Source: Methanosphaera sp.
Lineage (GTDB): Archaea > Methanobacteriota > Methanobacteria > Methanobacteriales > Methanobacteriaceae
Length of the DNA: 36,669 nucleotides
Reading direction: 5' to 3'
NCBI RefSeq assembly: GCF_016282985.1
Contig: NZ_JAEELZ010000078.1
Coordinates: 1-36,669, forward strand
Below, in pieces: positions 1-36,669 of the stretch. Each line of letters begins with the position of its first letter. Within the stretch, counting starts at the first letter, position 1. The notes under the pieces are model-generated. The model saw only the letters and a program-made list of their open reading frames with translations, was not told the origin of the DNA and did not search any database. A program made the position numbers and the translations under genes.

Positions 1-230
1 TAATATTAACAAGACCTGATGTTTTAGACCAAATAGAAGTTAAAGTTGAAGCATCACCAGACATATTCTTTGATAATGTAAAAGAATTGGTGGGTATAAA
101 AGAAAAATTAGAACATGCTATTCACGATGAAATAGGTTTAAGAGTAAATGTATCACTAGTTGAACCAAAAACTATTGATAGAGTTGAATCAGGAAAAGCA
201 GTGAGAGTAATAGATAAAAGAAACGAATAG
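1..230 (+). CDS. Phenylacetate-CoA ligase family protein, C-terminal end (partial)
   Basis: An open frame enters from the left edge (first full codon at base 3) and stops at TAG 228-230, giving about 75 residues. The visible part reads like the small C-terminal domain of PaaK-type aryl-CoA ligases: a ...[10 protein letters not shown]... strand, then a helix ([15 protein letters not shown]), then [13 protein letters not shown], ending with a basic segment VRVIDKR. In this family the ligase activates phenylacetate or a related aryl acid with ATP and CoA. In methanogens it usually sits beside indolepyruvate:ferredoxin oxidoreductase and a tandem-ACT protein, and both are present here. The next gene begins 11 bases after the stop, so the two are very likely co-transcribed. 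The exact substrate cannot be told from this fragment. Confidence 0.8.
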
Positions 231-241
231 GAAGTGACATT

Positions 242-682
242 ATGGCAGAAGAATATGTTGATCAATTGTCAATATTTTTAGAAAATAAAGAAGGAAGATT
301 ATTACACACACTTGATATTATTGAAAAATTAAATATCAATATCAGAGCTTTATCTATAGCTGATACTTCCGAATTTGGTATTTTAAGATTAATCGTTACA
401 AACCCTACAATAGTTAAGGAAAAATTAGAAGAAAACGATTTTATTGTAAAAATTACTAAAGTTTTAGCTGTATCCATTAATGATGAACCGGGAGGATTAA
501 ATAAAATATTAAGAGTCCTTGATGATAACAATATTAATTTAGAATATCTCTATGCATTTGTAGAACAAAAAACTTATAATGCAATAGTAATTTTAAAATT
601 AGAAAATATGGATGAAGGGTTAAAAGTATTAAAAGAAGGAAATGCAGATATTATCTCTTCCGAAGAGATTTATTCAATGTAA
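242..682 (+). CDS. Tandem ACT-domain protein
   Basis: A 146-aa protein made of two ACT-like repeats, about residues 6-70 and 73-140. Each has the beta-alpha-beta-beta-alpha-beta rhythm: first LSIFLENKEGRLLHTLDIIEKLNINI, then LAVSINDEPGGLNKILRVLDDNNINL. The glycine turns that normally form amino-acid binding sites are present (NKEGR and NDEPGG). There is no catalytic domain, so it is probably an aromatic amino acid or aryl-acid sensor for the preceding aryl-CoA ligase. This pairing is common in methanogens, but the ligand is unknown. An SD-like GGAAGTGA lies just upstream of ATG 242. A T8 run at 691-698 follows the stop and overlaps the end of the converging iorB gene. Confidence 0.8.
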   Translation: MAEEYVDQLSIFLENKEGRLLHTLDIIEKLNINIRALSIADTSEFGILRLIVTNPTIVKEKLEENDFIVKITKVLAVSINDEPGGLNKILRVLDDNNINLEYLYAFVEQKTYNAIVILKLENMDEGLKVLKEGNADIISSEEIYSM

Positions 683-696
683 TCCTTCTATTTTTT

Positions 697-1281
697 TTAT
701 ACACAGGAATTATAACCTTCTTCAAAAGCCACCAAATTTATTTCAATAGATTTTGGAGGTAAATGATTTTTCATCATTTCGATTACTTCTTCTTTATCTA
801 AAGGAAATGTAGAAATTGCAGTAGCAGCACCCAACATTGCCATATTCATTGATAAAGGATGTCCTGCATTATTAGCTATTTCGTTTGCATCGATTGCAAA
901 AACTTTTTTTACTTTGGTTTCTAATTCTTTAATAACTTCATCAATTTCCGGATAATCTACATCTTGCTGATTAATTGTTGAAGGTAAAACTGGAGAAACA
1001 TTTGTTACAATTATTGAATCCTTATTTGATTTATGTAATGCACGTAATGCTTCTACTGGTTCAAAAGATAAAATAAGGTCGGCTCCTCCTTCCTGAATGA
1101 TTGGACTTTGATCTTCACCTATTTTTAATTCTGTGGATACTACTCCACCTCTTTGACTCATTCCATGAATTTCACTCATAACAACATTCATATCTTTAGA
1201 TAATGCAGTTTCACCGATAACAATAGATGTTTTAATAATACCTTGTCCACCTATTCCACAAATATAAATATTATATGCCAT
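697..1281 (-). CDS. iorB: Indolepyruvate:ferredoxin oxidoreductase, beta subunit
   Basis: A 194-aa gamma-type 2-oxoacid:ferredoxin oxidoreductase domain, the usual size for IorB. The N-terminus has the glycine loop YICGIGGQGII, followed by MSEIHGMSQRGG, a family signature, and SEIHGMSQRGGVVSTELKIG. IorB pairs with IorA for reversible CoA- and ferredoxin-dependent decarboxylation of aryl pyruvates (indolepyruvate, phenylpyruvate, hydroxyphenylpyruvate). In methanogens the reverse reaction can make aromatic amino acids from arylacetates. It starts six bases after the iorA stop, and its SD (AAGGAG) overlaps that stop codon, so the two are translationally close-coupled. It converges on the ACT-protein gene with only 14 bases between the stops. 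Confidence 0.93.
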   Translation of the reverse strand: MAYNIYICGIGGQGIIKTSIVIGETALSKDMNVVMSEIHGMSQRGGVVSTELKIGEDQSPIIQEGGADLILSFEPVEALRALHKSNKDSIIVTNVSPVLPSTINQQDVDYPEIDEVIKELETKVKKVFAIDANEIANNAGHPLSMNMAMLGAATAISTFPLDKEEVIEMMKNHLPPKSIEINLVAFEEGYNSCV

Positions 1282-1287
1282 TTTTAA

Positions 1288-3147
1288 CTACTCCTTCTTA
1301 GATATTGCGCCTGTAGGACATACTTGAGTACAAACACCACATTTATTACACACTTGATCTATTGTAATTTTTCCATCTATTTCATTAATACTTGGACATG
1401 CTAATTTATCCACACATATATTACAATGAACACATTTTTCATTATCAACAACTATGTTGTATTTTCTCTCACGTATTTTTTGTTTATTTATTAAATTACA
1501 TGGATATTTGGCTATTATTACAGAAACACCATCATAATTTAAAGCATCTTTATATACTTCAATCATTTCTTTAACATCTAAAGGATTTACTTTTTTAACA
1601 AAGTTTATTCCTATGGATTTTACTAATGCTTCTATAGATATTGCTGGTGCATCATCACCCATACCATCGATAGGAATACCGGGATTTGTTTGACCACCCG
1701 TCATTGCGGTAATTCTATTATCCAATATGACTAATGTAAATTTATTTTTATTATGTACTGCATTTATTAATGGAGGTATACCTGCATGGAAAAATGTGGA
1801 ATCACCAATAAAACTGATAATAGGTTGATTTTCTGTAGATTTACTAAAACCACAACTTGTTCCGACACTAGCACCCATAGACATCAAATAATTTGCCATT
1901 TTATAAGGAGGTGCAATTCCTAATGTATAACATCCAATATCAGATGGATGTATACTCTCAATATCTAAGTTTAAGCTATTTATTGCTTCTCTTGCAGCAT
2001 AATATGATGCTCTATGCGGACATCCAGAACATAAAGTAGCAGGTCTGGATGGTAATTGAATACTAGACATTTCGTTTGGAGTATGACGATTATCTTCAAA
2101 TGAAATTATTTTTTGAAGAGCATCAAATATTATATCCGGAGTATATTCAAAAGTTTCAGGTAATGTTTTATCTTTTTTACCGTGAATAATTGTATTAATA
2201 TTATATCTTCCAGCAATAGCTAAAGTCTCAATCTCATTAATAGGATCTACTTCTTCAACAACCAAAACTTCTTTATTTTGTTCTAAGAATTGTTTAACAA
2301 GTTGTTCTGGATATGGATGTGAAAAACCAATTTTTAAAACATTTATTTTTAAATTGTTTTGCTTTATAACATCTGCAACATAGTTATATGCTCCACCAGA
2401 AGCTATGATTCCAACATCTGCTCCATTGTCAATAATTTTATTTAATGGACTTTCATTAGAAATTTTGCGAATATTACTTATTTTTTCAACAAGATTATTA
2501 TGCATCACACGTGCTGCTTCTGGAACAGGTACATGTAATCCATTATCTTTAAATTCACCAAAAGTTTTCGTGTTTTTATTATATTCATCTGTTTCCACTA
2601 TTCCTCTCATATGAGATACTCTTGTAGTTGTTCTGAGAATTACGGGAATATTAAATTGATCAGATATGTCATATGCATAATGTATGAAATCTTTTATTTC
2701 TTGAGGATTTGATGGTTCAAATAATGGTATGTTTGCTTGTCTTGCAAAATGTCTTGTATCCTGTTCATTTTGTGAAGAAAATGTTGAAGGATCATCTGCT
2801 ACTAAAACTAAAAGACTACCTTCTACACCAATATATGCTGAAGTCATGAAAGAATCTGCAGCTACATTCACTCCCACGTGTTTCATGAAAGAAAATGTTC
2901 TTAAACCAGTACTTGCCGCTGATGCCGCAACTTCTATGGCTACTTTTTCATTTGATGAAAATTCAAAATAAACATTTGCATCTTTAGCAACTTTAAATAA
3001 GATATCACCTATTTCTGAAGAGGGAGTTCCAGGATAAGTTGCTGCTAGTGAAACACCAGCTTCTAAAACACCCCTTACTGCCGCTTCATTACCTAACATG
3101 AAACGTTTTTTTCCTTTTTCGGAATTTAATAATTCTTTTATTTTCAT
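1288..3147 (-). CDS. iorA: Indolepyruvate:ferredoxin oxidoreductase, alpha subunit
   Basis: A 619-aa protein, typical for IorA. The order is an N-terminal pyrimidine-type domain (ATYPGTPSSEIGD), a transketolase-like middle region, a TPP-binding domain (LCSGCPHR then GDSTFFHAGIPP and LDNRITAMTGGQ), and a C-terminal ferredoxin domain. The ferredoxin motifs are C-x2-C-x2-C-x5-CP (CVHCNICVDKLACP) and C-x2-C-x2-C-x3-CP (CNKCGVCTQVCP), so two 4Fe-4S clusters are expected. It acts in the cytoplasm with IorB, using ferredoxin as electron carrier. ATG 3147 is preceded by AAGGAG at eight bases spacing. A TATA-like AT stretch near 3228-3248 (minus strand) is the probable promoter. Confidence 0.95.
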   Translation of the reverse strand: MKIKELLNSEKGKKRFMLGNEAAVRGVLEAGVSLAATYPGTPSSEIGDILFKVAKDANVYFEFSSNEKVAIEVAASAASTGLRTFSFMKHVGVNVAADSFMTSAYIGVEGSLLVLVADDPSTFSSQNEQDTRHFARQANIPLFEPSNPQEIKDFIHYAYDISDQFNIPVILRTTTRVSHMRGIVETDEYNKNTKTFGEFKDNGLHVPVPEAARVMHNNLVEKISNIRKISNESPLNKIIDNGADVGIIASGGAYNYVADVIKQNNLKINVLKIGFSHPYPEQLVKQFLEQNKEVLVVEEVDPINEIETLAIAGRYNINTIIHGKKDKTLPETFEYTPDIIFDALQKIISFEDNRHTPNEMSSIQLPSRPATLCSGCPHRASYYAAREAINSLNLDIESIHPSDIGCYTLGIAPPYKMANYLMSMGASVGTSCGFSKSTENQPIISFIGDSTFFHAGIPPLINAVHNKNKFTLVILDNRITAMTGGQTNPGIPIDGMGDDAPAISIEALVKSIGINFVKKVNPLDVKEMIEVYKDALNYDGVSVIIAKYPCNLINKQKIRERKYNIVVDNEKCVHCNICVDKLACPSINEIDGKITIDQVCNKCGVCTQVCPTGAISKKE

Positions 3148-3382
3148 AATGAATACTCCTTAAAATAATAAACGTAAAGAAATAATAATTTAATGAGAAA
3201 AAAATCTATTATTACTTATTAAAGATTACTTATATTTATATTAAATCAAGTATAAGTATTTATTAACAACTTTTAAAAGAAAAGAAATAAAAATATTAAA
3301 ATAAGATATAACATTACAAAATGAATTTTAAATAAAAGGTGAAATAATCAATTTATTGCCTAATAGATTGTGGTAGATTATT

Positions 3383-4882
3383 ATGATTACTGTTAATATT
3401 AAAAGATACGATCCTGTAAAAGATTTACATTACACTGAATCTTATGAAATTGAAGAGATTGAGAAAATGAAAGTCTTAGATGCATTAGCACAAATTAACA
3501 AAAAATATGATGCTGATATTGCATACCGATATTCATGTAGAGCAGGCCAATGTGGATCTTGTGCAATAAAAGTTAATGGTAAAGCTAAATTAGCATGTAA
3601 GGCAGAAATTATGGATAATGATGTTCTAGAACCTTTGGATCTTCCTGTCATTAAAGATTTAATTGTAGATAGAACTGAATTAACTGATAAAATAAAAAAT
3701 TTAAATATGTATATGGCTTCTGAAGACCTTGAAGAGAAAAAAAATAAGCCGGAAATCATTAAACCTGAAGAATATGCTAGGTGTGATCAATTAAGAGGTT
3801 GTATTGATTGTTTCTCTTGTATTTCTATGTGTCCTGTAATTAAAAAAACAGATAAATATGTTGGACCTTTCTTTATGAGAGGATTCTCAAATATTGAATT
3901 TGATCCTAGAGAAGATGAATCCCTTTCAGAAAAATCTGTAGAAAATGGAATATATTACTGTACTTCTTGTGGAGAATGTTCAAAAACATGCCCTAAAGAA
4001 ATTGATATATATGGAAAAGCAATTGAAAGATTAAGAGCAAAAATATTTTCTGAAAAACAAGGCCCATTAAAACCACATAAATTAATTAGAGAAGCCGTTC
4101 TAAATACCGGTAGAACTGTGCAGCCACAAAAAGATAGTAAGTATCCTGAAGGATTTGTGAAAGAATATAATAAGAACAAATCATCTGAAAAGAAAAATAA
4201 AATTGCTTTCTTTACTGGCTGTATGATTGACAATAGATTACCTTGGATTGCAGAATACCTCATTAATGTGCTCAAAAAATTAGGATATGAAGTAGACGTT
4301 CCTGAATCACAAGTTTGTTGTGGTTCCCCATTATTTAGAACCGGACAAATAGATATCATTCCAGACTTAGTGAAAACAAATTATGAAACTTTCAAGGATT
4401 ATGATACTATCATAACTGTATGTGCCGGTTGTGGAGCTACATTAAAAAATAATTATCCTGAATATGGTGTAAATTTAAATGTAATGGATATTAGTGAATT
4501 TTTAGATGGAAAATTAAATCCTGATGAAATGAATGAAGTTAATGTCAAAGTTACCTACCACGATCCATGTCACTTAGTTAGAAGTCAGGGAATAAGTAAA
4601 GAACCTAGAAATATTTTAAAAAGTATCAAAGGTGTGGAATTCATTGAAATGGATAAACCAGACCAATGTTGTGGTGCTGGTGGTGGGGTAAAATCAGGTA
4701 AACCTGAGATTGCCGAAGCTCTTGCAGATGATAAAGTAGATATGATTGACAAATTAGATGTGGATTATGTTGTAACCATATGTCCATTTTGTGAATTCAA
4801 TATCAACGATTCATTAGAAAAGAAAAAATCAAAAACAAGCGTAATAAACATTATGGAATTGTTAAACAAAGCTTACGAATAA
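3383..4882 (+). CDS. tfrB: Thiol:fumarate reductase (CoM/CoB), subunit B
   Basis: A 499-aa fusion with the layout of TfrB. An N-terminal 2Fe-2S ferredoxin domain has C52, C57, C60 and C72 (CRAGQCGSC). Two 4Fe-4S motifs follow (C140/143/146/150 and C193/196/199/203). The C-terminal half has two CCG domains like HdrB, with CCGSP, CAGCGATL, CCGAGGG and CPFC. The enzyme reduces fumarate to succinate using coenzyme M and coenzyme B, giving the heterodisulfide; subunit B carries thiol oxidation and electron transfer to flavoprotein TfrA, which is not in this window. This combination separates it from ordinary succinate dehydrogenase iron-sulfur subunits, which lack the second CCG domain. The stop codon lies in a hairpin terminator. 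Confidence 0.93.
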   Translation: MITVNIKRYDPVKDLHYTESYEIEEIEKMKVLDALAQINKKYDADIAYRYSCRAGQCGSCAIKVNGKAKLACKAEIMDNDVLEPLDLPVIKDLIVDRTELTDKIKNLNMYMASEDLEEKKNKPEIIKPEEYARCDQLRGCIDCFSCISMCPVIKKTDKYVGPFFMRGFSNIEFDPREDESLSEKSVENGIYYCTSCGECSKTCPKEIDIYGKAIERLRAKIFSEKQGPLKPHKLIREAVLNTGRTVQPQKDSKYPEGFVKEYNKNKSSEKKNKIAFFTGCMIDNRLPWIAEYLINVLKKLGYEVDVPESQVCCGSPLFRTGQIDIIPDLVKTNYETFKDYDTIITVCAGCGATLKNNYPEYGVNLNVMDISEFLDGKLNPDEMNEVNVKVTYHDPCHLVRSQGISKEPRNILKSIKGVEFIEMDKPDQCCGAGGGVKSGKPEIAEALADDKVDMIDKLDVDYVVTICPFCEFNINDSLEKKKSKTSVINIMELLNKAYE

Positions 4883-4910
4883 GATATTTTTATCTTATTC
4901 TCTTTTTTTT
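4877..4910 (+). terminator. Hairpin plus T8 terminator of tfrB
   Basis: Perfect 10-bp stem: GAATAAGATA (4877-4886), loop TTTT, TATCTTATTC (4891-4900), then TC and eight T (4903-4910). The tfrB stop TAA (4880-4882) is inside the left arm. This resembles a bacterial intrinsic terminator. On the minus strand no T run follows the stem, so it should act on tfrB only. Confidence 0.8.
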
Positions 4911-5229
4911 AATATAATACGGCAGTACCATTAACGCTGACTAATATTGTATTTCCCATTGTACCACCAAGATTACTATACTTAATTCTTACATTTATAA
5001 TCGCATTTGCACCTAATTCTGTAGCTTTTTCTTCCATACTTTTTAATGCTAATTCCCTGGCTTTTTTTAATTCATCTTCATAAGTAGAAGTTCTTCCACC
5101 AACAACATCTCTTACACCCGAGAAGATATCCTTATAAACATTAGATCCAATTAAACCTTCACCATTCACTATACCAAAATATTTTTTTACCGTTTTTCCA
5201 TCAATATCTGGTGTTGTTACCATCAACAT
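4909..5229 (-). CDS. YbjQ/UPF0145 family protein
   Basis: A 106-aa protein matching the small YbjQ-type family: [28 protein letters not shown], a central [34 protein letters not shown] segment, then [19 protein letters not shown]. The family is called a putative heavy-metal-binding domain, but no biochemical role is firmly established. Soluble, with no signal peptide. AAGGAT precedes ATG 5229; a second ATG two codons in (5223) is an alternative start. It stands alone on the minus strand, converging on tfrB. The 204-base gap to the next gene holds only AT-rich DNA with promoter-like stretches. Confidence 0.8.
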
Positions 5230-5433
5230 AAAAAATCATCCTTAATTAAATTATTTAACATGAAAAAATTTTTTTAATTTTATTTTTAACTATTTACATT
5301 AATAATAATGATTTATAAGTATATAAACTTTTATATGAGTTGATAATTATTATTTCAAGTATTTAATGTAAAATAAAAAATAAGAGAAATTTATTTTAAA
5401 AAAATTATACAGAAATATATATAGTGATTATAT

Positions 5434-6144
5434 TTGAAAATTTATACTGTATTTGTTGAACCAAAAACTCCTGGAAATATAGGATTTTTAGCAAGATCTA
5501 TGAAAAACTTTGGATTGAAAAAATTAGTATTAATCAATCCCTGTGAACTAGAAAATAGTGCTTATTATCAAGCAAGTCATGCAAGAGATGTTGTTCAAGA
5601 TGCTAAAATATATGATACACTTTCAGAGTTTATAAAAGACAATGAAATTACAACAGTTGTAGGAACTACCGGTACAGCTGGAGGTAGTTACAATATTCCA
5701 CGTATTCCAATAACACCAAATGAACTTGGAAAAAGTATGTGCATTGATGGAAATATTGCATTACTATTTGGAAGAGAAGGTGAAGGATTAAGTAATGACG
5801 AATTGGAATTATGTGACATCCTTGTTACAATCCCCACCAGTGAGGAATATCCTATAATGAACATTAGTCATGCGGCTGCAATTGTATTCTATGAAATTTA
5901 TAAAAATCAAAAAGAGTATCCTGTTGAAAATATGGAAATTGCTAGTTTTGAGGAAAAAAACATAATCACTGAATTATGTAATGAAATTATTTCTAAATTA
6001 GATTATCCTGATCATAAAAGGAAAAATGTAGAAATAATCACAAAAAGAATAATAGGTCGTGCATTTATAGCAGGCCGTGAATCAAAAATGTTGCGTGGAA
6101 CACTTAAACGTATAAATGTTAGAATAAAAACAAAAGAGGAATAA
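5434..6144 (+). CDS. TrmJ-type tRNA 2'-O-methyltransferase (SPOUT family)
   Basis: A 236-aa SpoU/TrmH-class methyltransferase. The three family motifs are visible: EPKTPGNIGFLARSMKNFG at the N-terminus (motif 1, Asn and Arg), LLFGREGEGLSNDELELCD (motif 2), and PIMNISHAAAIVFYE (motif 3), forming the trefoil-knot SAM site. The C-terminal 70 residues are a helical basic extension, as in archaeal TrmJ, which methylates the ribose of position 32 in tRNAs. It starts with TTG (5434); the sequence directly after it, KIYTVFVEPKTPGNIG, is the usual family start, and no better start lies upstream. dcd follows after two bases, so 5434-9255 looks like one operon. Confidence 0.85.
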   Translation: MKIYTVFVEPKTPGNIGFLARSMKNFGLKKLVLINPCELENSAYYQASHARDVVQDAKIYDTLSEFIKDNEITTVVGTTGTAGGSYNIPRIPITPNELGKSMCIDGNIALLFGREGEGLSNDELELCDILVTIPTSEEYPIMNISHAAAIVFYEIYKNQKEYPVENMEIASFEEKNIITELCNEIISKLDYPDHKRKNVEIITKRIIGRAFIAGRESKMLRGTLKRINVRIKTKEE

Positions 6145-6146
6145 AT

Positions 6147-6749
6147 ATGGCAATACTCAGTGATGTAGATATTAAAAAGTATTTGGATGAAGAAAAAATT
6201 GAAATTTATCCTATTAAAGATGAAAAACAAATTCAACCTTCATCTGTAGACTTAAGAATAGGTAATGAATTTAAAGGATTTAAAATCATTTCAAAACCAT
6301 TTATTGATCCTTTTGATAATACAGATTTAGAATCTTATATGGAAACAATTGAGATACCAGATGGTGAACCATTTATTATTCATCCAGGTGAATTTACATT
6401 AGCTACCACATATGAAACAGTAAAATTACCAGCTGATATAGTTGCAAGAGTAGAAGGCCGTTCCTCTATTGGTAGATTAGGTGTAACCATGCATGTAACA
6501 GCTGGTTATATAGATCCGGGTTTTGAAGGTAAAATTACATTAGAAATCTCAAATATTGGTAAAATGCCCGTTGCTTTATATCCTGGTCAAAGAGTATGTC
6601 AAATAGTGTTTGAAACTATGACCACACCATCAGCAAAACCTTACGGTCACGAAGACAGAGATAGTAAGTATATGGGACAAAAAGGACCACAAGTCAGTAA
6701 AATTAAAGAAGATTTTGATATAATTAAGGAGGAAAATAATGAGCAATGA
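6147..6749 (+). CDS. dcd: dCTP deaminase (possibly dUMP-forming)
   Basis: A 200-aa trimeric dUTPase-fold protein. The key motif is GRSSIGRLGVTMHVTAGYID followed by PGFEGKITLE, which holds the catalytic Glu region, and the tail YPGQRVCQIVFE is also typical. It converts dCTP to dUTP, or in the bifunctional archaeal type (for example in Methanocaldococcus) directly to dUMP and PPi. The length suits either, and I cannot separate them by eye. ATG 6147 comes two bases after the upstream stop, with AGAGGAA as ribosome site inside the preceding gene. Its last 11 bases overlap glyS. Confidence 0.9.
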   Translation: MAILSDVDIKKYLDEEKIEIYPIKDEKQIQPSSVDLRIGNEFKGFKIISKPFIDPFDNTDLESYMETIEIPDGEPFIIHPGEFTLATTYETVKLPADIVARVEGRSSIGRLGVTMHVTAGYIDPGFEGKITLEISNIGKMPVALYPGQRVCQIVFETMTTPSAKPYGHEDRDSKYMGQKGPQVSKIKEDFDIIKEENNEQ

Positions 6750-8481
6750 AAAAGTAATGAGTATATCAAAGAAAAGAGGAATATTATACCCATCCTTTGA
6801 AATATATTCTGGAGTAGCAGGTTTTTATGATTATGGGCCAATCGGTGGATTATTAAAAAACAATATAATGAATTTATGGAGACAATATTACGTTTTACAA
6901 GAAGGATTTTATGAAATAGAAGCTCCTACTGTAATGCCTCGAAACACTCTTAAAGCATCAGGACACGTTGATAATTTTACTGATCCTATGACACAATGTT
7001 CTGAATGTAAAGAAGTTTATAGAGCAGACCACATCATAGAAGCTGTTATTGACGATGATGTTGAAGGATTACCTGATGAAAGATTAACAGAAATTATTGC
7101 AGAAAATAATATTGTCTGTCCTGATTGTGAAGGTAAATTAGACGATGTTCAGAGTTATAACTTAATGTTTAAAACTCAAATTGGAGCTAGTGGAAAACAA
7201 ATTGGATTCATGAGACCTGAAACTGCTCAAGGAATTTTTATAGCATTCAAAAGAATCAGTAGATTTTACAAGGACAAATTACCTTTTGGAATAGTACAAT
7301 TAGGAAAATCTTACAGAAATGAATTATCTCCAAGACAGGGAGTAATTAGGTTAAGAGAATTTACTCAGGCAGAAGCTGAAATATTTGTTGATCCTTCAGA
7401 TAAAAGTCATAAATATTATAAAAATATTGAAGATTGTGAATTAAGACTCTTTAGTCAAAATGAACAATTAAATAATAAAGAACCTATAAACATCAAAGTT
7501 AAAGAAGCCATAGATTCCGGTATTGTTTCTAGTGAAATGTTAATATATCAAATAGTATTAGCAAGCAATTTTTTAAGTAATATTGGAATTCCTAAAGAAG
7601 CTATTAGATTTAGACAACATTTACCTGATGAAATGGCCCACTACGCTATTGATTGTTGGGATGCAGAAGTAAAAACAGACCAGTTTGGATGGGTAGAAAT
7701 AATTGGAATAGCAGATAGAACTGATTTCGATTTAAAATCCCATATAGCACACAGTAAAGAAGATTTATCAGTATTTAAAGAATATGATGAACCAAAAACT
7801 GTTACTGTCACAAAACCTTCATTCAATATGAAAAAATTTGGACCAACTTTTAAAGGAGATTCACCAAAAGCTAAGGAATTATTAGAAAATGCAAATCCTG
7901 ATGAAATTAAAAAAATGTTTGAAAACGAAGGAGTATACAAATTTTCAATTGGTGAAAATGAATATGAAATAGATGATAGTTTTGTAACATTTGATACTGT
8001 AGAAGAACAAATTAAAGGAGAAAGATTTGTTCCCCATGTAATAGAACCTTCCTATGGAATTGATCGTATAATTTATTCAACATTATTACATTCTTACACT
8101 GAAGATATTAGTGAAGAAGGAGAAACTAGGGCATACTTTAAACTACCTGCAAAAATTGCTCCAATTAAAACAGTAGTCTTACCATTAGTTAACAAAGAAC
8201 CTTTGACCGATATTGCAGAAAATATTGAAATAACTCTTAGAGAAAATGGATTTGTAACTTCATATGATACAAGTGGTACTATAGGAAGAAGATATGCTAG
8301 AGCAGATGAAATTGGAGTTCCATTTGCTATTACTGTAGATTATGATTCAATTGATGACAACAAAGTAACAATCCGTAATAGAGATACATTTGAACAGAAA
8401 AGAATAGCCATAAATAAAATACCACTTATCATAAATCAATTAATAGAAAATCAGATTAACTTTGAAGATATTGAAGAATGA
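6739..8481 (+). CDS. glyS: Glycyl-tRNA synthetase, archaeal/eukaryal alpha2 type
   Basis: A 580-aa class II synthetase. Visible features are the N-terminal start SISKKRGILYPSFEIYSGV, motif 2 SYRNELSPRQGVIRLREFTQ, motif 3 around EPSYGIDRIIYSTL, and the C-terminal anticodon-binding domain (APIKTVVLPLVNKEPL ... YARADEIGVPFAITVDYDS). Cys pairs C87/C90 and C127/C130 probably bind zinc, as in archaeal GlyRS. It charges tRNA-Gly in the cytoplasm. AAGGAGG sits just before ATG 6739, inside the end of dcd. It is followed ten bases later by the TatD-like gene. Confidence 0.95.
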   Translation: MSNEKVMSISKKRGILYPSFEIYSGVAGFYDYGPIGGLLKNNIMNLWRQYYVLQEGFYEIEAPTVMPRNTLKASGHVDNFTDPMTQCSECKEVYRADHIIEAVIDDDVEGLPDERLTEIIAENNIVCPDCEGKLDDVQSYNLMFKTQIGASGKQIGFMRPETAQGIFIAFKRISRFYKDKLPFGIVQLGKSYRNELSPRQGVIRLREFTQAEAEIFVDPSDKSHKYYKNIEDCELRLFSQNEQLNNKEPINIKVKEAIDSGIVSSEMLIYQIVLASNFLSNIGIPKEAIRFRQHLPDEMAHYAIDCWDAEVKTDQFGWVEIIGIADRTDFDLKSHIAHSKEDLSVFKEYDEPKTVTVTKPSFNMKKFGPTFKGDSPKAKELLENANPDEIKKMFENEGVYKFSIGENEYEIDDSFVTFDTVEEQIKGERFVPHVIEPSYGIDRIIYSTLLHSYTEDISEEGETRAYFKLPAKIAPIKTVVLPLVNKEPLTDIAENIEITLRENGFVTSYDTSGTIGRRYARADEIGVPFAITVDYDSIDDNKVTIRNRDTFEQKRIAINKIPLIINQLIENQINFEDIEE

Positions 8482-8490
8482 GGATAGAAT

Positions 8491-9255
8491 ATGATAATTG
8501 ATGCACACTTACATGCAGATTGTAGACCTGTAGAAGATTTTAAAAACATGAAAATTGCTGGAGTAAATGCTATCGTATCCTGTGCATATGATCCATTAGA
8601 AATGAAGAAATCTAATGTTTCATTTGAACATTTTGATAGAATCACCAATAGAGAAGCAAAACGTGTTGAAAATGAAGGGATAAAATTCTATTGTGCAGTG
8701 GGTGTGCATCCTAGAGCCATTCCAACAGATTTTGAAAAAGTTATAGAAAAATTACCTGAATATTTAGAAAAGAAAAATGTAATTGCTATTGGAGAAATAG
8801 GTCTTGAAACTGCGGACAATTTAGAACAAAAAGTTTTTGTTGAACAGTTGAAATTAGCTGATGAGAATAATTATAAAATAATTGTTCACACACCTCGAAC
8901 AAACAAAGTAGAAATTACTGAAAAAATAGTTAAATTATTAGATGAATATATTAATCCTAGATTAGTTCAGTTAGATCATGTTGATTTTTCTATAGTTGAT
9001 TCAATAATTGATAAAGGTTATAGTTTAGGAATTACAATACAACCATTAAAAATGTCTACAGAAGATACTATTCAAATGTTGGAAAAATATGGGTACGATA
9101 AATTTGTTTTGGATAGCGATATTAGCTATGCCCCATCAAATCCATTATCTTTACCTCAAACTAAACATGAACTTGAAAAAATGAGCGTAAATAAAAATAG
9201 CATTAATAAAGTAATGTTTGAAAATGTGTTAAAATTTTATAATATAAAATTATAA
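8491..9255 (+). CDS. TatD-like metal-dependent hydrolase (archaeal branch)
   Basis: A 254-aa amidohydrolase-fold protein. Metal-ligand motifs appear in the expected order: HLH at the N-terminus (IIDAHLHADCR), AIGEIGLE with the bridging Glu, IIVHTPR, QLDHVD, and a C-terminal Asp in VLDSDIS. This fits the archaeal TatD-related group, usually annotated as predicted metal-dependent hydrolase. Bacterial TatD is a DNase, but the archaeal substrate is not known. AGGATAG precedes ATG 8491. It closes the 5434-9255 operon, and its stop codon lies in a hairpin terminator. Confidence 0.85.
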   Translation: MIIDAHLHADCRPVEDFKNMKIAGVNAIVSCAYDPLEMKKSNVSFEHFDRITNREAKRVENEGIKFYCAVGVHPRAIPTDFEKVIEKLPEYLEKKNVIAIGEIGLETADNLEQKVFVEQLKLADENNYKIIVHTPRTNKVEITEKIVKLLDEYINPRLVQLDHVDFSIVDSIIDKGYSLGITIQPLKMSTEDTIQMLEKYGYDKFVLDSDISYAPSNPLSLPQTKHELEKMSVNKNSINKVMFENVLKFYNIKL

Positions 9256-9280
9256 AGATAATCTTTATAATCTTTTTTTT
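9249..9280 (+). terminator. Palindrome plus T8 terminator of the TatD-like gene
   Basis: ATTATAAAGAT (9249-9259), A, ATCTTTATAAT (9261-9271) is a perfect 11-bp inverted repeat; in RNA the inner pairs would open to form a loop. Then C and eight T (9273-9280). The stop TAA (9253-9255) is in the left arm. Confidence 0.75.
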
Positions 9281-9308
9281 ATTAAAAAGTAGAGAAGTGA
9301 AGAGGAAA

Positions 9309-9791
9309 TTATTCTTTTAATATTCTTATTTCTTCAGGAGTAACTACTATAACATTTTTTGTTGAACCTAATAAAACTACATTTGCATTAGTGGCTGATT
9401 TAAAAGCTTTTAATGTAGAACCTAATTTTTTAAATTCAGATACTCTTCTTTCTTGAATATATTTTAAGTCAATTATTGCAGGAACACCGGTTTTATTAAC
9501 ATTTTCTAATTGTTCAGATAATTCATTAATTGTTTTAACTTTAATTAAACGAATCATGTCAACACTAGAAGTTTCTGGTTCTATTAATGAAATATCATCA
9601 TCTGGATTATTAACAACTATATCATAATCTTCATAATCATCATCATAAGAATTTTCTATTGAAGAGATAACATTATCATCAACTACTTTTTGACTATCAT
9701 CATAATCAGGTTCCATATTAGATTCACCATCATATTCTCGATCAATTGATTTTTTTACATTTACTGTAAAATCTTTAAATGTATTTTTCAT
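9309..9791 (-). CDS. sepF: Archaeal SepF, FtsZ membrane anchor
   Basis: A 160-aa protein. The C-terminal ~80 residues (VDMIRLIKVKTINELSEQ ... IIDLKYIQERRVSEFKKLGSTLKAFKSATNANVVLLGSTKNVIVVTPEEI) match the SepF core that binds FtsZ. The N-terminal ~18 residues ([16 protein letters not shown]) can form the amphipathic membrane-binding helix. An Asp/Glu-rich linker lies between (about 25-70). Archaeal SepF tethers FtsZ to the membrane at the division site. ATG 9791 overlaps the stop of the upstream gene by one base (TAATG), and its SD (GGGGGAAA) lies inside that gene, so translation should be coupled. Confidence 0.9.
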   Translation of the reverse strand: MKNTFKDFTVNVKKSIDREYDGESNMEPDYDDSQKVVDDNVISSIENSYDDDYEDYDIVVNNPDDDISLIEPETSSVDMIRLIKVKTINELSEQLENVNKTGVPAIIDLKYIQERRVSEFKKLGSTLKAFKSATNANVVLLGSTKNVIVVTPEEIRILKE

Positions 9792-10858
9792 TAGTTTTCC
9801 CCCACATAATTTAATACTGTTTCAATTAAACGTTTTAAACCACCATTTGAATCTGTATGAATATCCACTGCCGGTAAATTAAATTCTTTCTCAACTTCTT
9901 CTAAGGAATATTCAGAATCATTTCTTCTATTTATAGACAAAGCTATTACTTTTGTTGGTTCTACTGCTTCAATAGCATTTAATTCTGCTCCTATTCCAAC
10001 AGGTTCTCTAAATGGATGATTAGGCCTATGACATAATACAACTGCATCAGGCATTGCTCCAAACAATATTGCTGCAGATAATCCTTTAGGATGTGGATTT
10101 CCTGTTTCTGTTAAACTAGATTGACCTTCTACAAATATTATGTCAGGATCTTCATTCTCTTCCATATACTTTATGGTTCCCATAACTGCTGCTGGAACAT
10201 CCATAACTGATAAACTACCTGCCCTAAAGTTAATGTCCGTAGGTTTTTCAAAACCCATTTCATCAGTTGAGAATATAATTGATTTTAATCCCATTTCTTT
10301 AGCAATTTGTCCTAATTTTCTAGTAGTGGTCCTTTTACCACATTCTTGTGAAGTTCCACCAACAAATATTACAGGTTTTTTATGCAAATATGTAATTTTA
10401 GGCAATATTTCAGTAACTTTTTCTGGTGCAATACCCATTACTTTTTCAACATTGTCTAACCTAGAACTTATTTGTTTTACTTTAACATTTTTTTGATTAG
10501 CAAATTTAATTATTGCCGGATTTTCTTCTAAGGGTAGTGATCTGAATGAGGTTACAACATTTTGACCCAAATCTATAGCCTGAACAGCATACTTTAAAGC
10601 TGCACCTTCAGCCCCTATAGGTAACATGATTGCAACTGATTTAGAGTTAGTTTCATCAACTAATGTTTTTAAATCAGAACCTACAATATGACCACAGAAT
10701 TCTTTACCCTGTTTATCTTCAGAATCATCCAAGAAACCAGCCGTTTCTACACCACTGAAGTTAGAGAATTTCTCTCCCCCTCCTCCAGCACCTATAATAA
10801 TAAAAGGACTTAATTCTTCAAGATCCTCATTAGATTTAATTGAATACAAAAAAATCAC
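9791..10858 (-). CDS. DUF1611 family P-loop protein
   Basis: A 355-aa protein of the DUF1611 family. The N-terminal third looks like a Rossmann-type domain ([14 protein letters not shown] ... [11 protein letters not shown]). The C-terminal part has a P-loop variant [13 protein letters not shown] (about 167-179), then [24 protein letters not shown] and [12 protein letters not shown]. Some bacterial members (DgcN) are N-acetyltransferases in D-glutamate metabolism; the role in methanogens is not established. The chosen start is GTG 10858, but GGAG lies only two bases upstream; TTG 10849 is an alternative. It is translationally coupled to sepF, suggesting a link to division or the envelope, which is inference. 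Confidence 0.8.
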
Positions 10859-10977
10859 TTCTCCAAATATTTATTAATAAAAAATTTTTCAATATTATAT
10901 CTATATATTCATTTATAAACTATATAATTTAAATTTAATGAAAAAATTAAAAAAAATAATAAAATTTAAAAATTATT

Positions 10978-11009
10978 AAAAAAAAGTGGTAAAAATTAGT
11001 ATCTAACTT
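10978..11009 (-). terminator. Hairpin plus T8 terminator of the SIS gene
   Basis: On the minus strand AAGTTAG, ATA, CTAATTT (plus-strand 11009-10993) forms a 7-bp stem with one G-U pair that includes the stop codon TAA. A T8 run (A8 on the plus strand, 10978-10985) follows after about seven bases. The DNA from 10928 down to the next gene is also very T-rich on this strand. Confidence 0.6.
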
Positions 11010-12003
11010 TACCAATATGTCTTGTACTTCCCGGATCTTCCCCATTAAATATTGATAAATGATAAATAAACCATTCCAATGGAACTATTAATGCAAATGG
11101 AGTTAATAAAACATCTATATCAGAATAATCTTTTAAATCAAATATAATAGTATTTACACCTAAATTTTGACAAAAATCAATGGCCCTAAGTGTAACTTTA
11201 TCATATTCATCACCTGATTTTAAGAAAACAACAGTTACTCCTTCTTCAACACGTTCAATTAATCCATGCCTAAATTCCCCTGCATAAACTGGACATGCAT
11301 GTTTTAATGAACCTTCCATAAACATTGTCATAGCTAATTTATAAGCTAATCCAAAATTTACTCCACCACCCATACAGTAAAATAGATTTACGTCTTTGTG
11401 AATTTCGGCTAATTTTTTATTATCTTCTTCTGTTGTTTTTAATAAATTCTCTATCAAATCAGGAACCGTGTATAATTGATTTAATACTTGTTCTGCCCTT
11501 TCTGATTTTATCATATTAAAGAATATTGCATATAAAGAAAATAATTGAGTCACATATGTTTTAGTACCCAAAATGGCCTTTTCTTCACCACATCGCGTAA
11601 TTATAGACTCATCTGCTTCTTTAGCCATAGAACTTTCGGGCATATTAGTAATTGAAACTGTTTTTATACCATGTTTTTTGGCTTTACGTAAAGCTTCTAA
11701 TGTATCTGATGTTTCACCAGACTGAGAAGTAACAATTAAACCCATGTTTGAACCATTTTCTAAACATTGATGTTCAACAAATTCATAACCTGTTTGAACA
11801 TCAATTTCAATATTTGATATAGATTTAACAACATCCCTAATAGTATAACATGTAGAAATTGAACTACCACATCCTATTAGAAATATTTTATCTAATTTTC
11901 TGAAATCTTCAGAAATTTTTTCTATATGTTCCTTTTCAGAATCAATAGTGAGTCTTAAAGAAATAGGTTGATCCATAATTTCTTGATACATTCCATATTG
12001 CAT
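10996..12003 (-). CDS. SIS-domain sugar isomerase/deglycase (GlmS C-half-like)
   Basis: A 335-aa protein with two SIS domains and no glutaminase domain. The first has IFLIGCGSSISTCYTIRDV and VTSQSGETSDTLEALRKAK, the Ser/Thr phosphosugar loops of GlmS-like isomerases. The second ends with GSTRHIGKVRY. It may act on an amino-sugar phosphate, resembling the isomerase half of GlmS or fructosamine-6-phosphate deglycases. Pseudomurein needs unusual amino sugars, so a wall role is possible but unproven. I chose ATG 12003 because GGTGAAAATGCA precedes it; the longer frame from 12048 has no ribosome site and adds 15 unlikely residues. Confidence 0.75.
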   Translation of the reverse strand: MQYGMYQEIMDQPISLRLTIDSEKEHIEKISEDFRKLDKIFLIGCGSSISTCYTIRDVVKSISNIEIDVQTGYEFVEHQCLENGSNMGLIVTSQSGETSDTLEALRKAKKHGIKTVSITNMPESSMAKEADESIITRCGEEKAILGTKTYVTQLFSLYAIFFNMIKSERAEQVLNQLYTVPDLIENLLKTTEEDNKKLAEIHKDVNLFYCMGGGVNFGLAYKLAMTMFMEGSLKHACPVYAGEFRHGLIERVEEGVTVVFLKSGDEYDKVTLRAIDFCQNLGVNTIIFDLKDYSDIDVLLTPFALIVPLEWFIYHLSIFNGEDPGSTRHIGKVRY

Positions 12004-12189
12004 TGCATTTTCACCATAATTAAGATTAATTACCATTTTATAAATCAATATATATTATAATATATTTTGTAAGTATCTTTATTTAAAATTTTCTTAATTT
12101 AAAGCTTAGGTATAATAATTTGGATATTAAAAGATTCAATTAATCTTAAAATTACAAACAATAAACTGAATAAAAAAAAAGATGATATT

Positions 12190-12903
12190 ATGAAAATTTC
12201 TAATTTAATTTTAGTAAAATTTATTTCTAGACCAAATCGATTTACTATTAAATTCAAAAATGAAAAAAATGAAATGGAATTGGCTCATTTACATGACCCT
12301 GGAAGATTAAAAGAATTATTGGTCTCCAATGCAGATGTTTTAATAAAATATGTACCCACATATAAAAAAACTTCTAGAAAAACGAAATATGATGTTATTG
12401 CTATAAAATATCAAAACGAATGGGTTTTATTAAATAGTAGTTACCACAACAAACTTGTCTCAGAAATTTTGACAGATAAACTGATTAACGAAATTGAAGA
12501 TTTTAATATATTTAAACCAGAATACTCCTATGGAAATAGTCGGTTGGATTTTTTATTAAAGGATAGTAAAGATAATGAGTTATATTTAGAAGTAAAAGGA
12601 TGTACCTTAGTAGAAAAAGGTATAGCTAAATTTCCGGATGCTCCAACCAAAAGAGGAAAAAAACATGTTGTTGAGCTCATTAAAATCAGAAAAAAATCGT
12701 TGCATGCAGCCATAATTATCTTAGTTTTACAAAATAATGCAAAAAGTTTTTCTCCTAATTATGATACTGATAAAGATTTCAGTGATGCCTTGAAAGAAGC
12801 CTATGAAAATAATGTAAAAATTTACCCAATACATATCAAAACTGAATATAAAAATAATAATTTATTTTTAAGATATAACAAAATTTTACCTATAAATTTC
12901 TAA
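12190..12903 (+). CDS. sfsA: SfsA homologue (sugar fermentation stimulation protein family)
   Basis: A 237-aa protein with the SfsA layout: an N-terminal OB-like part (FISRPNRFTIKF ... HLHDPGRLKELL), then a nuclease-like fold with SRLDFLL, YLEVKGCTLVEKGIAKFPDAPTKRGKKHVVELIKI. The D, E-x-K triad in the second half looks like a PD-(D/E)XK nuclease core. Cellular role is unsettled; it was named after an E. coli maltose phenotype. GATGATATT precedes ATG 12190. It is a single gene with AT-rich flanks. Confidence 0.93.
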   Translation: MKISNLILVKFISRPNRFTIKFKNEKNEMELAHLHDPGRLKELLVSNADVLIKYVPTYKKTSRKTKYDVIAIKYQNEWVLLNSSYHNKLVSEILTDKLINEIEDFNIFKPEYSYGNSRLDFLLKDSKDNELYLEVKGCTLVEKGIAKFPDAPTKRGKKHVVELIKIRKKSLHAAIIILVLQNNAKSFSPNYDTDKDFSDALKEAYENNVKIYPIHIKTEYKNNNLFLRYNKILPINF

Positions 12904-13005
12904 AAAAAACATAAAAGCATATTTAATGAAAATCATATTATATAATATTGTTATATAATAAAAAAATTATGTAATATAATTGAAATTAATTAGTTAATTG
13001 ATATA

Positions 13006-13269
13006 ATGGCAGATAGAATAACTGAGGGTTATAAGTTATACAAAGATAATGCAGTTTTTGTAGAACACTATGAACCCAATCACATGATATTCAAAGTTAA
13101 AAATAAAAATGATTTCTATCTTGTATCTATGATATATGGATATTGGAACTGTGAATGTGCAGATTACACATATAGAAATCAGAGAGAACCAGGAAGTTTT
13201 TATTGTAAACATTTACAAGCAGCACAGTTTAAACTTCTTGATTTACTAAATAATTCAGTTAAGGGGTAA
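13006..13269 (+). CDS. SWIM zinc-finger protein
   Basis: An 87-aa protein. Its centre has C-x-C ... C-x-H (NCECADYTYRNQREPG, then FYCKHLQAAQF), the SWIM zinc-finger signature, preceded by a beta-rich part (VEHYEPNHMIFKVKNKNDFYLVSMIYGYW). SWIM domains bind DNA or proteins, often in recombination complexes; here the domain stands alone and the partner is unknown. The ribosome site is weak. The zinc-ribbon gene begins four bases after its stop, so it heads a probable operon through the lipid reductase. Confidence 0.8.
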   Translation: MADRITEGYKLYKDNAVFVEHYEPNHMIFKVKNKNDFYLVSMIYGYWNCECADYTYRNQREPGSFYCKHLQAAQFKLLDLLNNSVKG

Positions 13270-13273
13270 AAAA

Positions 13274-13468
13274 ATGAAAATAGAAGATTTGTTAAAACCT
13301 TGTCCGAAATGTGGTTCTAAAGATAAAACTCAACATAGAGATTTTGAGAGAGAATTTCTAGCATATGGTCAAAACGGTGAATTAAAATGTACAAACTGTG
13401 GCCATATTTTCATTACAAGAGATGAAGCTATTGATATTAAAAGAGCTAAAGAAAATGAAGAAGAATAA
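13274..13468 (+). CDS. Small zinc-ribbon protein
   Basis: A 64-aa protein with two CxxC knuckles, CPKCGS and CTNCGH, about 27 residues apart, so one zinc ribbon is expected. The C-terminus is charged and helical (RDEAIDIKRAKENEEE). No family function is known. GGGGT sits before ATG 13274, overlapping the end of the SWIM gene. It could be a transcription- or RNA-associated accessory factor; this cannot be decided from sequence. Confidence 0.7.
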   Translation: MKIEDLLKPCPKCGSKDKTQHRDFEREFLAYGQNGELKCTNCGHIFITRDEAIDIKRAKENEEE

Positions 13469-13483
13469 AATGGGGGATATATT

Positions 13484-13648
13484 ATGATTATTCAAGAATA
13501 TTGTATGTATTGTGGAGCTTGTGCAGGTGTTTGTGTAGCAGATGCTATTGATGTTCAAGAATTAAAAATAGTAATAGATGATGAAAAATGTACTAAATGT
13601 GGATTATGTATTAAAGCATGTCCTGTTGCAGCATTATCATTAGAATAG
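13484..13648 (+). CDS. 54-aa ferredoxin, likely partner of geranylgeranyl reductase
   Basis: A short gene: ATG 13484, TAG 13646-13648, 54 residues. It has two 4Fe-4S motifs, CMYCGACAGVCV (C-x2-C-x2-C-x3-C, with Val replacing the usual Pro) and CTKCGLCIKACP. GGGGGAT is the ribosome site. The lipid reductase starts eight bases later. In Methanosarcina acetivorans a ferredoxin gene beside geranylgeranyl reductase supplies its electrons, so the same role is likely here. Confidence 0.88.
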   Translation: MIIQEYCMYCGACAGVCVADAIDVQELKIVIDDEKCTKCGLCIKACPVAALSLE

Positions 13649-13656
13649 GTGAAAAC

Positions 13657-14841
13657 ATGGAATATAAGACTGATGTTTTAGTAGTAGGTGCTGGTCCTTC
13701 AGGTTCTCTTGCTGCAAGAGAAGCTGCTTTACATGGTGCTGAAGTAATATTAATTGACCTTAAATCAGAAATTGGTTCCCCAAAAAGATGTGCTGAAGGG
13801 GTATCTAAACAAGGATTAATAGATTTAGGAATTCAACCAGATCCAAGATGGATTGCTAGAAAATCAAACGGAGTTAGATTAGTTTCTCCTGATCAAACCA
13901 GCGTTTGGTTAAGTGAAGACACAATAGATTTACCAGAATCAGGATATGTTCTTGAAAGAAAAGTTTTTGATAAACATATGGCAATGGATGCAGCACGTGC
14001 AGGTGCAAAAATAATGATTAAAACACGTGCAACATCACTTGAAAGAGTAGAAGATGGAATTATTGTCACAGCAGACAAAATGGGAGAAGAAATCAAAATA
14101 CATGCCCACATCGTTATAGCTGCTGATGGTCCTGGTTCTCGAATAGGTAGATGGGCCGGTTTAGATTGCAATACAAAATTTGATAACATGGAGTCCTGTG
14201 TTCAATATGAAATGGCCGGACTTGAAATGGAAAATAATAATGTAATCCAATTATACTTTGGAAGTGTAGCTCCTGGAGGTTATACTTGGATTTTCCCTAA
14301 AGGTGAAGACATTGCAAACGTTGGTATCGGAGTTTTAAAAACACATACTGATAAAACAGCAAAAGAACATTTAGATGAATTTATTAAAAATTGCCCTGAA
14401 ACCCAACATGCACAAGCCGTTGAAATAAATGTTGGTGGAGATCCTGTAGGTGGATTAATTAAAGAACGTGTTGGAGATAACATATTAGTTGTTGGAGATG
14501 CAGCTGGTTTTGTAAACCCATTAACTGGTGGAGGAATAAACTCTGCATTAGAATCCGGAGCTTATGCTGGAATTGTTGCTGCACAAGCAATTACCGATGA
14601 AGATTACAGTAAAAAAAATTTAAAAGAATATGTTAAATTAACCGATGAAAATATTGGAGAAAATTATGATAAATACAAAAAAGCTAAAGAATATTTATTA
14701 TCATTAGATGATGATGAATTAAACAAAATAGCTCATGAATTTGTCAAAGTGGATGTAGATGAAATAAGTCCAAGTACTTTAATAAAACTGTTAATTAAAG
14801 TATCCCCTAAAGCTCTTCTTAAATTAGGAAAATTATTCTAA
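13657..14841 (+). CDS. Digeranylgeranylglycerophospholipid reductase
   Basis: A 394-aa FAD-dependent enzyme of the geranylgeranyl reductase family. FAD-binding GAGPSG is at residues 11-16, KRCAEGVSKQG contains the conserved active-site Cys, GGYTWIFPKGEDIANVGIG is the substrate-channel motif, and GDAAGFVNPLTGGGI is the second FAD motif. It saturates the isoprenoid chains of archaeal membrane lipids. I chose ATG 13657 because AGGTGA precedes it; the longer frame from 13618 would overlap the ferredoxin and lacks a ribosome site. The stop codon lies in a hairpin, with T8 ten bases on. Confidence 0.93.
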   Translation: MEYKTDVLVVGAGPSGSLAAREAALHGAEVILIDLKSEIGSPKRCAEGVSKQGLIDLGIQPDPRWIARKSNGVRLVSPDQTSVWLSEDTIDLPESGYVLERKVFDKHMAMDAARAGAKIMIKTRATSLERVEDGIIVTADKMGEEIKIHAHIVIAADGPGSRIGRWAGLDCNTKFDNMESCVQYEMAGLEMENNNVIQLYFGSVAPGGYTWIFPKGEDIANVGIGVLKTHTDKTAKEHLDEFIKNCPETQHAQAVEINVGGDPVGGLIKERVGDNILVVGDAAGFVNPLTGGGINSALESGAYAGIVAAQAITDEDYSKKNLKEYVKLTDENIGENYDKYKKAKEYLLSLDDDELNKIAHEFVKVDVDEISPSTLIKLLIKVSPKALLKLGKLF

Positions 14842-14864
14842 TTTTCTTACATTAACTTTTTTTT
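14828..14864 (+). terminator. Hairpin plus T8 at the end of the lipid reductase gene
   Basis: GAAAATTA (14828-14835), TTC, TAATTTTC (14839-14846) is a perfect 8-bp stem with the stop TAA at 14839-14841 in the right arm. A T8 run is at 14857-14864, ten bases after the stem and 11 bases before the next ATG, so it may only partly stop transcription. Confidence 0.5.
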
Positions 14865-14875
14865 GGAAAGATAAT

Positions 14876-15796
14876 ATGAAAAATAGTAAAATACCTTGCA
14901 TATCTGAACTGTCACTCCATAGACCTGAAGTTACTAGATGGCGAGAAAGAATGACTTTGTTGGAACCTTATAGTGATACAGTCATTGTTTTACCCTGCAG
15001 TATGAAAAAACCATATTCCCAATCAAAATCGCATACACTATTTAAAAAATATACAAAAGGTTTACAAGAAGTTATATTAACTTCTCCTTTTGGTATTTGT
15101 CCTAGAGAAATGGAAAAAACTTATCCAATACATTCTTACGATGCATCAACTACTGGTGATTGGTCTGATGAAGAAATTAAAATCGCAGGAAAATGTTTGA
15201 AAGATTATGTTCAAGATCGTAAAGTAATTGCACACGTATCTGGAGGATATAAAAAGGCCTGTGAAGAGGTCTTAGACAATGTTGTATATACATGTAATGA
15301 TGAAAATACACGTTCACAAGAATCTTTAACTAATTTAAAAGAAGAAGTTAAGAAAGAAGATAAAATTAACTTCAAAAAACATAAAATTCATGATTTAAGA
15401 TCAATAGCAAGATATCAATTTAATACAAAAAAGGCAGATAAACTAATTCCTGAAAATACCAAAACTCATGGAAAATTTAATACTAGAATTATGTCTGATA
15501 AACAACAACTTGCTACACTTCATTTTGAAACAGGGTTGTTTACTTTAAATTTAGCTGGTGGAGAAATATTAAAAGAAGAAAAAATTAATCGTGTTTTCAT
15601 TAATTTTGATTTAAAAACAAGTACCTTGTTTACACCAGGTATTGATAAAGCCGATAAAAATATTATTCCAAATGATGAAGTCGTAATCATTAAAGATGAT
15701 GAAGTAATAGGTGTCGGAAAATCCATGATGAATGGGGAAGAATTAGTTAAAGCAAACAAAGGAATTGGTGTAAAAATTAGACATCAAATCAAATAG
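14876..15796 (+). CDS. ArcS-family archaeosine synthase core with PUA domain (short form)
   Basis: A 306-aa protein. Residues 40-53 read PCSMKKPYSQSKSH, matching the ArcS signature PC-x3-KPY-x2-S-x2-H. The C-terminal ~75 residues (VFINFDLKTSTLFTPGIDKADKNIIPNDEVVII ... GVGKSMMNGEEL) are a PUA RNA-binding domain. ArcS acts on preQ0 at position 15 of archaeal tRNA in making archaeosine (in some species adding lysine for a radical-SAM partner). Full-length ArcS usually has a TGT-like N-terminal domain; this protein lacks it, so the TGT domain may be encoded elsewhere or be lost. The ribosome site is weak (GGAAAGAT). Confidence 0.8.
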   Translation: MKNSKIPCISELSLHRPEVTRWRERMTLLEPYSDTVIVLPCSMKKPYSQSKSHTLFKKYTKGLQEVILTSPFGICPREMEKTYPIHSYDASTTGDWSDEEIKIAGKCLKDYVQDRKVIAHVSGGYKKACEEVLDNVVYTCNDENTRSQESLTNLKEEVKKEDKINFKKHKIHDLRSIARYQFNTKKADKLIPENTKTHGKFNTRIMSDKQQLATLHFETGLFTLNLAGGEILKEEKINRVFINFDLKTSTLFTPGIDKADKNIIPNDEVVIIKDDEVIGVGKSMMNGEELVKANKGIGVKIRHQIK

Positions 15797-15875
15797 ATAT
15801 TAAATCAATGATTTTGTTACATAAAGTATATTAAATAAAATCTTAATAAATATAATAAAATAATGGAGAGATAAA

Positions 15876-16175
15876 ATGGCAGAAGCAGAAATTAAAGAAA
15901 AAATTAATGATAAATTAGCAGGCATTGCAGATCCACATATGGGAATTAGTATTGTAGAAATGGGACTTATTCAAAATATAGAAGTTGATGAAGCAAATAA
16001 AAAAGCAGTAATTACCGTTAAACCTACAAACCCAATGTGTATGAGTGTAGCAAATATTGCAATGGCTGTTAGAATAGAAGCTGAAAAACTTGATGAAATA
16101 GATAAAGCAGAAATTAATGTTATTGACCATATGATGTCAAACGAAGTAAATGAAATGGTTAATAAAGATGAATAA
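15876..16175 (+). CDS. MIP18/DUF59 family protein (iron-sulfur assembly type)
   Basis: A 99-aa single-domain protein. It fits the MIP18 (DUF59) fold: IKEKINDKLAGIADPHMGISIVEMGLIQNIEV, KKAVITVKPTNPMCMSV and a helix IAMAVRIEAEKL. Relatives help assemble or deliver Fe-S clusters (SufT, CIA2) or belong to PaaD. A solitary archaeal member probably has a Fe-S assembly role, which is inference. GGAGAG precedes ATG 15876. It is followed by a palindromic T-rich terminator and then the tRNA gene. Confidence 0.8.
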   Translation: MAEAEIKEKINDKLAGIADPHMGISIVEMGLIQNIEVDEANKKAVITVKPTNPMCMSVANIAMAVRIEAEKLDEIDKAEINVIDHMMSNEVNEMVNKDE

Positions 16176-16200
16176 TTAATTATTTATTTTTATTTTTTTT
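16171..16200 (+). terminator. Palindrome plus T-rich terminator of the MIP18-family gene
   Basis: AATAATTAATTATT (16171-16184) is palindromic and includes the stop TAA (16173-16175). It is followed by a T-rich tract ending in T8 (16193-16200). Confidence 0.55.
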
Positions 16201-16216
16201 CATGAAAAATATGACC

Positions 16217-16260
16217 ATAAACTATATATATTAAGACAATATAATATAGTAATAGATGCT
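16217..16260 (+). promoter_or_regulatory. tRNA promoter (box A and start-site box)
   Basis: ACCATAAACTATATATATT (about 16214-16232) looks like a methanogen BRE plus TATA box A. GATGCT at 16255-16260, about 30 bases on, resembles the ATGC start-site box (box B) of stable RNA genes. The predicted leader before the tRNA is about 30 bases. Confidence 0.65.
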
Positions 16261-16286
16261 TACAAAGCAACTTACTTATTTTGTTA

Positions 16287-16361
<75 letters not shown>

Positions 16362-16476
16362 TTTAATTATTAACTATTTCTATTTAAAAAGAGTTTTTTA
16401 TTTTTATTAATATTGCATTTTAAAAAAATTCTAAAAAAAAGTTCTATAAAAAAAATATATAAAAAAAAGAGTAATA

Positions 16477-16701
16477 TTATTCTTCTTCTAATTCATGTAA
16501 TAAATCATTCCAAGTATCTATGGTTTCTTTTGCTGCTTCTTCTGTTAATACTTCTATTGCATAACCTGAATGAATTAATACATAATTTCCTATATCTGCA
16601 TCTACTAAATCTAATTTTGCTTCTTGTTTAACTCCACCAAAATCACAAGTAGCTATATTATTATTAATTTCTAAAATTTTTGCCGGTGCTGCTATACACA
16701 T
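16477..16701 (-). CDS. hypC: Hydrogenase maturation chaperone HypC
   Basis: A 74-aa protein starting MCIAAPAKIL, the HypC/HupF signature in which the second-residue Cys is exposed after Met removal and contacts the hydrogenase precursor and HypD. The middle, ATCDFGGVKQEAKLDLV, and GNYVLIHSGYAIEVL are also typical. It helps deliver the Fe(CN)2CO group to NiFe hydrogenases. AAGGAGG precedes ATG 16701. No other hyp gene is in the window. Two T8 runs (minus strand, about 16461-16468 and 16448-16455) follow as a U-rich terminator. Confidence 0.95.
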   Translation of the reverse strand: MCIAAPAKILEINNNIATCDFGGVKQEAKLDLVDADIGNYVLIHSGYAIEVLTEEAAKETIDTWNDLLHELEEE

Positions 16702-16816
16702 ATCCTAATCCTCCTTATATATTACTAATGAACATTAATTTTTATCAGTATATAATTTATTTTTTATTCTTACTAAATGATTTATTTCAAGTATTATTTA
16801 TATCTGAGGTTATATT

Positions 16817-17320
16817 TTAATACATAGAAACTTTTGTTACTCCATCAATTTTAAGTAATAATGGGATAATTTTCCCATCAAGAGTATTATCAGTAATTAT
16901 TGTCATATAAGGTATACTATATAAATCAGGATCACTTGCATATGCTTGTCTAATACTAATATTTTCTTCAGCCAAAAATTTAGTAACTTGATTTAAAATT
17001 CCTGTTTTTTGGGCATCACCTTCAATTTCAATAACACCCAACCCTAATTCTTGTGAAATATTTGACAAAACAGTACCTGCAGATTTAATATTTGTAAATA
17101 TATTTTTTAATTCTTCATCTTCAAGTATTGTATTCATAGTTGAGGTTACTACCCGTCGATCAGTTTCAATAGATTTTGCCAAAGAAGAAATATTTATTTC
17201 AACATCGTTACAATAAATCTTCTTATCTTCACCAACTTTAAGACCCAATTGTAACATTTTTATAACGACTTTTTTTTGTGATGGATATTTATCGAATTTA
17301 CTCATAAACTTTTTCCACAT
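16817..17320 (-). CDS. trpY: TrpY-type transcription regulator (HTH plus ACT)
   Basis: A 167-aa protein. The N-terminal ~70 residues are helix-turn-helix-like (VVIKMLQLGLKVG ... INISSLAKSIETDRRVVTSTMNTIL). The C-terminal ~75 residues are an ACT domain (GLGVIEIEGDAQKTGILNQVTKFLAEENISIRQAYASDP). In Methanothermobacter the divergent neighbour of trpEGCFBAD is TrpY, a tryptophan-sensing repressor that binds TGTACA-like TRP boxes and also represses itself. Domains and position match, so I use that name, though it rests on context as much as sequence. GAGGA precedes ATG 17320. Confidence 0.82.
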   Translation of the reverse strand: MWKKFMSKFDKYPSQKKVVIKMLQLGLKVGEDKKIYCNDVEINISSLAKSIETDRRVVTSTMNTILEDEELKNIFTNIKSAGTVLSNISQELGLGVIEIEGDAQKTGILNQVTKFLAEENISIRQAYASDPDLYSIPYMTIITDNTLDGKIIPLLLKIDGVTKVSMY

Positions 17321-17353
17321 ATTAATTCCTCATATATATCTATAATTATATTA

Positions 17354-17422
17354 TACAATGTAAAATATATATTTTTAATGTATTAATTTATACACCAAAG
17401 ATTTAAATAGTACATTGATGTA
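17354..17422. promoter_or_regulatory. trpY-trpE divergent promoter with TRP-box-like dyads
   Basis: Three dyads share TGTA/TACA halves: TACAATGTA (17354-17362), TGTAT-N6-ATACA (17379-17394) and TACAT-TG-ATGTA (17411-17422). A candidate trpE TATA is ATTTAAATA (17401-17409), so the third dyad lies between TATA and the expected start near 17430. A candidate trpY TATA (minus strand, AAATATATATTT around 17363-17374) puts the first dyad between it and the trpY start. This agrees with TrpY repression of both genes. The sites differ from the exact TGTACA consensus. Confidence 0.6.
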
Positions 17423-17452
17423 ATTATTATATATAATCATAAAGGTGAAAAA

Positions 17453-17497
17453 ATGAACAAGAGTGAATGTTTTTGGAAATTTGAAAAAAAGAATTAA
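17453..17497 (+). other. Possible 14-codon upstream ORF overlapping trpE start
   Basis: ATG 17453 with GGTGA four bases upstream opens [14 protein letters not shown] and stops at TAA 17495-17497, in a different frame from trpE. It has one Trp codon (17474-17476). The trpE GTG start (17463) lies inside it. It could be a leader ORF, or the good ribosome site may simply serve trpE at longer spacing (14 bases). Confidence 0.3.
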
Positions 17498-18839
17498 AAA
17501 ACCCAAAACAATGAAAATTAATATGGATAACCCATTTAAACTATTTAAAAATTTATATTATAATTATAAAGATGTTTTTCTTTTAGAATCTATGGAATCT
17601 GATAATGGATTAGCCAGATATTCAATTATTGGATTTAATCCAATTGCAAAAATATTAGCACACAACAACTCAGTAACTATAACCACAGACACAGAAACAA
17701 TCCAATATAACTCAAAAAATCCGTTTTCTGATCTTAAAAACTTGATAAAAAATGATTTTAAACAAGAAGGTTTTAGGGGAGGATTAATGGGTTATGTATC
17801 TTATGAAAGCATTAAATATATTGAAAATGTTCCCACAAAAAACAGTATTTATCCAGACTTTGAATTTGGATTATTTTTAGATTGTATAGTTTATGATAAT
17901 ATCAATAAAACATGTGAATATACAACATTAAATGAAGATAGACGAGACTTAATTTACAAAATTTACAATCAAGAACATTCTAATGGAATAATGGAATATA
18001 AAATTATTGATGAAGATTTGTCACAAAATGAATATGAAAATAATGTGATGGATACAAAAAAATTAATAGAAAATGGTGAAATATTTCAGGCTGTAATTTC
18101 AAATGCAGAAAATTTAGTTATAAAAGGCAGTAAATTGCCATTATATGAACAACTAAGAAAAATTAATCCATCACCCTATATGTACCATATTAAACTCGGT
18201 GAACGAGAAATAATTGGTTCAAGTCCTGAAATGTTAATGAGATTAGAAAACAATACTGTTGAAACTTACCCAATAGCAGGAACAAGACCAAGAGGAAAAG
18301 ATGAAAAAGAGGACAAATTTTTAGAAGAATCCTTATTGAACGATGAAAAAGAATTAGCAGAACATTTAATGTTAGTTGATTTAGCACGAAATGATATCGG
18401 AAAAATTAGTGAAATAAATACTGTAAAAGTAAAGGAATTTTATGATATAAAAAAGTTTTCACATGTTCAACACTTAGTTAGTCATGTAACAGGAAAGTTA
18501 AAAAATAATCTGGATGCAATAGATGCCTTCACTTCTTTATTTCCTGCAGGAACACTTAGTGGTGCACCAAAAATAAGAGCCATGGAAATAATAAATCAAA
18601 ATGAAAAATATGCCCGTGGACCCTATGGTGGATCAGTTGGATACTTTTCATTAAATGGAAATGCAGATTTCGCTATAACGATAAGAACTCTTACAACATA
18701 TGGTCAAAGAGCCGAAATACAGGCTGGTGCAGGAATTGTATACGATTCTTCACCCACATCAGAATATGAAGAATGTAAACGAAAACGACAGGCATTAATC
18801 CAAGCTCTTGAAGAATCAGGTATGGAAGTGGTAGAATGA
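17463..18839 (+). CDS. trpE: Anthranilate synthase component I
   Basis: A 458-aa chorismate-using enzyme. VFLLESME near the N-terminus holds the LLES motif of Trp feedback binding. The catalytic half has [38 protein letters not shown] and [16 protein letters not shown]. It makes anthranilate from chorismate with ammonia from TrpG. The likely start is GTG 17463, since [10 protein letters not shown] followed by KPKT looks like the family N-terminus; ATG 17511 is an alternative, and GGTGA at 17444-17448 is far for both. The end overlaps trpG by four bases (ATGA). The protein contains no tryptophan. Confidence 0.95.
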
Positions 18840-19411
18840 TATTAATTATAGACAATTATGATTCATTTACATACAATTTATACCAGTTAGTTGGAAAATA
18901 TTCCCCTGATATATTGGTTGTAAGAAATGATAAGATAAATGTTGAAGAAATAGAAAAAATCAAACCTTCACATATCATTTTATCACCAGGCCCAGGAAAT
19001 CCAGAAAATGAACGTGATTTTGGAATTTGCAAAAAAATTCTTCAAAAGTTTAAAGAAATTCCAATATTAGGTGTGTGTTTAGGACACCAGGGAATTTTTG
19101 TTGAATATGGGGGAAATATTATAAAAACATTACCTGTGCACGGAAAAAAAGATATAATAACTCACAAAAAATCTGCATTATTCAATAATATTCCTGATAA
19201 ATTTGAAATAACCAGATATCATTCTTTAGTTTGTGAAAAAAAATCTATTCCAAAAGATTTAGAAATTACAAGCTCAACTGATGATGGAATAATAATGTCA
19301 GTAGAACATAAAAAATATCCCACATTCGGAATTCAATTTCATCCAGAATCCATTGGGAGCTCGTATGGTGACATTGTAATAAAAAATTTCCTAGATGTTG
19401 AAGGAAACTGA
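18836..19411 (+). CDS. trpG: Anthranilate synthase component II (glutamine amidotransferase)
   Basis: A 191-aa class I amidotransferase. IDNYDSFTYNL and SPGPGNP are typical for TrpG/PabA, GVCLGHQ holds the nucleophile Cys, and FGIQFHPES supplies the His and Glu of the triad. It gives ammonia to TrpE. It begins in the ATGA overlap with trpE, so translation is coupled and stoichiometry is kept. It could in principle also serve a PabB, but the context is trp. No tryptophan residues. Confidence 0.95.
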   Translation: MILIIDNYDSFTYNLYQLVGKYSPDILVVRNDKINVEEIEKIKPSHIILSPGPGNPENERDFGICKKILQKFKEIPILGVCLGHQGIFVEYGGNIIKTLPVHGKKDIITHKKSALFNNIPDKFEITRYHSLVCEKKSIPKDLEITSSTDDGIIMSVEHKKYPTFGIQFHPESIGSSYGDIVIKNFLDVEGN

Positions 19412-19415
19412 TATT

Positions 19416-20210
19416 ATGAATGTTATAAATGAAATTGTAAAAAATAAACAAAATATTCTCAAAAATAAGAAAGAAAAAGAATCTGTAGATAAAATTCAGA
19501 AAAAAGCAGAAGATTTTATTTCAACAAAAACAAAAAAATTTAGATTTCAGGAAAAATTAAAAGATAAAACAAAAACTAAATTAATAGCTGAATATAAACC
19601 TGCAAGTCCTTCCCAAGGAGATATAAGTTTACTTACTCCTGAAGATGTAATTCCAATATATGAAAAATATCCTGTTGACATGATTTCAATATTAACTGAG
19701 GAGTTATATTTTAAAAGTAATATGGATAATTTCATTAAAGCAAATGAAATGACTGTTAAACCATTATTACGAAAAGATTTCATTATTGATGAATATATGA
19801 TTTACGAAGCAGCACTAAATAATGCTAGTTGTATCTTATTAATATGTGGAATATGTCCAAATATAGAAAAATATATGAACATATCTGAAGATTTAGGTTT
19901 AGATGTGATAGTAGAATGTCACAACATGAATGATATTAATAGTGTTTCTGATTTAAACCCTAAAATAATAGGAATAAACAATAGAAACTTATCCAATCTG
20001 ACAGTTAATCTTGAAACTACAAAAAAACTCAAAAAATATGTGCCAAATTATTTAATATCTGAAAGCGGTGTAAAAAATATAGAAGATGCTAAATTGTTAA
20101 AAAGTTATGGTGCAGATGCAATCTTAATAGGAACAAGTATCTTAAAAGGAAATTCTGAAGTTGAAATAGGTAATTATATTAATCAATTAAATAAATCATT
20201 AAAAAATTAA
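19416..20210 (+). CDS. trpC: Indole-3-glycerol phosphate synthase
   Basis: A 264-aa TIM-barrel enzyme. AEYKPASPSQG carries the early catalytic Lys region, PLLRKDFIIDEYMIYEAAL is strand 3, GINNRNLSNLTVNLETT is strand 6, ISESGVKN is strand 7 and ILIGTSILKG is strand 8. It closes the indole ring from carboxyphenylaminodeoxyribulose phosphate. I start at ATG 19416, five bases after the trpG stop; the longer frame from 19395 would overlap trpG and adds seven residues without a better ribosome site. Confidence 0.95.
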   Translation: MNVINEIVKNKQNILKNKKEKESVDKIQKKAEDFISTKTKKFRFQEKLKDKTKTKLIAEYKPASPSQGDISLLTPEDVIPIYEKYPVDMISILTEELYFKSNMDNFIKANEMTVKPLLRKDFIIDEYMIYEAALNNASCILLICGICPNIEKYMNISEDLGLDVIVECHNMNDINSVSDLNPKIIGINNRNLSNLTVNLETTKKLKKYVPNYLISESGVKNIEDAKLLKSYGADAILIGTSILKGNSEVEIGNYINQLNKSLKN

Positions 20211-20225
20211 AAGGGAGGTATTGAA

Positions 20226-20906
20226 ATGACCATTAAAGTTAAAGTATGTGGAATAACCAATGAAAAAGAAATGAAAAAAATTGAAAAATTAAATGTTGAC
20301 CACATAGGCTTTATAAATATTGAACGATCTAAAAGAAATGTTTCACTTAAAAAAATAGTAGCTTTAGAAAATAAATTAATCAACAAAAGAGTCAGTACTT
20401 TAGTTTTAGAACCAAATAATGCTTATAGAACTATAGAAAAAATTAATAGAACTCAAATTTTTAATGTACAACTTCATTCACTAAATAATTATGATATTCG
20501 ATATTTAAAATGGTTAAATCAATACCACAATTATAATCAGTTAAACATTACAAAAGTTATAGGATTACAAAACACTTTAAATCAGAAAATCATTAACGAA
20601 ATCAAGCAACATAGTTTATATGCAGATAATATTCTGTTAGATTATATTAAAGATGGAATGACTGGTGGAACAAGTAAACAAATACCAATTGAAACTGCTA
20701 TAAAGGCCAGTAAGATAATTAAATCATGTAATAATAAAACTCAAGTTACATTAGCAGGTGGACTAAATTTAGACTATCTTGAAAAAATACAAGAAAAGTT
20801 ATCTTATTTCGACATGATTGATTTAAATAGTGGAGTAGAAAACAAACCTGGACAAAAAAACATTAATAAAATTAAAAAGATTCTAAACATAATCGATGAA
20901 ACGTGA
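20226..20906 (+). CDS. trpF: Phosphoribosylanthranilate isomerase
   Basis: A 226-aa TIM barrel. [14 protein letters not shown] at the N-terminus has the catalytic Cys. [29 protein letters not shown] and [15 protein letters not shown] follow. It performs the Amadori rearrangement of phosphoribosylanthranilate. A strong GGGAGGT site precedes ATG 20226. The middle is Asn/Tyr-rich ([19 protein letters not shown]) and carries one of the only two Trp residues in the operon. Its end overlaps the longer trpB frame. Confidence 0.94.
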
Positions 20907-20910
20907 TAAT

Positions 20911-22092
20911 ATGAAACATAACGGAAAATTTGGAAAATATGGAGGTATATTCGTACCTGAATTATTAATACCCGCAATAGAAGAATTAGAAGAAGCTTTT
21001 TATAAATTTAAAGATGATGATAAATTTATTGAAGAATTAAACTTTTATTTAAAAGAATTTGGAGGAAGACCAACAGGATTATATTATGCAGAAAATTTAT
21101 CCAAAAAGCTTGGTTGTAAAATATATTTAAAAAGAGAAGATATGTTACATACCGGAGCTCATAAAATAAATAATGCTATTGGTCAAGGATTATTAGCCAA
21201 ATACATGGGAAAAACTCAACTAATTGCAGAAACTGGAGCTGGACAACATGGAATTGCTACAGCAGTTATCGGTGCAAAATTAGGCATGGATGTAAAAGTT
21301 TTTATGGGTTCAACTGATGTTGAAAGACAAAAATTAAATGTATTTAGAATGGAATTATCAGGAGCTGAAGTTATTCCTGTAGATATGGGTTCAAAAACAT
21401 TGAAAGACTCGATCAATGAAGCATTTAGATATTGGATTTCAAATTTAGATACTACACATTACCTTATAGGAACAACAATGGGTCCTCATCCTTATCCAAC
21501 TATGGTAAAATATTTCCAAAGTGTAATTGGAAAAGAAGCTAGAAAACAAATATTAGAATTAGAAGGTTGTCTTCCAGACACCGTTATTGCATGTGTTGGT
21601 GGTGGAAGTAATGCAATGGGTATTTTTAGTGGATTTGTAGATGATGAAGATGTTGATTTAATTGGAGTAGAAGCTGGTGGAGAAGGAACTGAAACACTTG
21701 AACATGGGGCAACTATTACAAAAGGTACTGAGGGAATATTACATGGTTCATTATCAATTATATTACAAACAGAAGAAGGACAAATTCGTGAAACAAGTAG
21801 TGTATCAGCAGGATTAGATTACCCAGGAGTAGGTCCAGAACATGCTTATCTACATAGTATAAATAGAGCAAAATATGTTCCAATAAATAATAACGAAGCT
21901 TTGGAAGCGTTGAAATTACTATGTGAAACTGAAGGAATTATACCTGCATTAGAAAGTTCCCATGCAATAGCATATGCAGTCAAATATGCTAAAAAAGAAG
22001 AAAATAAAGGAAAAACTATAATAGTAAACTTATCCGGTAGAGGAGATAAGGATATGTTTACTGTTGCAAAAGAACTAGGGGTGGAAATATGA
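20911..22092 (+). CDS. trpB: Tryptophan synthase beta chain
   Basis: A 393-aa PLP enzyme of the classical TrpB1 kind: [13 protein letters not shown] at the N-terminus, [14 protein letters not shown] with the PLP Lys, [18 protein letters not shown] for the phosphate, and SGRGDKD at the end. It condenses indole with serine. I prefer ATG 20911, preceded by GTGATAAT overlapping the trpF stop; ATG 20896 adds five residues and has no ribosome site. It overlaps trpA by four bases. It holds one Trp residue (FRYWIS). Confidence 0.97.
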
Positions 22093-22898
22093 ACAAAGTA
22101 GAATATTCCGAAATATTTGAAAAATCTAATCAGTCAAATGAAGGTATTTTTATTCCTTTTATTGTAGCAGGAGATCCAGATTATGATACCTCTTTAGAAA
22201 TAGCAAAACTTTTGGTTGATAACGGAGCCGATGCTTTAGAAATAGGTTTTCCATTTTCAGATCCTGTTGCTGATGGAGCAAGTGTTCAAAATGCAGATAT
22301 TCGTGCATTCAATGGTGGCATGACTATCAAAAAATGTTTTAAATTCTTAAAAGAATTGCGTGAATATACGGATAAACCGATAGGTCTTTTATTATATTAT
22401 AATTTAGTATATAAATTTGGAATTGATAAATTTTATGAAAAATTAAAGAATATCGGAGTCAATGCTGTATTAATTGCAGATTTACCACCTGAAGAAGCAG
22501 ATGATGTGATGATAGCAGCAACCAATCATAATTTAGAACAGATATTCATCGTTTCACAAGCCACAAACAATGAACGTCTAAAAGAAATCACAAAGAAAGT
22601 TGGAGGATTTATTTATATTGCATCAGTAATGGGAACAACAGGTGCTAGAGCAGAAGTAGAATTAAATACTACCGAATTAATTAAAAGAATCAAAGAACAT
22701 ACGACAATACCTACTTGTGTAGGATTTGGAATTTCAAAACCAGAACATGTTAAAAAAGTTTTATCTGCAGGGGCTGATGGAGCAATTGTTGGTAGTGCGT
22801 TGATAAACATCATTGCAGATAATTTAGATAATCAAGATGAAATGTTTTCAAAAATAGAGGAATATGTAAAAATTATGAAGAAATCTACTAGGGGTTAA
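22089..22898 (+). CDS. trpA: Tryptophan synthase alpha chain
   Basis: A 269-aa TIM barrel. [10 protein letters not shown], then [15 protein letters not shown] with the catalytic Glu and Asp, and late [13 protein letters not shown] and [10 protein letters not shown] for phosphate binding. It cleaves indole-glycerol phosphate and channels indole to TrpB. It starts in an ATGA overlap with trpB, which supports equal production of both subunits. No tryptophan residues. Confidence 0.97.
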
Positions 22899-22902
22899 TA
22901 TT

Positions 22903-23952
22903 ATGATTAGAGAAGTTTTTGATGATGTATTAGACAATCAACGAAATTTAACAAGATATGAAGCTTATGAATGTATGAATGATTTGATAAGTGGGGAATA
23001 TCCAGATACATTAATATCTGCATTTCTTATTGCATTAAGAATGAAAACCGAAAGTATAGAAGAAATTACAGGTTTAACTGAAAGTATGAAAGATCATGCA
23101 ATTCAAATTGAATATGATCCTGGAGAATATTTAGTTGAAAGTTGCGGTACTGGTGGAGATGTTTTTAAAACTTTTAATGTTAGTACTACTGCATCCATAA
23201 TTGCCAGTGCTTGTGGTGCAAAAATATCCAAACATGGAAATAGAAGTGTCAGTAGTAAATTTGGTGGGGCTGATGCTTTAGAAGCTTTAGGAGTTAATAT
23301 AAATTTATCACCGGCACAAGTCATTAACTCTATTGAAGGATGTAACTTTGCATTTATTTTTGCTCCTAATTATCATGTTGCAACCAAAAACGTTATGAAA
23401 ATACGCAAAGATTTAAAAACAAGAACCATATTTAATTTAATCGGACCAATTACCTGCCCTAGTAATGTTACAGCAAGAATGACTGGAGTTTATGATCCAC
23501 AACTTGTTGAAACAATTGCTGAAGTTTCCAAGAACTTAGGTGTCGAAAGAGCAATGATTGTTCATGGTTTTGATGAAAAAGGAAATAAAGCTATGGATGA
23601 GATATCTAATATTGGTAAAACTAAAGTAGCATTTTTAGAAAATAATGAAATAAAAACAAGATACATTACTCCAAAAGATTTTGGATTAGAATATGTTAAT
23701 CCTCAGGACATTGCTGCACCGGATAGTGTCGAAGATCATTTGAAAATTATAAAAAATATTGTAAATAATGTTACTGAAACAAAAAAAGATGTTGCAAGAA
23801 TGGAGTTATCACTTATGAACTCTGCTGCTATTTTGTATGTTGCAGATAAAGTTAGTTCATTGGAAGAGGGTGTTGAATGTTCACGAAGGGCTATTGAAAA
23901 GGGTCATGTAAGTAAACAATTAAATAAAATTATAAAGTACAGTTCAATATAA
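22903..23952 (+). CDS. trpD: Anthranilate phosphoribosyltransferase
   Basis: A 349-aa enzyme. ESCGTGGDVFKTFNVSTTAS binds PRPP, KHGNRSVSSKFGGADALEALG is the second signature, and FNLIGPITCPSN follows. It transfers phosphoribose to anthranilate. It starts four bases after trpA with AGGGGTT as a ribosome site, and closes the operon. The order EGCFBAD, with trpD last and unfused, is that of Methanothermobacter. A hairpin and T6 run follow. Confidence 0.97.
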   Translation: MIREVFDDVLDNQRNLTRYEAYECMNDLISGEYPDTLISAFLIALRMKTESIEEITGLTESMKDHAIQIEYDPGEYLVESCGTGGDVFKTFNVSTTASIIASACGAKISKHGNRSVSSKFGGADALEALGVNINLSPAQVINSIEGCNFAFIFAPNYHVATKNVMKIRKDLKTRTIFNLIGPITCPSNVTARMTGVYDPQLVETIAEVSKNLGVERAMIVHGFDEKGNKAMDEISNIGKTKVAFLENNEIKTRYITPKDFGLEYVNPQDIAAPDSVEDHLKIIKNIVNNVTETKKDVARMELSLMNSAAILYVADKVSSLEEGVECSRRAIEKGHVSKQLNKIIKYSSI

Positions 23953-23973
23953 AAAAAACCTTTATAATTTTTT
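23929..23973 (+). terminator. Terminator of the trp operon
   Basis: ATTATAAAG (23929-23937) pairs with CTTTATAAT (23960-23968), with a loop of about 22 bases that contains the trpD stop. A T6 run (23968-23973) follows. Confidence 0.55.
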
Positions 23974-24040
23974 CTATCTGAAACAAAACACAGTTAATTA
24001 AATAATACTATTTTAAATAAACCCCTTAACTAAATTACTT

Positions 24041-24096
24041 TTTTATATACACTTTTATAAATATACTTATCATTTTTGAGTCTTAAAAATAAGACT
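24041..24096 (+). promoter_or_regulatory. Promoter and operator-like dyad of the flavoprotein gene
   Basis: TATA-like CTTTTATAAATATAC (24052-24066) would place the start near 24083. A perfect dyad AGTCTTA-AAAA-TAAGACT (24079-24096) overlaps that point, and a half site AAGTCTT recurs around 24142-24148. This is the layout of a repressor site. The 5' leader to ATG 24213 would be about 120-130 bases. The rest of 23974-24212 shows no gene. Confidence 0.4.
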
Positions 24097-24212
24097 AAAA
24101 ACATGATTTTACAATTTAAGAACATTTTTTCTAAAAAAATTAAGTCTTTAACGAAAAACTGTTATTATTTTTATTACAAAATAATAATTAAGGAAACATT
24201 TTATGTGATATT

Positions 24213-25520
24213 ATGAAAATCGTAATTATAGGAGCAGGACCTGCAGGACGTTTTGCTGCAATGTATGCTGCTGAAAATGGAAATGATGTTACTCTAATTG
24301 AAAAAAAACATATTGGTGGAAAATGTTTAAATCAAGCATGTATGGTAGTTTGTGCATTAAGTGATGTTGCTAGGCATATAAGAGATGCAGAGAATTTTAA
24401 TAAAATAGGTGTATTAGATTTCGAACCTAAAATAAACTATGAAAACATTTCCAAACATATAAAAGAAACACAGAAGAAAATTCACAAAATTATTAGTAAA
24501 GAAACTGTAAATACTGGTGTTGAATTTGTTCATGGAAATGCTACGGTAAACGCTGAAGAAAAAATCGTAATAGTAGATGAAGATGATGAATATCCTTATG
24601 ATAAACTATTGATTTGTACAGGATCTTCTCCAAATATTCCCAAAATTAAAGGTGCAGAAAAAGCGATGACTTATAAAGATACTTTAAAATTAAAAGAAGT
24701 ACCTGAAAAATTAGTTATTATTGGTGGAGGTTCTACTGCTGCAGAATATGCTGGGATTTATTCTTCAATGGGAAGTCAAGTTGATGTATTGTGTAGAACA
24801 CAGTTCCTTAAAATACTAAATGACACTGAAGCTGAAGAGTATATTGTATCTAAATTATTAAAAAATACAATGATACATGAAAATGTCATTATTAAAGAAA
24901 TTACAGATACATCAGTTATAACAAATTATGGAGAAATAGAAGGTAGAGTTCTACTTGCAACTGGTGTTAAAGCAAATTCAGAAATCGTAAAAGACTTTGT
25001 GGAGATAGATGAAAAAGGTCATATAATTGTAGATGAATATATGCAAACCTCAAATAAGGACATTTATGCTGCAGGAGACGTAATTGGTGGTATATTATCC
25101 ACTCCTGTTTCAAGAATGGAAGGTATGGCTGCCATAAAAAATATTATGGGCAATCAAATCAAACCGGACTATTCATTAATACCTATGACTGTAACATTAC
25201 CCTATGATGTAAGTTATTTATTAGGAACTGATGTTTCAGACAATGGAAAAGATATAAAATTACCCGGAGCGGCCGGACCAGGATCATTTTGGTACACACT
25301 TGAAGGCAATAATGGTTACACTAAAGAAAACATTGACCTAGAATCAAATGAAATTAACAATATAATTTCAATAGCACCCTCTTCAAACATAGCATTACCA
25401 TATATGGTTAAAGCAAAAAAAGATGGTAAAAAAGCAGATGAATTCGATAATTTCTTAGAAATTCATCCATCAACTGATGGAATATCAAAATTAACAGAAT
25501 ATTATAAAAGATACATGTAA
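24213..25520 (+). CDS. Dihydrolipoamide-dehydrogenase-like flavoprotein with altered active site
   Basis: A 435-aa class I pyridine nucleotide-disulfide oxidoreductase fold. FAD motif GAGPAGRFAA (7-16), redox pair C38 and C43 in GGKCLNQACMVVC, second nucleotide motif IIGGGSTAAEYAG, and DIYAAGDVIGG. In true lipoamide dehydrogenases the text after the second Cys is IPSK; here it is MVVC, and C47 adds a third thiol. At the C-terminus the His-Glu pair of HPTLSE appears as HPSTDG, so His is kept and Glu is lost. The dimer domain is also divergent. The substrate is unknown; lipoamide is unlikely, since no 2-oxoacid dehydrogenase genes are near. GTGATATT precedes ATG. Confidence 0.78.
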   Translation: MKIVIIGAGPAGRFAAMYAAENGNDVTLIEKKHIGGKCLNQACMVVCALSDVARHIRDAENFNKIGVLDFEPKINYENISKHIKETQKKIHKIISKETVNTGVEFVHGNATVNAEEKIVIVDEDDEYPYDKLLICTGSSPNIPKIKGAEKAMTYKDTLKLKEVPEKLVIIGGGSTAAEYAGIYSSMGSQVDVLCRTQFLKILNDTEAEEYIVSKLLKNTMIHENVIIKEITDTSVITNYGEIEGRVLLATGVKANSEIVKDFVEIDEKGHIIVDEYMQTSNKDIYAAGDVIGGILSTPVSRMEGMAAIKNIMGNQIKPDYSLIPMTVTLPYDVSYLLGTDVSDNGKDIKLPGAAGPGSFWYTLEGNNGYTKENIDLESNEINNIISIAPSSNIALPYMVKAKKDGKKADEFDNFLEIHPSTDGISKLTEYYKRYM

Positions 25521-25719
25521 AATAAATCTTAAAAAATATTTGCGTAAAAAATAAGTAGGTTGTTGATAATAAATTGAATTTTGTATTACCCATTTACTAA
25601 TTCAATAGAAAAATGTGTTTAATAAATTAAGAGTAGTTCATGTTAAGCCTAAGATTGATTTTTTCGATAGTACTTAAACATATATTTAAAAAAAAATAAG
25701 CTTACATAAAAAAAGGATA

Positions 25720-26772
25720 TTATTTGGATATATGAGTTATTAAAAAATTTGTTAAATCATCTGTTCCATTAATAATATCTTCTGAATAAATTTTTGTAGA
25801 ATTATACATTTGATCATAATTTTCAAGTGCATAATTTACTTTTTCTGATATATTGTCAACATTACTTTCTATCACAGCTCCATCAAATACCTTGGATAAT
25901 CCATGATAACGTCCATATTTAACTCCTAAAACAACTACTACAGGAATTTGACAGGCCAATGTTTCATGTAATGTTAAACCATCATCTGTGATAATAGCCA
26001 AATCAATTAAATCGTATAAATCATCCATATAATTAATGTAACCCAAATTCATAATATTAGGATGATTAATTACTTCTTCTAATTCTTCTTTTAAAGGTGC
26101 ACCAATTACGAAAATATTTATATCATCATTTTCTTCAGCATATTTTCTTGCAGCATATGCCATATCATCAAATAAAGTGGAACCTGATGAGAATAGTACT
26201 GATTTTTTATTTGGATCAAATTTAGAAGGTAATTTTGATAAAATATTATCCTTATTTCCATGTATTATATCTGATTTTATTGGGGAATACTGTTTTCTTA
26301 CATCGTACTTAGATTCAACATCAGCATTAGTAAAATCCGGTGATTCAGGTAAAAGCATTGTTGGATTTAATTTCAAAGATACTTTAGTATCAGTAGGTGT
26401 AGCAGCAATACCAACAGATGGAACACCAGCAAGTTTAGCAGATAAACAGCCGATAACGACCCCTCCACCTATTACTCCTACAACACCATCAGCCTTTTCT
26501 TTTTTGATTAATCTAGAACCTGAACAAACTGCTTTTAATGATTTTAGACCTGCTTTAAATAATCTTGATTTTGAAGATGCGTGTCCTCCTGCAGCAGGAA
26601 TTGGAGATTTTAACCATTCAACATTACGTTTTTTAAAATAATACCCCGGTGCAGATGGATCTAAAACTATTTTGGATTCCACATTTTTTTCATTTAATGC
26701 TTGAAAAATATTGTAAGCGGTTACTGCATCCCCTCCAGTACCCCTTCCAGTAACAAAAATTAATAATTTCAT
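25720..26772 (-). CDS. MurG-like glycosyltransferase (GT28 type), probable pseudomurein enzyme
   Basis: A 350-aa GT-B protein. The N-terminal loop is FVTGRGTGGD (G11-D15), like the MurG GGTGGH loop but with Asp for His. The C-terminal half has SSGSTLFDD, NIMNLGYINYMDDLYDLIDLAI and DDGLTLHETLACQIPVVVV, the nucleotide-sugar binding site with the conserved Glu (E270). Methanobacteriales make pseudomurein and have MurG-like enzymes thought to add the second sugar to the lipid-linked precursor; the MraY-like gene two positions upstream supports this. AAGG lies about ten bases before ATG 26772. T7 and T9 runs follow the gene (minus strand). Confidence 0.8.
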   Translation of the reverse strand: MKLLIFVTGRGTGGDAVTAYNIFQALNEKNVESKIVLDPSAPGYYFKKRNVEWLKSPIPAAGGHASSKSRLFKAGLKSLKAVCSGSRLIKKEKADGVVGVIGGGVVIGCLSAKLAGVPSVGIAATPTDTKVSLKLNPTMLLPESPDFTNADVESKYDVRKQYSPIKSDIIHGNKDNILSKLPSKFDPNKKSVLFSSGSTLFDDMAYAARKYAEENDDINIFVIGAPLKEELEEVINHPNIMNLGYINYMDDLYDLIDLAIITDDGLTLHETLACQIPVVVVLGVKYGRYHGLSKVFDGAVIESNVDNISEKVNYALENYDQMYNSTKIYSEDIINGTDDLTNFLITHISK

Positions 26773-26928
26773 TAAAAATACAACCTTAGTTTTATTTAAA
26801 ATAAATTCAATAATTTAATATTTATTGTCAATATTTAATAAAATCATTGTAAAAATATAGATTAAAAAAAAGTATAATATAATAGAAAAAAATTTTGAAA
26901 AAGATGAAACTGCTTCTTCAAAAAAAAA

Positions 26929-27162
26929 TTATGCAGGATTTCCTTCTTCATCGTAAACTTCGATACATTCACCAGTACAATTATCTGAAGCTTCTTTGTA
27001 AATTTCGATTTCATCGGTTTCTAATTCATCGACATCATCTTGTCTGATAGAACCTATGATAGTTGCCCTATCATCATCATCAAAAGTAAATAATGTTTCA
27101 TCTAATTCAACACAATTTCCACACATTGTGCAATCTTCTCTTTCTAAAACTACTTCATACAT
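26929..27162 (-). CDS. Small 4Fe-4S ferredoxin (single cluster)
   Basis: A 77-aa acidic protein. C11, C14 and C17 (CTMCGNC) plus a distal Cys at 62 or 66 (DNCTGEC) can hold one 4Fe-4S cluster; the second motif of bacterial-type ferredoxins is missing, and the usual CP is replaced by CIE. The middle is very rich in Asp/Glu. The electron partner is unknown. GGGAGAT precedes ATG 27162. It lies between MraY-like and MurG-like genes, but T8 and T9 runs on either side suggest a separate transcript. Confidence 0.85.
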   Translation of the reverse strand: MYEVVLEREDCTMCGNCVELDETLFTFDDDDRATIIGSIRQDDVDELETDEIEIYKEASDNCTGECIEVYDEEGNPA

Positions 27163-27276
27163 TTTACATATCTCCCTAAACTATGTATTAACACTGATAA
27201 GTTTAATATAAAATATATATAAATGTTTTGATTTTTAGGTCAAAAAAAATAATAAAAAATAGTAAATTAAATAAGA

Positions 27277-28242
27277 CTAATCCTCTTGAGATAAACCAGT
27301 CCTACTTAAAGATTGATTATTTGAAGTTTTTTTAATTTTTACAGGATTATACAATAGTCTTCTTGCACCTAATGATTTTAAAAATGAATTATCCACTTTT
27401 ATTTGAGAATCTCCTAAGAATAATTTCCTACATAAATCTCCTAATCCACCACCAGTTAAAACATCCATTACATAGTCACCAAATGTAGGATTTTCAATAT
27501 GTAAATAGGTGCTTAAATAGTATTCTAAAGTTTCTCTTCTTAAATATGCAATAATTAATGCAGTGATTAAGAATAATAATAACATAACTATAAATTCAAC
27601 TGGATAAAATATTTTAGCAGGAACAATTACTTTAGTTAATGCTGCTGAAACCAATGCAAGACATATTCCAAGAGCTACACCGAAAGAATGATTTCCTATT
27701 TCTCCCATCATTATATATCCAGAATAATCTAATGAAATATAACCTAACGTTATTGCAATTAATAGTACTGGAATATAGAATGCAGGAGAGTGCAATATGG
27801 ATAAAATAGCAAATGACAATACAGACATCAATATAACTGTAATACAAGCAGTTCCTGGTTGCATATCTGCAATATTTAATATTTGTATCATTAAAGCTAC
27901 CAATATTGCTACAGGACCCATTATAATATAACCCATTATCATAACAATTAGTAAACCTAGACCTCTAAAGAATTGTCCTAACTCTATATAAGAATTTAGT
28001 CTAACTCGGCCAATTACATCATCAATAAATGCAGTAATACCTATAATTGCTATAAGAATGTTATAAGGTGCTGGGAAAAATACCAACATTGCTAAAAATG
28101 GTGCTATTCCCACTCCTCTAGGGATTCCTCCACGTATGTCTTCAAAAAGATTTCCTTTAATCTTAGTAAATATTACTGTGAATAATATTGTTAAAATCAA
28201 GGTGAGAATAAATGCACATATCCACATTAGATATATTTCCAT
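27277..28242 (-). CDS. MraY-like membrane phosphosugar transferase, probable pseudomurein enzyme
   Basis: A 321-aa membrane protein with about eight to nine hydrophobic segments. MraY/WecA-type motifs are recognisable but modified: FIDDVIGR with the Asp pair D74-D75, LNIADMQPGTA at the NLTDGLDGLA position (first Asp kept, second replaced by Pro), and MMGEIGNHSFG at the MGDxGS position, with Glu replacing the catalytic Asp. It should transfer a phospho-amino-sugar peptide to a lipid phosphate at the cytoplasmic face. The C-terminal ~60 residues are soluble (GGGLGDLCRKLFLGDS ...). AGGTGA precedes ATG 28242. T8 follows at 27242-27249. Confidence 0.8.
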   Translation of the reverse strand: MEIYLMWICAFILTLILTILFTVIFTKIKGNLFEDIRGGIPRGVGIAPFLAMLVFFPAPYNILIAIIGITAFIDDVIGRVRLNSYIELGQFFRGLGLLIVMIMGYIIMGPVAILVALMIQILNIADMQPGTACITVILMSVLSFAILSILHSPAFYIPVLLIAITLGYISLDYSGYIMMGEIGNHSFGVALGICLALVSAALTKVIVPAKIFYPVEFIVMLLLFLITALIIAYLRRETLEYYLSTYLHIENPTFGDYVMDVLTGGGLGDLCRKLFLGDSQIKVDNSFLKSLGARRLLYNPVKIKKTSNNQSLSRTGLSQED

Positions 28243-28346
28243 ATATTCACCTAATCATTTTGTATAATTTTTATTAAGTAAAATATTTTTACTAATAATT
28301 TATTTTCCTATGTTATATTTATAAAAATATTAGTATAAAATTTTAA

Positions 28347-29402
28347 CTATATTGGATAACGTAAAAATGAAGCAATTGAACCTAAAGATTCCAATTGTTT
28401 ACCGGCATCATGTTCACTACTGATAATTTCTACTGTTCCACCCATATTTTCTACTGTATTCATTATATTTTGAGTCTCTTTTTCTCTAACAAAAGTATCT
28501 AAGACAAGTAATTTTTCTGTTGCTCCCATATTTGTAGCCATTGAAACTTGTTTTACTCCATAAGTTACCAAATTAGAAGATTTACCTATCTGTTCTAATA
28601 ATTTATTTACTGAAGATATTTCTGATGCAATTTTAGCATCTTTTGACAATGATTCTATGAGACCATTTTTAAGAACTTCTTGAATACCTGCATGACCACC
28701 AGAACCTGTACTTTCCAATATAGACTTTTTAGCCAAATCAGAGTGATGTTCTTCTAAATAATTATAATATCCATTTTTAGTAAAACCCGGCCCAATTATA
28801 ATTAGTTTGTTTATTTTATCAAACTGTCTAATAGTTTTAGTAATCTCTTCATAATAATTATTTATTTTATCTTGACGATCTTTTGCAATATTTCTTTTTC
28901 CTGAAATATCCCCAATAATAGGACCTATATAATCTATACCATACTGTTTAATTATTCCTAAATCAGCAGTATTGTCTTCTATTGCAATAATTATTTCAGT
29001 AGGTCTTTTAGAAGAATCTACTGCCTGTTGTAACCTATCCAATGACCATTTATTCCATCTTTTTTGGATTTTTATACTGCTATTTATTTGTACATTTATT
29101 GTATGATGAGAACCTAAAGGTATTAAATCTTCAGGACCTGATTCTATTACACCAGTAAAACGTAACATTCCAGTATATTTATGGAAACTTATCTTTTCAA
29201 CACGAATTCCCAAGAAAAATGTTTTTTTAACTCCCCGATCAGCTCTGGTTTTTCCACTATCATTATCTTGAATACGTCTCGTAGTTAAAGTTGATACAAA
29301 ATCATTTTCTTCCACAATATGTGATAAATGCCATAAATCATCAATACTTTCTGGAATAACTTCTATTAATCCCTGTTTTTTATCCTGATTTTTTATTTGC
29401 AT
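28347..29402 (-). CDS. pelA: Pelota, mRNA surveillance / ribosome rescue factor
   Basis: A 351-aa eRF1-like protein. The N-terminal Sm-like domain has GLIEVIPESIDDLWHLSHI, then TTRRIQDND and ADRGVKKTFFLGIRVEKI. The middle domain has IIGPGFTKNGYYNYL, and the C-terminal domain ends in VEIISSEHDAGKQLESLGSIASFLRY. With aEF1A/Hbs1 function and ABCE1 it splits stalled ribosomes. I start at ATG 29402 because MQIKNQDKKQGLIEVIPE aligns with other archaeal pelota N-termini; ATG 29423 would add seven residues and has no ribosome site. Confidence 0.92.
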   Translation of the reverse strand: MQIKNQDKKQGLIEVIPESIDDLWHLSHIVEENDFVSTLTTRRIQDNDSGKTRADRGVKKTFFLGIRVEKISFHKYTGMLRFTGVIESGPEDLIPLGSHHTINVQINSSIKIQKRWNKWSLDRLQQAVDSSKRPTEIIIAIEDNTADLGIIKQYGIDYIGPIIGDISGKRNIAKDRQDKINNYYEEITKTIRQFDKINKLIIIGPGFTKNGYYNYLEEHHSDLAKKSILESTGSGGHAGIQEVLKNGLIESLSKDAKIASEISSVNKLLEQIGKSSNLVTYGVKQVSMATNMGATEKLLVLDTFVREKETQNIMNTVENMGGTVEIISSEHDAGKQLESLGSIASFLRYPI

Positions 29403-29539
29403 ACTTCTTTCTATGATTTTCATTTTTAATAATTATTATGTCAAATAATAAATATTATGATTAAATGATAAATTAGTAATACTTTTATATGATTAATAAT
29501 AAAATTAGTAATACAAAAACAAAGGTGAATAAAAAAATT

Positions 29540-29848
29540 ATGAACGCAGAACAAAAAAAATATTTAGTTAAAACAATTGAAGAATCAGGAGAATGGGAAA
29601 GAATTGAAACAACAATTGATGGATTATTTGTTGTAAAACCTCCTGAAAATAATAATAAACAAATGGTGTTCGTTGAATTAGTTCCAACCATTAAAGGACA
29701 AGCAATAAAGAAAAAAGGTATTTATCTGAAATCAACAGAAGACTTAGAAGCATATAAAGAATTATTAAATAATCCCAAAACTAAAGAATTAGTGGATGTT
29801 ATATCAGAATATTATGGAAAAAGAAAAACCCCCAAAATAGAAATATAA
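29540..29848 (+). CDS. Unknown 102-aa protein upstream of tyrA
   Basis: I do not recognise the family. The protein starts MNAEQKKYLVKTIEESGEWERIETTI, then a beta-rich part GLFVVKPPENNNKQMVFVELVPTIKGQ, and ends in a charged helix (TEDLEAYKELLNNPKTKELVDVISEYYG) and a basic tail. It is soluble, without Cys or metal motifs. GGTGA at 29524-29528 lies before ATG 29540, so I prefer this start to the longer frame from 29489. tyrA begins 40 bases downstream and may be co-transcribed. Confidence 0.7.
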   Translation: MNAEQKKYLVKTIEESGEWERIETTIDGLFVVKPPENNNKQMVFVELVPTIKGQAIKKKGIYLKSTEDLEAYKELLNNPKTKELVDVISEYYGKRKTPKIEI

Positions 29849-29888
29849 TAATAAAAATATAATATATTAAAAATTAAGGGGTTAAAAA

Positions 29889-31220
29889 ATGACTTGTGAA
29901 AATATTAAAAATGTGACTATTATCGGAGGAACACGAGGTTTAGGAAAATGGATTGCTCAACAACTTAGTAAAGAAGGATTGAATGTCACAATCACAAGTC
30001 GTAACAAAACTTCTGGTGAAAAAATAGCTAAAAAAATTAATACTGGGTATAGTAATGATAATATTGAAGCAATTGAAAATGCAGATTTAATTATTTTTTC
30101 TGTCCCTATAGAAAATATGGTAGAAACTATTAAAGATGTTGCTCCTTATGCTCCCGAAAAATCTTTACTAATGGATATTACATCAGTAAAAAAAGAACCA
30201 ACAGAAGCTTTAATAAAATATGCACCAGAAAACACGGAAATATTACCCTGCCATCCAATGTTTGGGCCTAGAGTTCCATCAATAGAAGGACAAGTTGTAA
30301 TATTAACTCCAATTGAAAATAGATCAAAGAAATCTTTTGAAAATATAAAAAAATTTTTAGAAAATAAAAACACACATATTGTAATATCAACTCCGGAAGA
30401 ACATGATAAAATAATGAGTGTTGTACAAGGAATTACACATTTTTCATATATCAGTATAGCTTCTACTATAAAAAAATTGGATATCAGTGTAAAAAAATCC
30501 AGAGAATTTGCTAGTCCAATATATAGTCTTATGTTAGATATGATAAGTCGTATTGTATCCCAAAATCCGTACTTATATTATTCTATTCAAAAATCTAATA
30601 ATGAAACGGCTATTTCAAGAAAAACTTTAATTGAAGAAAGTATCCGTTTATGTAACCTAATTGAAAATGGAGAAGAGGAATTGTTTGTAGAAAATATGAG
30701 TAATTCTGCCAAACATTTAGATGAATTTGAAGAAGCTTTAGGTAGATCAGATAAAGCAATTAATGTTTTAACTAACGATTTGAATGTGTTAAAAAAATCC
30801 ATAGGGGAAGAAATTGGTGTTGAACACCAATATTCCAAAAAAATACATGTTGGAACTGTTGAAAATGTTACGGCAGATACTGTTACTTTAATCAATGACA
30901 ATAATCAAAAGACAACCTTGAAAATTTCAAATATTAACAAATTATCTGATGAAGAATTGTTCAACTGGAAGAAAAACAATACAAAACTATGTGAATTTGA
31001 TGTTTCAGTAATGTTTCCTAAACGCTGCAATAAAAATATATTGCTAAATATGTTTAAAAATATTAAACCAGTAATAAACGTTGAATTGATTGATGTTTAT
31101 ACTGGAGAACAAATTCATGAAGACAACATGAGTTTAACATTCCATTACTCCACATTTAATAAACATGAAAAGAATTATGTTGAGAATTATCTGAAAGGAA
31201 TCGGTGGAATAATTAGATAA
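29889..31220 (+). CDS. tyrA: Prephenate dehydrogenase with C-terminal FDX-ACB-like domain
   Basis: A 443-aa protein. Residues 8-165 are the NAD(P) domain (IIGGTRGLGKWIAQQL, IFSVPIENM, LMDITSVKKEP, CHPMFGPRVPS). Residues 170-300 are the helical dimer domain with QGITHFSYIS, which carries the catalytic His. A small beta-like linker spans about 308-365. Residues 370-443 contain VELIDVYTGEQI and SLTFHYSTF, a close match to the FDX-ACB domain of phenylalanyl-tRNA synthetase beta. It oxidatively decarboxylates prephenate to 4-hydroxyphenylpyruvate for tyrosine. The tail may be regulatory. AAGGGG precedes ATG 29889. Confidence 0.9.
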   Translation: MTCENIKNVTIIGGTRGLGKWIAQQLSKEGLNVTITSRNKTSGEKIAKKINTGYSNDNIEAIENADLIIFSVPIENMVETIKDVAPYAPEKSLLMDITSVKKEPTEALIKYAPENTEILPCHPMFGPRVPSIEGQVVILTPIENRSKKSFENIKKFLENKNTHIVISTPEEHDKIMSVVQGITHFSYISIASTIKKLDISVKKSREFASPIYSLMLDMISRIVSQNPYLYYSIQKSNNETAISRKTLIEESIRLCNLIENGEEELFVENMSNSAKHLDEFEEALGRSDKAINVLTNDLNVLKKSIGEEIGVEHQYSKKIHVGTVENVTADTVTLINDNNQKTTLKISNINKLSDEELFNWKKNNTKLCEFDVSVMFPKRCNKNILLNMFKNIKPVINVELIDVYTGEQIHEDNMSLTFHYSTFNKHEKNYVENYLKGIGGIIR

Positions 31221-31288
31221 TTCCATTTTAATTATCATTAACATTCTCGTATTAAAATGATTAAATTATTTTTTTTAAAAAACAAACC

Positions 31289-31413
31289 GTAAAGTATATA
31301 TATTAAAATAATTATAGTTATAATTACAAAAAGTAATTAAAATAATTTTTTTATAGAATATTTTAGTAACCTTTATATACTAAATAAAATATAATTATTA
31401 TTACAAAAAGTAA
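31289..31413 (+). promoter_or_regulatory. Tandem cdc48 promoters with repeated TTAC-N5-GTAA dyad
   Basis: Promoter 1 has TATA-like GTATATATATT (about 31294-31304) and promoter 2 has CTTTATATAC (31371-31380). Each is followed, about 27-28 bases from the TATA start, by the identical 14-mer ATTACAAAAAGTAA (31323-31336 and 31400-31413), a dyad TTAC-N5-GTAA around the expected start site. Two copies at the same relative place imply a duplicated controlled promoter. The core AC-N5-GT is like operators of archaeal heat-shock regulators. The rest of 31221-31466 has no gene. Confidence 0.6.
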
Positions 31414-31466
31414 ATAAAAAAATCAATCTAATCAAATAATTTAATTAAAAAAATGGAGGAGATAAT

Positions 31467-33656
31467 ATGGAAAATGAATTAAAATTAAAAGTAGCAGAAG
31501 CATTTTCCCAATCAGACATAGGTAGATCCGTAGCAAGAATAGACCCAAAATGTATGGAAAGTCTAGGTCTAAAAGATGGCGATGTAATAGAAATCGAAGG
31601 AAATAAAATAACAACAGCCACAGTAGTTGCTTCACAAGCTGATGCTAGTTTAGGAATTCTAAGAATTGACAGTTACCTTAGAAAAAATGCTGGAACTTCC
31701 ATAGGTGAAGAAGTAACAATAAGAAAAGCACAAATTAAAGAAGCAAAAAAAGTTAAATTAGCTCCAGTAGATCAAGAAATAGCAATACAGGGAAATTTAA
31801 ATGGAGTATTCTTAAATAGAATTGTAAATAAAGGTGACATCATAGTTACAGGTATAAGAAGACAACAACCAAAAACACCAAACATGATGTTCGATGACTT
31901 CATCAACCAAATGATGACAAACATGACATCCATAGGTGAAATAAAATTAGCCGTAATTAATACAAAACCATTAGGTCCTGTAAAAATCACAGAAGATACT
32001 CAAATTGAAATGGAAACCAAACCAGTTGATCCAAATAAATTTGAAGGAGTAGAAAACCTCATTGATGTGTCTTACGAAGATATTGGTGGACTTGAAAACG
32101 AAGTTAAAAAAATAAGAGAAATGGTTGAAATTCCATTAAAAAGACCAGAATTATTCAAACAATTAGGAATTTCAGCTCCAAAAGGTGTATTATTACATGG
32201 ACCACCAGGAACTGGTAAAACATTACTTGCAAAAGCTGTGGCAAATGAAACAAATGCCCACTTTATTGTAATTAATGGTCCAGAAATAATGAGTAAATAT
32301 GTTGGAGGTTCAGAAGAACAATTAAGAGAATTATTTGAAGAAGCTGAAGAAAATAGTCCTTCAATAATATTCATTGATGAATTGGATGCAATAGCCCCAA
32401 AAAGAGCAGATGTAACTGGTGATGTAGAAAGAAGAATTGTTGCACAACTTTTAACTTTAATGGATGGTCTAAAAAGCAGAGGGGAAGTAGTTGTAATTGG
32501 AGCAACAAACAGACCTGATGCAATTGATGAAGCTTTAAGAAGACCTGGAAGATTTGATAGGGAAATAGAAATTGGTGTTCCAGACAAAGATGAAAGAAAA
32601 GAAATCTTAGAAGTTCACACAAGAAACATGCCTTTAGCTGAAGATGTCGACTTAAATGAACTTACCGAAGTAACTCATGGTTTTGTTGGAGCTGATTTAG
32701 AAGCATTATGTAAAGAAGCCGCTATGAGAGTACTAAGAAGAGTTTTACCTGAAGTACAAACAGACAAAGAAGTTCCACAAGAAATTCTTGACAAAATGGT
32801 ACTAAACAAAAAAGACTTCAAAGATGCTTTAAAAGAAATTCAACCATCCGCATTAAGAGAAGTACTAGTTCAAATTCCGGATGTTAGTTGGGATGATGTC
32901 GGAGGTTTATCTGCAGCAAAACAAGAACTTAAAGAAGCAGTTGAATGGCCTTTAAAAAATCCTGATAAATTCAAAAAATTTGGAATTACACCACCTAAAG
33001 GAGTATTATTAACCGGTATTCCAGGAACTGGAAAAACGTTACTTGCTAAAGCAGTAGCAAATGAAAGTGATGCAAACTTCATATCTGTAAAAGGACCAGA
33101 ACTTCTATCCAAATGGGTGGGAGATTCAGAAAAAGGTATTAGGGAAGTTTTCAGAAAAGCAAGACAAACTGCCCCAACAGTAATATTCTTTGATGAAATT
33201 GATGCAATAGCATCCACCAGAGGAGATTCATTAGATAGTGGAGTAACACAAAGAGTGGTAAATCAGTTATTAACTGAAATGGATGGAATGGAAGAATTAC
33301 ATGATATTTCAGTAATTGCAGCAACCAACAGACCAGATATAATTGACCCAGCACTTCTCAGACCGGGCCGATTTGACAGACATGTAGAAGTAGGATTACC
33401 AGATCAAAAATCAAGAGAAGCAATATTCAAAGTACATACAAAAGACATGCCATTAGCTGAAGATGTAGATATTAAAGAACTTGCAGAAAAAACAGAAGGA
33501 TTTGTTGGAGCAGATATCGAAGCAGTATGCAGAGAAGCTGTAATGTTAACCTTAAGAGAAGACATAGAATCTGAAGAAGTTTACATGTCAGAATTTGAAA
33601 AAGCTATGAAAAAAGTTAAACCTACAAAAGAAAAAGAATTAGTATCTTATAACTAG
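31467..33656 (+). CDS. Cdc48/VAT-type AAA+ ATPase
   Basis: A 729-aa protein: N-domain about 1-200 (double-psi barrel plus second lobe), then D1 with Walker A GPPGTGKT (245-252), Walker [15 protein letters not shown] and sensor [10 protein letters not shown], and D2 with Walker A GIPGTGKT, Walker [15 protein letters not shown] and [11 protein letters not shown]. Both rings have arginine-finger [16 protein letters not shown] segments. It unfolds proteins, probably feeding the proteasome. The N-domain holds a Met-rich insertion around 136-158 ([17 protein letters not shown]). GGAGGA precedes ATG 31467. The upstream region has two promoters with repeated dyads. Confidence 0.96.
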
Positions 33657-33670
33657 ATTCCTAAAATTAT

Positions 33671-33703
33671 AATGTAGAAATTCACTTTTCTACATTTTTT
33701 TTT
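33671..33703 (+). terminator. Hairpin terminator of cdc48
   Basis: AATGTAGAAA (33671-33680), loop TTCACT, TTTCTACATT (33687-33696) is a perfect 10-bp stem, directly followed by T7 (33697-33703). It lies 14 bases after the stop. Confidence 0.8.
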
Positions 33704-33831
33704 CACTTCCTTAAAAGAAACTATTTTTAAATTAAATAAAAATTATTTATTATAAAGTCATTTTTACATAACAATTATTAATATTTTCAAATAAACTAAA
33801 TATATTAATTAATGATGTAAGAGGTTTACTA

Positions 33832-35085
33832 ATGGCATATGATATTAAAGATATTAACTTAGCTCCTCAAGGAGAAAAAAAGATTAAATGGGTACAAAGA
33901 CACATGCCCGTACTAGAAAGTATCAAGAAAGAATTTGAAGAAACAAAACCATTCGAAGGAATAACCATCGGATCATGTTTACACCTAGAACCAAAAACCA
34001 TTAACCTTGGATTGACATTACAAGCTGGTGGAGCAGAAGTAGTTATGACTGGATGTAATCCTCTTTCTACACAAGATGATGCAACAGCCGCCGGAGCAAA
34101 ACTAGGTTTGAATATGTATGGATGGACCGGTCAAACCAATGAAGAATATTATGAACATCTTAATAAAGTCTTGGATTACGAACCAGATATTGTTATAGAC
34201 GATGGTGCAGATTTAATATTTTTAATCCACAAAGAAAGACCAGAATTACTCGAAAAACTTAAAGGAGGATGTGAAGAAACAACTACAGGTATTCACAGAC
34301 TCAAAGCAATGCACCAGGACAAAGCACTTAAAATTCCTGTAATGGCTGTAAATGATTCATACATGAAATACCTATTTGACAACAGATATGGTACAGGACA
34401 ATCAACCTTCGATTCCATCATGGGAACAACCAATTCTGTAATTGCCGGACAAAACGTAGTCGTTTGTGGATACGGTTGGTGTGGTAGAGGAATCGCTATG
34501 CGTGGTAAAGGATTGGGAGCTAACGTAATCGTTACAGAAGTAGATCCAATCAGAGCACTTGAAGCAAGAATGGACGGATACAGAGTAATGACCGTTAAAA
34601 AAGCACTTGAAGAAGCAGACATAGTTATCACAGCAACAGGAAATCGTGACATAATTTCAGGAGATGACTTTGACCACATAAAAGACGGATGTATGTTATC
34701 CAATGCAGGACACTTTAATGTAGAAATCAACGAAAATGACTTACTAGCAAGAACTGAAAAACAAGAAAACATAAAACCAGATATCGACTGTTATACCTTA
34801 AAAGACGGAAGAAATGTATATTTATTAGCTGGTGGAAGATTAGTGAACTTAGCAGGAGAACATGGACAAGGACATCCTGCAGAAATAATGGACTTAAGTT
34901 TCGCTATGCAAGCTTTATCAGCAAAACGTATACTTAATGAAGATATGGAACCAGGAGTATACAAAACTAGAGACGAAGTGGATATTGAAGTAGCTAAACT
35001 AAAACTTCAAACCATGGGAATAGAAATAGACCAACTAACCGATGACCAAAAAGATTATATGAATAGTTGGGATGTTGGAACATAA
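33832..35085 (+). CDS. ahcY: S-adenosyl- or S-inosyl-homocysteine hydrolase
   Basis: A 417-aa SAHH-family enzyme. GSCLHLEPKTINL is the substrate motif, GCNPLSTQDDATAA follows, then AVNDSYMKYLFDNRYGTGQS with the catalytic Lys and Asp, the NAD motif CGYGWCGRGIAMRGKGLGA, and SNAGHFNVEI. It removes the by-product of SAM methylation. In methanogens such as Methanocaldococcus the homologue prefers S-inosylhomocysteine, after deamination by DadD; this may apply here but cannot be seen in the sequence. GAGGTTT precedes ATG 33832. It converges on fen1. Confidence 0.95.
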   Translation: MAYDIKDINLAPQGEKKIKWVQRHMPVLESIKKEFEETKPFEGITIGSCLHLEPKTINLGLTLQAGGAEVVMTGCNPLSTQDDATAAGAKLGLNMYGWTGQTNEEYYEHLNKVLDYEPDIVIDDGADLIFLIHKERPELLEKLKGGCEETTTGIHRLKAMHQDKALKIPVMAVNDSYMKYLFDNRYGTGQSTFDSIMGTTNSVIAGQNVVVCGYGWCGRGIAMRGKGLGANVIVTEVDPIRALEARMDGYRVMTVKKALEEADIVITATGNRDIISGDDFDHIKDGCMLSNAGHFNVEINENDLLARTEKQENIKPDIDCYTLKDGRNVYLLAGGRLVNLAGEHGQGHPAEIMDLSFAMQALSAKRILNEDMEPGVYKTRDEVDIEVAKLKLQTMGIEIDQLTDDQKDYMNSWDVGT

Positions 35086-35092
35086 TTCCAAT

Positions 35093-35132
35093 AAAAAAAA
35101 GACTAATTTAAAACCATTGGTTTAAACTAGTC
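35093..35132 (-). terminator. Hairpin plus T8 terminator of fen1 (between converging genes)
   Basis: Plus-strand 35101-35132 folds with GACTA/TAGTC and TTTAAAACC/GGTTTAAA arms, with one mismatch and a bulge. On the minus strand it is followed by T8 (A8 at 35093-35100), and the fen1 stop (35108-35110) is in an arm. On the plus strand a T run starts some ten bases after the stem, so it may also serve ahcY. Confidence 0.65.
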
Positions 35133-36091
35133 TGACCTGTTTCTTTTTTTAATTTATCAATTGATGCAAGAGTTCTCTCTTCACCAAAATCATGATCGAC
35201 ACATAAAAAGTCTATTAACTTATCTTTTTTTGGCGTTTTAAATTTAATATCATAATCTGTTACAACATCAGGATGTAAAAATATTTCACGGATTTCATTT
35301 GGATCTACTTCTATAGTTTTATCCAATTTTTGAAGAGCAGATTCTAAATTACCATATTTTTGTATTAATTTAATTCCTTTTTTAGCACCTATTCCATATA
35401 TACCCTCATTAAAATCTGTTCCAACTAAAATTGCGACATCAACCATTTGTTCACGTGTTAATTGTAAGTCATCTAATGTTTTTTGTAATGAAATTAATTC
35501 CATATTTTTTGATGAAGCTGATAATTTAAAATTTTTTAACATTCGTGTAGCTCCAAATTGTAAACAATCGTAATCTTGTGAAACTACAGCCCATGCATCT
35601 TTTTTTGATACCATATATGAAGCCTGTGCTTCACCTTCTGTTTTTGCTTGTACATATGGTAATCCCATCAATTCCAATAATTTTTTTGAAGATTCTATAA
35701 TATTTTTATCCAAATGTACAGTTCGAGAAGCATATTTTCTAGCAGTTTCCAAATCTCCTGCTTCTTTTGCCTCTTTATATTTCTTTTCGGATTCTTTTTT
35801 AATTTCGATTCTTTCCTGCTGGGTTTTACTTTTTAGTTCTGGTGCTTTTCCATCAAATACATATATTGGTTTTACCTGTTTTGAAATTAATGTTGATGTT
35901 TGAAAAAAGATTCCACTTAAATGGGACGTTATATTTCCATTAGAATCTTTTAAAGGAGTTCCATCCGCCTGTCTCATTGTAGATAAAAATTTATATATTA
36001 AATTTGAAGCATCCACTGTTAAAACTTTTCCTTTTAAATGTTCCATATCAATTGGCTGTGCTGTAGTAATATCTTTAAATTTTACTCCCAT
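35108..36091 (-). CDS. fen1: Flap endonuclease 1
   Basis: A 327-aa FEN1. MGVKFKDI at the N-terminus, VDASNLIYKFLSTMRQ and YVFDGKAPELKSKTQQER in the N region, EGEAQASYMVSKKDAWAVVSQDYDCLQFGA in the I region (acidic metal ligands), and VGTDFNEGIYGIGAKKGIKLI helix-hairpin-helix. The last eight residues QTSLNQWF are a PCNA-binding PIP box. It cuts 5' flaps in Okazaki fragment processing and repair. I start at ATG 36091, where AGGTGG overlaps the upstream stop; the frame open to 36169 would run into the glycosyltransferase. Confidence 0.96.
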   Translation of the reverse strand: MGVKFKDITTAQPIDMEHLKGKVLTVDASNLIYKFLSTMRQADGTPLKDSNGNITSHLSGIFFQTSTLISKQVKPIYVFDGKAPELKSKTQQERIEIKKESEKKYKEAKEAGDLETARKYASRTVHLDKNIIESSKKLLELMGLPYVQAKTEGEAQASYMVSKKDAWAVVSQDYDCLQFGATRMLKNFKLSASSKNMELISLQKTLDDLQLTREQMVDVAILVGTDFNEGIYGIGAKKGIKLIQKYGNLESALQKLDKTIEVDPNEIREIFLHPDVVTDYDIKFKTPKKDKLIDFLCVDHDFGEERTLASIDKLKKETGQTSLNQWF

Positions 36092-36101
36092 ATTTATCCA
36101 C

Positions 36102-36669
36102 CTAGTTATATAATATTTCTTTAGCTTTATTGTTATCAAAAGTTGAGTTAAAACCATCCATATAAGCATTTGTGTAGAATTTTATTCTTCGGATTTTATG
36201 GTCATCAAAAAGTATAATTCCCATTATGGTCATCAGATAATTTTTAAGTATTGTTAAATATAATGAAATTTTATTTTTTGAATATTTTCTTCCTAACCAT
36301 ATGAGATTGCGTTGCATATAATAATTTATCCATAATTTGTCATAGGGTCTTCTGTTAACTTTAAATCCTAAAATAGTTTTCTCAAATGTTCCTTTGACAC
36401 TACCTTCTGCATGTTTAATGATACTGCTATTAACTAATTTAATTTTCCCAACAGTTCTTAATCTTATACAATATTCCAAATCATCGGCATGTATGAAAAA
36501 TTCTTTTTTAGGAAAACCTATTTTAGATATTGCCTCTCTTTTGATTAGTAATCCAACAAAAGATGCCATGTCAATATCTGTAGTCTCAGTTAATGTATCT
36601 TCTTTTGTAATGTGTTTCTGAATAGGCAAACCATGAGTAAAATTAAAGAAACCTCTGTGATGATATAAA
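36102..36669 (-). CDS. GT2-type glycosyltransferase, C-terminal part (cut by window edge)
   Basis: An open minus-strand frame runs past the right edge, so the real start is outside. The visible ~188 residues have HHRGFFNFTHGLP, then ASFVGLLIKREAISKIGFPKKEFF, HADDLEYCIRLR and IKHAEGS, the acceptor/catalytic half of galactofuranosyltransferase-like GT2 enzymes (D-D-x-E). A later hydrophobic stretch (KISLYLTILKNYLMTIMGIILF) is membrane-associated. The substrate is unknown; an envelope polysaccharide or glycoprotein sugar is likely. fen1 starts 10 bases after its stop, so both may be on one transcript. Confidence 0.82.
   Translation of the reverse strand, partial: LYHHRGFFNFTHGLPIQKHITKEDTLTETTDIDMASFVGLLIKREAISKIGFPKKEFFIHADDLEYCIRLRTVGKIKLVNSSIIKHAEGSVKGTFEKTILGFKVNRRPYDKLWINYYMQRNLIWLGRKYSKNKISLYLTILKNYLMTIMGIILFDDHKIRRIKFYTNAYMDGFNSTFDNNKAKEILYN

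Follow-up and report, generated by a model that had tools for sequence, protein, structure and literature searches.

The C-terminal domain of the prephenate dehydrogenase (TyrA) encoded in the window, the whole stretch of 36,669 nucleotides of Methanosphaera sp. DNA analysed here, is, beyond reasonable doubt, a homologue of the FDX-ACB/B8 anticodon-binding domain of bacterial phenylalanyl-tRNA synthetase (PheRS). Judging from the alignments, the C-terminal extension (REG) of which it forms part very probably holds a functional ligand pocket maintained by selection, and is most likely an allosteric sensor with a pocket of the type that reads guanine 34 (G34) in PheRS. FDX-ACB, which has been described as a PheRS domain common to bacteria and mitochondria (PMC8409312), is found here on an archaeal enzyme of the tyrosine pathway, across several phyla and with its base-reading pocket intact.

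The architecture, which the original prediction had regarded as possibly unstudied, was already reported by Song et al. (2005), who named the C-terminal extension of archaeal TyrA TyrA-REG (COG4937) and considered it presumably regulatory (PMC1173090). The window TyrA, being an archaeal prephenate dehydrogenase extended at its C-terminus, matches that description, and the same architecture was found in Methanobacteriota, Altiarchaeota and others, the comparison with COG4937 being made by description. The TyrA-REG paper makes no mention of an anticodon domain, and the regulatory role of REG is presumed there (PMC1173090). Within the literature searched, in which few subscription papers were covered, no paper joins FDX-ACB with prephenate dehydrogenase and none tests REG; likewise, no TyrA-FDX-ACB fusion appears in a survey of fusions in archaea. 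Later COG releases presumably label COG4937 as FDX-ACB. Compared with the papers searched, an intact and apparently selected G34 pocket, the two-domain layout of the tail and the erosion of second copies would be new, and a ‘presumably regulatory’ label of 20 years' standing becomes a concrete hypothesis with four named residues and one RNA base.

Homology and domain layout of the TyrA tail

Full-length TyrA matches the equivalog NCBIfam NF006408 (E = 3.7e-201), identifying the protein as a prephenate dehydrogenase, with Pfam domains PDH_N at residues 22–165 and PDH_C at 168–271. The top Foldseek matches of the catalytic part are the prephenate dehydrogenases 2pv7, 4wji and 5uyy. The AlphaFold2 model of the whole protein (mean pLDDT 92, pTM 0.76) shows, beyond the catalytic part, a helix (280–303), a barrel of five strands (308–351), a second helix (354–364) and a ferredoxin-like domain (368–443). 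Five residues of the connecting helix, S287, D288, K289, A290 and I291, are strongly conserved in the alignment.

Table 1. Features of tyrA and its product, with positions in the window.
Feature	Positions	Strand	Basis
tyrA, prephenate dehydrogenase with C-terminal REG extension	29889..31220	+	443-aa ORF
Catalytic dehydrogenase (Rossmann) and dimerisation domains, residues 1–271	29889..30701	+	Pfam; Foldseek
Connecting helix, residues 280–303	30726..30797	+	AlphaFold2 secondary structure, alignment
SH3/Sm-like small beta-barrel, residues about 305–352	30801..30944	+	AlphaFold2 five-strand barrel, conservation
FDX-ACB-homologous ferredoxin-like domain, residues 368–443	30990..31217	+	Pfam/TIGRFAM, hhalign, Foldseek
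D402-V403-Y404, equivalent to T. thermophilus (Tt) PheRS beta Asp729 and Tyr731	31092..31100	+	hhalign; numbering from 2iy5_B
S415, equivalent to Tt PheRS beta Ser742	31131..31133	+	hhalign; spacing as in Tt
R443, C-terminal residue, equivalent to Tt PheRS beta Arg780 / human mitochondrial Arg414	31215..31217	+	hhalign

A PheRS-like FDX-ACB tail had originally been claimed for residues 370–443 (30996–31217) from a motif seen by eye, VELIDVYTGEQI at 398–409 and SLTFHYSTF from 415. This claim was borne out by sequence profiles, by hhalign and by the predicted fold, and the motif match proved to be real, although single-sequence BLASTP of TyrA against E. coli PheT gave no match and profiles were required for proof. 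Pfam FDX-ACB (PF03147) matches residues 371–428 of the full protein with E = 7e-5; with the C-terminal 143 aa alone the match has E = 1.3e-5 and 26.0 bits, below the gathering cut-off of 31.1. The same tail is matched by TIGR00472 pheT_bact (E = 4.6e-8). When diverse TyrA tails were considered, FDX-ACB matched all 18 (best E = 2.7e-9) and pheT_bact 17 of the 18. In a PDB search with a profile of TyrA tails, bacterial PheRS beta chains ranked first (E = 2e-4), and hhalign of the tail profile with 14 bacterial PheT domains gave E = 8.8e-13 and a probability of 97.8 over 82 columns.

The predicted structure of the tail (AlphaFold2, pLDDT 93) has a beta-alpha-beta-beta-alpha order in its ferredoxin-like domain and superposes in Foldseek on PheRS FDX-ACB domains at 2.5 Å over 93 columns (7k98_E) and 2.8 Å (6p8t_F). 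Profile search and structure prediction, both suggested with the original prediction, agreed in finding FDX-ACB and a PheRS-like fold and in finding no ACT domain: TyrA has no Pfam ACT match at E up to 10, and no ACT fold appears among the best 50 PDB Foldseek matches of the predicted tail. An ACT identity of the tail was rejected, as neither Pfam nor the 50 best fold matches point to one. Foldseek also returned MscS channels (TM about 0.3, rmsd > 10 Å), which we judged to share an Sm-like plus ferredoxin-like order by chance.

The domain identity first proposed holds, but the tail is not a single domain. According to the AlphaFold2 model it is made up of two, with a five-strand SH3-like barrel preceding FDX-ACB. 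The sequence of the barrel weakly matches the RimP C-terminal SH3 domain (PF17384) and DUF2642; the RimP match (E = 0.004, 17.7 bits against a gathering cut-off of 26.3, shared by 3 of 18 relatives) does not place residues 305–352 in that family. An origin of the entire tail in PheT was rejected, since longer PheT alignments in hhalign support the FDX-ACB part alone; a TIGR00472 match that starts further upstream in one relative was likewise not sustained. In the alignments the barrel residues H313, Y315, S316, H320, G322 and N348 are nearly invariant. Within 30825–30932 (residues 313–348), H313, Y315, S316, H320 and N348 resemble a second functional site.

The G34 pocket and its conservation

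In Thermus thermophilus PheRS, G34 is read by Asp729, Ser742 and Arg780 through hydrogen bonds and by Tyr731 through stacking (PMC9976931). The corresponding residues of human mitochondrial PheRS are Asp364, Phe366, Ser375 and Arg414, and its mutants are unequally affected: D364G inactivates the enzyme, R414A weakens it and S375A leaves it almost normal (PMC7540514). By hhalign the TyrA equivalents of the four Thermus residues are D402, Y404, S415 and R443. The numbering of D729, Y731 and S742 was checked on the PDB row 2iy5_B; Arg780 lies beyond that row and was taken to be the conserved Arg with which PheT ends (GAxLR), the residue that hhalign places opposite R443. The Tyr-to-Ser spacing is the same in the window TyrA and in Thermus, with Ser 11 residues after Tyr.

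Conservation of the pocket was followed in two sets of non-redundant TyrA sequences, 172 in all. In the first (117 sequences from Methanobacteriota, Altiarchaeota and others), D/E is found in 116, Y/F in 114, S in 112 and R in 110, and all four pocket residues are intact in 110/117. The second comprises 55 further sequences, mostly of another archaeal phylum, with D and Y/F in 55/55, R in 54/55 and S in 43/55 (otherwise mostly G or A). Here Y404 and S415 are separated by anything from 1 to 42 residues (in most sequences 4 to 10), one group having inserts; G406 and Q408 drift, G406 being gone in about half, while the pocket contacts stay. The drifting contact is S415, whose counterpart is also the least important in human mitochondrial PheRS. 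In one group of Methanoliparum's phylum (L219–L224, L248–L252) the inserts in this loop reach about 40 residues, and S415 is mostly Gly or Ala. A divergent TyrA (L238, genome G405) has a weakly matching tail that lacks the pocket Ser and Arg.

Thirteen positions are nearly invariant in PheT. The four contacts among them are retained in 90–95% of the 172 TyrAs; for the remaining nine the figure does not exceed 80%, where they are present at all. Permutation against random positions of the domain gave p = 3e-5 and 2e-4 for the two sets, values that ignore phylogeny and are descriptive. Other features set the TyrA domain apart from PheT: it is 11 residues shorter in the region of the second helix, it lacks the PheT RTLTDEE segment, and two alanines conserved in PheT are fixed in TyrA as Ser and Thr (S373, T417). 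The hydroxyls of S373 and T417 may lie near the pocket on the same face of the sheet, as the alternation of residues along the strands would place them there. Net charge was discarded as a test of RNA binding: the domain averages −2.6 in TyrA and −3.0 in PheT, and the charge of the TyrA tail favours neither side because the PheT domains are acidic as well.

Distribution, gene context and second copies

TyrA is the only FDX-ACB match in the window's genome. The PheT of this genome is of the archaeal type (a 572-aa frame) and has no FDX-ACB, in agreement with the description of archaeal PheRS as lacking this domain (PMC3275996). Both tRNA-Tyr and tRNA-Phe of the genome have G34. Within the window's phylum, 117 of 150 genomes have an FDX-ACB match, almost always in a frame of roughly 440 aa, and 3/150 exceed the Pfam cut-off. 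In another archaeal phylum, 16 of the 23 genomes scored above the cut-off, with up to 47.8 bits; the domain is carried by 70/295 genomes of Methanoliparum's phylum and, in another archaeal phylum, by only 6/200, all of one genus. TyrA-REG occurs in relatives such as Methanobrevibacter, Methanosphaera, Altiarchaeota and Methanoliparum. An FDX-ACB match above the cut-off was also obtained in the control genome, M. jannaschii, and presumably lies in TyrA. A tblastn search of plasmids with the TyrA tail gave no match.

In the fetched loci full-length REG is always found on TyrA, with two exceptions: L158, a frame whose catalytic part is too small to pass the threshold, and an orphan remnant, L061. 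The latter (5060–5476, genome G068) is a free-standing TyrA tail of 139 aa. A reading of it as a free-standing REG gene was rejected, since it lacks the catalytic part, has lost the pocket and adjoins a transposase; it is probably a decaying second tyrA.

Gene neighbourhoods were judged by eye from ORF starts at eight loci, and no synthetase gene adjoining tyrA was recognised among them. The flanking genes in Methanobacteriales are pelota and cdc48; an aroE-like gene precedes tyrA in Methanoliparum, and an ilvC-like gene follows it in one member of the Altiarchaeota. Between the pelota-like gene of the window (28347–29423, − strand) and tyrA lies an ORF of 119 aa (29489–29848, + strand), present in relatives (e.g. 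L079, L120), which matches no Pfam family above cut-off (weak Mre11_C, 16.4 bits).

In the window's genus and in g4, a related genus of the same family, several genomes encode two TyrAs. The second copies (L062, L063, L064, L065, L067, L068, L069 and L015, from these two genera) form one clade with SH-aLRT 99 and group more closely with the window's TyrA than with the first TyrA of their own genome, which suggests gene transfer between related methanogens. Of the eight sequences with a broken pocket, five come from genomes that also have an intact TyrA and represent second copies or the orphan remnant; the remaining three are L043, L075 and L076. The pocket is intact in the second copies L015, L065, L068 and L069. 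Loss of the pocket mostly in second copies that keep the dehydrogenase fits a pocket serving regulation rather than catalysis or folding, the events being few.

Candidate ligands and comparison with known systems

We propose that the archaeal TyrA tail is a regulatory module, composed of an SH3-like barrel and an FDX-ACB domain of common ancestry with that of PheRS, in which the pocket D402/Y404/S415/R443 would bind a ligand and thereby set TyrA activity. The two functions suggested originally, an effector domain replacing ACT and tRNA binding, would both come down to this one pocket. As ligand we propose the guanine at position 34 of a tRNA with G34, tRNA-Tyr (GUA) being the most plausible, such that free or uncharged tRNA-Tyr would signal tyrosine demand to the enzyme making the tyrosine precursor. 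Among tRNA-Tyr, free tyrosine and a guanine nucleotide, tRNA is slightly favoured, because the tail contains an anticodon domain whose base pocket is unchanged, and because the tRNA-Tyr and tRNA-Phe of the genome have G34. The full chain, from regulatory tail through G34 pocket to tRNA, is offered tentatively, and direct regulation of an archaeal prephenate dehydrogenase by tRNA, with the tail gripping G34 of tRNA-Tyr, a shade more tentatively still. If true, tyrosine supply would be tied to the state of tRNA within one polypeptide, a direct link of translation to amino-acid synthesis that needs no transcriptional or ppGpp-type relay. Several points count against tRNA as the ligand. Biosynthetic enzymes are controlled much more often by small-molecule feedback than by tRNA sensing, G34 by itself does not specify tRNA-Tyr, and S373 and T417 hint at an altered ligand.

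Moreover, a free aromatic amino acid could fit a site of Asp, Arg and stacking Tyr just as well. A pocket re-used for L-tyrosine, another aromatic amino acid or a keto acid, acting as an ACT-like feedback sensor, is a serious if not a probable alternative. In such a site Asp402 and Arg443 would hold the polar groups and Tyr404 would stack on the ring; the newly conserved S373 and T417 are consistent with it, and H313, Y315, S316, H320 and N348 of the barrel could complete a small-molecule site. Feedback regulation is common among TyrA enzymes, and the prephenate dehydrogenase of M. maripaludis is inhibited by tyrosine (Porat et al., cited in PMC1173090), although this inhibition may act at the TyrA active site. 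Against tyrosine, a change of ligand would usually alter at least one of the four base contacts, which are here among the most conserved positions, and the tail lacks an ACT match both in Pfam and among the best 50 PDB fold matches. Should tyrosine be the ligand, an anticodon pocket would have been re-used as a metabolite sensor.

It is improbable that the domain is merely a structural or oligomerisation unit, with the four residues kept for folding. Glycines 322 and 439 and several strand residues of the tail are conserved too, and dimer contacts are frequent for ferredoxin-like domains; however, the same four residues face an RNA base in PheRS, they are kept where the adjoining loop varies in sequence and length, and pocket residues have gone from second copies in which the dehydrogenase is retained. 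Free GTP, GDP or GMP, by which the domain would read energy or purine state, could fit residues that touch the guanine base in PheRS, but a guanine nucleotide as ligand is likewise improbable, as no phosphate-binding motif was recognised in the TyrA tail and no link of this kind to tyrosine synthesis is known.

The preferred reading, a sensor tail with a G34-type pocket, can be set beside three known systems. The FDX-ACB/B8 domain of the bacterial PheRS beta chain and of mitochondrial PheRS (PF03147) is likewise C-terminal, homologous and ferredoxin-like, with the same four G34-contact residues; it is joined to a synthetase, whereas that of TyrA is joined to a dehydrogenase. The Bacillus-type prephenate dehydrogenase TyrA-ACT (e.g. 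5uyy) also combines a dehydrogenase with a C-terminal ferredoxin-like regulatory domain, but TyrA-REG differs from it in having an extra SH3-like barrel, another ancestry and no ACT match. HisZ, a regulator of HisG that is derived from HisRS and serves histidine feedback, is a precedent for the sensing of tyrosine itself. In HisZ-HisG, too, a synthetase-derived module regulates the biosynthesis of its amino acid; HisZ is a separate subunit derived from the HisRS catalytic core, whereas TyrA carries a fused anticodon-binding domain.
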